DNA from: Bdellovibrio svalbardensis
GTDB lineage: Bacteria > Bdellovibrionota > Bdellovibrionia > Bdellovibrionales > Bdellovibrionaceae
Reading direction: 5' to 3'
DNA length: 64,000 nt
Assembly (NCBI RefSeq): GCF_029531655.1
Contig: NZ_JANRMI010000001.1
Location: forward strand, 558,001 to 622,000
A model generated the notes under the pieces. It ran no database searches. It saw only the letters and a program-made list of their open reading frames with translations, and was not told where the DNA came from. This document shows positions 1 through 64,000 of this stretch, piece by piece (positions within the stretch are counted from its first letter, which is position 1; each line of letters opens with the position of its first letter). The translations under genes and the position numbers were made by a program.

Positions 1-441
1 GCGAAATACAAGGTCGTTAAAAAAGACCCTGAAGAAAAAAAAGGTCTGCGCCATGTCCTGAATCTGGGGCATACCGTTGGGCATGTTCTTGAAAGCTATT
101 ATGAGCTTCCGCACGGCATTTCTATCAACTACGGTTTGGAATTCGCGCTTCGCTGGAGTGTGGAAAAGAAGATCATGGCCAGGGAAGATTTTGATAGATT
201 GCAGCGTCAGCCAGTGATGGCCTATCTGCTTTCTGCCTCGGCGGATCAGTTGTGGGATGTGAAGGCAAATGTCCTCAAAGAATTCCGACGCTTGCTTTTG
301 AACGACAAGAAGAAAACAAAATCTGAAACATTGCGCTTCGTCTTTATCAAAAAGGCCGGTCAGACGGTTATTAAAGAAGTTCCTGTCGATGACATTCTGG
401 TCGAGATTTGTCGTCAAAGAGAAGAAGAGTTGAATGGGTAA
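1..441 (+). CDS. aroB: 3-dehydroquinate synthase, C-terminal part (window edge)
   Basis: This is the C-terminal ~146 residues of AroB, which closes DAHP to 3-dehydroquinate in the second shikimate step. The frame is open from base 1, so the N-terminal part lies outside the window. Early residues read LNLGHTVGHVLESYYELPHG, the metal-binding His segment of the dehydroquinate synthase family (NLGHT-GH-E plus HG). The rest is helical, as expected for the C-terminal domain. The stop overlaps the start of aroA by 8 bases, so the two are probably translated from one message. The call is secure; only the 5' extent is unknown. Confidence 0.93.
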   Translation, partial: AKYKVVKKDPEEKKGLRHVLNLGHTVGHVLESYYELPHGISINYGLEFALRWSVEKKIMAREDFDRLQRQPVMAYLLSASADQLWDVKANVLKEFRRLLLNDKKKTKSETLRFVFIKKAGQTVIKEVPVDDILVEICRQREEELNG

Positions 442-1609
442 TTTTCGCTTTCGCGGAGACATTCCGGGATCCAAATCTGTATTTAACCGCGCTTTGATTG
501 TGCAAAGTTATTTCCCTGTTTTGGATCTTCGAGGTTTTTCCGAATGCGATGACGTTCGCCATATGCGTGAAGGTCTTAAAGACATTCGCGATCGCAGCCG
601 CATCGACTGCGGTGAAGGTGGGACCACTTTTCGCTTTATGGCCCTGCGAGCTTCGAGACATCGAGGCGTGCATATTCTGGAAGCGGCCACGCGCTTGTTG
701 GAGCGGCCTCAAAAAGGTTTGTTGGATCTTTTAAATCAGTTGGGCGTGCAAACTCATATCAAACGTAATGAGTTGTATGTCATCAGTGAAGGTTGGAAAA
801 GACCACGCGGCCCCATCTTTGTGGATACTTCCGAGTCCAGTCAGTATGCATCTGCATTGGTTTTGAATGCCTGGCTGTTGGATTTTGATTTGGAGTTCGA
901 GCTGGTCGGTGATCGTGTTTCAGAATCCTATTTTGATTTGACGATGAAGATGCTTCGCTATTTGGGTATGCGCTATCAAAAGACGCCCAAGGGTTATTTG
1001 ATTCCCGCGGGACAAAGAATTGAAAAGTTGCAGTATGATATTGAAGCGGATTTAAGTTCAGGCTTCACAATGGCCGCGGCAGGGGCCTTGGCTGGTGAGA
1101 GTGTTATTACCAACTTTCCTTTACAGAGTCAGCAACCCGACAAAGTTTTTGTCGATATCTTAAAGCGCATGGGCGCAGAGGTTGAGCTTTCCGAAAATAC
1201 ATTGAGAGTTGTTAAGCCCACGATATTGAAATCTGTTGATTGTGACTTGTATCAGTCACCCGATCTCTTCCCGGTTTTGGCTGTGTTGTGCAGCTGGGCG
1301 GAGGGAACTTCGAAGCTATATAACGCTCCTCATTTGGTGAAGAAAGAATCCAATCGGATTCAGAGAGTCTCGGATCTTTTGTCTCTTGTGGGGGTTCGGC
1401 ATGAAATATTGCCTGATGGCATGATCATTCATGGAGATCCTCAACAAAAGCTGGTGAAAAAAGTATCGTTTAATCCTGATAAAGATCATCGCATGGTGAT
1501 GGCGGCATCTTTGATGAAACTTAAAGGGCACGGCATCACGATCGAGGAGCCTCAGGCCATCAACAAAAGCTTTCCTGAGTTTTGGGAAATGATAGGACTT
1601 CAACCATGA
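434..1609 (+). CDS. aroA: 3-phosphoshikimate 1-carboxyvinyltransferase (EPSP synthase)
   Basis: AroA joins shikimate-3-phosphate and PEP to make EPSP, the sixth shikimate step. The N-terminus has the family signature GDIPGSKSVFNRAL, with the catalytic Lys in PGSKS. EGGTTFRFMAL replaces the usual GNAGT-R-L PEP-binding loop. DLSSGFTMAAAG and SPDLFPVLAVL match the central and C-terminal substrate loops. At 391 residues it is somewhat shorter than the usual ~430, and its loops are divergent, so inhibitor response cannot be predicted. The ATG lies inside the end of aroB, and the stop overlaps the next ATG as ATGA. It belongs to an aroB-aroA-aroKDE-aroC operon. Confidence 0.93.
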   Translation: MGNFRFRGDIPGSKSVFNRALIVQSYFPVLDLRGFSECDDVRHMREGLKDIRDRSRIDCGEGGTTFRFMALRASRHRGVHILEAATRLLERPQKGLLDLLNQLGVQTHIKRNELYVISEGWKRPRGPIFVDTSESSQYASALVLNAWLLDFDLEFELVGDRVSESYFDLTMKMLRYLGMRYQKTPKGYLIPAGQRIEKLQYDIEADLSSGFTMAAAGALAGESVITNFPLQSQQPDKVFVDILKRMGAEVELSENTLRVVKPTILKSVDCDLYQSPDLFPVLAVLCSWAEGTSKLYNAPHLVKKESNRIQRVSDLLSLVGVRHEILPDGMIIHGDPQQKLVKKVSFNPDKDHRMVMAASLMKLKGHGITIEEPQAINKSFPEFWEMIGLQP

Positions 1610-3432
1610 TTACGGTCGTGATCGGTCACCGCGGAACTGGAAAAACGGAATTGATGAAGCGCTTGCAGGTTTCCTTGCCAGCGGGCTCCGCTGAGTTCGT
1701 GGATCTCGATCATGAAATAGAAATGAAGATTGGCAAGACGATCATGGAGCTTTTCCTGGAACATGGAGAAGCCTACTTCCGTGAGCTGGAGCGCCAATTG
1801 TTCCTGGAAACTTTGCAGAAGCCTCACAAGGACATGTATCTATTTGTCGGCGCCGGCTTTGACGTCAATGTTTTGCCGGAAACAGTGCGCACACTTTGGG
1901 TGCGTCGTAAAACCGATCTGGATGGACGAATTTTCCTCAATCGTCCCCGGTTGAATCCTGAGATGTCGCCTTTGGAAGAGTTCTTAAAGCGCGCGAAGCA
2001 GAGAGAAGAGAATTACGCGAAGGTCGCTGATGAAGTGTATCTGATGCCGGAAGGGCTTTTTGAAAACCATCACTTTGTACTGGGTGTTGAGAAAGCCATT
2101 CTGACTCATACGGCGACTCACATAGGTGGATGTTTGACGCTTCTTCCATCACTTCATGATAAGCCTTTGCGTTGGCAAATGTTTAAAGATCGATTCGCAC
2201 AAAAAGGAATTGAACTGTTTGAATTGCGCGATGATTTTTTAACTCTCGAACGGATTCAACAAACCTTGCAGGAAATGCCTGGCGAGAAGTTTTTGTTTTC
2301 TTTCCGTGAGGTGAAAGATCGCAGAGAGTTTTGGACAAGTCCCGAGTGGTCTCAAATTTTAGCTCGTTCGACCTGGATCGATTGGCCTCTTGAACTGGGC
2401 AGCCCTGAGGAAGTTCTGAATCACGTTCCAAAAGAGAAACTGATCATTTCATGCCACGACATGAATGAGTTTGAGGCTTTGCAGTCTTATGAGAATCTGG
2501 CCGCTCATTTAAAGTTTGCTCCGATTGTAAAAAGCTATTCAGAACTTTGGGTTTATCACCAATGGCAAAAGGCCGTTTCATCGCATCGCAGTTTCTTGCC
2601 CAGATCAGAGAATGGTCGGTGGGCGTGGTACCGTCAATTGCAGATAGATCAGCAGCTTATCAACTTCTGGCGCGATGGTGAGGGCAGTGCCGGTGATCAA
2701 CCTTCCTTGTTTCAATGGTTGATGACTCCACAGCATCCTGTGAATTTTGCTGCAGTCTTGGGGGCTCCCGTTGAGCACAGTTTCACTCCCATCGAGCATG
2801 CCGAATTCTTCCATAAAAGAAATCTTCCAGTTTTTGCCGTTCATATTGAGCGCGAAGAGTGGGATGAAGCGATGCCCATTTTGCAGAAGCTGGGATTGCA
2901 ATATGCCGCAGTCACGGCACCTCACAAAGAAGCAGCGGCAAAATGGTGTGGGCATAAAGAGCTTTTTGCCTTGAATACTTTGTACTTCAATAAAGGAAAG
3001 CAACAATGGGTTGGGACCTCGACAGACGACGCGGGATTCTTAGAACTTATTGAAGGTGTTGGTATGATCGCACCCTTGCAAAAAGAGATTTTTGTCTGGG
3101 GCGGGGGCGGAACCTTGGGCATGATTCAAAAAGCTCTGCCTCATGCGAGCTATTTTTCATCGCGACAAGGGGCTGCGCGCCCGGGAACAGAAGACCTTGA
3201 AGGTGTTAAGCCGAAGATTTTGATTTGGGCGGCACCGCGGGGGCCGGAAACAGTTCTTCCTCCGAAAGAGTGGGATCCTGCGATGGTTTATGATTTAAAT
3301 TATAAAGAAGACTCCATGGGGCGTGAATATGCGCAACTCAGTGGGGCTAACTACCAGTCAGGTTTGACGATGTTTATCGCCCAGGCTCAATTGCAAAGAG
3401 TTTTCTGGCAAAAATGCGAGGATGATCTATGA
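1606..3432 (+). CDS. aroKDE: Trifunctional shikimate kinase / type I dehydroquinate dehydratase / shikimate dehydrogenase
   Basis: One 608-residue frame carries three shikimate enzymes in order. Residues ~1-165 are a shikimate kinase: P-loop GHRGTGKT at 7-14, DLDHEIE at ~33-39, FRELE and lid motif RPRL. Residues ~175-375 look like type I 3-dehydroquinate dehydratase: ELRDD, His in ISCHD (~284) and Schiff-base Lys in LKFAP (~303). Residues ~380-608 are shikimate dehydrogenase: GAPVEHSFTP, VTAPHK (~441), LNTL, GTSTDDAGF, glycine-rich WGGGGTLG (~499) and a closing LTMFIAQAQLQ. A TTG lies 24 bases upstream, but the ATG at 1606 overlaps the aroA stop as ATGA and starts directly on the kinase beta strand, so I chose it. 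Domain assignment is from motifs only; the dehydratase part is the most divergent. Confidence 0.88.
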   Translation: MITVVIGHRGTGKTELMKRLQVSLPAGSAEFVDLDHEIEMKIGKTIMELFLEHGEAYFRELERQLFLETLQKPHKDMYLFVGAGFDVNVLPETVRTLWVRRKTDLDGRIFLNRPRLNPEMSPLEEFLKRAKQREENYAKVADEVYLMPEGLFENHHFVLGVEKAILTHTATHIGGCLTLLPSLHDKPLRWQMFKDRFAQKGIELFELRDDFLTLERIQQTLQEMPGEKFLFSFREVKDRREFWTSPEWSQILARSTWIDWPLELGSPEEVLNHVPKEKLIISCHDMNEFEALQSYENLAAHLKFAPIVKSYSELWVYHQWQKAVSSHRSFLPRSENGRWAWYRQLQIDQQLINFWRDGEGSAGDQPSLFQWLMTPQHPVNFAAVLGAPVEHSFTPIEHAEFFHKRNLPVFAVHIEREEWDEAMPILQKLGLQYAAVTAPHKEAAAKWCGHKELFALNTLYFNKGKQQWVGTSTDDAGFLELIEGVGMIAPLQKEIFVWGGGGTLGMIQKALPHASYFSSRQGAARPGTEDLEGVKPKILIWAAPRGPETVLPPKEWDPAMVYDLNYKEDSMGREYAQLSGANYQSGLTMFIAQAQLQRVFWQKCEDDL

Positions 3433-4472
3433 GTGCAAATCAATTTGGTTCCCGTTTTGTGATCACCTCTTTTGGTGAAAGCCATGGAACTGCTTTAGGC
3501 GTATTGATTGATGGTTGTCCAGCGGGAGTCACATTTGATGAGGCACTTCTGAAGAAGGAACTTGAGCGTCGCAGGCCGGGCCATCATGGGGCCGGAGCTG
3601 GGCAAGTTGTCGGGCAAGTCGTTTCTGGCAGAGCGGAGACCGATGCCGCAGAAGTATTGAGCGGAGTCTTCGAGGGAAAAACCCTGGGAACACCGATTGC
3701 GATGATCGTGAGAAATCAAGATGCGCGTTCCGAAGACTATGCACAAATTCAGAAGGCACCGCGAGCAGGGCATGCTGATGATATGTGGAAGAATAAATTC
3801 GGTCACAGTGATCATCGCGGTGGCGGTCGTTCTTCAGGCCGAGAAACAGTTTCACGTGTGATGGCCGGATCAGTGGCGCAAATGATGATGGCGCATGTAA
3901 GTGCACCAACAAAAGTCATTGGTTACGCCTCTCAGATTGGTTCTTACGAATTGACGCCCGACGAACGTGTTCGTGTGACGCAAAATCATATTGATTCCTA
4001 TCAGGCGCGTTTTCCCTCTGTTCGTCACAATGAAATTGCGGAAATGCTAAAAAAAGCTCAAGAGTCAGGTGAAAGTTATGGCGGAGTGGCCGAGATCTTG
4101 GTGCAAAATCCTCCCGCAAATTTGGGACAGCCGGTATTTCATAAATTGAAATCGGATTTAGCCCAGGCTTTCTTGAGTGTGGGTGCCGCCAACGGTTTTG
4201 AATTGGGTTTGGGTTTTGAATCCGCAGCGGTGCAGGGAACTTCGTTTCATCAGGGTTCGCAAGAAGCTTATGGCGGGATTCGCGGGGGAATATCGACAGG
4301 GGAGTCCATTCTTCTCAGAGTTTCTTTTAAGCCCACCAGTTCGATTTTGGATGTCGCAAAAAAAGGCCGTCACGATCCCTGCATCGTCACGCGTGCCATT
4401 CCGGTTCTCGAGGCCATGACATGGCTCGTGTTGGCAGACCACTATTTGTGGTCTAAAACCGATAGAATATAA
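3429..4472 (+). CDS. aroC: Chorismate synthase
   Basis: AroC removes phosphate from EPSP to give chorismate, using reduced flavin. The 347 residues match the usual bacterial length. The start reads FGSRFVITSFGESHGTALG, the family signature, followed by ERRRPGHHG. HSDHRGGGRSSGRETVSRV carries the His and Arg residues of the FMN/substrate site. GGIRGGISTGESI and GRHDPCIVTRAIPV are the late conserved blocks. The ATG overlaps the preceding stop as ATGA. In this neighbourhood the chorismate probably goes to menaquinone, since menF, menD, menH and menB lie within 8 kb and no tryptophan or tyrosine branch gene is seen. Confidence 0.96.
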   Translation: MSANQFGSRFVITSFGESHGTALGVLIDGCPAGVTFDEALLKKELERRRPGHHGAGAGQVVGQVVSGRAETDAAEVLSGVFEGKTLGTPIAMIVRNQDARSEDYAQIQKAPRAGHADDMWKNKFGHSDHRGGGRSSGRETVSRVMAGSVAQMMMAHVSAPTKVIGYASQIGSYELTPDERVRVTQNHIDSYQARFPSVRHNEIAEMLKKAQESGESYGGVAEILVQNPPANLGQPVFHKLKSDLAQAFLSVGAANGFELGLGFESAAVQGTSFHQGSQEAYGGIRGGISTGESILLRVSFKPTSSILDVAKKGRHDPCIVTRAIPVLEAMTWLVLADHYLWSKTDRI

Positions 4473-4507
4473 TTAGCTGTTAATTGAGCCATAATTGAGG
4501 AGTTCAG

Positions 4508-5407
4508 ATGGTTTCCGATATTTTTAATCCTGAGTGGTGGACTGAAGTTCCTGGTTTTAAATTTCAAGATATTACATATCACCGCGCCAAAGATCAGGGC
4601 ACCGTTCGCATTGCCTTTAACAGACCGGAAGTGCGCAATGCCTTTAGACCGCAAACCGTGGATGAACTTTATACGGCCTTGGAGCATGCTCGCGTCACTC
4701 CGGATGTAGGGGTTGTTCTTATCACGGGCAATGGTCCTTCACCCAAAGACGGTGGCTGGGCTTTCTGTTCAGGGGGCGATCAACGCATTCGCGGTAAAGA
4801 TGGCTACAAGTACGAAGATAAAGAAGCTGTTGGCAAGGCGGACCTGGCTCGTTTGGGTCGTTTGCATATTCTGGAAGTTCAGCGTTTGATTCGCTTTATG
4901 CCGAAGGTGGTTGTGGCCGTGGTTCCGGGTTGGTCCGTGGGTGGCGGGCATTCGCTGCATGTTGTTTGTGATCTTACCTTGGCCAGCCAAGAGCATGCGA
5001 TCTTTAAACAGACAGATCCTGATGTGGCCAGCTTCGACAGCGGTTATGGCTCGGCTTATCTGGCAAAAATGGTGGGACAAAAACGTGCTCGTGAAATCTT
5101 CTTCTTGGGGCGCAACTACTCTGCGCAGGAAGCTTTTGATATGGGGATGGTGAATGCCGTGATTCCTCATAAAGATTTGGAAAAAGTCGCCTTGGAATGG
5201 GCGAAGGAAATGAATTCGAAGAGCCCAACAGCTATGAGAATGCTCAAATATGGCTTCAACATGGTTGATGACGGTCTCGTTGGTCAGCAATTGTTTGCCG
5301 GTGAGGCAACTCGTCTTGCCTATGGTACTGAAGAAGCAGTCGAAGGTCGCAATTCCTTCGTAGAGAAACGTCCTAAAGACTTCTCTAAATTCCCTTGGCA
5401 CTACTAG
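4508..5407 (+). CDS. menB: 1,4-dihydroxy-2-naphthoyl-CoA synthase
   Basis: A crotonase-fold enzyme that closes the second ring of menaquinone from o-succinylbenzoyl-CoA. Diagnostic segments are TVRIAFNRPEVRNAFRP, WAFCSGGDQRIRG (oxyanion-hole loop), VPGWSVGGGHSLH, and FDSGYGSAYLAKMVGQKRA, which is typical of MenB rather than generic enoyl-CoA hydratases. The C-terminus EGRNSFVEKRPKDFSKFPW is also MenB-like. At 299 residues it is close to the family length (~285). A GAGG ribosome site lies just before the ATG. It follows aroC by 35 bases and may share its transcript. Confidence 0.95.
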   Translation: MVSDIFNPEWWTEVPGFKFQDITYHRAKDQGTVRIAFNRPEVRNAFRPQTVDELYTALEHARVTPDVGVVLITGNGPSPKDGGWAFCSGGDQRIRGKDGYKYEDKEAVGKADLARLGRLHILEVQRLIRFMPKVVVAVVPGWSVGGGHSLHVVCDLTLASQEHAIFKQTDPDVASFDSGYGSAYLAKMVGQKRAREIFFLGRNYSAQEAFDMGMVNAVIPHKDLEKVALEWAKEMNSKSPTAMRMLKYGFNMVDDGLVGQQLFAGEATRLAYGTEEAVEGRNSFVEKRPKDFSKFPWHY

Positions 5408-5475
5408 GACTCTGTACGTTAGGGCTGTCTTAAAACACATAGCCAGCCGCACTCAACGGGGAGAAAATAAGAGCC

Positions 5476-5751
5476 ATGAAAAGGTCCTCTTATTTTCTCC
5501 TTTTTATTTGCCTTGTGTCTTTGTGGGGATGTCCTACACGGAAACAAGTGCCTCAGCCTCCACCTCCGCAGCCACAAGAACCGCAAGTTCAAAAAGAAAA
5601 ACCTCAAAGCATTTACATTCTTCCCGATGGCTCTCATATCATCATCGTTCAGCAGCAGCTCACTTATGATTGGATGGACGTCATTGAAGTCCTCAAAGGA
5701 ATGGCGCCACTCGTAGGTCCTGCACCATGGTTCTTTAGGATGATTGCTTAG
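5476..5751 (+). CDS. Small proline-rich lipoprotein, function unknown
   Basis: A 91-residue protein with a lipoprotein signal: basic MKRSS, a hydrophobic stretch and lipobox LWGC with Cys19. The mature part begins with a short proline/glutamine-rich linker (PQPPPPQPQEPQ) that could span from the membrane anchor, then a compact tail with ILPDGSHIIIVQQQLTY. A GGGGAG ribosome site lies 11 bases before the ATG. I recognise no family. It sits between menB and another small membrane protein, with no clear functional link to either. Confidence 0.65.
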   Translation: MKRSSYFLLFICLVSLWGCPTRKQVPQPPPPQPQEPQVQKEKPQSIYILPDGSHIIIVQQQLTYDWMDVIEVLKGMAPLVGPAPWFFRMIA

Positions 5752-5766
5752 CGAGGACTAGGCCCA

Positions 5767-5794
5767 TTGACTGTCTATGGACAAGCCCTACAAT
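5767..5794 (+). promoter_or_regulatory. Putative sigma-70 promoter
   Basis: TTGACT at 5767-5772 and TACAAT at 5789-5794 are separated by 16 bases, close to the sigma-70 consensus. The expected transcription start (~5801) falls right at the GTG codon at 5802, which would give a leaderless or nearly leaderless message for the next gene. This is a consensus match by eye only. Confidence 0.45.
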
Positions 5795-5801
5795 AAAGTG
5801 A

Positions 5802-6062
5802 GTGGAAGACTTATCAAACCTACCCATATCTCTGGATAATTTGCCAATAGATCTGAACTTCAGTGTTTGGGCTATTGTCGCCGGTCTTCTCTTTAGCTCC
5901 ATCGGTCTTTGGCTTTTCCGTCACGGAAAAAGAAATGAAAATCGCCGCAATATCTACTCGGGCGTTGTCCTGATGATTTACCCGTATTTTATTGCCAGTG
6001 CCTTGATGAACTGGGTGATCGGCCTAGTCATCTGCGGCTACGTCTTCTACTGGTGGGACTAA
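5802..6062 (+). CDS. Small integral membrane protein, function unknown
   Basis: An 86-residue frame that is mostly membrane-spanning. One helix runs from about FSVWAIVAGLLFSSIGLWLF, then a basic loop (RHGKRNENRR), then a long hydrophobic stretch that could form one or two helices and ends in YVFYWWD. The basic loop suggests the segment between the helices faces the cytoplasm. The only upstream in-frame start is GTG at 5802, with no ribosome site before it but a good promoter ending seven bases earlier. Start choice is therefore uncertain. No family recognised. Confidence 0.6.
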   Translation: MEDLSNLPISLDNLPIDLNFSVWAIVAGLLFSSIGLWLFRHGKRNENRRNIYSGVVLMIYPYFIASALMNWVIGLVICGYVFYWWD

Positions 6063-6170
6063 AAAAAGAATCTCATCAAGGGCAACTGACTGCGTTACTC
6101 GTCGGCGCCGTACTTCTAGTGCGGCTTCTCCTCGCGCCTTGCATTTGCCCTTGCTGAGATCCTTTTTCGT

Positions 6171-6200
6171 AAAAAAAAGCACCTTTTTAGGGGTGCTTTG
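6171..6200 (-). terminator. Rho-independent terminator of the menG/DAHP synthase operon
   Basis: Read on the minus strand, AAAGCACC pairs with GGTGCTTT around a short loop and is followed by a run of eight T. It lies ~45 bases past the menG stop. Confidence 0.8.
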
Positions 6201-6242
6201 GGGAATCATAATTTTGGAGATCTATATCGATTACTTAGTCGA

Positions 6243-6956
6243 TTATTTAACAGTGCCTTTGTAGATGTAAGCGATGCCGCCAGTTAGAGAGATGTATTCC
6301 ATCTTTGAGAACTGACCGCTTTCTTTCATCAAATCTACGAAGCCGTCTTTGCAGGGGAAGGCCGCAGAAGATTTCTGCAAATACTCGTAAGCATCTTTTT
6401 GGCCCGTTACGAGACCGCCGATTTTAGGCAGGATGTTTTGAGAATAGAAATTGTAAAGTGGACCGAACACAGGAATGCTGACCTGTCCAAATTCAAGGAC
6501 CATCACTTTGCCGCCAGACTTCGTCACACGACCCATTTCGCGCAAAGCTTGCACGGGATCGCTCACATTGCGAATGCCGAAAGAGATGCTGGAAACATCA
6601 AAAGTCTTGTCAGTGTACTGAAGTTGAGTCACGTCAGCTTGTTCGAATTGAATCTCAAGGCCACGCTCTTTGGCTTTGCCTGGAGCCGGAATCAACATCT
6701 CTGCGCAGAAATCGGTACCGATCACAGCGCCGTTATTGCCCACTGTTTTCTTGAATTCAATCGCCAGGTCGCCGGTGCCTGTCGCGCAATCCAAAACCTT
6801 GTCGCCAGGTTTTGCGCCTGCGTACTTAACAAGTTTCTTTCTCCAGAGGTGATGCACACCCATAGAAAGAACGTTGTTTCCTTTGTCATAGTTCGCCGCA
6901 ACTTTGGAGAACATAGAACGAATGATTTCAGGATTTGGAGAATGATTAGTGGGCAT
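6243..6956 (-). CDS. menG: Demethylmenaquinone methyltransferase (UbiE/MenG family)
   Basis: A SAM-dependent methyltransferase of the UbiE family, 237 residues. RSMFSKVAANYDKGNNVLSMGVHHLWRK is the family start, and VLDCATGTGDLA is the SAM-binding motif I. The late block SISFGIRNVSDPVQALREMGRV, with GGKVMVLEFG, is also typical. UbiE enzymes act on demethylmenaquinone and, where present, on a ubiquinone precursor. The window has only menaquinone genes, so the menaquinone role is more likely. The start overlaps the end of the DAHP synthase gene by 11 bases, so the two form an operon with DAHP synthase first. Confidence 0.93.
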   Translation of the reverse strand: MPTNHSPNPEIIRSMFSKVAANYDKGNNVLSMGVHHLWRKKLVKYAGAKPGDKVLDCATGTGDLAIEFKKTVGNNGAVIGTDFCAEMLIPAPGKAKERGLEIQFEQADVTQLQYTDKTFDVSSISFGIRNVSDPVQALREMGRVTKSGGKVMVLEFGQVSIPVFGPLYNFYSQNILPKIGGLVTGQKDAYEYLQKSSAAFPCKDGFVDLMKESGQFSKMEYISLTGGIAYIYKGTVK

Positions 6957-7779
6957 GTTCAGTCACCTTGTGAAGAGGTCTGTCGATTGCTGTCAGAATT
7001 TTATCAAGTTTTTTCATCATCGCGCTGAAGTCGCTCAACGTAAGAGCTTGCATGCCATCAGAAAGAGCTTCTGCGGGACGAGGATGAACTTCAACGATGA
7101 TTCCGTCAGCTCCTACCGCGGCTGCAGCACAAGCCAGATCAGGAACCAAAGCGCGAATACCCACTGCATGAGAAGGATCCACGATCACCGGAAGATTTGT
7201 ATTTCTTTTTGCGTAAGCAACAGCATTTAAATCCAACGTGTTACGAGTCGCAGTTTCAAAAGTACGGATACCGCGCTCGCAAAGGATGACGTTTTGATTG
7301 CCACCATTGGTGATGTACTCAGCAGCTTTGATCCATTCGTTGATGTAAGCAGATAAACCGCGTTTCAAAAGAACTGGTTTTCTTTGTTTGCCCAGCTCAC
7401 GAAGCAATTCATAGTTTTGCATGCTGCGTGAACCGACTTGGAAGCACTCTACCAGATCGTAGATTTCTTCGATTTGACGGATGTCAGTCACTTCAGAGAC
7501 AAGGCTCATGTTGGTCTCTTTGCAGACGTTCTTAACGAAATCGAATGCAGCGGAACCCAATCCTTGGAAGTCTTTGGATGAGGTTCTCATTTTCCAAATA
7601 CCACCACGAAGTAAGTGAGCACCGGATGCCTTGACTCCGTTGGCCGTTTCCATGAATTGCGCAGGGCTTTCGATAGAGCATGGACCAGCGATCACTGTGA
7701 AGTTGGGACCACCGATATCAAACCCGCCAATATTGACTATTTGGGTTGAGGGACTTGTTTGCATAGTTTGAATTTCCAT
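6946..7779 (-). CDS. aroF: 3-deoxy-7-phosphoheptulonate (DAHP) synthase, KDO8P-synthase-like type
   Basis: This enzyme makes DAHP from PEP and erythrose-4-phosphate, the entry to the shikimate pathway. The 277 residues show FTVIAGPCSIES, LLRGGIWKMRTSS, QVGSRSMQNYELLRELG, PVLLKRGLSAYINEW, VILCERGIRTFE, LPVIVDPSHAVG and GADGIIVEVHPRP, the standard blocks of the small (I-beta) class. No chorismate mutase or ACT regulatory domain is attached, so allosteric control through those domains is absent. The ATG at 7779 lacks a clear ribosome site; an in-frame ATG five codons in is an alternative. It is divergent from menF, so one control region may serve the entry step and the first menaquinone-specific step. 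Confidence 0.93.
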   Translation of the reverse strand: MEIQTMQTSPSTQIVNIGGFDIGGPNFTVIAGPCSIESPAQFMETANGVKASGAHLLRGGIWKMRTSSKDFQGLGSAAFDFVKNVCKETNMSLVSEVTDIRQIEEIYDLVECFQVGSRSMQNYELLRELGKQRKPVLLKRGLSAYINEWIKAAEYITNGGNQNVILCERGIRTFETATRNTLDLNAVAYAKRNTNLPVIVDPSHAVGIRALVPDLACAAAAVGADGIIVEVHPRPAEALSDGMQALTLSDFSAMMKKLDKILTAIDRPLHKVTEHAH

Positions 7780-7821
7780 ACTACGAACTTCTTCTGTTCA
7801 CCCAGAAATTGAGGGCTTATT

Positions 7822-8934
7822 GTGGATCGGCAGAATAGCATAACGCTTCAAAGCTTTACAAACTTTTTACGGTCAGGGGCCCTCTTGCGACATGAGGGCC
7901 AATGGATCCTCATTGAAGGCCCATTTGAACCTGTAAAAAATGCCAATTCGTCAGCTAATTCATCAGAGATTTCAGTATTTTGGCCCGATTTTTATGAACT
8001 CGAAGGCAAGCCCCTTTTTCAAGGAACTGTCACGTACGAACTAAAGAGCTCTGACATTCAGCAGATTTGCGAGAGTTATTTGCGCGCGAATGCAGTGAGT
8101 GACGGCCCCCAAAGCAAAATCCTAGGCAAGGCGCCATGGCGTGAGCCTCTGCAAGAGCACTTCGCGACGGCCTTAATTAGCATGCTTGCAAAAATCAAAG
8201 ATGGTGAAATTCAAAAAGCAGTTCCGGCGGTGTTTGCGCGAACTGCACAAACAGTGAGTCCCCATGACCTCGCGCAGATGATTTTCAATCTAAGCAAAGC
8301 GCCTGAGACTTTGCATGTCTATGGGTTCTGGCAAAACGGCGAAGGCGTGCTGGGGGCGACTCCCGAGGTGTTGTTCGATTTTGATTTCGGAATTTTGAAA
8401 ACCATGGCCTTGGCAGGCACGTGTCCAAAAAGTGAAAGCACAGAACGTGAATCCTTGCTTAAAGATCCGAAAGAAATGCAAGAGCATGGCTTGGTTGTTG
8501 AGGATCTAAAAAGTCGTTTGGCAAAATGGGGATCTGTGAAAACAGAGGGCCCAAAGATTTTAGAGCTTCCGACTTTGTTCCATCTCAAAACAGACTTTGT
8601 GGTGAAATGTCATGCAACGCCCAATTTCAGGAAACTGACTGAAGAGCTTCATCCGACTCCAGCATTGGGAGTGGCCCCACGTTCTGCGGGTTACAAGTGG
8701 ATGGCCGAGTACCCAGGTCAAGAGGGACGCCGAGGATTCGGAGGTCCATTCGCCTTTTTCGACCAGAATAAGGCTCTGTGTCTTGTCGGCATTCGAAATT
8801 TACAGTGGAATAGCGAGGAAGCCATGATTGGTTCAGGGTGCGGCGTTGTTGCTGCCAGTGAATTGGATCGCGAGTGGCGAGAACTCTTTCAAAAACGTTT
8901 ATCAGTGAAAAAGATTTTGGGGCTTGAATTATGA
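7822..8934 (+). CDS. menF: Isochorismate synthase
   Basis: MenF converts chorismate to isochorismate, committing it to menaquinone. The 370 residues have a short N-terminal lobe and the chorismate-binding core: IQKAVPAVFAR, GVLGATPEVLF, LKTMALAGTCP, the metal-binding segment KEMQEHGLVVEDL, LFHLKTDF, HPTPALGV and a final GSGCGVVAASELDREWREL. The start is GTG with GAGGG six bases upstream. The stop overlaps the menD ATG, as expected for translational coupling. Anthranilate and salicylate synthases share this fold, but the menD-menH neighbours settle the role. Confidence 0.92.
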   Translation: MDRQNSITLQSFTNFLRSGALLRHEGQWILIEGPFEPVKNANSSANSSEISVFWPDFYELEGKPLFQGTVTYELKSSDIQQICESYLRANAVSDGPQSKILGKAPWREPLQEHFATALISMLAKIKDGEIQKAVPAVFARTAQTVSPHDLAQMIFNLSKAPETLHVYGFWQNGEGVLGATPEVLFDFDFGILKTMALAGTCPKSESTERESLLKDPKEMQEHGLVVEDLKSRLAKWGSVKTEGPKILELPTLFHLKTDFVVKCHATPNFRKLTEELHPTPALGVAPRSAGYKWMAEYPGQEGRRGFGGPFAFFDQNKALCLVGIRNLQWNSEEAMIGSGCGVVAASELDREWRELFQKRLSVKKILGLEL

Positions 8935-10502
8935 CAAATATGGAACTTGCAGCAAAGGTCATTCAGGAGTTAGTGGACACTGGAGTTCGCGAATTTGTTT
9001 TATGTGCTGGAGCTCGAAACAGTCCCTTGGTGCATATTCTTGACGAGAATAAAAATCTTAAAGTTTATACGTTCTTTGAAGAGCGTTCTGCAGCTTTCTT
9101 TGCCTTGGGGCGAATCGCCAGCAGTCGTCGTCCGGTCGCAATCTTCACAACCTCTGGAACTGCCGTTGCAGAGCTTTTGCCAGCTGCAGTTGAGGGCACT
9201 TATTCATCTTTGCCATTGATCATGATTACTGCGGATCGTCCGAAGCACTATCGTGGCAGTGGGGCTCCGCAAACGATAGAGCAAGTTGGGATTTTTTCAT
9301 ACTACAATGAAGTGGCTTTGGATCTGGATGCAGAGAATTCGCATCTTTCTTTCAAAAGTCTTTCATGGAAAAAACCAATTCACGTCAACGTCAGTTTTGA
9401 AGAGCCTTTGATTGATGGGCCGGTTCCGCAAATTAAGATTCCAGCAGTCGCAGAGCGCACCAAGCTTCCAGGACAGACTCCACTTGGAACTTTGAAAGAG
9501 ATGGAAACTTTCTTGAATACTCACAAACCTTTGGTGATCGTGGGGATTCTTCCAGAAAAAGCTTATGGCACCGTTTTGGAGTTTTTGAAACAATACAAAG
9601 CGCCAGTTTATGCGGAAGGCATCTCAAGTCTTCGTGGGCATCCAGAGCTTCAGGATATTTTGATTCAATCCGGAGAACAGATGATTCACCGAATTCTGCA
9701 ATCTGGGGAGTGCGATTCCATCTTGCGCATCGGTGGCGTTCCTACGGTGCGTTTGTGGCGCGATCTTGAAGATAAATATAGAAAAATCCCGGTTTTCTCG
9801 GTCAGCTTTAATCACTACACGGGTTTAAGTCGTGAAGTCCAACACGTTAATTCATTGGATTTGCTAAGTCAGGTGGAGTTCACCTCGAAGCAACATGAAA
9901 ATGTAAAAGTGAATTTTGATGATGCTGCCCAAGCAGCCAAAGTCAGAGCTTTGCTGATGAAATATCCTGAGTCTGAGCAGGGTATGATTTATTCTTTGTC
10001 GAAGAAAATGAAAAAAAGCTCTGTGTATCTTGGAAATTCACTACCGATTCGTGAGTGGGATTCTTGTGCAGATCAGGATTCGCCTCCTTTGCGTGTAGCT
10101 GCGAATCGCGGAGCAAATGGTATCGACGGACAGATCTCGACGTTCATGGGCTGGGCTCATCCAGAGACTGAAAATTGGTGCCTTGTTGGGGATTTGACAG
10201 CAATGTATGATTTATCGGCACTTTGGGTCACTTCTCAGGTCGATGCTCAGAAGTTCCGTATTGTCGTTATCAACAATGGTGGGGGACAAATCTTCTCTCG
10301 CATGTTCAAAAAAGAGATTTTCATAAACAAACACCAGATTTCTTTCGAATCTTGGGCAAAGATGTGGAATTGGTCTTATCAGCAGTGGCATAATATTCCA
10401 GTAACAACTGAGTTGGCTGATAAACAGATCATCGAACTTTTGCCGAATGCGCAACAAACGCAGGATTTTTGGAAGGAGCTGGAAGCTCTGTGGAAAGAGT
10501 AA
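8931..10502 (+). CDS. menD: SEPHCHC synthase (2-oxoglutarate decarboxylase, menaquinone)
   Basis: A thiamine-diphosphate enzyme that adds a succinyl group from 2-oxoglutarate to isochorismate. The N-terminal pyrimidine-binding domain reads VREFVLCAGARNSPLVH, with the MenD-type FFEERSAAFFALGRI and ITADRPKHYRGSGAPQTIEQVG. The C-terminal domain has ANRGANGIDGQISTFMGWA and LVGDLTAMYDLSAL, then VINNGGGQIFS, completing the GDL...NN thiamine-diphosphate motif. At 523 residues it is slightly shorter than the E. coli enzyme (~556). It overlaps menF at its start and menH at its end. Confidence 0.95.
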   Translation: MTNMELAAKVIQELVDTGVREFVLCAGARNSPLVHILDENKNLKVYTFFEERSAAFFALGRIASSRRPVAIFTTSGTAVAELLPAAVEGTYSSLPLIMITADRPKHYRGSGAPQTIEQVGIFSYYNEVALDLDAENSHLSFKSLSWKKPIHVNVSFEEPLIDGPVPQIKIPAVAERTKLPGQTPLGTLKEMETFLNTHKPLVIVGILPEKAYGTVLEFLKQYKAPVYAEGISSLRGHPELQDILIQSGEQMIHRILQSGECDSILRIGGVPTVRLWRDLEDKYRKIPVFSVSFNHYTGLSREVQHVNSLDLLSQVEFTSKQHENVKVNFDDAAQAAKVRALLMKYPESEQGMIYSLSKKMKKSSVYLGNSLPIREWDSCADQDSPPLRVAANRGANGIDGQISTFMGWAHPETENWCLVGDLTAMYDLSALWVTSQVDAQKFRIVVINNGGGQIFSRMFKKEIFINKHQISFESWAKMWNWSYQQWHNIPVTTELADKQIIELLPNAQQTQDFWKELEALWKE

Positions 10503-11257
10503 ATCTTTTCTTTCTTCACGGGTTCTTAGGAAGACCCACTGACTGGGAGGCTGTGAAAGCAGCCTTACCAAAGAGTGATCGTTTGACGATCTATACGCCC
10601 GACTATTTCAAAGAGAAGAATCTAAATCCCAATCATAATTTCACAAGCTGGGCTCAGAATTTCAATCGCTGGGTGCAGATGGAGACCAACGGCACAGATC
10701 GCAACGTGTTGGTTGGATACTCTCTGGGAGGCCGTCTCGCTTTGCACGCTCTCGAACAGAAGCCAGCACTTTGGTATAAAACGATTTTGATTTCTACGAA
10801 TCCCGGTTTCAATGATCCTCTCAAAGCTTTTGATCCGAGCTCTGAAGACCGCCGCTTGCGCTGGATGAATGACTCCTATTGGGCGGAGGAATTTTTGAAA
10901 TCTTCGTGGGAAACTCTTTTACGCAATTGGAATGCGCAACCGGTTTTTGGCGGAGGCGAGGAAGAACCTCAGCGTATTGAAAAAGAATATTCACGCGAGG
11001 CTCTGGGTTTGGCTTTGACGAACTGGTCCCTGGCTCAACAGAAAAACATGCGCCCTTTGCTTCAGGAGCTTTCTTCTAAGATTTGTTTTGCAGTGGGGGA
11101 GCGCGATGAGAAATTCGTGGCCTTGGCAGAACAACTCAGACGAGATATCGGCAATCTGAGGGTGGAATTGATCCCTGAAGCATCACATCGAGTTCTTTTC
11201 GATCGCCCCAAGGATCTGGCAGAGAAAATTAAATCACTTATTCAGCAATTGCTTTGA
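10490..11257 (+). CDS. menH: Alpha/beta hydrolase, probable SHCHC synthase
   Basis: An alpha/beta-hydrolase of 255 residues in the MenH position directly after menD. LFFLHGFLGRPTDWEAV holds the oxyanion HG motif; VLVGYSLGGRLALHAL holds the nucleophile elbow (G-Y-S-L-G); the late Asp is near VGERDEKF and the His is in EASHRVLFDRP. MenH removes pyruvate from SEPHCHC to give SHCHC. I start it at GTG 10490, 11 bases after AGGAG and inside the end of menD; an upstream TTG at 10469 is in frame but lacks a site. menC and menE are not in this window. The last 24 bases overlap, antisense, the end of the next gene. Confidence 0.85.
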   Translation: MERVNLFFLHGFLGRPTDWEAVKAALPKSDRLTIYTPDYFKEKNLNPNHNFTSWAQNFNRWVQMETNGTDRNVLVGYSLGGRLALHALEQKPALWYKTILISTNPGFNDPLKAFDPSSEDRRLRWMNDSYWAEEFLKSSWETLLRNWNAQPVFGGGEEEPQRIEKEYSREALGLALTNWSLAQQKNMRPLLQELSSKICFAVGERDEKFVALAEQLRRDIGNLRVELIPEASHRVLFDRPKDLAEKIKSLIQQLL

Positions 11258-12091
11258 GGCTTCGCTGATCCACGGAAGATATTCAGAGACATTGATATAA
11301 ATCGACTTCTCGGTGCAGAAGTCTTTCTGCTCGAGATAGTTTTCCTTTTCGTCGCCGCTCAACTCTTTAGGGACCGTCCATAGCATTGCAGAGGCAATGC
11401 CTACAACATAGTAGTCACTTTGACTTTTTATCAGCGCGGGACCGCCAGAGTCGCCGTTGCAAATTCCGACACCAGAGCTTTGATCAACACGGAACTGCTT
11501 TTTGTCTGCGCTTACACTGTCGACTTGAAGCCCGACATGGCGGAGTTGGCCGGCGCCTTGAATATCACCTTCGGCAGAGGCTTTTTTGCCGGTAATTCGG
11601 CCATAGCCCAAAGCCAGAAAGAGTTGCTGAGGCTGAATATTGAGATTGGATTTTGTTGGCAGGCGGGCAGGGAAAAATCCATTCGGTAAATTTCCTTTGA
11701 AACTGACCAGTGCCAAGTCATTGCGTTCTTCTGCCCCCGCCTTATTGTAGCGATCGTGAACCACGATGTCGTCACTGTTGCGCAAATCATAAGGTCCCAT
11801 CACAGGATTATTTCCGAAAGCGATCGTGATGCCCTTCTTGTTGGGGCCGATGCAGTGAGCAGCTGTGAGAATAAGATTTTCTGAAATCAGGGTGCCGGTG
11901 CAGGACATTTTTGTGCTGCCGTCATACAGAAAGGCAACTGTGCGACCAGCTATATTGTTGGTATCTGTTTCTGTTCCGCCAACGATAGCACTACTTTGTG
12001 CATTCAATGCCGTAACAGGGCTGCTATTTTTTTGGCAACCACAAAGAATAAAAACGACTAAAGAGCCGACTAACAACAAATTCGTTTTCAT
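11234..12091 (-). CDS. Secreted S1-family serine protease, lipoprotein
   Basis: A chymotrypsin-fold protease of 285 residues. The signal MKTNLLLVGSLVVFILCGC ends in a lipobox, Cys19. The mature chain starts near IVGGTE, the usual activation-site sequence. The triad is visible: His79 in LTAAHC, Asp125 in NDLAL and Ser215 in GDSGGP. The position six residues before the Ser, which is Asp in trypsin, is Gly209 here, so cleavage after Arg/Lys is not expected. It is probably anchored in the outer membrane and used in prey or protein digestion; the substrate is unknown. The end overlaps menH on the opposite strand. A second S1 gene follows on the same strand upstream. Confidence 0.88.
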   Translation of the reverse strand: MKTNLLLVGSLVVFILCGCQKNSSPVTALNAQSSAIVGGTETDTNNIAGRTVAFLYDGSTKMSCTGTLISENLILTAAHCIGPNKKGITIAFGNNPVMGPYDLRNSDDIVVHDRYNKAGAEERNDLALVSFKGNLPNGFFPARLPTKSNLNIQPQQLFLALGYGRITGKKASAEGDIQGAGQLRHVGLQVDSVSADKKQFRVDQSSGVGICNGDSGGPALIKSQSDYYVVGIASAMLWTVPKELSGDEKENYLEQKDFCTEKSIYINVSEYLPWISEASKQLLNK

Positions 12092-12107
12092 GGGTATGGA
12101 AATAACA

Positions 12108-12137
12108 AAAGGGCTGCTAGTTGAGTAGCAGCCCTTT
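12108..12137 (-). terminator. Terminator between the two S1 protease genes
   Basis: AAAGGGCTGCT and AGCAGCCCTTT form 11-bp arms around an 8-base loop. On the minus strand the hairpin is followed by TTGTTATTT. It ends the upstream protease message before the next gene starts at 12091. Confidence 0.7.
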
Positions 12138-12174
12138 GAGTATTGAAAAGTCTTCTTAACAGTTTGGGAACTAA

Positions 12175-13146
12175 CTAGTTGCCGTTTGTTGCAACATTGT
12201 TAAGTCTGTTTGGATCCGTCAAAGATGTGACCATTTTTTTAGCAGTTTGGCTGATCCATACTTTGTAAGCGTAAGCGTTTGTGTAGACTGCATTTTTAGA
12301 ACAGTCATTTCTTGGGTCATTGGCTCCGCGGCTTGTAACACCCCAAAGGTACAATTTACCTTTGATGGCAACATAAGCTGGGCCGCCAGAGTCACCGTGA
12401 CAAGCGCCAGTACCTGAAGTTTGGTCCAAAAGAACCTCTGTCATGCCGTGTTTGTTGTCGGCAATTTTCACTGCAGTTTTGCGAAGAACGCCAGATCCAG
12501 GCATTGCCACTTCAGCACAATTTGTAAGGTTCATTGGATCATCACAAACCACTTTGCCGGTTTGAATCGCATTGATCAAATCAGGGTAAGTGTTTTTATC
12601 AATCGGTGTTTGGACAACTTTATTTGTGCCGTAACCTGCAAGTAAAACCGTAGTTCCATTTTTAAGTGCAGACATGTCAGTCAGGAAAGTCGCCGGAACG
12701 AAGCCTTTTGGAACACTTCCTTGGAAGTGTATAAGCGCGATATCGCCTTGATCTTTCTGAGCAGTCTGACGAGTTGCCCAGTATGGAGAAACTTGCGCCG
12801 CATCGACAGGACGAGATTGGCTTTCAGAAGCTGAGTCGATATCTGGAGCAAAAATGATTGTCATGTATTTATCTACACAGTGAGCAGCCGTTAGAACCAG
12901 GTTTCCTGGAAGAAGAGATCCTGTGCAGATCGCTCCGCCGTTTTCATCGTCATTTTGAGAGTAAATTGCGACGATGCTTTTTGCGATCGCCTCGTTAGGG
13001 GCAACTAGTTTGCCGTCAATAATTGCTGACGAATCAAGTTGTGAGTTGGAAGTTTGAAGCTGTGAAGTTTCGCTGTTTTGTGGAGTGCAGGCAGCGAAAG
13101 AAAGTGTTGAAAGAACCCCTACGATCAGACTTTTATTCAGTCCCAC
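12175..13146 (-). CDS. Secreted S1-family serine protease, lipoprotein
   Basis: A second chymotrypsin-fold protease, 323 residues, with a lipobox FAAC at Cys20. The propeptide ends near IIDGKLV. The triad lies in LTAAHC, GDIALIHF and GDSGGP. As in the neighbour, the residue six before the catalytic Ser is Gly, not the Asp of trypsin. Extra Cys pairs (VVCDDPMNLTNC, NDCSK) suggest added disulfides. It resembles the downstream protease in layout but is not a close copy, so an old duplication is likely. A terminator separates the two. It could act on the cell surface during predation or scavenging; this is inferred. Confidence 0.87.
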   Translation of the reverse strand: MGLNKSLIVGVLSTLSFAACTPQNSETSQLQTSNSQLDSSAIIDGKLVAPNEAIAKSIVAIYSQNDDENGGAICTGSLLPGNLVLTAAHCVDKYMTIIFAPDIDSASESQSRPVDAAQVSPYWATRQTAQKDQGDIALIHFQGSVPKGFVPATFLTDMSALKNGTTVLLAGYGTNKVVQTPIDKNTYPDLINAIQTGKVVCDDPMNLTNCAEVAMPGSGVLRKTAVKIADNKHGMTEVLLDQTSGTGACHGDSGGPAYVAIKGKLYLWGVTSRGANDPRNDCSKNAVYTNAYAYKVWISQTAKKMVTSLTDPNRLNNVATNGN

Positions 13147-13245
13147 TTAATCCCCCCGGATAGTGCTGCATCGCGATGCGCGGTGCGTGAAGTGAATAAA
13201 CCCAATTTGGCACCGGTTTACAACAAATTAATACTTATGCCTGAT

Positions 13246-13271
13246 ATAAGCGCTCTCGAAAGAGCGCTTAT
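13246..13271 (-). terminator. Hairpin after the prolyl aminopeptidase gene
   Basis: ATAAGCGCTCT and AGAGCGCTTAT make 11-bp arms around a 4-base loop, 12 bases past the peptidase stop. There is no strong T run, so termination may be weak; the hairpin also lies in the leader region of the downstream protease gene. Confidence 0.5.
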
Positions 13272-13282
13272 TCATGAAGTTC

Positions 13283-14242
13283 TTACAGGGATCTGCAGGC
13301 GTCTGTCGCTTCTATTAGAGCTGAGCGAGTTCCGGGCTCCGCAGCCGCATGTCCGGAATCTGCGATGATTGTAAATTTTGCTTCTGGCCATGCCTTATGA
13401 AGTTCCCAAGCTGACTTCGCCGGGCACACCACATCGTAACGACCCTGAACGATGAATCCAGGGATGTGGCGAATCTTATCGACATTCTCAAGAAGCCAAT
13501 TGTTGGTCTTAAAGAAAGCGTTATTAGTGAAGTAGTGACACTCAATACGCGCAAAGCTCAACGCAAAATCAGGATCATCGAATTCATCAACAGCACTTGG
13601 ATCCATATACAAACGAGAAGTTGCCGCTTCCCATTTACTCCACGCCGTCGCAGCTTCCAAACGGATGTGGGCATCGTGATGTGTGAGGCGTTTGTAGTAG
13701 GCGCTGACTAGATCATGACGTTCATTTTCAGGAATTGGTTTTAAGTATTCATCCCAGACATCAGGGAAAATTTGCGAAGCACCTTCCTGATAAAACCATT
13801 TAATTTCTGATGGACGGCACAGGAAAATTCCACGCAAGACGAGGGCTTTCACTCTGTCCGGATGAGTGATTGCATAGGCCAATGCCAATGTCGAACCCCA
13901 ACTGCCGCCGAAAACAACCCATTTGTCGATTTTCAAAAACTCACGAATGGTTTCCGTGTCCTTGACGAGATCCCAAGTCGTATTTTCACGAAGCTCTGCA
14001 CAGGGAGTGGATTGTCCTGAACCGCGTTGATCGAACAAGACGATGCGATATATTTTAGGATCGAAAAATCTGCGGTGATCTGGAGCCACTCCGCCGCCGG
14101 GCCCGCCGTGCAAGAAAACCACGGGTTTGCCTTGGGGATTGCCAACTTCTTCATAGTATAAATTATGAAGCTCTGAAACTTTGAGGAAGCCTTTGTTGTA
14201 CGGCTCAATGGGTGGATAGAATTCGCGAAGAGTTGCGGTCAT
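13283..14242 (-). CDS. pip: Prolyl aminopeptidase (proline iminopeptidase)
   Basis: An S33-family alpha/beta hydrolase of 319 residues that removes N-terminal proline from peptides. Key blocks are PVVFLHGGPGGG, IVLFDQRGSGQSTP, the nucleophile elbow VVFGGSWGSTLAL, VLRGIFLCRP, IVQGRYDVVCP (Asp) and IIADSGHAAAEPGT (His). The frame runs 50 codons further upstream, but the ATG at 14242 has AAAGGA just before it and starts on the family N-terminus (LREFYPPIEPY). No signal peptide is present, so it acts in the cytoplasm. It is the last gene of an add-DUF6624-pip operon. Confidence 0.93.
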   Translation of the reverse strand: MTATLREFYPPIEPYNKGFLKVSELHNLYYEEVGNPQGKPVVFLHGGPGGGVAPDHRRFFDPKIYRIVLFDQRGSGQSTPCAELRENTTWDLVKDTETIREFLKIDKWVVFGGSWGSTLALAYAITHPDRVKALVLRGIFLCRPSEIKWFYQEGASQIFPDVWDEYLKPIPENERHDLVSAYYKRLTHHDAHIRLEAATAWSKWEAATSRLYMDPSAVDEFDDPDFALSFARIECHYFTNNAFFKTNNWLLENVDKIRHIPGFIVQGRYDVVCPAKSAWELHKAWPEAKFTIIADSGHAAAEPGTRSALIEATDACRSL

Positions 14243-14279
14243 AAATTTCCTTTCACAGGTTTGATTCAAAATCGATTTA

Positions 14280-14876
14280 CTATTTAGTGCGCCATCCAAC
14301 TTTATGGGTCCACTCCAGATATTCTTGATAGCGCTTCTGGGGGTTCGGTGGATGGTATTCGCCGGTAAGGGGAGTGATGACCAGGCTTTCAATGGGATCC
14401 AAGTCCATGGCGGCTCGGCGTTTATTTAAATTTTCTTCATCTTCAACATCGGTGATACGCAGTATTCCGTTTTCATCCCAGTCGGCGTTGGTCGCGTAGA
14501 CTTGCTTTCGGCCCTCGTAAAAACGAATGCGATCAATGAGGGTCGCGACGTACATTTTGGGGACCTTGTTGGCCTTGGCCAGATCTTGCAAAATAACTTC
14601 CTGGGCCCGCATAAATTCAGGCAGGCTGATTGCGTGAAGAACTATTTTTATCGCGGCGGTGCAGACTTCTTTGCTGACCACGTCGGTGGTGGGGAAGCCC
14701 TTCTCGTCGATGATCTCTTTCAATTTGTGCGCATTCTTCAGATGAATTTTCTCCATCGCCGGATGATAGCCGTGAAAAAGCTCGCCGGTCTCGGCGAGGG
14801 CATCGCGCACCGCCTGATCTTCACGCATCATGTGCAATATTTCTTCGCCAATTTCAGTCCACGATTTGTTAGCCAT
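14280..14876 (-). CDS. DUF6624-like protein of unknown function
   Basis: A 198-residue soluble protein. The pattern MREDQAVRDAL, then KLKEIIDEKGFPTTDVVSKEV, HAISLPEFMRAQ, VATLIDRIRFYEGRKQVYATN and a tail with NLNKRRAAMDLDPIE resembles the DUF6624 family as I remember it; no activity is assigned to that family. The ATG overlaps the end of the adenosine deaminase gene by 8 bases. The longer open frame upstream is only a shadow of that gene. Placement between a deaminase and a peptidase suggests a nutrient-use role, but this is only context. Confidence 0.7.
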   Translation of the reverse strand: MANKSWTEIGEEILHMMREDQAVRDALAETGELFHGYHPAMEKIHLKNAHKLKEIIDEKGFPTTDVVSKEVCTAAIKIVLHAISLPEFMRAQEVILQDLAKANKVPKMYVATLIDRIRFYEGRKQVYATNADWDENGILRITDVEDEENLNKRRAAMDLDPIESLVITPLTGEYHPPNPQKRYQEYLEWTHKVGWRTK

Positions 14877-15900
14877 GATTGAAGAAGTCCTGTTTGAATC
14901 GAGCTTTTTCCTGGTCGGAAATAAAACTCGCGTTGAAGGCAATCTGGTTGCAGCGACGGAAGTCCTCTTCGCTGAAGTTATGCACGCGGTGAAGAACTTC
15001 ATAGTCATCGCTGAGGGTGGTTGCAAAGACACCAGGGTCATCCGAGTTGATGGTGACCAGGACACCGCTGTTGACGAGATTGCGAATTGGATGCGCTTCG
15101 TATGTTTCAAAAGACTGGGTGAGATAGTTGCTGATCGGGCATACTTCCAGAGGAATCTTATGATCGCGCACGAAATTAAGAATATTTAAATCTCTGACAA
15201 TTTGAATGCCGTGGCCGATGCGTTCGGCCCCTAAAATTTCAACGGAGTCTTTGACCCAGGACGCAGCCAGATCATTGGGTGTTTCGCCGGAATGCACAGT
15301 GATGTGAAGGCCGGCTTTCTTGGCTTTTTGGAAGAGAGGTGCAAAGGCTTTCGGATCAAAGCCTTCTTCATTATCTGCCAAGTCCAAAGCAATGAAGCTG
15401 TCTTTGTGATCGATAGCGAAATCCACAACCTTTTCCGCAATGTTGTAAGGTTTTACCCGCTGAACAATGCAGATCATTCCTACAGCCATGGCAAATTTCT
15501 TTTTTGCCATGTCGACACCTTTTGTCAGGGAGCGATGAATCTTCTCGAAGTCGAGTGAGGCGTGGCCATCTGCGATGAAGGTGGGTGCGTAACGAAGCTC
15601 CAAAAGACGGATTCCATCGTTGTAAGCATCTTCGCAGGCTTCAAATGCAATACGCGTGAGTATTTCTTCGCTGGCTAAAACTTTTTGTGCGTTGAGAAAT
15701 TTGCCGAGCACAGAACCCAGGTCTTTCATGGGTTTTGTGATAAGGAACTGGTCCTTTTGGCCTTGCGAAGTTGGGGCCAGCTGGATGCCAACTTGGGGGG
15801 CCAATTCAACCAGAGTGCTCCAACGCACTGAGCAGTCCAAATGCCTGTGCAGCTCGACTTTCAAAAGATCGCGAATGTTCTGGGAAAACAGTTTTTGCAT
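14869..15900 (-). CDS. add: Adenosine deaminase family protein
   Basis: A metal-dependent amidohydrolase of 343 residues. VELHRHLDCSVRW carries the HxH metal ligands, ITVHSGETP the third His and the catalytic Glu region, ERIGHGIQIV the next conserved block, PLEVCPISNYLT, and TINSDDPGVF the final metal-binding Asp. The family converts adenosine to inosine; related members act on adenine or aminofutalosine. The usual HLDG is HLDC here, a small departure at the substrate pocket, so the exact substrate is not certain. Classical men genes nearby argue against the futalosine route. It heads the add-DUF6624-pip operon and is divergent from transketolase. Confidence 0.85.
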   Translation of the reverse strand: MQKLFSQNIRDLLKVELHRHLDCSVRWSTLVELAPQVGIQLAPTSQGQKDQFLITKPMKDLGSVLGKFLNAQKVLASEEILTRIAFEACEDAYNDGIRLLELRYAPTFIADGHASLDFEKIHRSLTKGVDMAKKKFAMAVGMICIVQRVKPYNIAEKVVDFAIDHKDSFIALDLADNEEGFDPKAFAPLFQKAKKAGLHITVHSGETPNDLAASWVKDSVEILGAERIGHGIQIVRDLNILNFVRDHKIPLEVCPISNYLTQSFETYEAHPIRNLVNSGVLVTINSDDPGVFATTLSDDYEVLHRVHNFSEEDFRRCNQIAFNASFISDQEKARFKQDFFNHG

Positions 15901-15937
15901 TTGAAGTTCCTCGTCTTGGGAAGTAAAACATAACCCT

Positions 15938-17944
15938 ATGACAGAACCTATTCAAATCAAAACAAAACTCGCGGGCAATCCTTCTCAAGAACCTCAATTT
16001 AAAAGCTTTGTAAAAAGCAAAGACGGACGTTCCATTCCAGTGGCAGATCCACGCTCAACACGTGCTCTGGTTTCTTTGATGGATATGAATGCTGTCTTGG
16101 GTGGCGCTGCTTCCCATTACGGTGGTCCTGCGGCCTTCGCGGAATTGATGTCCGCGTTGCACGGTTTTGTTTTCGATGTGGCAACACGCGAGAAGAAGCA
16201 ATGGTTCGACCTTTTCCATATCGTCAACGATGCCGGTCACTGCGAAAATGGTTTGTATGCTTTGAAAGCAAATTACAACATGGCAGGATTGACGATTGAT
16301 TCGTTGAAAAAATTCCGTTCGATCGAGAGTGGTTTGACTGGTCACGGTGAAGTTCACTGTTTCCCAGAAGGCGTTTTTGTCTCTAACGGTCCGTTGGGTT
16401 CTGCTTTTCCACAAACTCAAGGTTTGGCAATGGGAGAAGCGTTCTCTGGCAAAAACCGAGTGACGATCACAGCGATTTCTGACGGTGCCAGCATGGAAGG
16501 CGAAGCGAAGGAAGCCTACGCAGCTATTCCGGGTCTTGCTCAAGCCGGCAAACTGGCTCCTTACGTTTTGCTCATCAGCGATAACAATACAAAACTTTCT
16601 GGTCGTATTGATCAGGAATCATTCTCTATGAATCCAAGCTTCGAATCTTTGAAGGCGTTGGGTTGGAAGATCATCACCTTGGCGGATGGAAACAATTTGC
16701 AAAAATGTTTCGATGCGATTGCAGAGGCGGTTGAGTCTGCGAAAGCAAATCCTAAAGTTCCAGTGGCGATCTGGGCAAAAACAATTAAGGGAATTGGAAC
16801 CAAGAAAACGGCAGAGTCGGCTTCGGGTGGTCATGGTTTTCCTCTGAAATCTCCTTCTGAATTACCTGCTTTCTTGTCTGAAATTTACGGAGGCGAAGCT
16901 TTGCCGGCTGTTTACAACACTTGGATTGATGAACTCAACAAGTGGGAAGCGGACATTAAAGCCAAAGCTGTGAAAGATTCTGGCGAGAAAATTCAAACAG
17001 GTATTTCTTCTGCGATGGTTCGCGCGCGTAAAGCGGGCTTGCCAGTTTTGTCTGTGACTTCAGATCTTCCTGGCTCTACAGGGGTTGCTGGATTTAGAAA
17101 AGAATTCCCACAGGATTCATTCGATGTCGGTGTTGCGGAAAGCAACATGGTTTCAGCGGCGGCGGGTCTTTCAAAATTGGGCTATATCCCTGTTGTGGAT
17201 ACTTTTGCGCAATTTGGTGTGACTAAAGGCGCTTTGCCTTTGACGATGGGTGCTTTGTCGGAAGCTCCGATTGTTGCGGTTTTCTCTCATACTGGTTTCC
17301 AAGATGCTGCTGATGGTGCTTCTCACCAGGCTTTGAGCTATATGGCGATGGTTTCATCCATTCCGCATGTTGATGTTTACTCATTGTCTTGCAGCGAAGA
17401 AGCAGATGCTTTGATGTTTACGGTTCTTGAAAACTTTGCGAAAGATCGCAAAGCTGGAAAAGTTCCGAACAGCTCTATCTTTTTCTTGGGGCGTGAAAAC
17501 TTCCCTAAGACTTATGTTGCCGGTACCGCTTATGACTTGAAAAAAGCGCAGGTGCTTGCTGATACAACTGCGGGCAAAGCGAAGTCTGTGACGATTGCGA
17601 CGACGGGTTCGTTGGTGCCACAAGCATTGGAAGCCGCGAAGCAACTGGAAACTCAAGGTGTGGGTGCCGTTGTTGTGAACTGTGCAAACGTCAATCATGT
17701 CGACGTTGCCACTTTCAAAACCACTTTGGCAAAAACTCAAGGCCGTCTGGTGACTGTCGAAGATCACCAAGTAATTGGTGGCTTCGGCCAAATGCTGGCT
17801 CATGCGCTTTTGCAAGCTGGGGTTGAGATCAAATTGAAATCACTGGGCGTGCACGGGGAGTTTGGCCAAAGCTCTTACACAGCTCTTGAGCTTTATAAGA
17901 AACACAAAGTTGATGCCTCAGCGATCGTAACCGCCGCTCTTTAA
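15938..17944 (+). CDS. tkt: Transketolase, divergent type
   Basis: A full-length transketolase (668 residues) of the pentose-phosphate pathway; it also supplies erythrose-4-phosphate to the shikimate pathway. Visible blocks are GGPAAFAELMSAL, TGHGEVHCFPEG, VSNGPLGSAFPQTQGLAMG, the thiamine-diphosphate segment SDGASMEGEAKEAYA ending in SDNNTKLSG, and in the second domain DVGVAESNMVSAAAGLS and FSHTGFQDAADGASHQ. The thiamine-diphosphate motif normally begins GDG; here the first Gly is Ser. The C-terminal domain is normal in length. The stop abuts one arm of an inverted repeat that extends to the end of cheW. Confidence 0.87.
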   Translation: MTEPIQIKTKLAGNPSQEPQFKSFVKSKDGRSIPVADPRSTRALVSLMDMNAVLGGAASHYGGPAAFAELMSALHGFVFDVATREKKQWFDLFHIVNDAGHCENGLYALKANYNMAGLTIDSLKKFRSIESGLTGHGEVHCFPEGVFVSNGPLGSAFPQTQGLAMGEAFSGKNRVTITAISDGASMEGEAKEAYAAIPGLAQAGKLAPYVLLISDNNTKLSGRIDQESFSMNPSFESLKALGWKIITLADGNNLQKCFDAIAEAVESAKANPKVPVAIWAKTIKGIGTKKTAESASGGHGFPLKSPSELPAFLSEIYGGEALPAVYNTWIDELNKWEADIKAKAVKDSGEKIQTGISSAMVRARKAGLPVLSVTSDLPGSTGVAGFRKEFPQDSFDVGVAESNMVSAAAGLSKLGYIPVVDTFAQFGVTKGALPLTMGALSEAPIVAVFSHTGFQDAADGASHQALSYMAMVSSIPHVDVYSLSCSEEADALMFTVLENFAKDRKAGKVPNSSIFFLGRENFPKTYVAGTAYDLKKAQVLADTTAGKAKSVTIATTGSLVPQALEAAKQLETQGVGAVVVNCANVNHVDVATFKTTLAKTQGRLVTVEDHQVIGGFGQMLAHALLQAGVEIKLKSLGVHGEFGQSSYTALELYKKHKVDASAIVTAAL

Positions 17945-18121
17945 AAGGTACCTGCTTCCTTTTCGTTCAAAAAAGAACACAGGAAGTCGGGGAAGTCCTC
18001 AATTTGGCGTGATCCAATCGGCATATAAATTTGCTTAAGCTGAAAAATAAAAAAAGGCGTTGTTCTAAGAAGAACAGCGCCTTTTTTGTACTTTTTTAAA
18101 TCAAAAGGAAGCAGGTACCTT
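17945..18121. repeat. 177-bp inverted-repeat unit between tkt and cheW
   Basis: AAGGTACCTGCTTCCTTTT (17945-17963) is repeated exactly in reverse complement at 18103-18121. The left arm starts at the first base after the tkt stop; the right arm overlaps the cheW stop by two bases. Inside is a strong hairpin terminator. The arms share a GGTRCCTG core with the palindromes that bound the transposase at 49.7-50.5 kb, so it may be a small non-autonomous relative. That link is an inference from short similarity. Confidence 0.65.
18049..18088. terminator. Bidirectional terminator between tkt and cheW
   Basis: GGCGTTGTTCT pairs with AGAACAGCGCC (one G-U type mismatch) around AAGA, flanked by A-rich and T-rich runs, so it can stop both converging genes. 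Confidence 0.85.
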
Positions 18122-18617
18122 AAGCGGCTTTTGCTTCTTCATTGTGAGAGAAGTTGGCCATAACACCCATTTGATCTGCAGAGAATGCAGATACGATGTC
18201 CACCAAGATCACGACTTTGTTGTCGACTTTACCCATGCCGCGTACGAAAGACATAGCGTTTTCGTTGCCAAGCACTGGAGAAGGCTCGATTTGATTTTCT
18301 TGAAGATCTACGACCTCTTTAACAGAGTCTACGATCATACCCACTTGACCGATTTCAGTGTCGATCACAATGATGCATGTGTCGCGAGTCGTATCCTGAG
18401 AATCCATACCAAACTTGATACGAAGATTTACAACAGGAATGATTTTACCACGCAGATTCATAACACCCTTTACGTAGTCAGGTGTGCGCGGAACAGGTGT
18501 GATTTCACCAAACTGATTGATTTCGCGTACGGTTTCGATAGCGACACCGTATTGCTCAGACATCAATTGGAAGGTGAGGTATTGGCCCGGCTTAGCTTTC
18601 ATAGATAAATCGCTCAT
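18120..18617 (-). CDS. cheW: Chemotaxis coupling protein CheW
   Basis: CheW links chemoreceptors to the CheA kinase. The 165 residues form a single CheW domain: QYLTFQLMSEQYGVAIETVREI, ITPVPRTPDYVKGVMNLRGKIIPVVNLRIKFGM, CIIVIDTEIGQVGMIVDSVKEVVDL and a final GKVDNKVVILVDI. The receptor-facing NLRGKIIPV motif is intact. A GAAAGG ribosome site lies before the ATG. It is divergent from cheA across a ~300-base control region that includes an inverted repeat, so kinase and coupler may be co-regulated though transcribed separately. Confidence 0.95.
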   Translation of the reverse strand: MSDLSMKAKPGQYLTFQLMSEQYGVAIETVREINQFGEITPVPRTPDYVKGVMNLRGKIIPVVNLRIKFGMDSQDTTRDTCIIVIDTEIGQVGMIVDSVKEVVDLQENQIEPSPVLGNENAMSFVRGMGKVDNKVVILVDIVSAFSADQMGVMANFSHNEEAKAA

Positions 18618-18920
18618 ATGTTATTGCCTTTCACAGTGGAAAAAATGGAATACACATTCTTTTCGTGCGAAAATCAGGGGGACTTAAGAGATATTTGCGA
18701 AGTTGTTAATTTTTAGTTAAGTCCCCCATGTCCGACTCAGAATGAAACACGGCTCGACGAACCGATTGCTTTTTATAATTCCTTTGCAAGGAAGGGTACC
18801 AAAGGACTAGTTCACCATTAAATGGCGCTTCTCTAGACTAAGGAAGGAAATAGGTCTGACGTCTAAAGGCCGATACTTTTAATGATTAAAAGCACTTAAA
18901 AGCATTCACGGAGCATAGTA
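18618..18920. promoter_or_regulatory. Divergent cheW/cheA control region with an 11-bp inverted repeat
   Basis: A 303-base gap between divergent genes. GGGGGACTTAA (18677-18687) and TTAAGTCCCCC (18717-18727) are exact inverted repeats 29 bases apart, 60 bases upstream of the cheW ATG. This could be a paired operator or a hairpin in the cheW leader. A GCCGATA at 18869-18875 resembles a flagellar sigma -10 element, but no -35 stands at the right distance. No RNA gene or small ORF is evident. Confidence 0.5.
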
Positions 18921-20975
18921 ATGAGCGGTGACAATTCCTTTTTCGAAGAACTGCAGTCAGATTTCCTCAACGAATCAGCCTTCATGTTGGAACAATATGA
19001 AGAGTCGATGATCAAATTGGAAACCAGTCAAGAACCTGCAAAAGACTTAACAGATATCTTCCGTGTGGCCCATTCCGTAAAGGGTGGTGCAGCAGCTGTG
19101 GGTTTGATGGATCTCGCAAAGTTTGCCCACGTGATGGAGGATCTTTTGGATCTTCTTCGTTCGCGGCCCGAGTTGGTGAATCCAAATGCCATTTCACTCT
19201 TGCTTGTGTCGGGCGATGAATTGAAAAATCGCATCGCGGCTTTGCAACAAGGACAGGGTGGCCCATGGGACACTTCCGCTTTGAAAGCTCAATTGATTGA
19301 AATTACAGAATCACTTTCTGGTAAAAAGAAAAAACATCACGAGCCGGAAGAAGTGACTCCGGTCAGTGAAGAAGTCAAAGAGCAAGCGCCCGATGATTTC
19401 TTTGCCGTGACTCCGGCAGCAGAAGCAGTTTCCGCTTCCGCTCCGCCAGAGGAAGACTTCACAAACCATGAACTGCTTGCAGAGTTGCTTGCGGGATTAT
19501 CTCCTGAAGATCAGGCAGAGTTCCGAGCTCAAGAAGCGGCTGCGGCTGCTCCTGCTCCGGCTTTGCATGTGGCACCGGCTCCAGAGCCTGTTGTTGAAAT
19601 GGAAGAAAAAGCTGCGCCAGTTGTGGCGGCACCCGTTGCCCCTGTCGCATTGAAAGTTGTTCCGAAGGCTGCAGCGCCGACTCCTCCCAAAGCGGCGGGC
19701 GATGGCGGTGGACCGAAGGGCCCAAGCAAACCAGCAGCCAGCGCTATCAAAGTTGATACAGGTCGCGTTGACTCAGTTCTTGATGCCGTCGGTGAGTTGG
19801 TTGTCTTGAAAAATCAGCTGGTGCACGATGAAACGGTTCGCAGCGGAGTCAATCTTCGTCTTGAAGCTATCGTGGACCAACTCGATAAGGCTGTGCGTGA
19901 ATTGTACGAAAAAACTTTGAGCATTCGTATGACCCCGCTTAAATCTATGTTCATTAAAATTCAACGTATCGTGCGCGACGTTTCTTTGACTTTGGATAAG
20001 CCTGTCGATTTGCAATTGGTGGGTGAAGAGACAGAGGTTGAAAGAACAGTCTTTGAACTTCTTGGCGATCCTCTCGTTCACTTGGTTCGTAACTCTATGG
20101 ATCACGGGATTGAGAAAAGAGAGACCCGTCAACAACGCGGCAAACCTGCGACGGCGAAAGTCACAGTGTCGGCGAAGCAAAATGGCGGTAACGTTGTCAT
20201 CGAAATTATCGATGACGGTGGTGGTATTAACCGTGAAAAAGTATTGGGCAAAGCGATTGAAAGAGGATTGGTGCCTCAGGGGGTAGACCCAGCGACAATT
20301 CCAGACGAAACTGTCTTCCAATATATTTTCCAACCGGGATTCTCGACTGCAGATAAGATTTCTGATCTTTCCGGCCGTGGCGTTGGTTTGGATGTCGTGA
20401 AATCAAACTTGGATAAGATCAATGGTAAAATCAATATCATGTCTAAATCTGGAGTGGGAACGACTTTCCGTCTGACGATTCCTCTCAGCACGGCAATTAC
20501 CGATGGTATCATCGTGGCTTTGGATGGCGCCCGCTATATTCTGCCAATCCATTCAATCCGTGAAATCGTTAGAGTACAACCTAAGGACTACACGAATGTT
20601 TCTAATGCCGGAAAAGTGGCAAGCATCCGTGGACTCTTGTTGCCAGTGATTGATGTGTCGAAAACTTTGGGCTCTATCAACTGGAAACTCAATAAAAAAG
20701 ACGACATGTTAGTAAAGCGCAGCGAAACCTCATTGAGTGCTCGCCGTGAAGAGACCATGCTTGTTGTTATTGAGTCTATGACCGGTCAGATGGCTTTCCC
20801 TGTAGATGATGTTTTAGGACAAGCACAGGTGGTCGTAAAACCAATTACGACAGGAGTGCAAATCCCTGAGGTGGCAGGAGCAGCAATCCTCGGTGATGGT
20901 CGTACAGTTCTTATTCTTGATCCAAGTGCGTTGGTTAATAATATTGCTAGAAATAGAGATGTGGCGGCTGCATGA
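18921..20975 (+). CDS. cheA: Chemotaxis histidine kinase CheA
   Basis: A class II histidine kinase of 684 residues. P1 carries the phosphorylated His51 in RVAHSVKGGA. A long Ala/Pro-rich linker (about 140-270) replaces a clear CheY-binding P2. The dimerisation helix pair follows (VDSVLDAVGELVVLKNQL). The ATPase domain has LVHLVRNSMDHGIE (N box), IIDDGGGI (G1) and GRGVGLDVV (G2). The last ~140 residues are a CheW-like domain (DGIIVALDGARYILPIHSIREIVRV). It is first in cheA-cheR-cheB, with an ATGA overlap to cheR. No cheY is adjacent. Confidence 0.96.
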   Translation: MSGDNSFFEELQSDFLNESAFMLEQYEESMIKLETSQEPAKDLTDIFRVAHSVKGGAAAVGLMDLAKFAHVMEDLLDLLRSRPELVNPNAISLLLVSGDELKNRIAALQQGQGGPWDTSALKAQLIEITESLSGKKKKHHEPEEVTPVSEEVKEQAPDDFFAVTPAAEAVSASAPPEEDFTNHELLAELLAGLSPEDQAEFRAQEAAAAAPAPALHVAPAPEPVVEMEEKAAPVVAAPVAPVALKVVPKAAAPTPPKAAGDGGGPKGPSKPAASAIKVDTGRVDSVLDAVGELVVLKNQLVHDETVRSGVNLRLEAIVDQLDKAVRELYEKTLSIRMTPLKSMFIKIQRIVRDVSLTLDKPVDLQLVGEETEVERTVFELLGDPLVHLVRNSMDHGIEKRETRQQRGKPATAKVTVSAKQNGGNVVIEIIDDGGGINREKVLGKAIERGLVPQGVDPATIPDETVFQYIFQPGFSTADKISDLSGRGVGLDVVKSNLDKINGKINIMSKSGVGTTFRLTIPLSTAITDGIIVALDGARYILPIHSIREIVRVQPKDYTNVSNAGKVASIRGLLLPVIDVSKTLGSINWKLNKKDDMLVKRSETSLSARREETMLVVIESMTGQMAFPVDDVLGQAQVVVKPITTGVQIPEVAGAAILGDGRTVLILDPSALVNNIARNRDVAAA

Positions 20976-21847
20976 GTGCTGTAAAAAAAGTGAATACCGA
21001 AGCAACGTCAGCGTTGTATGACTTTGAAGAGATCAAGCTCTCTGACAAGCTGTACACCAAGTTTGCGACGAAGATGTATGAATTGGCGGGTGTGGATCTT
21101 CCGTTCACTCCAAAAAATCACGCTCTGATTCGCAATCGCATTGTGAAGCTGTTGCGCAGGCACTCTTTGAAGTCGTACGAAGAGTATTGGGGATTGCTTG
21201 AAAGAGGTAATAATGACCTAATTCAGGAATTCATCTCGGCTTTGACCACAAATATGACCTCTTTCTATCGTGAGTCGAATCATTTTGATTTCCTTCAGAA
21301 AGCGCTGCCAGAGTTGGCTAAGAAATGTGGAAACGATCTTCGTATGTGGTGTGCTGCTGCGAGTACAGGCCAAGAGCCTTACACCATCGCGATCACAGCT
21401 TGTGAGGCGCAGGCAGAGATGCCAAGTGCAAAAGTTCGTCTTTTGGCGACGGATATTGACTTGCAGGTTTTGAAAAAAGCCTCTGTGGGCACTTATGAAG
21501 AGCGTGAGATGCAGGGGCTTCCGCCTGTACAACGAAGCAAATATTTTGAAAAAGTAAAATCCAACGGGGATGAGTTTTTCAGAGCAAAAGATCAAATTCA
21601 TAACATGATCCGCTTTGCCCAATTCAACCTGATGAATCCAAAGTACGAGTTTCAGCATAAGTTCCATGTGATCTTCTGCAGAAACGTTTTGATTTACTTT
21701 GATGAAGCAACAACAAAAAGGGTCATCGATAATTTGACCTCTTGTTTGGCGCCTGGTGGCTATTTGATTTTAGGACATTCTGAGTCAGGCAACGTAAAAC
21801 ATTCAAACCTCAAGCCGCTGTCACGTGCGGTTTATCAGAAGATTTAA
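20972..21847 (+). CDS. cheR: Chemoreceptor methyltransferase CheR
   Basis: CheR methylates glutamates on chemoreceptors using SAM. The 291 residues have the small N-terminal helical domain (LVKLLRRHSLKSYEEYW type, with LIQEFISALTTNMTSFYRE) and a Rossmann domain with MWCAAASTGQEPYTIAI, LLATDIDLQVLKKA, FHVIFCRNVLIYFDEATTKR and GGYLILGHSES. The start overlaps cheA (ATGA), and cheB follows 11 bases after the stop. It has no TPR tail. Confidence 0.96.
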   Translation: MSAVKKVNTEATSALYDFEEIKLSDKLYTKFATKMYELAGVDLPFTPKNHALIRNRIVKLLRRHSLKSYEEYWGLLERGNNDLIQEFISALTTNMTSFYRESNHFDFLQKALPELAKKCGNDLRMWCAAASTGQEPYTIAITACEAQAEMPSAKVRLLATDIDLQVLKKASVGTYEEREMQGLPPVQRSKYFEKVKSNGDEFFRAKDQIHNMIRFAQFNLMNPKYEFQHKFHVIFCRNVLIYFDEATTKRVIDNLTSCLAPGGYLILGHSESGNVKHSNLKPLSRAVYQKI

Positions 21848-21858
21848 GGGGAAGCCGT

Positions 21859-22917
21859 ATGGCTAAAATTCGTGTTCTAATTGTTGATGACTCCGCAGTG
21901 ATTCGTAAACTTTTAGAAAAAATATTTTCTTCCAGCCCTGATATTGAAGTGGTGGGAACGGCGTCAGATCCCTATATTGCACGCGATAAACTTGTGCAAC
22001 TGAAGCCTGACGTGATGACTTTGGATGTGGAGATGCCACGTATGGATGGCATCAGCTTCCTGGAAAAAGTTATGCAGCATTTTCCCACTCGCACAATCAT
22101 CTTTTCTAGCTTGGCGAAAACCGGATCCGAAACTTACTTCCGTGCTTTAGAAGCGGGTGCGATTGAGATCATGGAAAAGCCGTCGATTGACGTCAGTCAG
22201 TCATTGGAAACTTTGTCTAAAGATATCATTGAGAAAGTGCGTGTGGTCGCCAAAGCCCGCGTGAATGCGATCGCGAAAGTTGCAGCACCCTCGGGGCCTG
22301 TGGCGAAAGTGGCGCGTACTTCATTGGCCAGAACAACCCATCAAATGATTGCCGTGGCATCTTCGACAGGTGGAACTGAGGCTTTGAAAGTCTTCTTGTC
22401 AGGCATGCCGGCGGATATTCCTGGAACTGTGGTGGTGCAACACATGCCACCGGGTTTTACCAAGTCATTTGCTGACAATCTCAATAAGATGTTTCCCTTC
22501 GAAGTGAAGGAAGCCGAAGAAGGTGATCAGGTCGTTCCAGGTCGTGTGTTGATCGCGCCGGGCAACTACCACATGGAGATCACGCGCAGTGGTGCTTATT
22601 ACTACGTGAAGCTTCATCAGGGGCCAGCCTTGCACAGTGTGCGTCCCGCTGCAGATTATCTCATGAAATCAGTCGCAAAGTTTGCGGGTAAGAATGCCTT
22701 GGGTGTTGTTTTGACCGGTATGGGTAAGGACGGCGCAGAGGGTTTGCTTGAGATGAAAAATGCAGGTGCCTATACGGTCGCGCAAAATGAAGAAACATGC
22801 GTGGTGTATGGAATGCCTGCGGCCGCGGTGGCCTTGGGTGCTGCAGATAAGGTTCTGGCTCTTGATAAAATTGCCGGAGATCTTTTGAAACAGCTTTCAG
22901 CTCGAAATGCTGCTTAA
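21859..22917 (+). CDS. cheB: Protein-glutamate methylesterase CheB
   Basis: CheB removes receptor methyl groups when phosphorylated. The 352 residues comprise a receiver domain (VLIVDDSAVIRKLLEKIF; phosphate-accepting Asp in MTLDVEMPRMDGI) and a methylesterase domain with the catalytic Ser in AVASSTGGTEAL, His in VVQHMPPGFT and Asp in LTGMGKDGAEG. It closes the cheA-cheR-cheB operon and pairs with CheR for adaptation. A likely target is the chemoreceptor at 30.8 kb, though that protein lacks an evident C-terminal tether peptide. Confidence 0.96.
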   Translation: MAKIRVLIVDDSAVIRKLLEKIFSSSPDIEVVGTASDPYIARDKLVQLKPDVMTLDVEMPRMDGISFLEKVMQHFPTRTIIFSSLAKTGSETYFRALEAGAIEIMEKPSIDVSQSLETLSKDIIEKVRVVAKARVNAIAKVAAPSGPVAKVARTSLARTTHQMIAVASSTGGTEALKVFLSGMPADIPGTVVVQHMPPGFTKSFADNLNKMFPFEVKEAEEGDQVVPGRVLIAPGNYHMEITRSGAYYYVKLHQGPALHSVRPAADYLMKSVAKFAGKNALGVVLTGMGKDGAEGLLEMKNAGAYTVAQNEETCVVYGMPAAAVALGAADKVLALDKIAGDLLKQLSARNAA

Positions 22918-22936
22918 GACTCTTTTTAGTTCAAAG

Positions 22937-22959
22937 GCCCCACTTTTATTAAGTGGGGC
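22937..22959. terminator. Hairpin between cheB and the next convergent gene
   Basis: GCCCCACTT and AAGTGGGGC form perfect 9-bp arms around a 5-base loop. The T tract is poor on both sides, so termination is likely but not certain. Confidence 0.6.
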
Positions 22960-22978
22960 TGCGAAACCTTCTGAATAA

Positions 22979-23479
22979 TTATTTCGCTTCCTTTGCCAGC
23001 TCGTTCAGAGCTTGCGTAAAGAATCTCAATCCCAAAGTCAGTTGGGTATTTTCAACGTCAGTCAAAGTGCTATCCTCAGGCGCATCCTGGAACAACTCAG
23101 CAATGATGTACTTGAAAACTTCCGGTTGGCAGAACTCTTCGGCGTTCTTAATGAGCGAAACAAACCACTCTTCCGTGATATTTTCGTCGTCAGGCATGGC
23201 CGCTTCAAAAGCTTCGTAAAGGCTGATGACTTCCTCTTCTGGCATTGCGCGAAGAGTGCCATAGGTCGCCACGACAGATCTCCAGATAATCAAACCCATG
23301 ATTACGATCAGATCCTGAGCCTCTTCATTGAGGTCTTCCGCGAAGTCCACCAGGAATTGAGCAAGATCCGGTTGGCCTTCAAAAAGTCCATCCGTCAGTT
23401 TGATCATGTCTTCATCGCTATCAATTGTCGAAACAAGCTCAATAGCAGCATCTAGGGTCTTAAAAGAAACTAATTTCAA
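22979..23479 (-). CDS. Acidic soluble protein, function unknown
   Basis: A 166-residue, strongly acidic, mainly helical protein with no signal peptide. It begins MKLVSFKTLDAAIELVSTID and contains DLIVIMGLIIWRSVVATYG in the middle, a hydrophobic helix inside an otherwise acidic chain. I recognise no family. It lies 50 bases downstream of the poly(A) polymerase gene on the same strand and could be co-transcribed with it. A role as a small adaptor or inhibitor cannot be excluded. Confidence 0.7.
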   Translation of the reverse strand: MKLVSFKTLDAAIELVSTIDSDEDMIKLTDGLFEGQPDLAQFLVDFAEDLNEEAQDLIVIMGLIIWRSVVATYGTLRAMPEEEVISLYEAFEAAMPDDENITEEWFVSLIKNAEEFCQPEVFKYIIAELFQDAPEDSTLTDVENTQLTLGLRFFTQALNELAKEAK

Positions 23480-23529
23480 GGGGCACTCCTAAAGAATCCC
23501 ACCCAAGGGGCGGGAGTGTGGGCAGAAAA

Positions 23530-24717
23530 TCAGTGAACAGGAGCGGATTTGCCGCCACTGAATTTTTCGATCTGTTGTAGCCAGTAATGAATTTCATTTG
23601 CCGAAAGAGAGTAATCCATCATCGACAATTTGAGAGCGAGACCGAAGCAATCGTTGGAAACGAAGGCCATCTGACGGCGCTCTCCTTTGCGGGAGTAAAC
23701 GTCGATTTTGCGAAGACCTGACATCAAATGCATCGCCTTCATCAAAACCAGAGCTTCTTGTTTAAAGATGCCCAGTTCTTCACGCATAAAATAAGCAAGT
23801 TTTGGATCATCGAACACTTCAGCATTGGTCCAAGACTCTTCACCGTATTGAGCTTTCATGAAAGCAAACATGAAGGCTGCGAAAAGTTCTGTGGGATCTT
23901 GCTTGTCGATGCCCGCTTGGTTGATGCGCGCCAAATGGATCTCAAAGATTTCCATTTTTGCGGGATCCACAAAGACAGAGTGCAGGCCTGGAAGGATTTG
24001 CTCAAGGATGTGCAAATCAAAAAGCTCCATGAAGGCCAAATGAGGCTCTTTCAGGCGCAAGAACTTCAACCATTCTTCACGACGACGTGGCAGGGCTGAC
24101 TTTTTAAGCTCGCCACTGCATTCTGCAATTGCAGAACGCATCGAGGACTCAATCGAAAAGTGCAATTTGTGCGATAAACGAATCGCACGCAGGATGCGAA
24201 TAGGATCTTCGATCAGACGCTCTTTAGGATCGCCGATCATGCGAAGCACGCGGTCTTCGATATCTTTGATGCCGCCCGTGTAGTCGATCAACTTGCGTTG
24301 AACAGGGTCGTAGAAAATGGAATTCACGGTGAAGTCGCGGCGTTGGGCATCCTCTTCAACCGTACCGAAGTAATTATCACCTTCAACAGCATCTTCTTCT
24401 GTTTGCGCCGCCAGTTCTTCAGAGCTGACATTGCGACGGAAAGTAGCGACTTCGAATTGCTGATCGCCGCGTTTGACCAAAACAAGTTTGAAACGACGGC
24501 CAATGATGTAGGCATTAGAAACTTTTTTACGGACCTGGTTCGGTAGAGCACTGGTCGCGATATCGAAGTCCTTGGGATGAATTCCAACCAGAAGGTCGCG
24601 CACGCAGCCGCCCACTAAGTAGGTTTCGAAACCAGACTCTTGGAGGTTTTTAACAATTCGAAGAGCAAAGGAATCAATCCAGTCTTCATGAAGCTGAGGC
24701 TTTTGTTGAGAATTCAT
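23530..24717 (-). CDS. pcnB: Poly(A) polymerase / tRNA nucleotidyltransferase family
   Basis: A class II nucleotidyltransferase of 395 residues. GGCVRDLLVGIHPKDFDIAT carries the catalytic GG...DxD motif. RRFKLVLVKRGDQQFEVATF and the RNA-binding RLIEDPIRILRAIRLSHKLHF follow. The RRFKLV segment favours poly(A) polymerase, which adds A tails that promote RNA decay, over CCA-adding enzymes, but the two are hard to tell apart by eye. Length fits PcnB without its long basic tail. It is divergent from the hydrolase gene across 77 bases. Confidence 0.85.
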   Translation of the reverse strand: MNSQQKPQLHEDWIDSFALRIVKNLQESGFETYLVGGCVRDLLVGIHPKDFDIATSALPNQVRKKVSNAYIIGRRFKLVLVKRGDQQFEVATFRRNVSSEELAAQTEEDAVEGDNYFGTVEEDAQRRDFTVNSIFYDPVQRKLIDYTGGIKDIEDRVLRMIGDPKERLIEDPIRILRAIRLSHKLHFSIESSMRSAIAECSGELKKSALPRRREEWLKFLRLKEPHLAFMELFDLHILEQILPGLHSVFVDPAKMEIFEIHLARINQAGIDKQDPTELFAAFMFAFMKAQYGEESWTNAEVFDDPKLAYFMREELGIFKQEALVLMKAMHLMSGLRKIDVYSRKGERRQMAFVSNDCFGLALKLSMMDYSLSANEIHYWLQQIEKFSGGKSAPVH

Positions 24718-24794
24718 CGAGGCTGAATCTAAACGCTTTCCCCTTAAAATTCAAACTTGAAATACCCGAAAGGCGGGCGCAGGATGGGAAAATC

Positions 24795-25637
24795 ATGGCT
24801 TATCTCGATAACTTCAATCATCAATTCTATGGTCCAGAAACAGGCAGTCCAGAGCCTCGAAAGTGGATCTTTATTCACGGTCTAATGGGTTTTGGACAAA
24901 ACTGGCGACGAATCATTTCAGGCTTGGAAAAGACCGAACGATGCCTTGCTTTTGATCAAAGGGGCCACGGTCGATCTTTCAAACCTGAATCTGGTTACAG
25001 TCCTGAAGACTATGCCGATGATTTGAAGAAGATTGTCGACGAGCTGGGCTGGAAGAAGTTCAACCTGGTCGGCCACTCCATGGGAGGCCGCAATGTCCTG
25101 GTTTTTGCCTCTAAATACCCCGAATACGTTGATAAACTGGTAATTGAGGACATCGGCCCCGAATCTAGCGCCAACGCCCATGAGTATTATGCTTATTTGT
25201 TGAATCTGGCTCCCACACCCTTTGCGAGCAGAGATGAGGCCCGCAAATTCTTTGCTGAGGACTTTATTCAGAAGGCTAAGACCCGAGAAAACGTCGAAGT
25301 CTTGTCGAAGTTCTTTTATAGCAATATGGAGGAAAAACCAGACGGGACCGTCGATTGGCGCTTCTCAAAGTATGCTATCATTGAGTCAGTTAAGGCAGGT
25401 CGTAATATGGATCGATGGCAGGAGGTCAGAGATCTAAAGGTTCCCACTCTGTTGATCAGGGGGGAAAGCTCGCAGGAGCTGAGCCAGCAGAATTACGAAG
25501 CCATGTTAGCCAGCAATCCAATGATTAAGGGCGTCGTAATACCCGGCGCTGGACATTGGGTCCATTCAGATCAAGCTCAGGCCTTTGTAGAGGCCCTAAA
25601 GAGCTTTGTTGGTGACTTTCCCAGCCCTGAAAAGTAA
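24795..25637 (+). CDS. Alpha/beta hydrolase
   Basis: A 280-residue soluble alpha/beta hydrolase. WIFIHGLMGFGQNWRRI has the oxyanion HG, CLAFDQRGHGRSF is the second block, and NLVGHSMGGRNVLVFA is the nucleophile elbow (Ser in GHSMG). The Asp is probably near LLIRGESSQELS, and the His is in IPGAGHWVHSD. It resembles the YbfF-type esterases and epoxide-hydrolase-like group; the substrate cannot be named. It stands between divergent pcnB and the helicase gene 30 bases downstream. Confidence 0.88.
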   Translation: MAYLDNFNHQFYGPETGSPEPRKWIFIHGLMGFGQNWRRIISGLEKTERCLAFDQRGHGRSFKPESGYSPEDYADDLKKIVDELGWKKFNLVGHSMGGRNVLVFASKYPEYVDKLVIEDIGPESSANAHEYYAYLLNLAPTPFASRDEARKFFAEDFIQKAKTRENVEVLSKFFYSNMEEKPDGTVDWRFSKYAIIESVKAGRNMDRWQEVRDLKVPTLLIRGESSQELSQQNYEAMLASNPMIKGVVIPGAGHWVHSDQAQAFVEALKSFVGDFPSPEK

Positions 25638-25667
25638 TTTTGGGGCTTAAACCCGGAGTAGTAAAAG

Positions 25668-27335
25668 TTGAAATTTTCAGAGTTAAATTTAGAAGCCACA
25701 TTGGCATCCGCAATCACCAAACTTGGTTATGAAGATTGCACCCCAGTTCAAGAGCAGGCCATCCCACACGTTCTCGATGGGAAAGACGTCGCAGGTCTTG
25801 CGCAAACAGGCACAGGCAAAACAGCAGCATTCGTTCTTCCTTTGATGGAGCGTATTCTTCGCGCTCGCCCAGCCCCTGGCGACGTGAGTGAAGAAGAAAA
25901 AGCAATTATCGAAAAACGCGCTTTCAAAGATTGGAAACCACAAAACTTTATTTTGATTCTGGTTCCAACTCGCGAATTGGCGGAACAAGTTCAAGATAAT
26001 ATTTTGAAATTGAGCATCGATTCAGGTTTGCGCGGATTTGCGATTTACGGCGGCACTGGTTATGACAAACAAAAAGACGCTCTTAAAAATAGCGTTGAGT
26101 TTATCGTAGCAACCCCAGGTCGCTTGATTGACCTTTACAAGGAACATCTTGTTGATTTGAAACAAGTGCGTGCAGTCGTCTTCGATGAAGCGGATCGTAT
26201 GTTCGACATGGGTTTCAAAGATGATATGAAGTTCATCTTGCAAAGAATCCCTAGAGAACGTCAGATCCTGGTGTTCTCTGCCACATTGAATTTCGATGTT
26301 TTGAACACGATCTATCAGTTCGGTTCTGAACCGGTAGAGATCAACATCAGCCGTGACCAGGCAAAAGCTGACAACGTGAAGGACCAAATCTTCCACGTCG
26401 GTAGCAATGAGAAGCCTCAACATCTTCTTTCTTTGTTAAAAGCACAGAATCCAAAACAAGCGATCATCTTCACAAACTTCAAATTGAATGTTGAGAAGAT
26501 CACCAAGTTCTTGGTGGATAACGGAGTTCCAGCGATGGCGATTTCGAGCTTGTTGACTCAAGCGCAGCGCAATCGCGTGATTGAACAGTTCAAGGCTGAA
26601 AATCATTTGAACATTCTAGTGGCGACAGACGTAGCTGCCCGTGGTTTGGATATCAAAGGCGTAGACCTTGTGATCAACTACGAACTTCCAATGGACAGCG
26701 AATCTTACGTTCATCGTATTGGTCGTACCGGCCGTGCGGGAACAACAGGTTCAGCGTTCTCATTGGTTGGCGATAAAGACATCGAGTCCTTGGCGCGCAT
26801 TGAAGAATATTTGAAGCATAAAATTGAAGTGGGCTATCTTGAAAATGATCAGCTTCTTCAAGAGTTCAAACCTTTCCCATCTCATTTCGATGGTCACTAT
26901 CCAAAATCATTGGATCGTGGGCCTCGCAAAGAGGGTGGAGACCGTGGACCTCGTCGTGAAGGCGGCCCTCGCAGAGAAGGCGAACGTGGCCCTCGTAGAG
27001 AAGGCGGAGGCCGTGATGGCAACCGTGGTCCTCGCAGAGAAGGTGACCGTGGACCTCGTGGTGAACACAGACAAGGTCAAGGTTCAGGCCCTATTGCTCA
27101 AGGAACGAAAACGGAAAGACCGCCACGTCCAGAGCACAAACATACAGAACACAAACGCCAAGATGGACAGCGCCCACAACACGCTCACAAACGTCACGAA
27201 AATCGTGGCAGCGGACCTATCAAGAAAATTGAAGGTGGACGTAAACCAGGCGGTTACCAGCACGCGAAGAAAGCTCCAGCTCCTAAGAGCGTGGGACAAA
27301 AAATTGCGGGATTCTTTAAGAAGATTTTCTCGTAA
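25668..27335 (+). CDS. DEAD-box RNA helicase with Arg/Gly-rich tail
   Basis: An ATP-dependent RNA helicase of 555 residues. The core (~1-395) has the Q motif (YEDCTPVQEQAIP), AQTGTGKT, PTRELAEQ, TPGRLIDL, VFDEADRMFDMGF, SAT, and in domain 2 VATDVAARGLDIKG and HRIGRTGRAG. From about residue 420 it changes to a basic tail with repeated RGPRREG units, then His/Lys-rich sequence. Such tails bind RNA non-specifically and may promote condensates. The only start is TTG, with GGAG nine bases upstream. Roles could be RNA decay or ribosome assembly. Confidence 0.93.
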   Translation: MKFSELNLEATLASAITKLGYEDCTPVQEQAIPHVLDGKDVAGLAQTGTGKTAAFVLPLMERILRARPAPGDVSEEEKAIIEKRAFKDWKPQNFILILVPTRELAEQVQDNILKLSIDSGLRGFAIYGGTGYDKQKDALKNSVEFIVATPGRLIDLYKEHLVDLKQVRAVVFDEADRMFDMGFKDDMKFILQRIPRERQILVFSATLNFDVLNTIYQFGSEPVEINISRDQAKADNVKDQIFHVGSNEKPQHLLSLLKAQNPKQAIIFTNFKLNVEKITKFLVDNGVPAMAISSLLTQAQRNRVIEQFKAENHLNILVATDVAARGLDIKGVDLVINYELPMDSESYVHRIGRTGRAGTTGSAFSLVGDKDIESLARIEEYLKHKIEVGYLENDQLLQEFKPFPSHFDGHYPKSLDRGPRKEGGDRGPRREGGPRREGERGPRREGGGRDGNRGPRREGDRGPRGEHRQGQGSGPIAQGTKTERPPRPEHKHTEHKRQDGQRPQHAHKRHENRGSGPIKKIEGGRKPGGYQHAKKAPAPKSVGQKIAGFFKKIFS

Positions 27336-27372
27336 GGTTTTAGTTTCAGATTTCTTGGAATCTAAATTGAAA

Positions 27373-27402
27373 TAAAAAAGGAGCCCTGCGGCTCCTTTTT
27401 TT
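27373..27402. terminator. Bidirectional terminator after the helicase gene
   Basis: AAAAAAGGAGCC and GGCTCCTTTTTT enclose a short CTGC loop. It serves the helicase gene and the convergent ankyrin gene. Confidence 0.88.
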
Positions 27403-27414
27403 GCTCTTTGATCT

Positions 27415-28074
27415 CTACTTCTTCAGTAGTTTCACAACGTCTTCGTTTTGAGCCTTGATCGCGATATCAAGGGCGGTTTTGCCGTTTTGATTTTTCGCTT
27501 TCTTGTCAGCTCCGGCCTTCAGTAAGATGCTTGCCGTTTTTGCGGATCCAAAACGTGCTGCTTCCATCAAAGGTGTCGTACTGGCGTTGCTGGCTTTGTT
27601 GACCAATGCCGGCTTCTTTTTGATAAGCAAATTCATAATGTCATTTTGATTTGCTGTGGTGGCGATCAAAAGCGCTGATTCACCTTCACCACTGATATCA
27701 TCAACCATCGCCCCTTGTTTGATCAGATCAAGAGCGATTTCTGGTTGTTCATTGACCAAAGCAAAGTACAAAGCTGTCTGGCCTTCTTGGTTCTTGATAT
27801 TCACATCGGCTTTGTGTTCCAACAAAAACTTCGCAGCTTCCTGGTGACCGTTCGAGGCCGCCACCATCAATGCTGTGTAGCCGGCTTTGTCTTTCGCGTT
27901 GATATCAACTTTTGATTTTACTAAAGAGTTGAGTTTTTTAACGTCGCCTTCGGCCGAAGCACTCATTAGGGGGCTCGTGGTGCCTGCAGTTTCCTTTTTG
28001 GCAGTCCCTGCGCAGGCTGTTTGCACAACCAGCGCCAGAGAGAGAGAAACGAGAACTGCGAATTTCTTATTCAT
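27415..28074 (-). CDS. Exported ankyrin-repeat protein
   Basis: A 219-residue protein with a signal peptide (MNKKFAVLVSLSLALVVQTACAG; Cys21 might be lipidated, though the residue at -3 is Gln). The mature part is about five ankyrin repeats, for example DKAGYTALMVAASNGHQEAAKFLLEHKADVN and NQEGQTALYFALVNEQPEIALDLIKQGAMVD. Ankyrin repeats bind proteins. It starts 8 bases after the PBP4-like gene on the same strand, so a partner role for that enzyme in the periplasm is plausible but unproven. Confidence 0.88.
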   Translation of the reverse strand: MNKKFAVLVSLSLALVVQTACAGTAKKETAGTTSPLMSASAEGDVKKLNSLVKSKVDINAKDKAGYTALMVAASNGHQEAAKFLLEHKADVNIKNQEGQTALYFALVNEQPEIALDLIKQGAMVDDISGEGESALLIATTANQNDIMNLLIKKKPALVNKASNASTTPLMEAARFGSAKTASILLKAGADKKAKNQNGKTALDIAIKAQNEDVVKLLKK

Positions 28075-28082
28075 AAGAGCTC

Positions 28083-29432
28083 CTATTTCAAACTTGTTGA
28101 AACTTTCGAAGTCTGTTCTTCAACCAATGTAGACTGATCATCCGTAGGGTTCATATCGCCAAGTTGCTTGTAGCTAAACTTCGTGAGCTTTTGTCTTTCC
28201 GCCAACGTCTGCACCAAAGAACGGATCAGGACACGCGCGTTTGTGGTGTCTGCACCTCCGTAATTGTCCGGTGAGGTGAGGACTGCGAAGAAGAGGTCGC
28301 CATCTTTTGTGGAAAGCATGCCGCCGAAAGTAATCGCCTTATCCGCAGAGCCCGTTTTTGCAACCAAGGTGTTGTCGTAAGTGCTCGAACCGTAGAGACC
28401 CTTAAAAGTGGAGTATGATTCGCCCGATCCGCCAACAGCCATGACGTCAGCCATCTGGAAAGGGCGTGAACCTTTGTAGGCCTCAATCGTCTTATCAAGG
28501 TCTTGCATGATATGAACAAGTGCAGAGCAAGAAACCAGATTATATAGTTTCACTCCATCAATGATGGCTGGGTATCCCGAACCATTGTACATCTCAATAT
28601 CATTGGCACTTAACTTCATACGGTCAGCCACGAATTTCTTGTAGCCTTCCGCGCCACCCAACTTTTCAAAGATCACATTCGGTGGATAGTTGAATGAGTA
28701 CTTGTTGAGGTCCTTCAAGATCATATGCAAAGGACGAGACTTCACAGAGAAAGTCTTTGAAGGAACGGTTTTCAAATACACGGAGTAGCGATCTTTCGTG
28801 ACCACGCCGATATTATCAAAATTGCCGCGAAGGCCTGATTTGAGCTTTATAAATGCTGTCAGGTCATTTTTAGTTTTTGTTGAATTGAAATAGCGAGCCG
28901 GATCTTCCCAGCCTGCTGCGTGATCCTTTTGATGCTTCATAACATCCAAGTACACCGGGAAGAACTGATCATAAGAGAAGGTTTCGATGAACTTGCAGTT
29001 CTGCGCCTGCAGTTTTGGTTTTAGTTGTGTGAAAATACGAGTCAACATATCGCGACCCATATACGGATCCATGTCGCCTTCAATATGGATATTGCAGTTC
29101 GCTGTTTTTGAACCCGGTGTGACATGAATTTTGGTTTTGAAGCGATACTCAGGCCCCAGTTTCGCAATCGCCCACTGGGTTGTTAAAACCTTTGAGAGGG
29201 AGGCGATACGAAATTTCGTTTCGACATCTTTATCAGTCACGTTGGTGGGGTTCTTTTTTAAAACGGAATCATCGGCGATCTCTTCCTTTGTAGGATTGAA
29301 TGCCTGCGCAGCCGTGTCGCTTTGTTTCATAAAGCACATGGCGTTCATTTCCACTTTGGCCATGGCTGATGAGGCCATCAGGCTCAATCCTAGGGTCAGG
29401 GAGGCAGCGTTTACCAGCTTACGTGAGATCAT
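28083..29432 (-). CDS. D-alanyl-D-alanine carboxypeptidase/endopeptidase, PBP4 (S13) type
   Basis: A 449-residue penicillin-binding protein. The start at 29432 gives a clean signal peptide (MISRKLVNAASLTLGLSLMASSAMA) with GGAG upstream; the longer frame to 29558 has none. The active-site motifs are SLSK (nucleophile Ser), a degenerate SxN in NGSGYP, and KTGSADKA. PBP4 enzymes trim or cut peptide cross-links in peptidoglycan. In Bdellovibrio, enzymes of this class are known to round prey cells; whether this copy does so is not shown here. It forms an operon with the ankyrin gene and is divergent from lrgA-lrgB. Confidence 0.85.
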   Translation of the reverse strand: MISRKLVNAASLTLGLSLMASSAMAKVEMNAMCFMKQSDTAAQAFNPTKEEIADDSVLKKNPTNVTDKDVETKFRIASLSKVLTTQWAIAKLGPEYRFKTKIHVTPGSKTANCNIHIEGDMDPYMGRDMLTRIFTQLKPKLQAQNCKFIETFSYDQFFPVYLDVMKHQKDHAAGWEDPARYFNSTKTKNDLTAFIKLKSGLRGNFDNIGVVTKDRYSVYLKTVPSKTFSVKSRPLHMILKDLNKYSFNYPPNVIFEKLGGAEGYKKFVADRMKLSANDIEMYNGSGYPAIIDGVKLYNLVSCSALVHIMQDLDKTIEAYKGSRPFQMADVMAVGGSGESYSTFKGLYGSSTYDNTLVAKTGSADKAITFGGMLSTKDGDLFFAVLTSPDNYGGADTTNARVLIRSLVQTLAERQKLTKFSYKQLGDMNPTDDQSTLVEEQTSKVSTSLK

Positions 29433-29578
29433 CGGGGCTCCAATCTTTAAACTCGTGGACCTTTTTCCAAGTTCTATACCAGCTCTATCTCCAATCCTTT
29501 TAGTTACAGGTGTCTCATTCTTCGACAGTGCCAAAAATTGCGGTTCAATTTGAGACACACTGGGCGTACAGTAGGCTC

Positions 29579-29938
29579 ATGCTTTTGGCCCTCTTTATAT
29601 TACTATCCTTTCAACTTCTTGGTGAGGGGACTGTCCAGCTTTTCCATTTGTTTATCCCGGGCCCTGTCTTGGGAATGGTTTATTTCTTTTTGGCCCTGCT
29701 TTTGTGGAAGCCAATGAAGGGCCACGTTGAAAGTCTGACCCAGTTTATTACCACTCATTTATCTTTGTTCTATATTCCAGCCGGTGTGGGGTTGATCGAG
29801 TACTTTGATCTTTTTGGCAAATATGGAGTGGGGATGGTGCTGACAATTATTTTCAGCACGACGATCACCATTGTCGCCACCGCGCTGATTTTCCACTGGG
29901 TTTTGAAGTGCTCGGGCAAAGGGGAATCTCATGATTGA
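29579..29938 (+). CDS. lrgA: LrgA/CidA family holin-like membrane protein
   Basis: A 119-residue membrane protein with about four helices. LLSFQLLGEGTVQLFHLFIPGPVLGMVYFFLALL and FITTHLSLFYIPAGVGLIEYFDLF are the LrgA/CidA signature. The family influences murein hydrolase activity, programmed lysis and, in some bacteria, pyruvate transport. I use the ATG at 29579; an in-frame GTG at 29510 would add 23 polar residues not typical of the family. It overlaps lrgB by 8 bases. Confidence 0.85.
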   Translation: MLLALFILLSFQLLGEGTVQLFHLFIPGPVLGMVYFFLALLLWKPMKGHVESLTQFITTHLSLFYIPAGVGLIEYFDLFGKYGVGMVLTIIFSTTITIVATALIFHWVLKCSGKGESHD

Positions 29939-30611
29939 GATCTTCTCGCTTATTCTGACCTTGGGAGTCTATTTGGCTTCGCGAAAAGCCAGCACGAAGC
30001 TGAACAATCATCCTCTGCTCAGTCCCGCGGTGCTCTCGATCCTGATTATTTCGGCAATCCTTTTGATATTTAAAATTCCCTATAGAGAGTATTTCCAGGG
30101 AGCTCGCCCGATTCATTTTATGTTGGGGCCGGCAACGGTGTCTTTGGCGTTGCCACTCTTTGCCCAGTTGGAAAAATTGAAGAAGCTGCTGGTCCCACTG
30201 TGCCTCTCTTTGATAGTGGGCTCTGTGATTGGAATTTTTAGCGCGGTATTGATTGGGGCTTCGTTTGGTTTACCTCACGAAATTCTTTTGTCCTTGGCGC
30301 CGAAATCTGTGACCACTCCGATTGCTATGGGTGTATCTGAAAAAATCGGGGGCATCGCTTCACTGTCGACAGTGTTTGTGATGATCACAGGTCTTTTTGG
30401 TGCGGCGATTGCGACGTCTATTTTGGGCATGGTCAAAGTCAAAGACCCTGCAGTGAAGGGCTTTGCTTTGGGGTTGGCTTCTCATGGTTTGGGTACAGCT
30501 CGCGCTTTTCAGGTGTCTTCGGTAGCAGGTGCCTTTGCTGGATTGGCAATGGCCTTGAATGGCTTGATGACAGCGATTCTTGTTCCTCTTTTGTTGTTTT
30601 TAATTCCCTAG
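29931..30611 (+). CDS. lrgB: LrgB/CidB family membrane protein
   Basis: A 226-residue membrane protein with many helices and the LrgB signature: NNHPLLSPAVLSILIISAILLIF, LGPATVSLALPLFAQ, LSLAPKSVTTPIAMGVSEKIGG and FALGLASHGLGTARAFQVSS. It acts with LrgA, encoded directly upstream with overlap. The pair lies divergent from a peptidoglycan carboxypeptidase, which fits a shared role in cell-wall remodelling or lysis at the end of a growth cycle; the context is suggestive only. Confidence 0.92.
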   Translation: MIEIFSLILTLGVYLASRKASTKLNNHPLLSPAVLSILIISAILLIFKIPYREYFQGARPIHFMLGPATVSLALPLFAQLEKLKKLLVPLCLSLIVGSVIGIFSAVLIGASFGLPHEILLSLAPKSVTTPIAMGVSEKIGGIASLSTVFVMITGLFGAAIATSILGMVKVKDPAVKGFALGLASHGLGTARAFQVSSVAGAFAGLAMALNGLMTAILVPLLLFLIP

Positions 30612-30634
30612 TTTTTCTCGGTGAAACGCGAAAG

Positions 30635-30662
30635 TTTATGATTTCGAAATTGAAATCATAAA
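30635..30662. terminator. AT-rich hairpin after lrgB
   Basis: TTTATGATTTC and GAAATCATAAA are exact 11-bp arms with a 6-base loop. No T run follows. It could be a weak terminator, or an operator for the chemoreceptor gene 180 bases downstream. Confidence 0.45.
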
Positions 30663-30841
30663 TTAATTACTGTTTTCTTTAGTCCGGTGTGAGTATTTGC
30701 TCTACAGCTTGAATATTAAGATTACGCAATCATTGTATCCAAAGGGGCTTGGCGGAGCATTTTGCAATATGGGGTCCTATTGAGTTTTCAAATTTCACCG
30801 AACAAGCGTGTGAAGTTTAGAACCATTCAAGGAGACCCAGC

Positions 30842-32416
30842 ATGAAGTTCAACACCAAGGTAATGTTAAGCATCGCACTCGCTTGTATCATCTGTACTGC
30901 TGCTGCTGTTTTTGTTTCATCGTCACGTATTTCTGCGCAAGGAGAACAGCAACTGATTGAGAAATCAAAAGCGATTCTCTCCCGCCTGGAAGCAGTTCGG
31001 TCCTATGTCGCCGCTCAAGGTGGATTGGATGCAAGTATTGAAAAGGCGGTCAGTACTTATGCCGATGGAAATCTTCCCAAGGATGCGAAGCACACAATTC
31101 TAAAACAAGTTCCTATTTTTGCCGCGATGAAAGTGGGGGCGGAAGGTGCTAAAGAAGAAGGTTATACTTTCCGTATTTTTTCAGATGAGCCTCGCAATCC
31201 AGATAACAAAGCCACCGCTTCTGAGATGGAAATCTATAAGAGGTTTTTAGAAAATCCTGAACTGCGTGAGATCTCTACTTCGACCGAGCAGGACATCATT
31301 GTGTACCGTCCTGTCAGATTGTCAGCGTCACAAGGTTGTATGAATTGTCATGGTGATCCGGCAAAATCTCCGTGGAAAAACGGCAAAGATATTTTGGGTT
31401 ATCAAATGGAAAACTGGTCTGATGGAAAACTCCATGGAGCCTTTGGTGTGATCTCCAGCAAAGCAGAAATTAAAGCCGCTGCAGCAAGTGCGACTTGGTA
31501 TATTATCGCTTGGTCAGGCGGTCTGTCGGTTGTTGCATTGTTATTGGCATTTGTAATTTTGCGACCTCCAATGAAGGCCCTTTCAGGAATTGCTGAAAAA
31601 CTTCAGGATGCGGGAACGGGTGTGGCCCAAGCCAGTGTTGAGATCTCCAAATCATCAAGTGACTTGAGTGCCGCCGCGACAACGGCAGCGGCATCCCTGG
31701 AAGAAACGACGGCAGCGACAGAGGAAATGTCGAGCATGATTCGCATGAATGCGGAACATACCAATGGAGCCAGGACCTTGGCGGAGCAGGCGCAAGTCAA
31801 AGCTCGAACTGGAAAAGACGAAGTTGAAAAATTAATTGTGTCGATGGACGAGATTGCCAAGAGTTCTAAAAAAATTGAAGAGATTATCACCGTCATCGAT
31901 GATATCGCCTTCCAGACGAATCTTTTGGCATTGAATGCCGCTGTCGAGGCAGCTCGAGCTGGAGAACAAGGAAAAGGGTTCGCAGTTGTTGCCGAGGCCG
32001 TGCGCGCTTTGGCACAAAGAAGTGCGACGTCAGCGAAAGAGATTTCCGGTCTTATCAAAGACAGTGTTGAGAAAATTGAGAATGGTCATGAAGTCGTTCA
32101 AGCCAGTGGATCCATGTTGAATGAAATCGTCTTGCAGATTGAAAAGCTCACTTCGTTGAATATCGAAATCTCCACCGCGAGCACAGAGCAGGCTCAGGGG
32201 GTCACTTCGATCAACGCGTCTATTAATGACCTAGATCGCGTCACGCAGAGTAATGCGGCGGCGGCTGAAGAATGTGCTGCCTCAGCAGAAGTTCTCACTA
32301 AACGATCAAAGCAAATGCACAACATGGTCCAAGAGCTAATTACAATTATTGAGGGGCCGCAGAGTGCGTCTGGTCCTTCGAATGAATTCGAAAAAAAGGC
32401 AGCTCACGCTGCCTAG
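30842..32416 (+). CDS. Methyl-accepting chemotaxis protein with Tll0287-like (DUF3365) haem-type sensor domain
   Basis: A 524-residue chemoreceptor. An N-terminal helix (residues ~7-27) and a second at ~217-238 bracket a periplasmic domain of the Tll0287-like/DUF3365 type ([33 protein letters not shown]). It contains CMNCH at 166-170, a c-type haem attachment motif, so redox, oxygen or NO sensing is likely. No clear HAMP domain follows. The cytoplasmic signalling tip [20 protein letters not shown] and [19 protein letters not shown] is standard. AAGGAG lies just before the ATG. It probably signals through the cheW/cheA system 8-10 kb upstream. Confidence 0.92.
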
Positions 32417-33420
32417 ATCTCTTTAAGTTTGGAGGCGAAGCCTTTAACCCAGCGGTCGTCTTCATTGACACAGGGGATGACGTAAAGGTTGTCGCCACCG
32501 GCATGTTTGAAGGTTTCAGCACCGCCCATGGCGATTTCTTCCAAAGTTTCGATGCAATCCGCAACAAACGATGGGCAGATGACGGCGACGTTCTTCTTGT
32601 CGGTTTTCGCTAGAACTTCCAAACTGTGTTCTGTGGACGGCTTAAGCCATTCCGCTCGGCCCAGTCTGGATTGGAATGAAACACTCCAGTGGGATGACTG
32701 CAGATTCAGGCTTTCAGCGATCTTGGTCGCCGTGGCAAAACACTGCGCGCGGTAACAAGGTTTTTCACAAGCTGATTTTTCAAAGCAGCAGTCTTCAGAG
32801 CGTAAGCATCCTTCATTTCTGCGAATATGACTTTCGGGAAGTCCATGGAAAGAAAACAGATAGTGATCAATCTTTTTACTTTCCAGACTCTCTTCAAGGA
32901 TTTCCACGGAGGGCTGAATAAAGCTGTCATCTTGGTAAAAATCACGCAAAGTTTTGGTCGGAATTTGAATGCCGTGCTTCTTTCTAACGCGTTCAAACTC
33001 TTTCAGCATGGAGCCAGTGGTAGCATCGGCATATTGCGGGAACATCGGAACTAAAATGATGGAATCCACTTTTTTAGCTGCGAACTCCTTGAGAGAGGTC
33101 TCAATGGAGGGTTCACTGTAACGCATGCCCAATTTGATGCTGTAATCAGCACCCATCTCGGTTTGAAGTTTTTCCGCAAAGTGTTTTGAGTAAACCCATA
33201 GCGGCGAGCCTTCGCTCATCCAAACTTTTCTATAGTTTTCCGCTGAAAAGGGCGCGCGCCGAGGGACGATGATGCCATGAACCAAGGGCCAGCGAATAAT
33301 AAAAGGTAAATTGATGACGTCCTTATCCATGAGGAAATCCAGAAGATACTCTTTGACGTCATTCACCTCATAAGAACGAGGTGTCCCAATGTTAAAAAGA
33401 ATTACACCGGTTTTAGCCAT
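32413..33420 (-). CDS. hemH: Ferrochelatase with internal Cys cluster
   Basis: HemH inserts ferrous iron into protoporphyrin IX to make haem. Starting at ATG 33420 it has 335 residues; the upstream extension is a shadow of hemG. Family blocks are [44 protein letters not shown] and [13 protein letters not shown], with the catalytic His at ~192. After it comes a segment with six Cys (~205-227: C-x5-CC-x5-C-x3-C-x4-C), resembling the internal cysteine set of ferrochelatases that hold a [2Fe-2S] cluster, known from myxobacteria. It is last in the haem operon and overlaps hemG by 8 bases. Confidence 0.93.
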
Positions 33421-34645
33421 GCTGTCGTCCAATCTCTGCTGCCAATAAATCACTGCGTTCAAGAATTTTGCTCAGACCAATGCCACTTAAATAATTCCCG
33501 TGAAGGAATATTTTCTTAGCATCAGCTTCGATTGCCAAAGTCAAGTTCAAGTCCGCCATTTTTTTCTGAGCTTCTTCCAGATGTAAATCATAATAAGGAA
33601 GCGCTTTGTTCCAACGGTTGATGCGATATTCGAGCAACGACTGTTTGGCACCCAGGACTTGAAAACGCTCTTCGGCGATCAATTTCAAGATGGCCTCATC
33701 AGACATTTCAAGAAGTTGCTCTTCTTTGACTCCGCCCATGATCCAAGTTTCGTTGTAGGTTTTGTCGCGATCTTTAAAGATATAGGAGTTCATTAAAATA
33801 CCCATGGTTTTGATACCAAAACCTCTCGGGATTAAACAACCGAAACCCTTATAGGTCTCTTGAGCTTTGCTGAAGAACAAAGTGGAGCTCATCAAGGAGG
33901 ACATTCTGATTTTGGTAAGAATCGCACTGAGTTCAGCATGGGTGTCTTCCAAAAGCTGTGCAGCGACGTTGGCTGGAGTCGCAATGATCACGACTCCTTG
34001 CAGATTCTTGAGGTCCACGGAGCTGTTCGTATGAATGTGAACGCCCAGTTCTTTCAAGCGCAGTTCAATTTTATTGATCAGATCCTGCATGCCGCCGGGG
34101 CCGGTCAGCAAGCCTTTGTACTTTTCTCTTCGCCCAGAGAATAAAGGAGACAAGATCAGTTTTGAACTCAGCCCTGAGATCTCATTGCCGTAAATTCCCT
34201 GCATCGCGGGACCCAGCAAGTACTCCGTCGCAGTGGCGCCCAGGTTGCGGCGCCCCCAGTTTTCCAAAGTCTCCTGGTCGCGGGGTTTGAGGGAGCTTTT
34301 AGAGAATAAAAATTTCGGTAGAAACTTGCTGATAAAGAAAAGAGTTTCAAGAAAAGTCAGTGGCCATTTTCTGGGCGTGTATCGGAAGATAAAGCGTTTC
34401 TTTGAAGAATCGAGGGGATAGCTGGGAGTAATGCCCAGCTCCTGGAAAAGCTTCTCAGCGCGTTCTGTGCGAATCAAGGCGTTGGCGGCATGCTCTGCAA
34501 TACCGTGCTCAGTTCGATCGGTGCCTAAAAGGCCTCCGACCCGAGAGCTGCTTTCGTAAAGATCTACTGCATAGCCTTTTTGAGCCAGCCTGAGGGACAC
34601 TGTCAGTCCCGCAAAGCCGGCTCCGATCACGCTGATTTTTTTCAT
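33413..34645 (-). CDS. hemY: Protoporphyrinogen oxidase, FAD type (HemY/HemG)
   Basis: A 410-residue flavoprotein that oxidises protoporphyrinogen IX (or coproporphyrinogen in some lineages) to the porphyrin. The start ISVIGAGFAGLTVSLRLAQKG is the FAD-binding Rossmann motif, followed by VDLYESSSRVGGLLGT. The C-terminal part has the second FAD motif (IFLHGNYLSGIGLSKILERS). As the next gene is a hemH-type ferrochelatase acting on protoporphyrin, the protoporphyrin-dependent branch is more likely. It overlaps hemN by 4 bases and hemH by 8. Confidence 0.9.
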   Translation of the reverse strand: MKKISVIGAGFAGLTVSLRLAQKGYAVDLYESSSRVGGLLGTDRTEHGIAEHAANALIRTERAEKLFQELGITPSYPLDSSKKRFIFRYTPRKWPLTFLETLFFISKFLPKFLFSKSSLKPRDQETLENWGRRNLGATATEYLLGPAMQGIYGNEISGLSSKLILSPLFSGRREKYKGLLTGPGGMQDLINKIELRLKELGVHIHTNSSVDLKNLQGVVIIATPANVAAQLLEDTHAELSAILTKIRMSSLMSSTLFFSKAQETYKGFGCLIPRGFGIKTMGILMNSYIFKDRDKTYNETWIMGGVKEEQLLEMSDEAILKLIAEERFQVLGAKQSLLEYRINRWNKALPYYDLHLEEAQKKMADLNLTLAIEADAKKIFLHGNYLSGIGLSKILERSDLLAAEIGRQHG

Positions 34646-35991
34646 ATAGATTGAGAGAAAATCTTCGTTTGAGGTTGCTTGGCCTTCAGGCGCTCATCGA
34701 AAAAGACACAGGCATTGCGCAAGAACGGACGACCTTTTTCTTTCACGATCAGCTTGTGATGATGAATTTCAACCAAATGGTCATTCAGCATCTCTTGAAG
34801 GAATTGCTTCGATGCTTCCTCTTGTTCTTCGCTGACAAAATCAACTTCATACTGAGTCATCAAAGTTAAGATCTGCTGGCGACGAACACGATCTTCTTCA
34901 GTCAAGACATGCCCACGCAGAGTTGGCAAACGCCCTTCGTTCAAAGCCGCCTCATACAATGGCAAAACTTTTTCGTTCTGATGGAAGCTGTAAGGAGTTT
35001 CAGAAATAGAAGAAACTCCGAGGCCCAGCAACACGTCGGTGCGTTGATCGGTATAACCCATGAAGTTTCTGTGGAGACGCTTTTCTTTCAAGGCGATACT
35101 CAGATTGTCAGTTGCTAAGGCAAAGTGGTCCATACCGACTTCGATATAGCCAGCTTTCAGCAGGATGCCGCGAGCAATCTCATAAAGCTCACGCTTTTCC
35201 GTCGCCTTAGGAAGATCTTCGTCTTTGAACAAGCGCTGCTGTGGTTTGATCCATGGAACCAAGGCAAAGCTGTACAAGGCAATGCGATCTGGACGAAGTT
35301 TTACGGTCAATTCCGCTGTTTCGCGGATAGATTCTGCCGTTTGCTTCGCCAGACCATAGATCAAGTCGAAGTTCACTGAAGAATAACCCATATCGCGAGC
35401 GGCATTTGTTAAGTTTGCTGTGATTTCATAAGGTTGAATGCGGTTCACCAGGCGTTGAACCTCTGGATTGAAATCTTGAACACCCATGCTGACACGAGTG
35501 AAACCCAATTCACGCAGAGCCTTTAATTGCTCAGCGTTGGTGCGGCGAGGGTCCACTTCAATAGAGCCCTCGAAATCATTCGGATCAATTTTCACACGAG
35601 TCAAAATCGGACGAAGAAGTTGAGTCAAGGCCTCAGCTGACAGGAAGGTTGGAGTTCCGCCTCCCAAATGGATATGTTTCAAAGGCTTCTGAAGTAGCTC
35701 AGGAACTTGATCCAAATAAAGTTGCCACTCTTTCAGGACCATATCCACGTAAGGATATTCTTTTTTGTGGTCTTTAGTGATGATGTTGTTGCAACCGCAG
35801 AAGGTGCACAATGATTCACAGTAAGGAATATGCAGATACAAAGACCAGCCGCCCTGACCTTCTTGAAGGGTCGCCTTCAAGTGACTCACCCATTGGTCAG
35901 TGGTGGGATTGATTTCCCAGTAAGGAACTGTCGGATAGGACGTGTAACGGGGAGCTGGGACGTCGTATTTGGCCAAAAGGTCTTTGATCAT
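34642..35991 (-). CDS. hemN: Oxygen-independent coproporphyrinogen III oxidase
   Basis: A radical-SAM enzyme of 449 residues that converts coproporphyrinogen III to protoporphyrinogen IX without oxygen. RYTSYPTVPYW is the HemN start, LYLHIPYCESLCTFCGCN holds the CxxxCxxC cluster ligands, and HIHLGGGTPTFLS, SIEVDPRRT and RVSMGVQDFNPEVQ follow. MDHFALATD and FMGYT near the middle are the true-HemN features absent from HemW. It allows haem synthesis at low oxygen. Both ends overlap neighbours by 4 bases. Confidence 0.95.
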   Translation of the reverse strand: MIKDLLAKYDVPAPRYTSYPTVPYWEINPTTDQWVSHLKATLQEGQGGWSLYLHIPYCESLCTFCGCNNIITKDHKKEYPYVDMVLKEWQLYLDQVPELLQKPLKHIHLGGGTPTFLSAEALTQLLRPILTRVKIDPNDFEGSIEVDPRRTNAEQLKALRELGFTRVSMGVQDFNPEVQRLVNRIQPYEITANLTNAARDMGYSSVNFDLIYGLAKQTAESIRETAELTVKLRPDRIALYSFALVPWIKPQQRLFKDEDLPKATEKRELYEIARGILLKAGYIEVGMDHFALATDNLSIALKEKRLHRNFMGYTDQRTDVLLGLGVSSISETPYSFHQNEKVLPLYEAALNEGRLPTLRGHVLTEEDRVRRQQILTLMTQYEVDFVSEEQEEASKQFLQEMLNDHLVEIHHHKLIVKEKGRPFLRNACVFFDERLKAKQPQTKIFSQSI

Positions 35992-37007
35992 GACAACACC
36001 TCGCGCACAGTCTCTACAAACAATTTTACATTCTTTTCAGGAGTTTTCGGAAGGACGCCATGACCAAGTCCGCAAACCCAGCCAGCACGTTGTTCAATGC
36101 TCATGTCTTTCATTGGAGCCAGGAAATTGTTCAAAGCTTTTTTGAAATCAGCGTCGTCCATAAATAGAAGACCTTGGTCGAAGTTTCCTTGGACGAAGCC
36201 TTTATTTTGAATCTTAAAGCATTCTGGGATGTAGCAACGGTGATCGAAACCTTGTCCTGCCCATGGCAATTCCGTGAACGCCTTGTTGAAGAATACAGCT
36301 TGAGTGCCTTTAGAGTAGTATCCGATTTTTCCTGGGTATTCTTTCGCAAGGCTGGTCAGAACGGGCTGAATCCATTCTTGGAAGAACATCGGAGAAACTT
36401 CACCCGCTGCCGTGTCGAAGATCATAACCACTTCAACACCACCTTCAAGCTGCAAGCGGATGTTTTCCTTGATCAATGGATACATTTTCTCCAGGAACTT
36501 AGGGAATAAATGGATGTTCTTTTTAGATTGAATCAAAGATCCCGCGTGGGAACCTTCGGTTGCATAGACAAACAAAGTCCATAGGCCACCGACAAAGCCA
36601 ATCAAGCTTTTGTTAGATGGAAGAACCTGGCGTGTCGCAATGACCGCGTCTTTTTGGAAGTGCATGAACTCGATCGCCTTATTGACGTCACCTAAGTTGC
36701 CAATGGTTTCATGAGACAATCTATAGCCCAACTGAGGACCGTGGTCTGTGTAGTCCAAGCCCATGCCCAAAGCTTCCAGAGGGAAAAGAATATCGCTGAA
36801 CAAGATGGAAACGTCGAAATCAAATTCTTCCACAGGACCTAGCGCCACTTGCGCCGCCAATTCCGGCTGTTTACAAAGCTCCATGAATGAATGCTTGGCG
36901 CGCAAAGCCTGATAATGCTGATGATAGCGACCTGCTTGGCGCATAAACCATATTGGAGGAGTCTTTTGTGGTGTTCTGTTAAGTGCGTTTTTAAAAAGTT
37001 CATTCAT
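35988..37007 (-). CDS. hemE: Uroporphyrinogen decarboxylase
   Basis: HemE removes four carboxyls from uroporphyrinogen III. The 339 residues include PPIWFMRQAGRYHQHYQALR (the two Arg that bind substrate), FDVSILFSDILFPLEALG with the catalytic Asp, GFVGGLWTLFVYATEG, and near the end WVCGLGHGVLPKTPEKNV. GGAGG lies just before the ATG at 37007; seven upstream codons in the open frame belong to the response-regulator end. Its start overlaps the response-regulator stop as ATGA. Confidence 0.96.
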   Translation of the reverse strand: MNELFKNALNRTPQKTPPIWFMRQAGRYHQHYQALRAKHSFMELCKQPELAAQVALGPVEEFDFDVSILFSDILFPLEALGMGLDYTDHGPQLGYRLSHETIGNLGDVNKAIEFMHFQKDAVIATRQVLPSNKSLIGFVGGLWTLFVYATEGSHAGSLIQSKKNIHLFPKFLEKMYPLIKENIRLQLEGGVEVVMIFDTAAGEVSPMFFQEWIQPVLTSLAKEYPGKIGYYSKGTQAVFFNKAFTELPWAGQGFDHRCYIPECFKIQNKGFVQGNFDQGLLFMDDADFKKALNNFLAPMKDMSIEQRAGWVCGLGHGVLPKTPEKNVKLFVETVREVLS

Positions 37008-37678
37008 GGTGTTTCCTCCGTAGCCCATTGGTAGCCCACACCGCGAACGGAGCGGATATGCTTTTCTCCGTCGTCGCCTAAGAGCTGTCTCAGGCGGACA
37101 ATAATATTGTCGATGGTGCGAACACTGGGGTTTTTATCAACGCCCCAAATCTCATTCATGATTTCATCACGACTAAGAACTCGGGGAGATTTATCAATTA
37201 ATAACTGCAAGATCTTCATGTCAGTCACCGGCGGGTATTCGATTTGGCCCGATGATTTTTTGACCGACATATTTGAAAAATTAATCACACATTCGTCCAA
37301 GACGATTTCGCGAACCGGAGCATGGGCATCCAGGACGTGTTTCACGCGAATCAAAAGCTCTTTTAAGTGGAAAGGCTTGGGAATATATTCTTCCGCTCCC
37401 AGCTCAAAACCTTTGAGGCGGGATTCCGCATCCGCTTGAGCCGTCAAAAACAAAAAAAGCACCGGAGAGATCTGTTTGATTTTAGCAGCCAATTCAAAGC
37501 CGCTGCCATCGGGAAGCCCAACATCCAAAAGAACAAGATCGTAGTCTTTGGTTTTGGAAAACAAAGCCCAGGCTTCCGCCAAAGTTTTGCCCCAAGACAC
37601 TTCATAGTCTTTGCGAAGACGTTCTGTGAGGGTTTCACCTAAAGACAAGTCATCTTCCACCAGAAGGATCTTTCTCAT
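37004..37678 (-). CDS. OmpR/PhoB-type response regulator inside the haem operon
   Basis: A 224-residue regulator: receiver domain (ILLVEDDLSLGETL; Asp52 in VLLDVGLPDG; FLTAQADAESRLKGFELGAEEYIPKPF) and a winged-helix DNA-binding domain (EYPPVTDMKILQLLIDKSPRVLSRDEIMNEIW, then SVRTIDNIIVRLRQLLG and IRSVRGVGYQW). It is coupled by ATGA overlaps to the kinase before it and to hemE after it. The layout suggests it controls, or is produced in step with, haem synthesis. Its DNA target is unknown; repeats in the hemA/hemB gap are candidates. Confidence 0.92.
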   Translation of the reverse strand: MRKILLVEDDLSLGETLTERLRKDYEVSWGKTLAEAWALFSKTKDYDLVLLDVGLPDGSGFELAAKIKQISPVLFLFLTAQADAESRLKGFELGAEEYIPKPFHLKELLIRVKHVLDAHAPVREIVLDECVINFSNMSVKKSSGQIEYPPVTDMKILQLLIDKSPRVLSRDEIMNEIWGVDKNPSVRTIDNIIVRLRQLLGDDGEKHIRSVRGVGYQWATEETP

Positions 37679-38526
37679 ATCAGAGAGCCCTCCACCTGGA
37701 TAATAGATTGGAAGCCTGAGTTCTCTTTAGATGTAAAATGAATGTCGCCCTTCATTTTACCCAATAAACGTTTTGTGATCAGAAGGCCAATGCCGTTGCC
37801 GCGGGAATCCGTGGAAATCAAAATTTCCGATCCTAACTTGGCCAGGCTGCCCTTAAAACCCAAACCATCATCTTCAACAATAAGTTCCAGGCGATGATTT
37901 GAAAGGGCACGGACTTTAATTTTGACTGTGCTGGCTTTGCCGTGAATCACGGAGTTTTGCAAAAGATTGCGGAAAATGCTGAGTAAAGCTCTGCGGTCGC
38001 CTTGAATAAAGGCTTCTTTTTCGATCTCCAACGACAAATCTGTAAATTCATTACGCAAAGACGCGAAAAGATTATTCAATGAAACTTTCTCGCGCAAGAG
38101 ATGCCCTTCTTCAAGATTCGCAAGCAGAAGGGAATTCTCAAGCTGCAGGTCCAAGCGCTGAATGTCTTGGATCAGGCGCTTCATCACAGGACTGTTGTTC
38201 CCGTGAAGGTCTTCTTCCAAGACTTCCGCTTGCAAACGCAGGCGGGCGATCGACGTTTTGATGTCGTGGCTGAAAGTCGAAAAGAAGAAGCGCAGGCGCT
38301 GATGACGTTTTTGATCGCGGTAACTGAAGATCACCAAAGCAATGCCGCCAATAAGTACGGCCGCAATCAGGATGGAGCCTTCCCAGGCAAACATGCGATG
38401 AGAAGAGTCTCCGCGGAAACGAAGCAGGAAGAAGATCCACCACCATGTCACCAATGAAAACGTAAAGGCGAACCAGATGATCGCCAAGGCCGTTTTCAAG
38501 TTAGGTTTAAGGAACTTCTTCGTCAT
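37675..38526 (-). CDS. Membrane sensor histidine kinase inside the haem operon
   Basis: A 283-residue kinase. Two membrane helices (~11-35 and ~51-70) are separated by only about 15 residues, so there is no periplasmic sensor domain; the signal is probably sensed in the membrane or cytoplasm. The H box is FSTFSHDIKTSIARL with His87. The ATPase has NLLQNSVIHG (N box), VEDDGLGF (G1) and GNGIGLLITKRLLG (G2). It starts 6 bases after the hemL stop and overlaps the regulator gene (ATGA). A haem or redox signal is plausible from position but not shown. Confidence 0.9.
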   Translation of the reverse strand: MTKKFLKPNLKTALAIIWFAFTFSLVTWWWIFFLLRFRGDSSHRMFAWEGSILIAAVLIGGIALVIFSYRDQKRHQRLRFFFSTFSHDIKTSIARLRLQAEVLEEDLHGNNSPVMKRLIQDIQRLDLQLENSLLLANLEEGHLLREKVSLNNLFASLRNEFTDLSLEIEKEAFIQGDRRALLSIFRNLLQNSVIHGKASTVKIKVRALSNHRLELIVEDDGLGFKGSLAKLGSEILISTDSRGNGIGLLITKRLLGKMKGDIHFTSKENSGFQSIIQVEGSLI

Positions 38527-38532
38527 AGTTAA

Positions 38533-39813
38533 TTACTCTGCGGAATCGATAATGATTTGTGCAGCTTCTGCCAAAAGTTCATCGGAGTGAGCCATTGAGA
38601 CAAAGCCGACTTCATAGGCATTGGGAGCCAGGTAAACACCTTTATCCAAAGCCTTGAGGAATAACTTCTTAAAGGTCGCGCTTTGATCCTTAGGAATTGC
38701 TTCAATGGTACGAATAGTTGAAGTCGTGTTGCCATGGATCCAGAACAAAGAGGCGGTTTGCTCGATCTTCAAAGGAAGACCTTTCTTTGCGAAACCAGCA
38801 CGCAAAGTTTCTGCGAACCTCGCCGTACGTTTTTCAAGGACATTCCAGCCATCCAAACGCTGCATTTTTTTAAGAGTCGTTAGACCCGCACGCATCCCGA
38901 TAGGATTCGCACTCAAAGTGCCGGCTTGGTAAACATCCCCACTTGGTGCAACCATGTTCATGTATTCTGCTTTACCGCCGTAGCAACCCACAGGGAAACC
39001 GCCACCGATAATTTTTCCATAAGTCACAAGGTCAGGGCGAATGCCGGTTTTCTCGACCATGCCGCCAAGGCCCACGCGGAAACCAGAGATCACTTCGTCA
39101 AAGATCAACAAGCTGCCATTCTTTTCGCAAAGTTCAGCCACTTTTTTCAAGAACTCCGGTCGTTGCACCAACAAGCCATAGTTCGCAGGAAGCGGTTCAA
39201 TGATGACCGCAGAAATATCTTTTCCATGAGTTTGGAAAACTTCCGCCAATTTTTCTTCATCATCAAGCGGAGTTACCAAAGTCAAAGCTGCCAATTCCGC
39301 AGAGATGCCGGCGCTAGACGAAGCTGCCGCTCCGGCAAGTCCGCTGCCAGCTTTTACCAAAAGATTATCCACGTGTCCGTGGTAGCAACCTTCAAATTTC
39401 AATACTTTACCGCGGCCAGTGGCAGCACGTGCCACACGCAAAGCACTCATAACAGCTTCAGTACCAGAAGATACGAAGCGCAGTTTTTCCATGAATGGAA
39501 GAGTCGTGGAAATCCACTCTGCCAATTCCAAAGAATAAATCTCTGTTGCCCCGAAGGTCCAAGCTGTGTCGACCATGCGATGAACTTCCTCAGCCACCTC
39601 GGGATCTCTGTGACCCAAAATCAATGGACCGAAGCTTTGGCAGAAGTCGATGTATCTTTTGTCTTCGACAGAAGTCAGGAAGGCGCCTTCAGCTTGTTTG
39701 AAGAAAACAGGTGCTCTGTCCAAGCCTTTAAATGATCGAACAGGGGAGTGAACGCCACCAGGTGTGACTTTCAAAGCGCGTTGGAAGAGTTCTTCAGATG
39801 TTACTTTGTGCAT
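38533..39813 (-). CDS. hemL: Glutamate-1-semialdehyde 2,1-aminomutase
   Basis: A pyridoxal-phosphate enzyme of 426 residues that makes 5-aminolevulinate from glutamate-1-semialdehyde. Blocks are [87 protein letters not shown], and the PLP Lys in [15 protein letters not shown]. With hemA it shows that this organism uses the C5 (glutamyl-tRNA) route. It overlaps hemC by 13 bases and leads into the two-component pair. Confidence 0.96.
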
Positions 39814-41312
39814 TGTTGTCTCCAGTCTTCTTGATCCAGGAAAATTCTTAAGCAGGAAGGATCATACATATTTTTTTCTGCAAGATACTGTTGAATCACT
39901 TTGTGAGTGTTGCCAGGACCGCAGGCATGTTGTTTCTTTAAAATCTCTGGCGCTTGTTCTGCGGCTGCCAAAAACTGACTGCCACTGCTCCAGAAGAACG
40001 TTTCCTTGCCAGAAAGAGATTTGAAATTCTCTTTCGTGTGCAAAGTGTAAGTCGCAACTAACGGCATGACTTTATGGTCTTCTTGAAAGCCGGAGTCATG
40101 AGAAAGCTTCGCCCACTTCACAGGAACACCCGCAAGGATGTCCAAGCGCGCTTCTTCTTGTTCGCCCATGCTCTCTGAGCTGCCATGAACCCATATACCT
40201 TTTTGCGCGAGGGATTTCCATGTTTTAAGACCTGCTGTCCAAACATAGTGAGTGCCAGCCTGCAAAGTCTCAGGCCAGGCTTCACTTCGTGCCACATAAA
40301 GGGCGTTCGTGCCATTTGGCAAAGTCCAATCAGTTAAAGCCGCGCGTTCCGCACTGACTTCACCAGACCACATTTGCTCAGAAGAATATTTTGTCACAGG
40401 TGTGTGAGGAATGAGCTCGCGTTTATCTAGAACCACGCCGGCGTCTGTCAGACCCTTGAGGATTGTGATTTCGCCGTAGGGACGGGACAAAACAGCCACG
40501 CCAATTTTTTGATGGCAACCGCCACCAAAGCTCGCCAAAACTTTGCGTTCTTTGTCGGCGCAGGCAAATGTCGAAGGATGATCGATCTTGGAGAGCAGTT
40601 CGCGCATATCTGAACGGGTCGCAAGAATTTCCACCGCCAAGGCGCCTTGAGCTGCGGCGTTGGGGTTGATGGAAAGAGGCAATGCCATCCATTCCAACTG
40701 ATCCAGATAACCGCGCAGAAGTTTTTGAACATCGGCAAACTCTTCCTGTGGGGCGGTCAAAAGACGATCCAGAGCCGCCTTCGCAACGATCAAGCCGTCA
40801 GTTTCGTTCGCCTCAAGAAGTTTGCGAATACGTGTTGGAATATTGCCACGGACACTTTCAAATTTCACACTGTCCAGATGGAACGGCAAATGAGATTTGA
40901 AAAAGCCTGTGAGGTTGTATTCGCGACGAGGTGAGGAGCTGAAAACGCGCATCGCTTTTGAGGTGCGCAGCTTTTCAAAATGAGATTTTTTAACCAATAA
41001 CAAATCACGTTGATCAGCACGCGGCAAAGTTGCCACGATTGCGGTGTCGGCTTTTACTTCCGTCGGAAGATCTTTCCAGGAATGCACCACCATGTCGGTC
41101 TCGCCACGGATCAGCTCGCCGTAGAAGTCTTCGGTGAAGACGCCTTTTTCGGGAATCTGCCAAAGAGCATCCGTCAGGTTTTTATCTCCTAAAGATTCTT
41201 TGAAGCGGTACTCAATTTCTAAACCGGGAGTTTGGGCTTTTAAAGAGTCGCCAACCATATAGGCCTGGAGGCGGGCCAAATCACTTTTGCGTGCGGAAAT
41301 TTTTAGGCGCAT
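39801..41312 (-). CDS. hemCD: Hydroxymethylbilane synthase fused to a uroporphyrinogen-III-synthase-like domain
   Basis: A 503-residue protein. The first ~300 residues are Hem[29 protein letters not shown] (catalytic Asp), [11 protein letters not shown] (substrate Arg pair) and [11 protein letters not shown], whose Cys (~266) holds the dipyrromethane cofactor. The remaining ~200 residues have no place in HemC. They resemble HemD, ending in [16 protein letters not shown] and [17 protein letters not shown], like the late blocks of uroporphyrinogen III synthase. No separate hemD is in the operon, which supports a fusion. The ATG at 41312 is inside the hemA end. The HemD part is weakly conserved. 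Confidence 0.88.
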
Positions 41313-42202
41313 ATATCGTCCCAACCAAGTGGACGAAGCTCTGTTCTTTGCGTGAAGGCTAAAGCTTTCTCAAGCAGGTATGCTTTGATTGTCTCTAGCT
41401 TGGTTTGCGTATCTTTTTTGTTTTCTTCAATTTCACTAAAGAATTGTTGAAGACTCATGACTTTAACATGTGGATGTTGAGCGTGGGCGAGGTCGGCAAG
41501 TTTATTGTCTTCTCCGCGCAAGTCGAACACTCCTTGAGGGCGAGTGTCTTGTTTGCCCAACAGTTCCAGAATACGTGCATCACCGACCGGCGCTGCGATC
41601 ACCATCGCTTCGCCGTGAACAAAGGCTTCGTTGTATGTAGAAATTGTCAGATTGTCGTATTTCTCTGCGAAGGCTTGAAGCTTTGCGGGATTGCGACAAA
41701 TAATTTGAACTGATTTTTTATGAGCCACCCAAGGAAGAATCTCTTGAGCGAGTTGGCCGGAACCACAGATCGTCACTGAATCGAGATCTTTCGTGTAACG
41801 ACGTAAAAGGCTGCCGTAACTTTGTGAGCCAATACCAACAAGATGCTCAGAACGGGTTTTCTTTACTTCAGAAGTTATGAAGTTCAACCATTTCTGGCTG
41901 TCAGAGAAAAGTGCGTCTTTAATTTGCTTGCGTGATTCGACAAATGCACGGAACTGCCCAAGCACTTCCGTTTCACCCACGATGGGTGAATGCAGGCCGC
42001 AAAGAATTTCCAGAAGAAGTGTAAGAGCCTCTTCGCCGCGAAGAACTTTGTCTTCGGGTTCCAGGTAATCCAAAAAATTATTCAACTCGTCTTCGCGACA
42101 AAAAAGAATTTTGCGCAAACATGTTTTCCAGATCGCGGCGTCTTGCAGGGCCTCGGAAAAGTTTCGATTGGATTTTCTGTGAACGAGAAGTATATCTTCC
42201 AT
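41303..42202 (-). CDS. hemA: Glutamyl-tRNA reductase, short divergent form
   Basis: A 299-residue relative of HemA, which reduces glutamyl-tRNA to glutamate-1-semialdehyde; usual length is ~420. ILFCREDEL aligns with the catalytic-Cys block (STCNRTEL), giving Cys35. LLEILCGLHSPIVGETEVLGQFRAF matches the strongly conserved GLDS-V-GE-QI-GQ segment, though a usual His before it is Leu. SVTICGSGQLAQEILPW is the NADPH motif. The long C-terminal dimerisation helices are missing or very short. Being first in the haem operon supports the role. Activity is not assured by sequence alone. Confidence 0.85.
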   Translation of the reverse strand: MEDILLVHRKSNRNFSEALQDAAIWKTCLRKILFCREDELNNFLDYLEPEDKVLRGEEALTLLLEILCGLHSPIVGETEVLGQFRAFVESRKQIKDALFSDSQKWLNFITSEVKKTRSEHLVGIGSQSYGSLLRRYTKDLDSVTICGSGQLAQEILPWVAHKKSVQIICRNPAKLQAFAEKYDNLTISTYNEAFVHGEAMVIAAPVGDARILELLGKQDTRPQGVFDLRGEDNKLADLAHAQHPHVKVMSLQQFFSEIEENKKDTQTKLETIKAYLLEKALAFTQRTELRPLGWDDICA

Positions 42203-42321
42203 GGGTATTAGGTGTATCAGTAAACTTTCATTAAAGTGTCATTGAAATGTCATCGCCACGTGCGAAAAGTCATCTGCCGCTAGTCATCTAAACCAAGATT
42301 CAAACCCCAGGTGGAGGTATT
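42203..42321. promoter_or_regulatory. Divergent hemA/hemB control region with four GTCAT repeats
   Basis: The 119-base gap holds four direct GTCAT copies starting at 42238, 42249, 42269 and 42283. The first two are 11 bases apart, about one helical turn, the spacing that OmpR-type regulators prefer. A regulator is encoded in the same operon. This is a proposed binding region, not a proven one. A GGTGGAGG ribosome site for hemB lies at its end. Confidence 0.4.
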
Positions 42322-43305
42322 ATGAAGCTCACTCAAAGACCGAGACGAAATCGCAAATCTGAAGCCCTGCGCCAAATGGTGGCAGAGACAGAATTACGCG
42401 TTTCTCAGCTCGTTTTGCCCCTGTTTTTATGCGAAGGCAAAGGTCAAATGCAAGCAATTGCCTCCATGCCTGGAATTTTTCGTCAAAGTCCCGATATGAT
42501 CCTTCAGGAAGTGGGAAAAGCGGTGGAATTGGGGGTCAAAAGCTTCGACCTTTTTCCAGCTTTACCAGAGTCAAAAAAGGACCAAACTGGAACTGAATCA
42601 CTAAATCCCAATGGCCTCTTGCCAACCACATTGAGAATGATTCGCGATAAGTACCCTGACGTCACTTTGATCACAGATGTGGCTTTGGACCCCTACTCTT
42701 CGGATGGTCATGATGGCGTGGTCAGAAACGGGGTTATCGTCAATGACGAAACTGTCGAGATCTTGGCAAAGATGTGTCTTGTCCATGCACAAAATGGCGC
42801 GGACATTGTGTCGCCCTCTGACATGATGGACGGTCGCGTGGGAGCGATTCGTGAAGCTTTGGATTCTGCTGGTTTTATTGATACAGGAATTTTGTCTTAC
42901 TCGGTAAAATATGCTTCCAGTTTCTACGGTCCATTCCGTGAAGCCCTGGATTCTGCTCCAAAATTTGGTGATAAAAAAACTTATCAAATGGATTTCCGAA
43001 ATTCTCGCGAAGCACTTCGCGAAATTGATCTGGATGTTGCCGAAGGTGCTGACATCGTAATGGTAAAACCGGCTCTGAGTTATCTGGATATCATCGCCAA
43101 AGTGAAAGCTCACACGAACATTCCCGTGGCAGCCTACAATGTCAGCGGCGAATATGGATTGATCAAGTTGGGCGCGAAACACGGCCTTATTGATGAAACT
43201 CGCGCTATGGTGGAAACTTTGTATTCCATGCGCAGAGCCGGCGCCGATGTGATCTTCACATACTTCGCTTTGCCAATGGCTGAGTGGTTGCGAAAGAACA
43301 CATAA
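42322..43305 (+). CDS. hemB: Porphobilinogen synthase (5-aminolevulinate dehydratase)
   Basis: HemB condenses two aminolevulinates to porphobilinogen. The 327 residues show RPRRNRKSEALRQMV, LVLPLFLCEG, SFDLFPALPESKKD, DVALDPYSSDGHDGVV (metal region without the Cys triad of zinc enzymes, so probably Mg-dependent), ADIVSPSDMMDGRVGAIR, ILSYSVKYASSFYGPFR with one Schiff-base Lys, and ADIVMVKPALSYLDII with the other. It faces away from hemA and the rest of the haem operon. Confidence 0.96.
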   Translation: MKLTQRPRRNRKSEALRQMVAETELRVSQLVLPLFLCEGKGQMQAIASMPGIFRQSPDMILQEVGKAVELGVKSFDLFPALPESKKDQTGTESLNPNGLLPTTLRMIRDKYPDVTLITDVALDPYSSDGHDGVVRNGVIVNDETVEILAKMCLVHAQNGADIVSPSDMMDGRVGAIREALDSAGFIDTGILSYSVKYASSFYGPFREALDSAPKFGDKKTYQMDFRNSREALREIDLDVAEGADIVMVKPALSYLDIIAKVKAHTNIPVAAYNVSGEYGLIKLGAKHGLIDETRAMVETLYSMRRAGADVIFTYFALPMAEWLRKNT

Positions 43306-43384
43306 GCACAAAACTTTGATTTTTACCCAAGCTCATACCCCCTTTGCGAATCTGTCCTTAGGATAGATTCAATGGGGGAAAACT

Positions 43385-45442
43385 ATGAGATGGCTTTTAA
43401 CGGCTTTGTTATTTAGCTCCTATATTTCTGTGGCAATTGCCGCCAAAAAAGCTTCCACCGATTTGGTTTGGCCCAAAGAATTTTCATTCGAAAATAAGCA
43501 AGCCATCACTATGTTTCAGCCGCAAGTGGACTCTTTACAAGAGGGCATGGTGACTGCCACTTCTGCTTTCAGATTCTCACGTGATAAAAAGGAATATTTC
43601 GGAAGCTTTCGCATTCAAGGGAAGGCGCTAATTAATAAGGAAACCAATGTTGTTACATTGAGCAATATTAAAATCTCAAATGTACAATTGCCGGCTGGCA
43701 AATTTGACGTTCAGGAATTGCAACGACAGATTGAAGAAATCTTTGCAGGAAAACAGTACCAAGTTTCCTACCAATCTTTGATTAAAAATCGCGATGTGCA
43801 GGTTTCCGAAGGAGATCGGCCAGCTCCTGATATTAAGAATGTCGTTCCTAATTTTATCTATATCACAAGGCCTGGGATTTTAGTGATGGTTTCCGGGGAT
43901 CCGGTGTGGGGTGAATCCAAAGGGGCGAAGGAAGTAAAAAGAGTTATCAACACCAGTGCTCTCATTATGCATGAAGATAAAAAAGAGTATTACATCTGGG
44001 GAATAGGGCGATGGTTTTCAGCTCCGGAGTTGATGGGTCCTTATAAGGTTGCAAAAGCTCCAGGATCTAAATTTGTGATCATAAAAGATGACTTGGTTAA
44101 AAACAAAAAAATCGATCCGATGGATGGAAAGACATCAGATGGGAAGTCGATTTATGCCCCAAGTGTGATTCCGGACATCTACATTTCTACCAAGCCCGCA
44201 GAGCTTTTGCAGAGTGAAGGGGAGCCAAAGTTTCAAGCTGTTCAAAAAACGGGTTTGCTGTATATGGCGAACTCTCCTAACTCGATATTTTTAGATTCAA
44301 ACACACAAGATTATTTTGTTCTGGTAACGGGGCGTTGGTTCACCGCTAAAAATTTAAAGAGTGGTCCATGGAGTTACGTTTCTGGCAGAGACTTGCCAAA
44401 GGACTTTGCGAAAATTCCAACAACCAGCCCGGTGGCGGAAGTTCTTGTTTCTGTTCCCGGATCGCCGCAATCCAAGGAAGCTCAGATCGTCAGTAAAATT
44501 CCTCAAATGGCTGAGGTGAAAAAAGATCTGAAGCCAAAAAATATTGAATGTGACGGAGCTCAGAAATGGGCGGCCATTGCGGGAACCAATTTGAAGTTTG
44601 CGGAAAACTGCAACACTCCAATCATTCAAGTCACTGAAAAGCAATTCTATGCCGTTCAGGATGGAGTGTGGTTTACATCTTCCTCCGGAGCGGGTCCGTG
44701 GAGTGTGGCGGTTGTTGTTCCCGATGACATTTACAAAATGCCGTCCTCTTCGCCAATTTATTATGTGACCTATGTGCATATCTATGGAGTCTCGGATGAC
44801 TCAGTCACCGTGGGATATACGCCGGGCTATCATGGAACTTTTGTTTCTGCAGATGGAACCATCGTGTATGGCACTGGCTATGTCTATCCTTCCTATATTT
44901 CAGAGTCGGCTTGGTATCCAGCTCCCGCGACATATGGATTCGGCGTTGGCTATGGTTGGGGATATTCGGATGGGTTTTACATGGGCTACTCCATGGGCTC
45001 GATTATGTATCCGTGGGGTTGGGGCTCTTGTTGTTGGGGCGGAATCTACGTGAATATTTCTGTCACCAACGTCTATCACAATTGGGGGACTCACACTGTT
45101 GTCACGGGCAGTGGTGGTCGCGGATTCAATGTGAATACTGTCGGAAATACGAAGTTTGTCAGAGGTCATGGCAGCAATGAAATTTATGCGGGACATGATG
45201 GTCAGGTTTATCGTCGCAACCCAGATGGTCAGTGGCAACAGTATCAGGGGCCGGGCGCCTGGGAGGATGTAAATCGAGGAAATACGGGTCAGTTAGAGAA
45301 CCTGCATCAGACCCGGAGTGCAGAGCCTGTCAGGCAGCCCAGTAGCATGGCAGAGCGTCCCGCAGCAAGCCAACCCGATCGGTTACGCGGGGGTGGTGCG
45401 CGCGCTAGTGGAGGATTTCGTGGCGGCGGTGGCCGTCGTTAA
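43385..45442 (+). CDS. Large exported protein with repeated WF/GPW modules, function unknown
   Basis: A 685-residue secreted protein with a signal peptide (MRWLLTALLFSSYISVAIA). Three modules share the plan of a hydrophobic strand, a Tyr/Phe-rich strand, then GRWF or GVWF and GPY/GPW: GIGRWFSAPELMGPYKVA, VTGRWFTAKNLKSGPWSYV, QDGVWFTSSSGAGPWSVA. A long Gly/Tyr/Trp-rich region follows (GFGVGYGWGYSDGFYMGYS), with a C-terminal Gly/Arg tail. Similar proteins are sometimes labelled carbohydrate-binding V/XII-like; I would not assign a ligand. It is followed closely by a small beta-barrel gene, so a surface role is likely. Confidence 0.8.
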   Translation: MRWLLTALLFSSYISVAIAAKKASTDLVWPKEFSFENKQAITMFQPQVDSLQEGMVTATSAFRFSRDKKEYFGSFRIQGKALINKETNVVTLSNIKISNVQLPAGKFDVQELQRQIEEIFAGKQYQVSYQSLIKNRDVQVSEGDRPAPDIKNVVPNFIYITRPGILVMVSGDPVWGESKGAKEVKRVINTSALIMHEDKKEYYIWGIGRWFSAPELMGPYKVAKAPGSKFVIIKDDLVKNKKIDPMDGKTSDGKSIYAPSVIPDIYISTKPAELLQSEGEPKFQAVQKTGLLYMANSPNSIFLDSNTQDYFVLVTGRWFTAKNLKSGPWSYVSGRDLPKDFAKIPTTSPVAEVLVSVPGSPQSKEAQIVSKIPQMAEVKKDLKPKNIECDGAQKWAAIAGTNLKFAENCNTPIIQVTEKQFYAVQDGVWFTSSSGAGPWSVAVVVPDDIYKMPSSSPIYYVTYVHIYGVSDDSVTVGYTPGYHGTFVSADGTIVYGTGYVYPSYISESAWYPAPATYGFGVGYGWGYSDGFYMGYSMGSIMYPWGWGSCCWGGIYVNISVTNVYHNWGTHTVVTGSGGRGFNVNTVGNTKFVRGHGSNEIYAGHDGQVYRRNPDGQWQQYQGPGAWEDVNRGNTGQLENLHQTRSAEPVRQPSSMAERPAASQPDRLRGGGARASGGFRGGGGRR

Positions 45443-45460
45443 CAACGAGGTGAGGTGTGA

Positions 45461-46030
45461 ATGAAAAAGTTATTTTTGGTAATGGCGATGTTTCTTTTCA
45501 ATGCGGCCGGCACAGCTCAAGCCGCGAAAGATTACGGTTTGGAGCTGGGAGCTCGTCAGCAATCGGGCAATGTTGCTGGGGCGAGCATTTCCACGAACTC
45601 GAAGACCGGGATGCAGTTTGGAGGTTACTATCATCACCCTCTGGAAGGCGGAGTCGCACATTTTCGCACGGGACTGCTGTACACGCAAAGGCCCATCGAG
45701 AGTGAAAATGATATCACTGGAGCCAAGGTTCAATACAATCTGGATTATCTGGATATTCCGGTGGATATCATGTTCAAGCCGTCTGAATCAGTGGGATTCT
45801 ATTTGGGCTTTAATGTCGCAATCAATATCACCAAGTCATGTACCGGGGATGTCACCTGCAAAGTGAATAGCGTGAACACACCCTTGTTCCCTTTTGTTTT
45901 TGGTGTGATGTTCAACTTTACACCAAAGTGGGGCTTGGACTTCTATGTGGATGGTGCGAATTCAAATGTGGCCAAGGGTTTATATGACTACCGAGCAGTC
46001 GGTTTGAATTTAACTTATTCGCTACAGTAG
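45461..46030 (+). CDS. Small outer-membrane beta-barrel protein
   Basis: A 189-residue protein with a signal peptide (MKKLFLVMAMFLFNAAGTAQA). The mature chain alternates polar and hydrophobic residues in strands such as FGGYYHHPLEGGVAHFRTGLLYT, NLDYLDIPVDIMFKP and VGFYLGFNVAINIT, and ends in an aromatic-rich final strand (AVGLNLTYSLQ). This fits an eight-stranded barrel of the OmpX/OmpA-like type. CTGDVTC may form a loop disulfide. GAGGTG stands before the ATG. It lies 18 bases after the large exported protein gene and probably shares its message. Confidence 0.8.
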   Translation: MKKLFLVMAMFLFNAAGTAQAAKDYGLELGARQQSGNVAGASISTNSKTGMQFGGYYHHPLEGGVAHFRTGLLYTQRPIESENDITGAKVQYNLDYLDIPVDIMFKPSESVGFYLGFNVAINITKSCTGDVTCKVNSVNTPLFPFVFGVMFNFTPKWGLDFYVDGANSNVAKGLYDYRAVGLNLTYSLQ

Positions 46031-46035
46031 TCTGA

Positions 46036-46599
46036 TTATTTTTTGATAGCGGGTGCACTCGGTGCATCCGGTGTCGTCCAGCGGAAGGTCTTGATGATCT
46101 GATTGCACTGTTGCAGAGAGGCGCTGAAAGCCTCTTTCGCATCCATACAAGTCATGATGGCAACTTTATCTTCGTTCTTCAGAACGACTTGGCGTATTTG
46201 CTTTCCTTTTGTGCGTGAAAGCAGATCGACAATTAAGGCAGGTTGACCATTCAATGAAAACTGTTTCGTCGCAAGGACTTCAAAGCCGTAGTTGGGATAA
46301 TCGCGCATCCATTTGCGTGTATAGAGCTCCAAAGAAGCGCTCTTCGCGACTCTGTCAGTTCGGATGCTGAGGTAGCCACCTTGTGGTTTGTCTTTGGAGG
46401 CAAAGCGAACCGTGTCGAGCAATTTAGTTTCAGATTCAGCGACCGGCAGCCAGGTGCTGCCATCTGTTTTAAGGGTGAAGCCTTTGTGTAGGAAATAAAG
46501 CCCTTGTTCTGGTGCCGTCAATGCAGATGTGCTTGTCGCGGGATGAGGAGCGGCAAGGGCAGAGAGCGGAAATAAGAAAGGGAGCAACAAAGTTTTCAC
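46036..46599 (-). CDS. Exported protein, function unknown
   Basis: A 187-residue protein with a signal peptide (MKTLLLPFLFPLSALA). The body (YFLHKGFTLKTDGSTWLPV; GGYLSIRTDRVAKSASLELYTRKW; NGQPALIVDLLSR; CNQIIKTFRW) resembles the small PsbP/DcrB-like fold in layout, but this is weak. Two Cys near the C-terminus could pair. It lies downstream of the TolB-like lipoprotein gene on the same strand and ends 5 bases from the convergent barrel gene. Confidence 0.65.
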   Translation of the reverse strand: MKTLLLPFLFPLSALAAPHPATSTSALTAPEQGLYFLHKGFTLKTDGSTWLPVAESETKLLDTVRFASKDKPQGGYLSIRTDRVAKSASLELYTRKWMRDYPNYGFEVLATKQFSLNGQPALIVDLLSRTKGKQIRQVVLKNEDKVAIMTCMDAKEAFSASLQQCNQIIKTFRWTTPDAPSAPAIKK

Positions 46600-46646
46600 C
46601 CTTTTAGGCTAACAAGACCCCCTTTGCCTTTGCAAGGGGAGAATCG

Positions 46647-47669
46647 CTATTTCGTCGGTGTTGCAGTTGAGCGATCTTCAAGGCAGGGGCCGAGGTCCTC
46701 AGGAAGATTGACGATGTAAATTTGTTTCTTATCTTGAAAGTTTCTGACGAAAGCCAGTCTTTCTTGGCGGTCATCAGAAACCACGGGATGGGACAGGGAG
46801 TCTGTTCCCTTAAAGACCACTTGAGTGCACTTCTTCTCTAAGTCATAGGATTCAATTTGGTATTGCTTTTCCCCTTTTCGAAGAACGCTATAGAACAAAC
46901 GCGCGGGTGACCGTGGCGCGAAGTTCAAATCGCGGTACAAGCCATCGCCGCCCTTTAGGACTTCCAACTTTTTGCCCTTGACGGTGAAAAGCATCAGATT
47001 TTGTTCCTGGGTCTTTTTATCTTTTTCGATAAAAGCAATCTGCTTCAGATCGGCTGCGATAGTTGGGAAGCGTCGCTCTTTTTCTCCATCCGCTGAAATC
47101 AGACTGATAAAAAGATTTTTCAAGTCCATGCGATAAACGCCCATAAGGTCGCCACGATAGGATGTGAACAGAATGAAGGGCTTCACAGGGTGAGGGACAA
47201 ACAAAGCCTCGGCATCGAAGCCAGGCTGTTCGGTAAGTCGCAAGATCTCTCCACCAAAGCGATCACTCATATAGAGATCTGAAGGAGGAAAGTCTTTATT
47301 GAAACTCTTATTGATGAAAGGACTTTCTTTGATTTCGTCTGTGGTCGACGCATAAAGAATTTCCGTGTCACTGACATAGCTGGGATCGAAGGCGTCGCCA
47401 TCCGAGAACGTCACGCGACGCTCTTTATTTTTTGTCAGATCCATTTCATAGATTTGCAGACCCTTGTGAAGGGGGCGAGAGCGGCTGGCGTAAATTAACT
47501 TCGTTCCATCCGGAGAAAAACGAGGGTGTTCGTTGTCGCCTTGAAAAGTGATCTGCTTGGAACCTTTGCTAAGCAGATAGTCAGGAGAGAGAAGATCTTT
47601 GGTAAGACTTAAATGGGAACAGCCGCAAAGCAACCCCATCAAAGCAGTGATCTTCAAAGTCCATTTCAT
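46647..47669 (-). CDS. TolB-like beta-propeller lipoprotein
   Basis: A 340-residue lipoprotein (MKWTLKITALMGLLCGC, lipidation at Cys17). The mature chain is made of PD40/WD40-like blades: GDNEHPRFSPDGTKLIYASRS, SDGDAFDPSYVSDTEILYAS, ADGEKERRFPTIAADLKQIAFI and so on, about six. Such propellers bind proteins or peptidoglycan-linked partners; TolB itself is periplasmic. There is no TolB N-terminal domain and no tol neighbours, so it is a separate member. It starts 20 bases after mutY on the same strand. Confidence 0.85.
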   Translation of the reverse strand: MKWTLKITALMGLLCGCSHLSLTKDLLSPDYLLSKGSKQITFQGDNEHPRFSPDGTKLIYASRSRPLHKGLQIYEMDLTKNKERRVTFSDGDAFDPSYVSDTEILYASTTDEIKESPFINKSFNKDFPPSDLYMSDRFGGEILRLTEQPGFDAEALFVPHPVKPFILFTSYRGDLMGVYRMDLKNLFISLISADGEKERRFPTIAADLKQIAFIEKDKKTQEQNLMLFTVKGKKLEVLKGGDGLYRDLNFAPRSPARLFYSVLRKGEKQYQIESYDLEKKCTQVVFKGTDSLSHPVVSDDRQERLAFVRNFQDKKQIYIVNLPEDLGPCLEDRSTATPTK

Positions 47670-47689
47670 ATATCAACCTTATGTGAAAC

Positions 47690-48697
47690 TTATTGTGAAA
47701 CTTTTTGGAATACCTTTTGTAAAACCTTTTGCAACAGAGAAGATGGATTCACCTTCTTGAGTTCTTTCAAGTTTACCCACTGAATGTTTCGGCCGGCGAG
47801 GCTTTTTTTCTGAGTGATTTGAATAAAAATATCGTGATGGGTGATGTTATGTTTAACATCATAGTCCTTAGGCTTGCTTTTCTCCATGGCAATTTCCCCA
47901 GGGAAAATCCATTGGCCTTTCAGAAAAGGGGCGTAGTCATTTTGAATCAATGCAACCTTGTTGTCCTTAATTGCGACAAGCGGTTTCCAGACCCAGACCT
48001 CACTTTGTTTGCGTGGCTTTTTCAAGGGCAATTTCTCGATCAAATTTTTGTCGCGGGCCACGCAATCCTGAGACCATGGACACAACACACACATGACTTT
48101 TTGTGGCGTGCAAACTGTGGCTCCTAATTCCATGAGGCCTTGGTTCAATGAATCGGATTGCCCAAAGGCTGCCAACTGATCCGAGATCGTTTGGAGTTCA
48201 GCACGCGCTTTATTATTCCACCATTCTGTTTTCAAACCATACTTGCGAGAAAGAACGCGGATGACGTTTCCATCTAAGACACCGACTTTTTCTCCAAAGG
48301 CGATACTCGAGACCGCTCTGGAAGTATAAGGGCCAAATCCTGGAAGCTCTAAAAGCTCTGCCGCAGTCTCGGGAAAGCCATTTTCAGCCAAAGCCTTGGC
48401 AGCCTTATGAAGATTGCGGGCGCGAGAGTAATAACCTAGACCAGCCCACGCTTCGAGAACGTCTTGTTCGGGAGCTTTAGCCAAGTCCTGGACGGTGGGA
48501 AACTTTTCTAGAAATTTTTCGAAGTAGGGAATGACCGCAACGACCGTGGTTTGCTGCAGCATTACTTCGGAGAGCCAAATTTTGTAGGGATCTTTGCTAG
48601 CGCGCCACGGGAGAGATCGTTTGTTCTTTTTGTACCACTGTATCAATGATTTATGGTCGTCTTTATGATGCTCTTTGTGTTCGTATTTTGCGCTCAT
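47690..48697 (-). CDS. mutY: A/G-specific adenine DNA glycosylase
   Basis: MutY removes adenine mispaired with 8-oxoguanine. In 335 residues the following are visible: LPWRASKDPYKIWLSEVMLQQT with the catalytic Glu, LPGFGPYTSRAVSSIAFGEKVGVLDGNV with the helix-hairpin-helix and catalytic Asp, and the iron-sulfur loop C-x6-C-x2-C-x5-C (around CVLCPWSQDC). The C-terminal ~110 residues are a NUDIX-like domain for 8-oxoG recognition, ending in a repetitive VLQKVLQKVFQKVSQ-like tail. It is divergent from speB across 38 bases. Confidence 0.94.
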   Translation of the reverse strand: MSAKYEHKEHHKDDHKSLIQWYKKNKRSLPWRASKDPYKIWLSEVMLQQTTVVAVIPYFEKFLEKFPTVQDLAKAPEQDVLEAWAGLGYYSRARNLHKAAKALAENGFPETAAELLELPGFGPYTSRAVSSIAFGEKVGVLDGNVIRVLSRKYGLKTEWWNNKARAELQTISDQLAAFGQSDSLNQGLMELGATVCTPQKVMCVLCPWSQDCVARDKNLIEKLPLKKPRKQSEVWVWKPLVAIKDNKVALIQNDYAPFLKGQWIFPGEIAMEKSKPKDYDVKHNITHHDIFIQITQKKSLAGRNIQWVNLKELKKVNPSSLLQKVLQKVFQKVSQ

Positions 48698-48735
48698 TCG
48701 CGGTAATCTAGTCGGTAGATAAATCAGGAGTCAAT

Positions 48736-49668
48736 ATGGAATACAAACCACTGAGCGGACGCGAGTTTCCTCGATTTTCTGCGATTAAAACTTTCTTCCG
48801 TTTGCCTTATGTTGCCGTCGACGCTGACTATGATGTTGGAATCTTTGGAATTCCCTACGACGGCGGTGTCTCATACAGACCTGGAGCCCGTTTTGCTCCG
48901 ACAAAAGTGAGAGAGGTTTCTGCCTTAGGCCGTGGCTTTCATATGACTCGCATGGAAAACTTCTTCGAAAAACTCAAAGTCGCTGATATTGGCGATTGCC
49001 CGACAGTGCCCATCGATCAAAACCAAACTTATGAGCGCATTGAAAAATTTGTTGGCGAAGTCCTGTCACACAATAAAAAGTTTTTATCTGTTGGCGGAGA
49101 CCATTCCACAACATTGCCGGTGTTGCGTGCGCTTCGCAAAAAATATGGAAAGCCTTTGGCATTTGTCCACTTCGATGCACATCTGGATACATATCCGGCG
49201 GCTTGGGGTTGTGAATACCATCATGGTGCATTTGCTCGCCATGCGGTGGAAGAAGGTTTGGTTGATCCTAAGAAGATGGTGCAAATCGGTATCCGCGGTC
49301 CATTGGCTGGTGGCGATGATTTAAGTTTCGTGAACAAACACGGTATTCGCGTGATCACAGTGGACGAGATCCGCAATCAAAACATCAATGACTTCTTAAA
49401 GACGCTTCCAACCTTCGATGAAACACCGACTTACATTAGCTATGACATCGACAACTTGGATCCATCCTGTGCACCAGGAACAGGCACACCGGTGCCAGGT
49501 GGGCTGACAACTTACGAAGTGCAAAGAATCTTCCGCGCCCTCACAATTCCAAACCTCGTCGGCGGCGACGTCGTGGAAATCTCACCACCCTATGACACCA
49601 GCGACATCACGGCCCTTGCAGGCATGGATGCTCTCTTCGAAATGCTTCACTTATTTGTGAAAAAATAA
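48736..49668 (+). CDS. speB: Agmatinase / arginase family (SpeB)
   Basis: A manganese ureohydrolase of 310 residues. GIPYDGGVSYRPGARFAP, SVGGDHSTTLPVLRAL, FVHFDAHLDTY, EYHHGAFARHA and YISYDIDNLDPSCAPGTGTPVPGGL are the metal-binding and family blocks. The last is typical of agmatinases, which split agmatine into putrescine and urea. Arginase or a guanidino-acid hydrolase remains possible. AGGAG precedes the ATG. The stop abuts the left end of the transposase unit. Confidence 0.9.
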   Translation: MEYKPLSGREFPRFSAIKTFFRLPYVAVDADYDVGIFGIPYDGGVSYRPGARFAPTKVREVSALGRGFHMTRMENFFEKLKVADIGDCPTVPIDQNQTYERIEKFVGEVLSHNKKFLSVGGDHSTTLPVLRALRKKYGKPLAFVHFDAHLDTYPAAWGCEYHHGAFARHAVEEGLVDPKKMVQIGIRGPLAGGDDLSFVNKHGIRVITVDEIRNQNINDFLKTLPTFDETPTYISYDIDNLDPSCAPGTGTPVPGGLTTYEVQRIFRALTIPNLVGGDVVEISPPYDTSDITALAGMDALFEMLHLFVKK

Positions 49669-49703
49669 TCCGCAAAAGGTGCCAGGCACCTTTTGCTTCA
49701 CTC
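49669..49703 (+). repeat. Left terminal repeat of the REP transposase unit
   Basis: Contains the palindrome at 49672-49696 (GCAAAAGGTGCC, A, GGCACCTTTTGC) followed by TTCACTC. The same 35 bases occur in reverse complement at 50457-50491. Confidence 0.95.
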
Positions 49704-49709
49704 GGCGTG

Positions 49710-50357
49710 TCAGTATTTTTGGTGCTCCAAGGGGTGGGGCATATTTCGTGTGCGGCATTTTGCCAGTTTGAAATTTGCTCTCAATAGGGCTTTGCTTATC
49801 GCCTCGGTGTTTTCTTTTCTGGGCTGAGTATTAAGCCATCTGAGAATGGCTTGGGGCGATTCGTTTAGGCTGTCTATAAAGCTATTTTTAAAGTTGAGAG
49901 ACGATTCCTTTAGTCCCAAACATTCTTGAAGAGTACTATATCTATATTCCTCAACTTTATTGCATATTCCCGCTTCAACCGGGTTTCTATAAGTATATTT
50001 TAAGACATTAAAAAGGTAGTGATCGTTTCTAATGAGACTTCGGTGGAATCTATCACCGTAAACCTGATTCTTTTTTTGCGACATTAAGTTAATGCATTTA
50101 CTCGAGGAGCTCATAAAATAGTGCATTCCCTCACTCAAATTTCCGTCGGGGGTTGTCGTGAGAAGGTGGAAGTGATTGCCCATCAAAAGGAAGGCATGAA
50201 TTTGGAATTTGTATTCTGATTGAAGCTCAATGAGGTGGCGCTGCATGATTCGCCAAACAGCCTCAAGTTCTAGATCGAAAAAGAAGTTCTGATTATGGCA
50301 GCGAGCCGTGACGTGATAAGGAAAATCACTAGAAACGATGTGTTTAGGGCGGGGCAT
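49710..50357 (-). CDS. REP-associated tyrosine transposase (RAYT, Y1 family)
   Basis: A 215-residue single-domain Y1 transposase. FPYHVTARCHNQNFFF is the family start, HAFLLMGNHFHLL has the HUH metal motif (HFH), and VYGDRFHRSLIRNDHYLFNVLKYTYRNPVEAG is the conserved late block containing candidate catalytic Tyr residues. RAYTs are single-copy, largely non-self-mobile relatives of IS200 that recognise REP hairpins. The frame looks intact. The flanking palindromes are its likely substrate. Confidence 0.93.
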   Translation of the reverse strand: MPRPKHIVSSDFPYHVTARCHNQNFFFDLELEAVWRIMQRHLIELQSEYKFQIHAFLLMGNHFHLLTTTPDGNLSEGMHYFMSSSSKCINLMSQKKNQVYGDRFHRSLIRNDHYLFNVLKYTYRNPVEAGICNKVEEYRYSTLQECLGLKESSLNFKNSFIDSLNESPQAILRWLNTQPRKENTEAISKALLRANFKLAKCRTRNMPHPLEHQKY

Positions 50358-50456
50358 TCTTCACCTCAATGTAAGGACGCTCTGCAAATATCATCCTTGA
50401 GTCTATTGAGCTGAATCTTGGCTGGAGTTTGCTCTCGATCCGAATATTGACACATT

Positions 50457-50491
50457 GAGTGAAGCAAAAGGTGCCTGGCACCTTTTGCGGA
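50457..50491 (-). repeat. Right terminal repeat of the REP transposase unit
   Basis: Exact reverse complement of 49669-49703, with its palindrome at 50464-50488 (central base T instead of A when read on the plus strand). Confidence 0.95.
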
Positions 50492-50542
50492 ATGAAAGAA
50501 AAAGCCCCTGGGGGACAGGGGCTGATTCAGATTTTAAATTGT

Positions 50543-51946
50543 CTAGGTAGGTGTGACTTCGTTTGGTGGAGTGAGACCTTTCTTTTTGATCTTTTCTACC
50601 AAGGTTGTTCTATTCAATCTCAACAAAGCGGCTGCCTGGTTGCGATTCCATCCTGTTTTTTCAAGTGCTTTCAGGATCAACGTGTTTTCAAAAGTATCAA
50701 CAGCGGTGTTAAAGTCCATACCACTATCAGGGATTTCCAAGTTGCCCACATCTGTCGAAACAGTGCGACTGGATTTGTACTTTGGAGGCAAGTCGCTGAC
50801 TTCGATGGAGCCATGACCTTTAAGAATTGTCATGCGCTCGACTAGGTTTTCAAGCTCACGTATATTTCCAGGCCAAGCATAATTCACCAAGCAGTCCAAG
50901 GCGTCTGATGCGATGCCCGTCAATCCGCGGCCCTTCGTTTTATTGAAGATGTCCATGAAGTGAGTCAGAAGCAAAGGAATATCAGTTTTGCGTTCACGCA
51001 AAGCGGGAACGACCAGTGGAATCACGTTCAAACGATAGAACAAGTCCTCGCGGAAGCGACCGTTGTCAACGGCTTCTTCCAAATTGATATTAGTGGCTGC
51101 AATCACGCGAACATTTACTGACACAGTTTTTGTTGAACCCACGGGTTCAAAGCTTCTTTCCTGCAAAGCGCGAAGAAGTTTCACCTGCAGAGAAGGTTCA
51201 AGATCGCCGATTTCGTCCAAGAAGATCGTGCCGTTGTCAGCCATTTCAAAACGGCCCACACGGTTGGCGATGGCGCCGGTGAAAGCGCCTTTCATATGAC
51301 CAAAGAGTTCACTCTCAAGAAGTTCAGAAGGAATCGCGCCGCAGTTGATAGGCACGAAAGGGCCGGAAGCACGCGGGGAGTTGTAGTGAATCGCACGTGC
51401 AATCAGCTCTTTGCCGGTTCCAGATTCACCTGTCACAAGGACAGTGGAATCAGAATCTGCCACGCGTTCGATCAAACGCAAAACACCTTGGATCTGGTCG
51501 CTAGAGCCAACAATTTGATCAAATTTATATTTCTTATTAAGTTCAGAACGAAGTTGCTGGTTTTCTTGTTGTAACTTCTTATGCGTCAGAGCCTTTTCGA
51601 TCAAGCTCATTAGTTCTTCAAGATTGAAAGGCTTCGTGACGAAGTGGAAGGCCCCTTTTTGAGTTGCGCGAATCGCAGACTCAATCGTGGCATGACCAGT
51701 AAGAATGATCACTTCGGCAGCAGGATGAAGAGCTTTTAAATGAGTCATGAATTCAATGCCATCTCCGTCAGGGAGATTTAAATCGACGATAGCAAGATCA
51801 ACGGGAACGTCGCCTTGACACAAAACTTTGGCTTCTTCGATTTTGTTGGCAGTGATGACATTAAGACCTTTTCGATCAAGCACTCTGAAGAGTGCGGTGC
51901 GAAGAGATGACTCGTCATCTAATATAAGGACTCGTTGGGTGCGCAT
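50543..51946 (-). CDS. Sigma-54-dependent NtrC-family response regulator
   Basis: A 467-residue regulator. The receiver has VLILDDESSLRTAL, Asp55 in AIVDLNLPDGDG and VTKPFN. The AAA+ domain has GESGTGKE, the sigma-54 contact loop ESELFGHMKGAFTGA, GTIFLDEIGDL, RFREDLFYRLNVIPL and WPGNIRELENLVERM. The C-terminal Fis-type helix-turn-helix is NRNQAAALLRLNRTTLVEKIKKKGL. ATG 51946 is preceded by AAGGAAGG; the track-length upstream codons lack a site. Its partner is probably the kinase encoded 170 bases upstream. Confidence 0.95.
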   Translation of the reverse strand: MRTQRVLILDDESSLRTALFRVLDRKGLNVITANKIEEAKVLCQGDVPVDLAIVDLNLPDGDGIEFMTHLKALHPAAEVIILTGHATIESAIRATQKGAFHFVTKPFNLEELMSLIEKALTHKKLQQENQQLRSELNKKYKFDQIVGSSDQIQGVLRLIERVADSDSTVLVTGESGTGKELIARAIHYNSPRASGPFVPINCGAIPSELLESELFGHMKGAFTGAIANRVGRFEMADNGTIFLDEIGDLEPSLQVKLLRALQERSFEPVGSTKTVSVNVRVIAATNINLEEAVDNGRFREDLFYRLNVIPLVVPALRERKTDIPLLLTHFMDIFNKTKGRGLTGIASDALDCLVNYAWPGNIRELENLVERMTILKGHGSIEVSDLPPKYKSSRTVSTDVGNLEIPDSGMDFNTAVDTFENTLILKALEKTGWNRNQAAALLRLNRTTLVEKIKKKGLTPPNEVTPT

Positions 51947-52063
51947 GAACCTTCCTTCCATGGTGGGTTCTGTTCCTGCCTACAGTTCGACGCAAATCAT
52001 TCTGCGATGATTTACATTTTGCCCCATCACTACTTTGACAGAGTTGAAGTGTATGCAGGTTAA

Positions 52064-52093
52064 AGGATAGATTGATTTTGACTGGACTGTCAA
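52064..52093 (-). promoter_or_regulatory. Putative sigma-70 promoter of the NtrC-type gene
   Basis: On the minus strand, TTGACA (52093-52088) and TATCCT (52069-52064) are 18 bases apart, between the kinase stop and the regulator ATG. It would give the regulator its own transcript. Consensus match by eye. Confidence 0.4.
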
Positions 52094-52116
52094 AAAATCC
52101 GCGCCCAGATGGGCTT

Positions 52117-53997
52117 TCAGGACCTTAAAACTAGACGGGTGAAGGAAATTTTTGCCACGTTTTCATGATCAGGACCCGAGAAAAATTCGAGGTCGGCCTC
52201 ATGATCGCGAAGGATTTGAGTGGCCACTGGAACACCTAAGCCTATGGGAAGACTTGGATTTTTTTCAGGCGTTCCGTTGTCCTTGACTAAAATTTGGGCA
52301 ATCTCGGGCTGCAGGTTGTTGGGGGAAGAAATTTCTATGTTGATGAAGCCCTTAAACCCTTTCTGCTGGCGGATTCGATCATTGATACGATCAATAGAAT
52401 TTTGCAGCAGGTTCTTCAAGGCTTGAGCCAAAAGATTCAGATGACCTAGGACAAGAATATCGTCTCCTGGTTTTGAAGTGGACCAGTGTAGTTTCACATC
52501 AATGCCTTGTGACTTCGTTTGTAGTTCGACAATTTTGAAAGCGCGCGTGCAAACTTCTTTCAAGCTCACATCGCCTTCCTGATCGGCGTTGGGATTTCTG
52601 GTGAAACCCAAAAGATTTTGGACGATCTCTTTGCAGCGTTGGACGCCCGCTTCCATCTCCACCACGTCAGGATAAAGTGGATTCGCAGGATTCATTTCCA
52701 TCTTGATCAACTGCGTGAAAGAAAGAATTCCTCCGAGGGGATTATTCAGCTCATGGGCAATCGAAGAGCCAATCGTTCCCAACTCGGCCATCTTTGCAGA
52801 TTCCAAAATCTGTCTTTCCATCTTCAATTGCGCCGTCACATCGTGATAAAGATTCACGTAGACTGCGGGCTTGTCAGAATCAAGGACTAAACTTTGGCTG
52901 TACACTTCAAAGGTTCGCGGTGAAGCATCTTTGGAGACCACGCGGAAGTTCGAGCCCCGCTGGCAGCCTGGACAAGGTGTTTCGCGATTGTATAAAGCTT
53001 GATAGCATTTGCGAGCGGGCACGGGGTGTTCGCGTTCTTTGAAGCGCTCATCCGCCGCTTTGTTGGATTGAATGATATCGTAGTTTGCATCAATCAAAAC
53101 GACAGGATCCGACATCGAGTTGAAGGTCGCCTCCCATTGTTCTTTAAGAGATTCAGATTCTTTCAATTTTTGAATACGATCCAGAGCCAGGGCTACGGCC
53201 TCGGCAACGCGGGTCAGGAAATCGCTTTCATCGCGATTGAACGGATGATCTGGCGCGCGCAAATAAAATATCGAACCGACTTTTTCGTGCTGGCGGAAAA
53301 GTGGAACTTGTAACTGGGTGAAATTTAATTGAGTGCTGACCTGGCGATGAAAAAGTTCATCTTGAGGATGAAAGAAAACGCGAATCCATGACGTTTGAAC
53401 TGTGGCCGCTAAAGACTCATTCAAAAGCTGCTCAATTTCACCCACAGAGCTGGCTTGATGGACGGCCATCAGGGCGCTCTTAAAGCCTTCAATGCGTGAA
53501 TTTGTCAGAAAAAGTTTGCGGCGTGCTTCAGTCAGGAAGCGTGTTCTTCGTTGCACTCGTTCTTCCAGCTCGATTTGTAAGCGTTTGAGTTTCGCCGTTT
53601 GCTCGCGAATCAAGAGAGCAAGGTTTTCATCCTGCTTGCGTTGATTGGCTTCTTCGAGGGCGGAAAATAAATGAGCTTCCAGATCGGGATCTTGAAAGGT
53701 GGCCATCACACGGAAGAAAGAATACTCCTCGTGCAGAATTGAAAGTTGATTCGCGGAAAAGTCATTGGGAACCACGGCGATGAATTGTGTCGCGGGATTC
53801 GAGCGTTTGAGCTCCTCATAGAATTCATTAAACTTTTTACCCAAGATCAGGGTCACAGACAAGGCCACGACATTGTAAGTGGAATCTTGAACCCAATGCC
53901 AAGCTTGATTCAAATCAGTCGCAATATGGGCACCAAGCTCTTGCAGCCGGGCATCCCAAGGACCAATAAGCAGGAAGCTCGCTTTTAAAGTCCGCAT
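52117..53997 (-). CDS. Cytoplasmic sensor histidine kinase (GAF-PAS-HisKA-HATPase)
   Basis: A 626-residue kinase without membrane helices. Residues 1-115 look like a degenerate receiver domain without a clear phospho-Asp. A coiled coil (~115-165) follows, then a GAF-like domain (~170-275) and a PAS domain (~285-395) with Cys331, Cys342 and Cys345 (RKCYQALY; CPGC), suggesting redox or metal sensing. The H box is GSSIAHELNNPLGGILSF with His415, as in NtrB-type kinases. The ATPase includes LKNLLQNSIDRI and VKDNG. It overlaps the HAD gene by 13 bases and precedes the NtrC-type regulator, its probable target. Confidence 0.9.
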   Translation of the reverse strand: MRTLKASFLLIGPWDARLQELGAHIATDLNQAWHWVQDSTYNVVALSVTLILGKKFNEFYEELKRSNPATQFIAVVPNDFSANQLSILHEEYSFFRVMATFQDPDLEAHLFSALEEANQRKQDENLALLIREQTAKLKRLQIELEERVQRRTRFLTEARRKLFLTNSRIEGFKSALMAVHQASSVGEIEQLLNESLAATVQTSWIRVFFHPQDELFHRQVSTQLNFTQLQVPLFRQHEKVGSIFYLRAPDHPFNRDESDFLTRVAEAVALALDRIQKLKESESLKEQWEATFNSMSDPVVLIDANYDIIQSNKAADERFKEREHPVPARKCYQALYNRETPCPGCQRGSNFRVVSKDASPRTFEVYSQSLVLDSDKPAVYVNLYHDVTAQLKMERQILESAKMAELGTIGSSIAHELNNPLGGILSFTQLIKMEMNPANPLYPDVVEMEAGVQRCKEIVQNLLGFTRNPNADQEGDVSLKEVCTRAFKIVELQTKSQGIDVKLHWSTSKPGDDILVLGHLNLLAQALKNLLQNSIDRINDRIRQQKGFKGFINIEISSPNNLQPEIAQILVKDNGTPEKNPSLPIGLGVPVATQILRDHEADLEFFSGPDHENVAKISFTRLVLRS

Positions 53998-54668
53998 GTC
54001 GTGATTAAATCCCTGTGATGATAAATCGTAAAATCAGGATGGTCTTCCGGATACTGGGCTTTTTCGCCAACATGTTCACCATGGGCAAAATAGCAGGTGT
54101 CAGAGCCCACGCGTTTGGCGTCACGAATCTCACTGGAAAGGCGATTGCCAATGCTGAGAAGTTCTTTGGCGTGGTGGCCCTCAACTTTTAAGATCTCAGT
54201 GAAGGCGATCTCTTTTCTTTCGCCAATAAATCCATTGAGAACGTAGATTTTCTTGAAAAACTTTTCGATTTGTAAGGCGCGGATTTTTTCAGCTTGCGCT
54301 TCGAAAGATCCCATTGTTACCAAATACAAATTGTATCGTTCGTGAAGGTGCAAGAGATTTTCTGTGGCACCTGTCATCAAGGGGAGAACCGCGGGAATGT
54401 CGGGATTGTAAAACTGCTCCAGGGCATCGTGCACGGCTTTGCCCTTGGTGTGCATTCCATAATGATTGGCAATTTGCGTGAAAATTTCCGTGTGCGAATA
54501 CTCTGCTGCCAAGTTGTGGCGCATTTTCATGCACTCTTCCAGAGTGCAGCTAAGGCCGGCGTTGACCATGGCCTGACAAGCTCGCAAGGAAGCCATCGGT
54601 ACCAGCAGTCCGGAGGTGTCGAGAAGGGTGTCATCTAAATCAAAGACGATGGATTTGTATTTGATCAT
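53985..54668 (-). CDS. HAD-family hydrolase
   Basis: A 227-residue haloacid-dehalogenase-type enzyme. Motif I is VFDLDDTLLDT (nucleophile Asp), motif II is near YLVTMGS, and the late basic/acid motifs are near KRVGSDTCYFAHGEH. A helical cap inserts after motif I, as in subfamily I phosphatases. Substrate unknown. It overlaps the M14 peptidase stop by ATGA and the kinase start by 13 bases, so M14, HAD and kinase form one operon. Confidence 0.85.
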   Translation of the reverse strand: MIKYKSIVFDLDDTLLDTSGLLVPMASLRACQAMVNAGLSCTLEECMKMRHNLAAEYSHTEIFTQIANHYGMHTKGKAVHDALEQFYNPDIPAVLPLMTGATENLLHLHERYNLYLVTMGSFEAQAEKIRALQIEKFFKKIYVLNGFIGERKEIAFTEILKVEGHHAKELLSIGNRLSSEIRDAKRVGSDTCYFAHGEHVGEKAQYPEDHPDFTIYHHRDLITTCGL

Positions 54669-55393
54669 CGAGATTCCTTTCTCTCCGTCTGCACTCCCGC
54701 GTTGCTGGAGTTGGTTAATAAAAGTTCTAAGCCCTGTCTAAAGTGAGGCCAGACCAGGTTTAGATCGATATGCTCTTGCTCCTCGATGCAGATCACCGGG
54801 ATTTGATGTTCGATCCAACCAAACTGCCCTAAGCTTCCAGGTGTGGGATAGCCAATGTCCTCGCGGCATTCGTATCCAGTCCCGGTTGCGAGGGTTTCCG
54901 CGGCCTTTTGCCCAGGGTGTCCTGTGAAGACAACGCAAGGCTCCCACGAATGAAAGTGTACTATAAGCTGTGGCTTTTCGTCCTCAATGAGTTTTACCAA
55001 AGCCCGAACTTCAGCCTCGCTCCCAGGCGAAGGGCCGGGATAGTATCGAGGCGCCTTAGCTTCCGGGCTCCAATCGCGGCAGGGAAAGTTGCGATTTAAG
55101 TCGACCCCGTTGCCATTGGTGCGTTGGTGATGAGAGTAGCCGTCGGGATTAATGCAGGGAATGAGAATCCAGGGGTGAATTTTTTCACTTTGAGTTTTCT
55201 CATTTTCTTGAAGCCATGCTAGAAGCTCGGTAGCCAGGCGAACACCTTCGGGCTCGTCGCCATGTACGCCACCAATAAACAAGATGGGCTGTTCCGAAAA
55301 ACCACTCATTGTGTGTGATTTTTTATACAGCTCGATGGGCGTTCCTGATGATGTCGAGGCCCAAGAAGATTGGTGAAAAATGTTTCTGTGCAT
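54665..55393 (-). CDS. M14-family zinc carboxypeptidase (MpaA-like)
   Basis: A 242-residue metallopeptidase with no signal peptide. GGVHGDEPEG carries the HxxE zinc ligands, CINPDGYSHHQRTNGNGVDLNRNFP the Arg and NG-DLNRNFP substrate motif, LIVHFHSWEP the third zinc His, and CIEEQEH the catalytic Glu. The layout is that of MpaA, which cuts murein tripeptide to release diaminopimelate during wall recycling. ATG 55393 is chosen because the longer start has no ribosome site. It is divergent from glmU, which supplies murein precursors. Confidence 0.85.
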   Translation of the reverse strand: MHRNIFHQSSWASTSSGTPIELYKKSHTMSGFSEQPILFIGGVHGDEPEGVRLATELLAWLQENEKTQSEKIHPWILIPCINPDGYSHHQRTNGNGVDLNRNFPCRDWSPEAKAPRYYPGPSPGSEAEVRALVKLIEDEKPQLIVHFHSWEPCVVFTGHPGQKAAETLATGTGYECREDIGYPTPGSLGQFGWIEHQIPVICIEEQEHIDLNLVWPHFRQGLELLLTNSSNAGVQTERKESR

Positions 55394-55450
55394 GACATAA
55401 TTAAGCCTGTTTTTTTTAGATAAGAAAAGCATTTAAAAGGAAGTTTGCAA

Positions 55451-56881
55451 ATGCCAGTCAATAAGTCAGAGAGTGCATCAGAACAGTCAGCGGAAAAACA
55501 AACGCCGAAACTGACAGTGATTGCCCTAGCAGCAGGGAAGGGGACTCGTATGAAGTCGCCTCTTCCTAAAGTACTTCATCCTGTTGCAGGACGCCCGATG
55601 ATTGAGAAAGTCATCCAAGCCTCTAAACAAGCAGGTGCGACAGAAGTGCGCGTGATCGTGGGTCATGGGCAGAATCTTGTGCGCCAAGTGGTAGAGCCGA
55701 TGGGCGTTTCTTGTTATGTGCAAGACGAACAATTGGGCACTGCTCACGCAGTTCGTTGTGCGAAGTTGGAAGACGTCGAAGGCGATGTTGTGATCATGAA
55801 CGGCGACCATCCTTTGATCGAAGCCTCCGATATCAAGGATTTCCTAAGAATTTTCCGAGATGAAAAATGTGACCTGGCGGTGGTGACGGCGGAACTTAAA
55901 AATCCGGGTGAGTTCGGTCGCATCGTGCGTAATCGTGGCGACTTGGTGGCGATCGTAGAAGCGAAGGACGCCTCTGCGGAAGCTTTGAAGATTAAAGAGA
56001 TTAACACCGGAATTTATATCGCCAAGGCGGCGACCCTGGCGGAGTATCTTCCGCAAATTAAAAACAACAACGCAAAAAAAGAATTTTACATCACCGATTT
56101 GATTGCCTTGTGCATTCAGGATAAATTGCGTGTGCAGGCTATTAAGGCGACTCCGAAAGTTGCCGTGGGTGTGAACAATCAGCTTGAGCTTGCTAAAGCA
56201 ACCAGCATGATCTTCAAGCGTAAAGCATTGCGCTTGTTGGAAGATGGCGTCTTGATGATTGATCCACGTACAACTTATGTGGAAGAGTCTGTGCAAATTG
56301 GCGCGGGAACTGTGATCTATCCAAATGTCTTTATTCGTGGACGTACAAAGGTTGGCTCATTCTGCGTGATTGAATCGAACTCCTTCTTGTCTGACAGCGA
56401 AGTGGCTGACAGTGTGCAAATTCGCGCAGGCAGCTATCTCGAAAACGCCAAGGTGCACAGCAAGGCGTCAGTGGGTCCTTATGCGCGTCTTCGTCCAGAC
56501 ACAGAGATCTGCGAAGAAGCTCATGTCGGTAACTTCGTGGAAATGAAGAAAACAAAATTTGGGAAAAGATCTAAGGCAGGTCATTTGACTTATCTTGGCG
56601 ATGCTGAGGTCGGTGAGGACGTGAACGTAGGTTGCGGAACTATAACTTGCAACTACGCTGCGGACAGAAAGAAATATAAAACTAAAATTGGCAATCGTGT
56701 TTTCGTTGGCAGTGATACTCAGTTTATTGCGCCCATCGAGATTGGTGACGATGCTGTTATTGGATCAGGCTCCACAATCACGAAGAATGTTCCCGCAAAG
56801 GCCCTGGCCGTTGCGCGTGGCAAACAATTCGTAAAAGAAAACTATGTCGTGAAGTCTGAAGAGACTGAAAGTAAAGAGTAG
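55451..56881 (+). CDS. glmU: Bifunctional UDP-GlcNAc pyrophosphorylase / GlcN-1-P acetyltransferase
   Basis: GlmU makes UDP-GlcNAc for peptidoglycan and LPS. The N-terminal uridylyltransferase has VIALAAGKGTRMKSPLPKVLH, QLGTAHAVRCA, MNGDHPLI and EINTGIYIA. The C-terminal left-handed beta helix has GPYARLRPDTEI, VGNFVEMKKTKFG, KAGHLTYLGDAEVG, GCGTITCNYA and VGSDTQFIAPIEIG. At 476 residues it is full length, with an extra polar N-terminus of ~20 residues. The ATG at 55451 follows AAAGGAAG. It is first in a glmU-glmS operon. Confidence 0.97.
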   Translation: MPVNKSESASEQSAEKQTPKLTVIALAAGKGTRMKSPLPKVLHPVAGRPMIEKVIQASKQAGATEVRVIVGHGQNLVRQVVEPMGVSCYVQDEQLGTAHAVRCAKLEDVEGDVVIMNGDHPLIEASDIKDFLRIFRDEKCDLAVVTAELKNPGEFGRIVRNRGDLVAIVEAKDASAEALKIKEINTGIYIAKAATLAEYLPQIKNNNAKKEFYITDLIALCIQDKLRVQAIKATPKVAVGVNNQLELAKATSMIFKRKALRLLEDGVLMIDPRTTYVEESVQIGAGTVIYPNVFIRGRTKVGSFCVIESNSFLSDSEVADSVQIRAGSYLENAKVHSKASVGPYARLRPDTEICEEAHVGNFVEMKKTKFGKRSKAGHLTYLGDAEVGEDVNVGCGTITCNYAADRKKYKTKIGNRVFVGSDTQFIAPIEIGDDAVIGSGSTITKNVPAKALAVARGKQFVKENYVVKSEETESKE

Positions 56882-56888
56882 GTGAATT

Positions 56889-58775
56889 ATGTGTGGTATC
56901 GTCGGTTATCTAGGACCTCAAAGCCCTAAAGATATTATTATCAGCGGTCTAAAAAAACTTGAGTATCGTGGTTACGATAGCGCTGGTATTGCAATTCTGG
57001 ATCAAGGAAAAACAAAGCGCGTGCGCGCTCAAGGTAAATTGAAAGCCTTGGAAGACAAACTTGTTGGCGAAAAGTTCGATGGCCATTTGGGCATCGGTCA
57101 CACTCGTTGGGCGACTCATGGTAAACCGTCAGAGCGCAACGCCCATCCTCATCAGGTTCGTGGAATCAATCTGGTTCACAACGGCATTATTGAAAACTAT
57201 CTCGATATCCGCGAAGAGCTGCTTGCACAAGGTGCTGACATCACTTCAGACACAGATTCTGAGTTGGTGGCGCACTTGATCGCCAATGAAGTTGAGATCA
57301 CCAAAGATCTTTTCCAAGCTGTGGAAAGAACCTTGGGAAAACTTCGTGGTGCCTTCTCGATCCTGGTTATGTGGGAACAACAACCAGATCGTTTGATCGC
57401 CTTTAAAGACGGTCCTCCTTTGGTGGTTGGTCTTGGCGAAAAGGAGATGTTCGTAGCCAGTGACGTTCAAGCCTTGATTCAGTACACGAAGAAGTTCGTT
57501 TATCTGGAAGATCGTGAAATTGCGGATATCAAAGGCAATGAAGTGAAATTCTTCTCTGCGAATGGTTTCCCGATTCAGAAAAAAGTGGTTGAGCTTAATT
57601 GGAATCCAGAAATGGTTGAAAAGCAGGGCTTTGCTCACTACATGCTTAAAGAAATCTATGAACAACCTCGTGCGGTGGCATCAGCTATTGAGCCACACGT
57701 GAATCCAGAAACATTCTCTGTAGCCTTGAAAAACGTGGGCTTTGGTGGAGTGTCAGTTCAAAAGTTAGACGAACTTGATAGCAAAGCGGACTGGGCAAAG
57801 ACTCAAGAGATGTTCAAAGGCATTGAACGAGTATTCATCATTGCTTGCGGAACAAGTTTCTATGCGGGTTTAATCGGTAAATATTTGTTTGAGCAATTGG
57901 CACGCATCCCTGTTGAAGTGGATATCGCCAGCGAATTCCGTTATCGCAATCCGGTCATTCCGCCAAAAACATTGGTAATGACAATTTCACAAAGCGGTGA
58001 GACGGCAGATACTTTGGCAGCAATCCGTATGGCCAAAGAAATGGGCGCGACGACTTTGAGTGTGTGCAATGTTCGCAACTCAACAATTGATCGCGAAGCC
58101 CATGGTCACTTGTACATGAATTCAGGTCCAGAGATCGGTGTCGCTTCAACGAAAGCTTTCACCAGTACTTTGGCAGTTTTAAACTGTATCGCTATTGCTT
58201 TGGGGCGCACTCGTGGTGCCTTGGATGAAAAGACTGAAGCTGAGCTGGTTAAGTCTATTATGGCGGTTCCAAGCCAAATGGAAGGCGTCTTGGCCTTCGA
58301 TAAATACTTCGAAGAAGCTGCTTCTGGCTTGAAGCTTTTCAGAGGCTTCTTGTACATGGGACGTGGCACGAGCTATCCAATTGCTATGGAAGGAGCTTTG
58401 AAATTAAAAGAGCTCGCTTACATGCATGCGGAAGGTTACGCCGCTGGCGAAATGAAGCATGGACCCTTGGCTTTGATTGATGAGCGTATGGCTATCGTGA
58501 TGGTGGCTCCAACGGATCATCTTTATGAGAAAACGATCAGCAACTTGGAAGAAGCTCGTGCTCGTGGAGGAAAAATCATCTCTATCGGCACTGGCGACAA
58601 TGAAAAACTTCGCGCGATCAGTGAATACTATTTGGCGATGCCAAAAGCTCACTGGACAACGCACGCTTTGTTGTCTGTGATTCCGTTGCAGTTGATGTCT
58701 TATCATTTGGCGTGCAGCCTTGGATACGATGTCGATCAGCCAAGAAATTTGGCGAAGTCAGTTACGGTCGAATAA
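56889..58775 (+). CDS. glmS: Glutamine--fructose-6-phosphate aminotransferase (isomerising)
   Basis: GlmS makes glucosamine-6-phosphate from fructose-6-phosphate and glutamine. The start MCGIVGYLG exposes the catalytic Cys after Met removal; GHTRWATHGKPSERNAHPH is the glutaminase block. Two SIS domains follow, with ACGTSFYAGLIGKYLFE, MTISQSGETADTLAA and GRGTSYPIAMEGALKLKE, and the C-terminus ends in NLAKSVTVE, which is essential in the family. The 628 residues are full length. It is 7 bases after glmU. No glmS ribozyme leader is seen. Confidence 0.97.
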   Translation: MCGIVGYLGPQSPKDIIISGLKKLEYRGYDSAGIAILDQGKTKRVRAQGKLKALEDKLVGEKFDGHLGIGHTRWATHGKPSERNAHPHQVRGINLVHNGIIENYLDIREELLAQGADITSDTDSELVAHLIANEVEITKDLFQAVERTLGKLRGAFSILVMWEQQPDRLIAFKDGPPLVVGLGEKEMFVASDVQALIQYTKKFVYLEDREIADIKGNEVKFFSANGFPIQKKVVELNWNPEMVEKQGFAHYMLKEIYEQPRAVASAIEPHVNPETFSVALKNVGFGGVSVQKLDELDSKADWAKTQEMFKGIERVFIIACGTSFYAGLIGKYLFEQLARIPVEVDIASEFRYRNPVIPPKTLVMTISQSGETADTLAAIRMAKEMGATTLSVCNVRNSTIDREAHGHLYMNSGPEIGVASTKAFTSTLAVLNCIAIALGRTRGALDEKTEAELVKSIMAVPSQMEGVLAFDKYFEEAASGLKLFRGFLYMGRGTSYPIAMEGALKLKELAYMHAEGYAAGEMKHGPLALIDERMAIVMVAPTDHLYEKTISNLEEARARGGKIISIGTGDNEKLRAISEYYLAMPKAHWTTHALLSVIPLQLMSYHLACSLGYDVDQPRNLAKSVTVE

Positions 58776-58794
58776 GTCTATTCTTCCAAAACAT

Positions 58795-58829
58795 AAAAAG
58801 CCCCCTCGCTCATCGCGTGGGGGCTTTTT
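58795..58829 (+). terminator. Terminator of glmU-glmS
   Basis: AAAAAGCCCCC and GGGGGCTTTTT arms with a short loop and a T run, 20 bases past the glmS stop. Confidence 0.9.
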
Positions 58830-58928
58830 ATTTGAGACTTCTTGCGTGGCTCTATAAGCCTGCCTCATTGAATCAGAAGTGACACTTTGGCCTTTCCTGA
58901 ACACTGCTTAGACACCCTAATAGTCATA

Positions 58929-58947
58929 AAACGGTTTAGAACTGTTT
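58929..58947. promoter_or_regulatory. Possible operator upstream of the three-repeat protein
   Basis: AAACGGTT-TAG-AACTGTTT is a near-perfect palindrome (one mismatch) about 75 bases before the next ATG. The rest of this ~245-base gap shows no gene. Confidence 0.3.
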
Positions 58948-59020
58948 TTCTGGTGGCACGAATCTAGCTCAGTGATCTAGCGGTGCATTTTAAACCAGTT
59001 CGTTTATGAAAGGATCTTAC

Positions 59021-59728
59021 ATGAAAAGTTTGTTGGTTTTGGTTACGGGATGTCTATTGGCGGTAACAGTTTCCGCTCAGCAAGAAAGGCAAGAAAGCAT
59101 TGAGCTTAAGGCTCAAACAATTGCTCAAGACCTTCAGTATAACGGGCGCAATCTTACTCGTGAACAAAGATTTGAGATCTCTAGAAATCTGGATGCCATT
59201 CGCCGTATTATGAAAGGTGGGTCTACTTTGCCGCTTCCGCCACCTCCACCACCACTTCCTGCTCCAACAAGTAATTATACATGTGTTTCACGTGATAATG
59301 ACGGCCGCAATCCTTACGTATTAGGTATTCGCGAAGGCATCAATGTGACTCGTATCATGGCTGCGACCTTTAGTACTGAAGCCGAATGCCAAGGTAATTT
59401 GAATTCCATCCGTTATGTTGGTGGAAAAAGCCTACTTTGCCTGTCACGTGATAACGACGGTAGAAATCCTTTCCTCGTGGCTTCACTTTCAGGAGGCCGC
59501 ATTTCTCGAATCATAAGAACTGTCGTGAGTACGAAAGGAGAATGTGATGATTTGCTAGGCAACTTCCGTCCTGACAGAAATAACAATGTTTCGTTTTGTA
59601 CCTCTAGAGACAATGACGGTCGCGTTCCTTATGTGGCGGCAATCTTGAATTTGAATAGCGAAAGCATTCAAACGGGCTCAGAGTCTTTCTCAAGCCTCGG
59701 TGCTTGTAAGTCCTTTTTGGGTCAATAG
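59021..59728 (+). CDS. Secreted protein with three SRDNDGR repeats
   Basis: A 235-residue exported protein (MKSLLVLVTGCLLAVTVSA). After a helical segment and a polyproline hinge (LPLPPPPPPLP, ~70-80) come three ~52-residue repeats. Each starts Cys-x-SRDNDGR at Cys88, Cys140 and Cys193 and closes with a second Cys (123, 175, 229), so each probably has one disulfide. The DNDGR core could bind calcium, but this is a guess. AAGGA precedes ATG 59021; a start five codons earlier is less likely. I recognise no named family. Confidence 0.8.
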   Translation: MKSLLVLVTGCLLAVTVSAQQERQESIELKAQTIAQDLQYNGRNLTREQRFEISRNLDAIRRIMKGGSTLPLPPPPPPLPAPTSNYTCVSRDNDGRNPYVLGIREGINVTRIMAATFSTEAECQGNLNSIRYVGGKSLLCLSRDNDGRNPFLVASLSGGRISRIIRTVVSTKGECDDLLGNFRPDRNNNVSFCTSRDNDGRVPYVAAILNLNSESIQTGSESFSSLGACKSFLGQ

Positions 59729-59763
59729 ACTTTCAACGAGAATAAAATAATTATTTCCTATAC

Positions 59764-59796
59764 TAAAACCGAGAGTTCTCACTCTCGGTTTTTTTA
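59764..59796. terminator. Terminator between convergent genes
   Basis: ACCGAGAG and CTCTCGGT arms around TTCTCA with A and T runs on either side. It ends the three-repeat gene and touches the stop of the convergent pseudopilin gene. Confidence 0.85.
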
Positions 59797-60417
59797 TTTG
59801 CAGACCCACTTCTGAACACCGGCAGAGACCATGAATTGTCCGTTGGCGCAGGCGTATTGGGGAAGTTGGCACTGTCCGGTCCCATCTAGATAAAGACCAT
59901 CTTGTCGGAGACAGCGATCCTTGCTGGAAAGTTCTGCGTAGCAGGATTGTGTTGTACCCGCTGAGTTGACTTCCAAAAAAAGTGGGCCGACGAAGTAGTT
60001 CTTATTGTCACTGAGATCTTTCATTTGAAGTTCCCCGTAGAGCAAGTGACGACCATTTTTCAGAGTCGTCACTTTCATTAGATCGCGAATTAGGACGGAT
60101 TTATTTTTTGCTAATGCGCCGACATAAGACTCTGAAAGTTTAAATGACGCCGAATTTGGTAAAGAAGAGGGATTGAGCAAGGGAGCATTTTGAAAAGAAG
60201 AAAGGCAGGACGGGCTTACTGAAAGCAGATCCCGGAGACTGACAACGGCTGTTTGAGTCTCCGAAAGTTGCTCTAAGGCCACTTTTTTTTGGGCGATCAC
60301 CGAGGAGGTGACCAACCAAGCGGAAACAACGATAGCGAGAATTCCGGCAGCAACGAGGCCTTCGAGTGTCGAAAAGCCTTGTTGATTTTTTCTTCTCTGA
60401 ATGAAATAAAAGGCCAT
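59794..60417 (-). CDS. Pseudopilin-like protein with type IV prepilin leader
   Basis: A 207-residue protein with a prepilin leader: basic MAFYFIQRRKNQQG, cleavage before Phe, and then FSTLEGLVAAGILAIVVSAWLV, with the conserved Glu at position +5. The globular part has several Cys near the end (CYAELSSKDRC; CQLPQYACANGQF; WVCK), likely paired outside the cell. It probably serves as a minor pilin or type II secretion-like pseudopilin. It lies directly after a second prepilin-like gene, with adjacent stop and start. Confidence 0.85.
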   Translation of the reverse strand: MAFYFIQRRKNQQGFSTLEGLVAAGILAIVVSAWLVTSSVIAQKKVALEQLSETQTAVVSLRDLLSVSPSCLSSFQNAPLLNPSSLPNSASFKLSESYVGALAKNKSVLIRDLMKVTTLKNGRHLLYGELQMKDLSDNKNYFVGPLFLEVNSAGTTQSCYAELSSKDRCLRQDGLYLDGTGQCQLPQYACANGQFMVSAGVQKWVCK

Positions 60418-61392
60418 CTATTTTCCAGCCTTTTTGATAGCGGCTTCGGTGCTGTTGGCGATCTCTCTGCGAATCGACTCAATACTGTTCCCAGGATCAT
60501 ACTGGTTTCCCTTGTTGACTGCATTCCAGTACTCAAAGCCCTCTTTGTCAGGCTCGCGTCCCAAGATATCTCGATAAGCAGTACAGACAGCTGGATTTGT
60601 AGCGCACATATCGTTTTTCGCCACAGTGGGCCCTCCACTTCCAGAGCCCGAGGCGACATATACGGTTTGCGTGACATATTCAACGCGCACCGGAGGCACT
60701 TCACAGTGGCCTGGCTTATTAGGACCTTGGGAAACAAGGATTTGCCCTGTCGGGCATGCTGGGGGCACAGAACATGCGGGGTCACGGGTAGGATTGAAAA
60801 CACCTCCCATCAATCGGCAGCTGCCTTCGACACTGATATCAGAAAAACATGAAGTCATCCGATTGCTTGCATCGACTTCAAACATTAAAGCACCCATGTC
60901 GGTGGCCTTGTTGGTTTTGCCGCCAATAAGTTCGCCTTTTTTTGAAGACTGAATTGAGAGCTGACCTTTAAAGAGTCTATTCGGAGATCCAGGTATGGGT
61001 TCAATTAATGAAATATTATTCAAGTTGAGAGTGACATCGGTCAGACCATACAGGTCTCTGGCAGCGTTTGCATCTTTGCCAATTTCTGTACCATTGATGA
61101 CAACGAAGATTTTAGAACTCCCATCCGTGATGCTATCGACGGGATCTAATTTGATTTTTTGAGAACACACTGCCTTGTCAGATAAGATGCGGCGTGCATC
61201 CTGCTGAAGATTGATTTTTCCGAAGGACGAGGCTACGGATTGCTCCAAATTTTTTGCGACTGAAACTAAAGCCATTGATCCAACACTGACCATCCCGGCT
61301 AAGCCAGCCGCGATCAAGACATTGACTAAAGAAAAACCTTGTTGATTGCGGATGAGACTTCTCAAGGCAACTCCCTTCCAAAGTGTACTCAT
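60418..61392 (-). CDS. Pseudopilin-like protein lacking Glu+5, with DUF4214-like tail
   Basis: A 324-residue protein with prepilin-type sequence RNQQG before FSLVNVLIAAGLAGMVSVGSMAL. The residue at +5 is Asn, not Glu, a trait of tip subunits such as GspK. A Cys-rich middle follows (CPTGQILVSQG), then a C-terminal segment YRDILGREPDKEGFEYWNAV that resembles DUF4214, a domain found in secreted and surface-layer proteins. ATG 61392 has no ribosome site; TTG 61365, five bases after AAGGGAG, would give a typical 10-residue leader and may be the true start. It pairs with the pseudopilin gene downstream. Confidence 0.78.
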   Translation of the reverse strand: MSTLWKGVALRSLIRNQQGFSLVNVLIAAGLAGMVSVGSMALVSVAKNLEQSVASSFGKINLQQDARRILSDKAVCSQKIKLDPVDSITDGSSKIFVVINGTEIGKDANAARDLYGLTDVTLNLNNISLIEPIPGSPNRLFKGQLSIQSSKKGELIGGKTNKATDMGALMFEVDASNRMTSCFSDISVEGSCRLMGGVFNPTRDPACSVPPACPTGQILVSQGPNKPGHCEVPPVRVEYVTQTVYVASGSGSGGPTVAKNDMCATNPAVCTAYRDILGREPDKEGFEYWNAVNKGNQYDPGNSIESIRREIANSTEAAIKKAGK

Positions 61393-61638
61393 CTCTTATC
61401 GGCTTGAAGTGGTCCTATAAATAGAGAATGAAAAAACTTTGACAACTAGGGCGCTCCCGAAAATTGAGCGAGCACTAAGCAAGGCACAGCTCAATTTCGA
61501 GAGTTCTCTCGAGTGTCTAATAAACTTTAGACGGTGTACAAAGTTTCATCGGCGAGAACAAACACATCTGCTTTAGCGCGGTTCATGAATTGCAGCATCT
61601 TTGTTTAAAGAAATCAAAACAAGCCGGGGGGCTGTGTG

Positions 61639-63552
61639 ATGAAGGACGTTAAGGCTGTATTATCAATTTTTTTTATGTTCTCACTATTTTCAGAGAGCAC
61701 TTTTTCGCAAACTAAAAAGAAGATCAGTGGGCGAATCGAAATGACTGTTGCGGATGACTTCAAGAATAGAAGAGCAACGACTCAGTATTTTATTAAAGAA
61801 AAAGCAACCGGTAAAAAAACGGAACTGCGTTTTAAAAAAGGGAAGTTACCTGTATGGCTTGCGCCAGGACAAGAGATTGTCGTGTCGGGCACTGAAGAAA
61901 GCATTGCGCTGAATACAGCACTCAGTGCTGAATCAACAACATTGGTTTCGGAGGCCCCGGCGTTGGTGACTCAAACTTCAGCGATCAAATCCACATTGGT
62001 GCTTATTATCGAGATGGATGGCGGGACCATGCCCACAAGTCGTAGGGATGCGGAGGCCGCATTGTATGGATCGACCAAGTCCGTGCGCGATCTATTTTTG
62101 AAAAACTCTTTTGGCAAAGTCGATCTGGTGGCTGATTCTGATGGTGACGGCAAGAGCGATATCTATGGACCTATTCATCTGACTCAGCAAATGGGAACAA
62201 GCTGCAACTATTCGCAGTGGAGCGATGAAGCCTTGCAGATTGCCAAGCAAACTTATGGAATTAATCCTGACAACTACATGTTCAAAATGTTTATTTTGCC
62301 AGGCAATGTTCCGTGTTTTTGGAATGGATTAGCTCCCGGAATGACGACTTATATTCGCGGGTATGACGGAGCGAATACCACTTTTGTTATGGCCCATGAA
62401 TTAGGCCATGCAATGGGGCTGGGCCATGCGGCGATCGACTCAGACAATGATGGCATTGTTGATTCTGAATACGGCGATCAAAGTTGTATTATGGGCAATG
62501 ATGTTCCAGACCTTCGCTTTGTCGATGGACCCCATGCCTATAAATCAGGATTTTATGCTGATAATCCTGGCCGAGTTGTCGATGTGACCCAAAGTCAAAC
62601 AGTGGAAATCTGGCCCTTAGAGCTTGCTCCATCAAGCGCACCAGGTGCTCAGATTGTTCGCATTCCACGCACGGGCACTAGTGACTATTACTATTTGAGT
62701 TTGCGCAGTTCAGTCAGTTACGCGAAGACCATGCCGACATCCTTTGTTGAGGGTGTGAGTATTCACCGTGCCGGAGCGACGCCATATTATTCCTATCTTA
62801 TTCGTACAGTGGCAGCCGGAGAGGTTTGGGAAGACTTAGGTGGTGGTGTGCGCATCTCTGCGATAAAACGCAATAGTGGTAGCATCGTCGTCTCCATTGA
62901 AGTCAGCGGTCAAGGTTGTATAGTACGCCCTCCGACTTTTGCATTTACCTTCGGCAACAGTTCACTGACATCAGGTTTTGGAACGACTTCGAATGGAATT
63001 GAACTCAGCTTGGTGAATAATGATTCTCTATCTTGCCCCGCGACTCAGTTCTCGCTGGCTTCAATTCTTCCATTAGGTATATCCAGCTCCATGCCTAACT
63101 TCACGACGAAGCTTGCCCCTGGAGCCAAATACAATCTGTCTATGGTAATTAAGTATTCGAATCTTCTTAGTGGAACATATCCACTTCAATTTAAATTGAT
63201 CGACTCTGACGCCCAAGATCCAATTCACTCTGATGTTGCCCTTGCAGCAAATCTGGTTGTTGACCTGGGAGCACCATCAGTTCCTCAAAATCTTGCTGCA
63301 GTGATAGGGCGAAGAGGAGCCGTTAGCTTATCGTGGAGTCCTTCTCAAGATAAAGAAACTCAGGTTATTTACTATAACATTTATGCGGACTCGGGATTTG
63401 GTCCTCAACTGATAGGTCAATCCAACATTCCGAGCTTTAGCACGACTGCGAGTGGATCTGTGATTTATAAAATTCAGGCGATAGATTGGGTGGGAAATCT
63501 ATCAGAGTTTAGCAAGGATCTTGTTGTCACTACATCGACAAGAAGAAAGTAG
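61639..63552 (+). CDS. Secreted metzincin-type metalloprotease with FnIII domain
   Basis: A 637-residue exported protein (signal MKDVKAVLSIFFMFSLFSESTFS). After a ~95-residue pro-region comes a peptidase domain with HELGHAMGLGH at ~253-263, the HExxHxxGxxH zinc motif, and CIMG, a possible Met-turn. DSDGDGKSD and DSDNDGIVDS look like calcium loops. The pattern is close to gametolysin-type (M11) enzymes. Middle domains are beta-rich with a segment like NEW-type linkers, and the last ~95 residues are a fibronectin III domain (PSVPQNLAAVIGRRGAVSLSWSP). The ATG at 61639 follows a G-rich site. It may digest surface or prey proteins. Confidence 0.87.
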   Translation: MKDVKAVLSIFFMFSLFSESTFSQTKKKISGRIEMTVADDFKNRRATTQYFIKEKATGKKTELRFKKGKLPVWLAPGQEIVVSGTEESIALNTALSAESTTLVSEAPALVTQTSAIKSTLVLIIEMDGGTMPTSRRDAEAALYGSTKSVRDLFLKNSFGKVDLVADSDGDGKSDIYGPIHLTQQMGTSCNYSQWSDEALQIAKQTYGINPDNYMFKMFILPGNVPCFWNGLAPGMTTYIRGYDGANTTFVMAHELGHAMGLGHAAIDSDNDGIVDSEYGDQSCIMGNDVPDLRFVDGPHAYKSGFYADNPGRVVDVTQSQTVEIWPLELAPSSAPGAQIVRIPRTGTSDYYYLSLRSSVSYAKTMPTSFVEGVSIHRAGATPYYSYLIRTVAAGEVWEDLGGGVRISAIKRNSGSIVVSIEVSGQGCIVRPPTFAFTFGNSSLTSGFGTTSNGIELSLVNNDSLSCPATQFSLASILPLGISSSMPNFTTKLAPGAKYNLSMVIKYSNLLSGTYPLQFKLIDSDAQDPIHSDVALAANLVVDLGAPSVPQNLAAVIGRRGAVSLSWSPSQDKETQVIYYNIYADSGFGPQLIGQSNIPSFSTTASGSVIYKIQAIDWVGNLSEFSKDLVVTTSTRRK

Positions 63553-63579
63553 TCGTGGATGTTGTTGGTATAAACATTG

Positions 63580-63606
63580 GCCCTCGCTTTATTGAGCGAG
63601 GGCTTT
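63580..63606. terminator. Terminator between the metalloprotease and Fic genes
   Basis: GCCCTCGCT and AGCGAGGGC arms with a 6-base loop, followed by TTT on the plus strand. It overlaps the last codons of the Fic gene. Confidence 0.7.
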
Positions 63607-64000
63607 ATCGAGAACAACTTGATAGCTATGGAAGATACTTCGCAAAGTTTTAAGAATGGCTTGCCCTGGAGTGGCAGAGACACGGCTGCCATCGATAGAA
63701 CCAATAACAGCATCCAGTTTTCGCTCAAAGCTGAGAGGCAGATAACCGCGACTCAGTAACAACCAATCGGCAATCATGACGGAAGTTCTGCCATTCGCAT
63801 CTTCAAAGGGATGGAGGCTTACGAGCCAGTAGCGCGATAAGGCGGCGGCGACCAAGGGGTGAGAGTGCTTATCAAGGGGAAGCATGTTCTCGTAGTAGTA
63901 GCTAAGAAATTTCGGCAATTCTTCAGGAGCACAGGCCTTGTGAGGTCCAATAAATACATCCACGGCTCTGATAGAAGCCTCAGTCTGTTGCCTCATCATA
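63589..64000 (-). CDS. Fic-domain protein, C-terminal part (window edge)
   Basis: The last ~136 residues of a Fic/DOC protein, probably an AMP- or UMP-transferase or a toxin. The signature HPFEDANGRTSVMIADWLLL matches HPFxxGNGR-type motifs, with Ala for the first Gly. Upstream, VDVFIGPHKACAPEELPKFLSYYYENM is the usual pre-motif helix and flap. The frame reaches the window end with two Met at the edge; whole Fic proteins are longer, so the N-terminus is missing. An inhibitory helix cannot be assessed. Confidence 0.82.
   Translation of the reverse strand, partial: MMRQQTEASIRAVDVFIGPHKACAPEELPKFLSYYYENMLPLDKHSHPLVAAALSRYWLVSLHPFEDANGRTSVMIADWLLLSRGYLPLSFERKLDAVIGSIDGSRVSATPGQAILKTLRSIFHSYQVVLDKALAQ

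Follow-up and report, generated by a model that had tools for sequence, protein, structure and literature searches.

The AROM multi-enzyme of the shikimate pathway is regarded as a trait of fungi and protists. Its domains succeed one another in the order N-DHQS-EPSPS-SK-DHQD-SD-C (PMC6851490). In Candida albicans the AROM protein Aro1 has an inactive DHQase domain, whose step is taken over by a type II enzyme (PMC9074039); the presence of a domain in such a chain therefore proves nothing by itself. Multi-domain EPSPS proteins are described as rare among bacteria and as comprising two domains in most cases (PMC9394408), and the literature searched yielded no account of an AroK-AroD-AroE fusion in bacteria. 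Here we describe aroKDE of Bdellovibrio, a gene for a 608-residue chain that we take, with a probability of roughly 0.9, to be a single-chain trifunctional shikimate-pathway enzyme AroK-AroD-AroE, its three activities being predicted from sequence and from a structural model.

The aroKDE gene and its operon

The window is the whole stretch of 64,000 nucleotides that was analyzed (G000:C1:558001-622000), from a genome that is 99.9% complete. Within it the aroKDE reading frame is uninterrupted from the ATG at 1606 to the stop at 3432. The features of the locus and the evidence for each are as follows.

1..441, + strand: aroB (3-dehydroquinate synthase), C-terminal part; TIGR01357, E 7.5e-24
434..1609, + strand: aroA (EPSP synthase); PF00275, E 1.2e-54; 8 nt overlap with aroB
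1606..1609, + strand: ATGA overlap of the aroA stop with the aroKDE start; from the sequence
1606..3432, + strand: aroKDE, putative trifunctional fusion, 608 aa; ORF, Pfam, model and structure matches
1606..2100, + strand: shikimate kinase domain, residues 1-165; PF01202, E 1.2e-11, and invariant columns
2101..2739, + strand: predicted divergent type I dehydroquinate dehydratase domain, residues 166-378; model, family profile and alignment
2740..3429, + strand: shikimate dehydrogenase domain, residues 379-608; PF08501, E 1.6e-8, and VIA Z 21 to AroE structures
3429..4472, + strand: aroC (chorismate synthase); PF01264, E 1.4e-98; ATGA overlap with aroKDE at 3429-3432
4508..5407, + strand: menB, which uses a chorismate-derived intermediate (menaquinone); NF006186, E 9.1e-177
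6946..7779, - strand: DAHP synthase, step 1 of the shikimate pathway; NF006421, E 1.1e-117
7822-8934, + strand: isochorismate synthase, menF-like, a chorismate user
8931-10502, + strand: menD, a chorismate user

The start of aroB lies upstream of the window, at about 557.39 kb of the contig, and the complete aroB ORF was seen in L035. Most of the loci that we read have the order aroB, aroA, aroKDE, aroC, with the 4-nt ATGA overlap between aroA and aroKDE in 55 of the 88 loci whose junction is readable and an overlap of the same kind between aroKDE and aroC in 31 of 60. A sequence-only reading of this DNA had pointed to the adjacent aroB, aroA and aroC, and all three are present; given the domain order of AROM, the operon aroB-aroA-aroKDE is AROM in pieces. 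The same reading had called the order of domains within the fusion unusual, a description that we would not retain since the C-terminal part of AROM likewise runs SK-DHQase-SDH (PMC6851490). Together with menG, which also adjoins the operon, the neighboring menB, DAHP synthase, isochorismate synthase and menD genes point to menaquinone as one main destination of the chorismate made here. AroA of this clade is itself divergent: the protein encoded at 434-1609 scores 254.5 bits against a TIGR01356 cut-off of 287.25, and its Pfam match starts only at residue 56.

Three domains in one chain

Pfam recognizes the two ends of the protein, SKI at residues 9-143 (E 1.2e-11) and Shikimate_dh_N at residues 384-448 (E 1.6e-8), both over their cut-offs, and places nothing at residues of about 170-378. 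With NCBIfam the single-enzyme models match only in part, those of known bifunctional enzymes fall far below cut-off, and no trifunctional model is among the families shown for aroKDE. The kinase domain has the elements expected of a shikimate kinase, namely a Walker A motif (GHRGTGKT, 7-14), a DxD (D33/D35), the shikimate-binding Arg and a GxG (R59, G82xG84, R113), and G7, R9, G10, G12, K13, D35, R59, G82 and G84 are invariant among 61 relatives. In the dehydrogenase domain we assign S392, T437, K441, N457, D474 and Q593, of which K441, D474, N457 and Q593 are invariant in the same set and include the catalytic Lys/Asp pair of AroE; the Rossmann half is short, with GGGG at 499-502, and the match to AroE structures reaches Z 21. 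Across the 61 relatives the catalytic residues of the three domains vary little or not at all, as the sequence-only reading would have it when it described recognizable catalytic residues in each part of one 608-residue AroK-AroD-AroE chain; Pfam, the structural model and the family profile together recover the three domains.

Structure prediction and domain search, both of which had been suggested as checks, were carried out on the complete chain. The AlphaFold model has a pLDDT of 94.8 and a pTM of 0.93, and Foldseek ranks AROM 6hqv first (E 1.6e-22), the SK-DHQase-SDH piece of Candida Aro1 being also among the best PDB matches. With VIA, 527 residues (model 1-603) align to 6hqv_B at Z 18.7 with an rmsd of 18.6, so that domain placement differs between the aroKDE model and AROM. 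A chain cut or internally restarted into separate enzymes would make the fusion functionally meaningless; we consider this most improbable, since the linkers are short, the packing of domains in the model is confident, and a single frame has been maintained in relatives at about 30-76% identity.

The middle domain as a probable divergent dehydratase

It is the middle domain that requires the most care. None of the 36 family members scanned (the window protein and 35 relatives) has a Pfam match to DHquinase_I, and the domain falls below the curated PF01487 cut-off; because Pfam is silent it was tested instead by structure and by family profile. As matches to the dehydrogenase filled the VIA list for the whole chain, the middle domain was also folded alone (pLDDT 94.9). 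All eight Foldseek matches below 1e-3 are then dehydroquinases or AROM (best E 6.4e-6), and the first 41 rows from VIA are type I dehydroquinases aligned over ~200 residues with Z of 13.3-15.9, the next-ranked barrels lying at Z 12.0 or less. The predicted structure thus has the TIM-barrel fold of the type I enzymes. A search of the whole PDB with the middle-domain family profile returns the 3-dehydroquinate dehydratase 2ocz first (E 1.7e-4), in an alignment that pairs the E-R-D, S-x-H and K-x-A motifs with the middle domain, and the dehydroquinase 2egz second (E 0.085). When the domain was compared with five canonical AroD sequences profile to profile the match was weak, at 18% probability, a result that the structural matches and the PDB profile search supersede.

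On this basis we assign E206, R208, D210, R234, H284, K303, R343 and Q365, with K303 and H284 placed by alignment with 2ocz and 2egz and R343 and Q365 by motif, so that the Schiff-base Lys, the His acid/base and the substrate Arg and Gln all have predicted counterparts. E206, S282, H284, K303, P332, W341, R343, D364 and Q365 are found in 61/61 relatives. The position equivalent to Glu86, four residues past R234, varies freely among them. In the classical dehydroquinase Glu86 matters less than the Lys/His pair does, and the PDB contains ligand complexes of the Salmonella E86A enzyme (4gug, 4guh). Taken together, sequence and model argue for a strongly diverged dehydroquinate dehydratase of type I, with predicted activity. 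The type I assignment made from the sequence alone therefore agrees with both fold and Lys/His dyad, with the qualifications that the domain has diverged too far for Pfam and that its Glu86 position is not conserved.

The middle domain might, of course, be a dead or repurposed TIM barrel that links kinase and dehydrogenase, with an unrecognized enzyme dehydrating 3-dehydroquinate. In favor of this, the domain escapes Pfam and NCBIfam, it is the least conserved of the three, with a mean identity of 35% vs 43%, its Glu86 position is free to vary, and Candida albicans Aro1 provides a precedent. Against this, the least variable residues are precisely the catalytic ones, and the distribution of substitute enzymes described below points the other way, so that we regard a dead barrel as improbable.

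Either the fusion or a type II enzyme

Stand-alone aroK, aroD or aroE genes elsewhere in the genome would have spoken against the fusion as the source of these activities. In the genome of the window no other aroK, aroD, aroQ or aroE was found: profile searches gave no PF01487 or PF01220 match, and SKI and Shikimate_dh_N matched only in the aroKDE ORF. The survey was extended to 144 genomes of the class by four profile/family searches, from which co-occurrence was tallied, and PF01487 has zero matches throughout. Chorismate synthase is present in 130/144, and 124 of these have the fusion without either known dehydroquinase family. The six with chorismate synthase and no fusion are G042, G068, G069, G070, G099 and G114; the first four are the only genomes of the 144 with a type II dehydroquinase, while G099 and G114, which have neither fusion nor dehydroquinase, are 61% and 74% complete. 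Four genomes (G017, G031, G082, G107) have the fusion and no chorismate synthase. Both are absent from 10/144 (G066, G076, G090, G096, G115, G141, G142, G143, G001, G078), several of them near complete, which is consistent with loss of the shikimate pathway.

The either/or pattern of fusion and type II dehydroquinase speaks for the middle domain as the source of the dehydratase step, and we consider it the strongest indirect evidence for that role. It is the mirror image of the situation in Candida, where the catalytic dyad has disappeared from Aro1 in species having the type II enzyme (PMC9074039); in contrast to the lost His/Lys dyad of Candida albicans Aro1, the dyad of the aroKDE family is invariant. 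Invariant dyad, missing substitute genes and class-wide conservation lead us to the reading of the conserved aroKDE as probably trifunctional, with its domains in AROM order.

In the mechanism that we propose for the trifunctional chain, Lys303 of the middle TIM barrel would form the Schiff base by which 3-dehydroquinate is dehydrated, His284 serving as acid/base. The C-terminal domain, using Lys441/Asp474 and a nicotinamide cofactor that binds at GGGG 499-502, would reduce 3-dehydroshikimate to shikimate. Shikimate would then be phosphorylated by the P-loop domain at the N-terminus, and AroA and AroC from the same overlapping operon would complete chorismate, which could feed the adjacent menaquinone genes. 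By analogy with AROM the chain may dimerize via its dehydratase domain, and the benefit of fusion may be equal dosage of the three activities. Substrate channeling forms no part of the proposal; for Chaetomium AROM, work cited in PMC9074039 is summarized there as reporting no gain in throughput vs the isolated domains.

Spread of the K-D-E fusion

The survey of related genomes that had been suggested shows the same three-domain fusion in 128/144 genomes of the class, which rules out chance and sequencing or frameshift artefacts. The K-D-E fusion is a fixed trait of the lineage and not a passing intermediate. Elsewhere in the phylum it is found in at least eight genomes (G318, G326, G333, G335, G347, G349, G350, G367). 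Outside the phylum, L150, L152 (Lujinxingia vulgaris) and L154 (a Myxococcales MAG) encode chains of ~600 aa at 24-26% identity in which Pfam recognizes only kinase and dehydrogenase and whose middle part has E-x-R-S-D, S-x-H and IKYxP motifs; aroC adjoins the gene in all three. Judging from these sequences, the K-D-E core may predate the phylum or may have spread by transfer. L109 and L100, from MAGs labeled Planctomycetota and Deltaproteobacteria, have K-D-E chains that fall inside the Bdellovibrionota tree, probably because the bins are mislabeled or through transfer.

Other arrangements also occur in the phylum. Family f17 (L156:183-1637, L157:293-1513, L159:2052-3299), which belongs to it, has a canonical stand-alone aroD beside a fusion of the E-K order, shikimate dehydrogenase followed by shikimate kinase. 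Canonical type I dehydroquinase is found in five genomes of the phylum, among them G204, where it forms a bifunctional AroD-AroE (L155:661-2199) that adjoins aroB and aroC.

A fourth domain

In nine genomes a single frame holds both aroA and aroKDE, the domain matches lying about 6-15 residues apart. These are G036 and G037 (978 aa), five members of family f7, whose frames measure 1027-1138 aa, and, from family f26, G326 and G333; G082 is a further, truncated case. On the K-D-E tree the A-K-D-E carriers form three separate clades. The 30-row tree requires three state changes (bootstrap 5%-95% range 3-3), and grouping the A-K-D-E fusions as one clade is rejected (AU test on 30 rows, lnL difference 38.5, p-AU 0.0033). 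Three gains of the aroA fusion, or one gain with losses, are possible, and gains are favored because the fused state is rare. A single frame shift at the ATGA junction would be enough to join the two genes.

No aroB fusion was seen in any locus read. The 1366-aa frame of G333 was considered as a five-domain AROM and rejected because aroB sits in a different frame, leaving A-K-D-E; in G084 and L109, too, the long frames result from overlap and are not fusions. In G128 (Bdellovibrionales RBG_16_40_8; L134:6222-8552 and L168:3825-6155) the dehydrogenase end continues in frame into chorismate synthase, giving a 777-aa frame on a contig that ends within aroC. This is a possible K-D-E-C fusion; since the kinase part appears frame-shifted, the frame may be an assembly error.

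Ancestry of the AROM order

The bacterial K-D-E and eukaryotic AROM could descend from one fused ancestor, with transfer in either direction, in which case the shared order would be homology. The order is certainly identical, including the upstream aroB and aroA of the operon and the A-K-D-E of some relatives, and AROM chains head the PDB list obtained with the family profile, although only as the sum of two domains. Domain by domain, however, the scores prefer bacterial enzymes: 84.8 bits vs 52 for AROM with the dehydrogenase profile, 66 vs 54 or less with the kinase profile, and 147 vs 110 for AroA, while on aroKDE itself the AroE model scores 63.7 bits and the AROM-SDH model 23.2. The window kinase domain alone has no AROM match at 1e-3, the AROM kinase is, other AROM aside, nearest to ordinary bacterial kinases, and the A-K-D-E fusions are not one clade. 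Sequence scores thus show no special kinship to AROM, common descent is not favored and we think it unlikely; the Bdellovibrio fusion is best read as a convergent AROM assembly.

The likeness to a partly assembled AROM that was drawn from the sequence consequently holds for layout and, on present evidence, does not extend to ancestry, the domains scoring closer to ordinary bacterial enzymes; nor is the chain a stage in passing, being fixed in the lineage, even if three separate clades have aroA joined to it. It is likely that the Bdellovibrionota independently assembled an AROM-like multi-enzyme, with a fixed K-D-E core, an operon in AROM order and aroA joined in separate lineages, and unsampled members may contain a complete five-domain bacterial AROM. 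If so, the AROM order would be favored by gene overlap or packing and would not be a frozen accident of eukaryotes. A bacterial lineage that has the AROM order, separate and fused aroA side by side, and culturable members is a natural experiment on why enzymes fuse, why they do so in this order and whether fusion alters flux. Throughout this clade, moreover, aroD would be called missing by standard family models. What seems new is a bacterial three-enzyme chain in AROM order to which a fourth enzyme has repeatedly been added in relatives.

Comparison with known systems

Bacterial AroK-AroB fusions (NF010556, NF010627) resemble aroKDE in being multi-enzymes that begin with shikimate kinase, but the partner is AroB rather than AroD-AroE, and aroKDE lies far below the cut-offs of both models. 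The bifunctional DHQase-SDH enzymes of plants and some bacteria (2gpt, NF006802) have the same two domains in the same order, with VIA aligning about 400 residues of the 2gpt type to residues 173-606 of the aroKDE model at Z 19; they lack the kinase, and aroKDE scores 27 bits against the NF006802 cut-off of 598. With canonical AroD (1qfe, 3js3) the middle domain has in common the TIM barrel (Z 15.7-15.9) and the E/R/D, H, K, R and Q positions, at an identity of 14-20% and with conserved GRWxWYR and DQP signatures and a variable Glu86 position of its own.

Closest in layout is AROM (Aro1; 6hqv, 7u5s, 7tbv), which shares the SK-DHQase-SDH order and the folds with the whole aroKDE chain. AROM is fungal or protist and carries AroB and AroA in the chain, whereas aroKDE is bacterial, has three domains with aroB and aroA as separate ORFs, and in the loci read AroB is never fused; its predicted dehydratase, of about 205 aa, is invisible to Pfam, and its domains score closer to bacterial enzymes. 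In nine bacterial relatives, as in fungal AROM, AroA shares the chain, in the order A-K-D-E.
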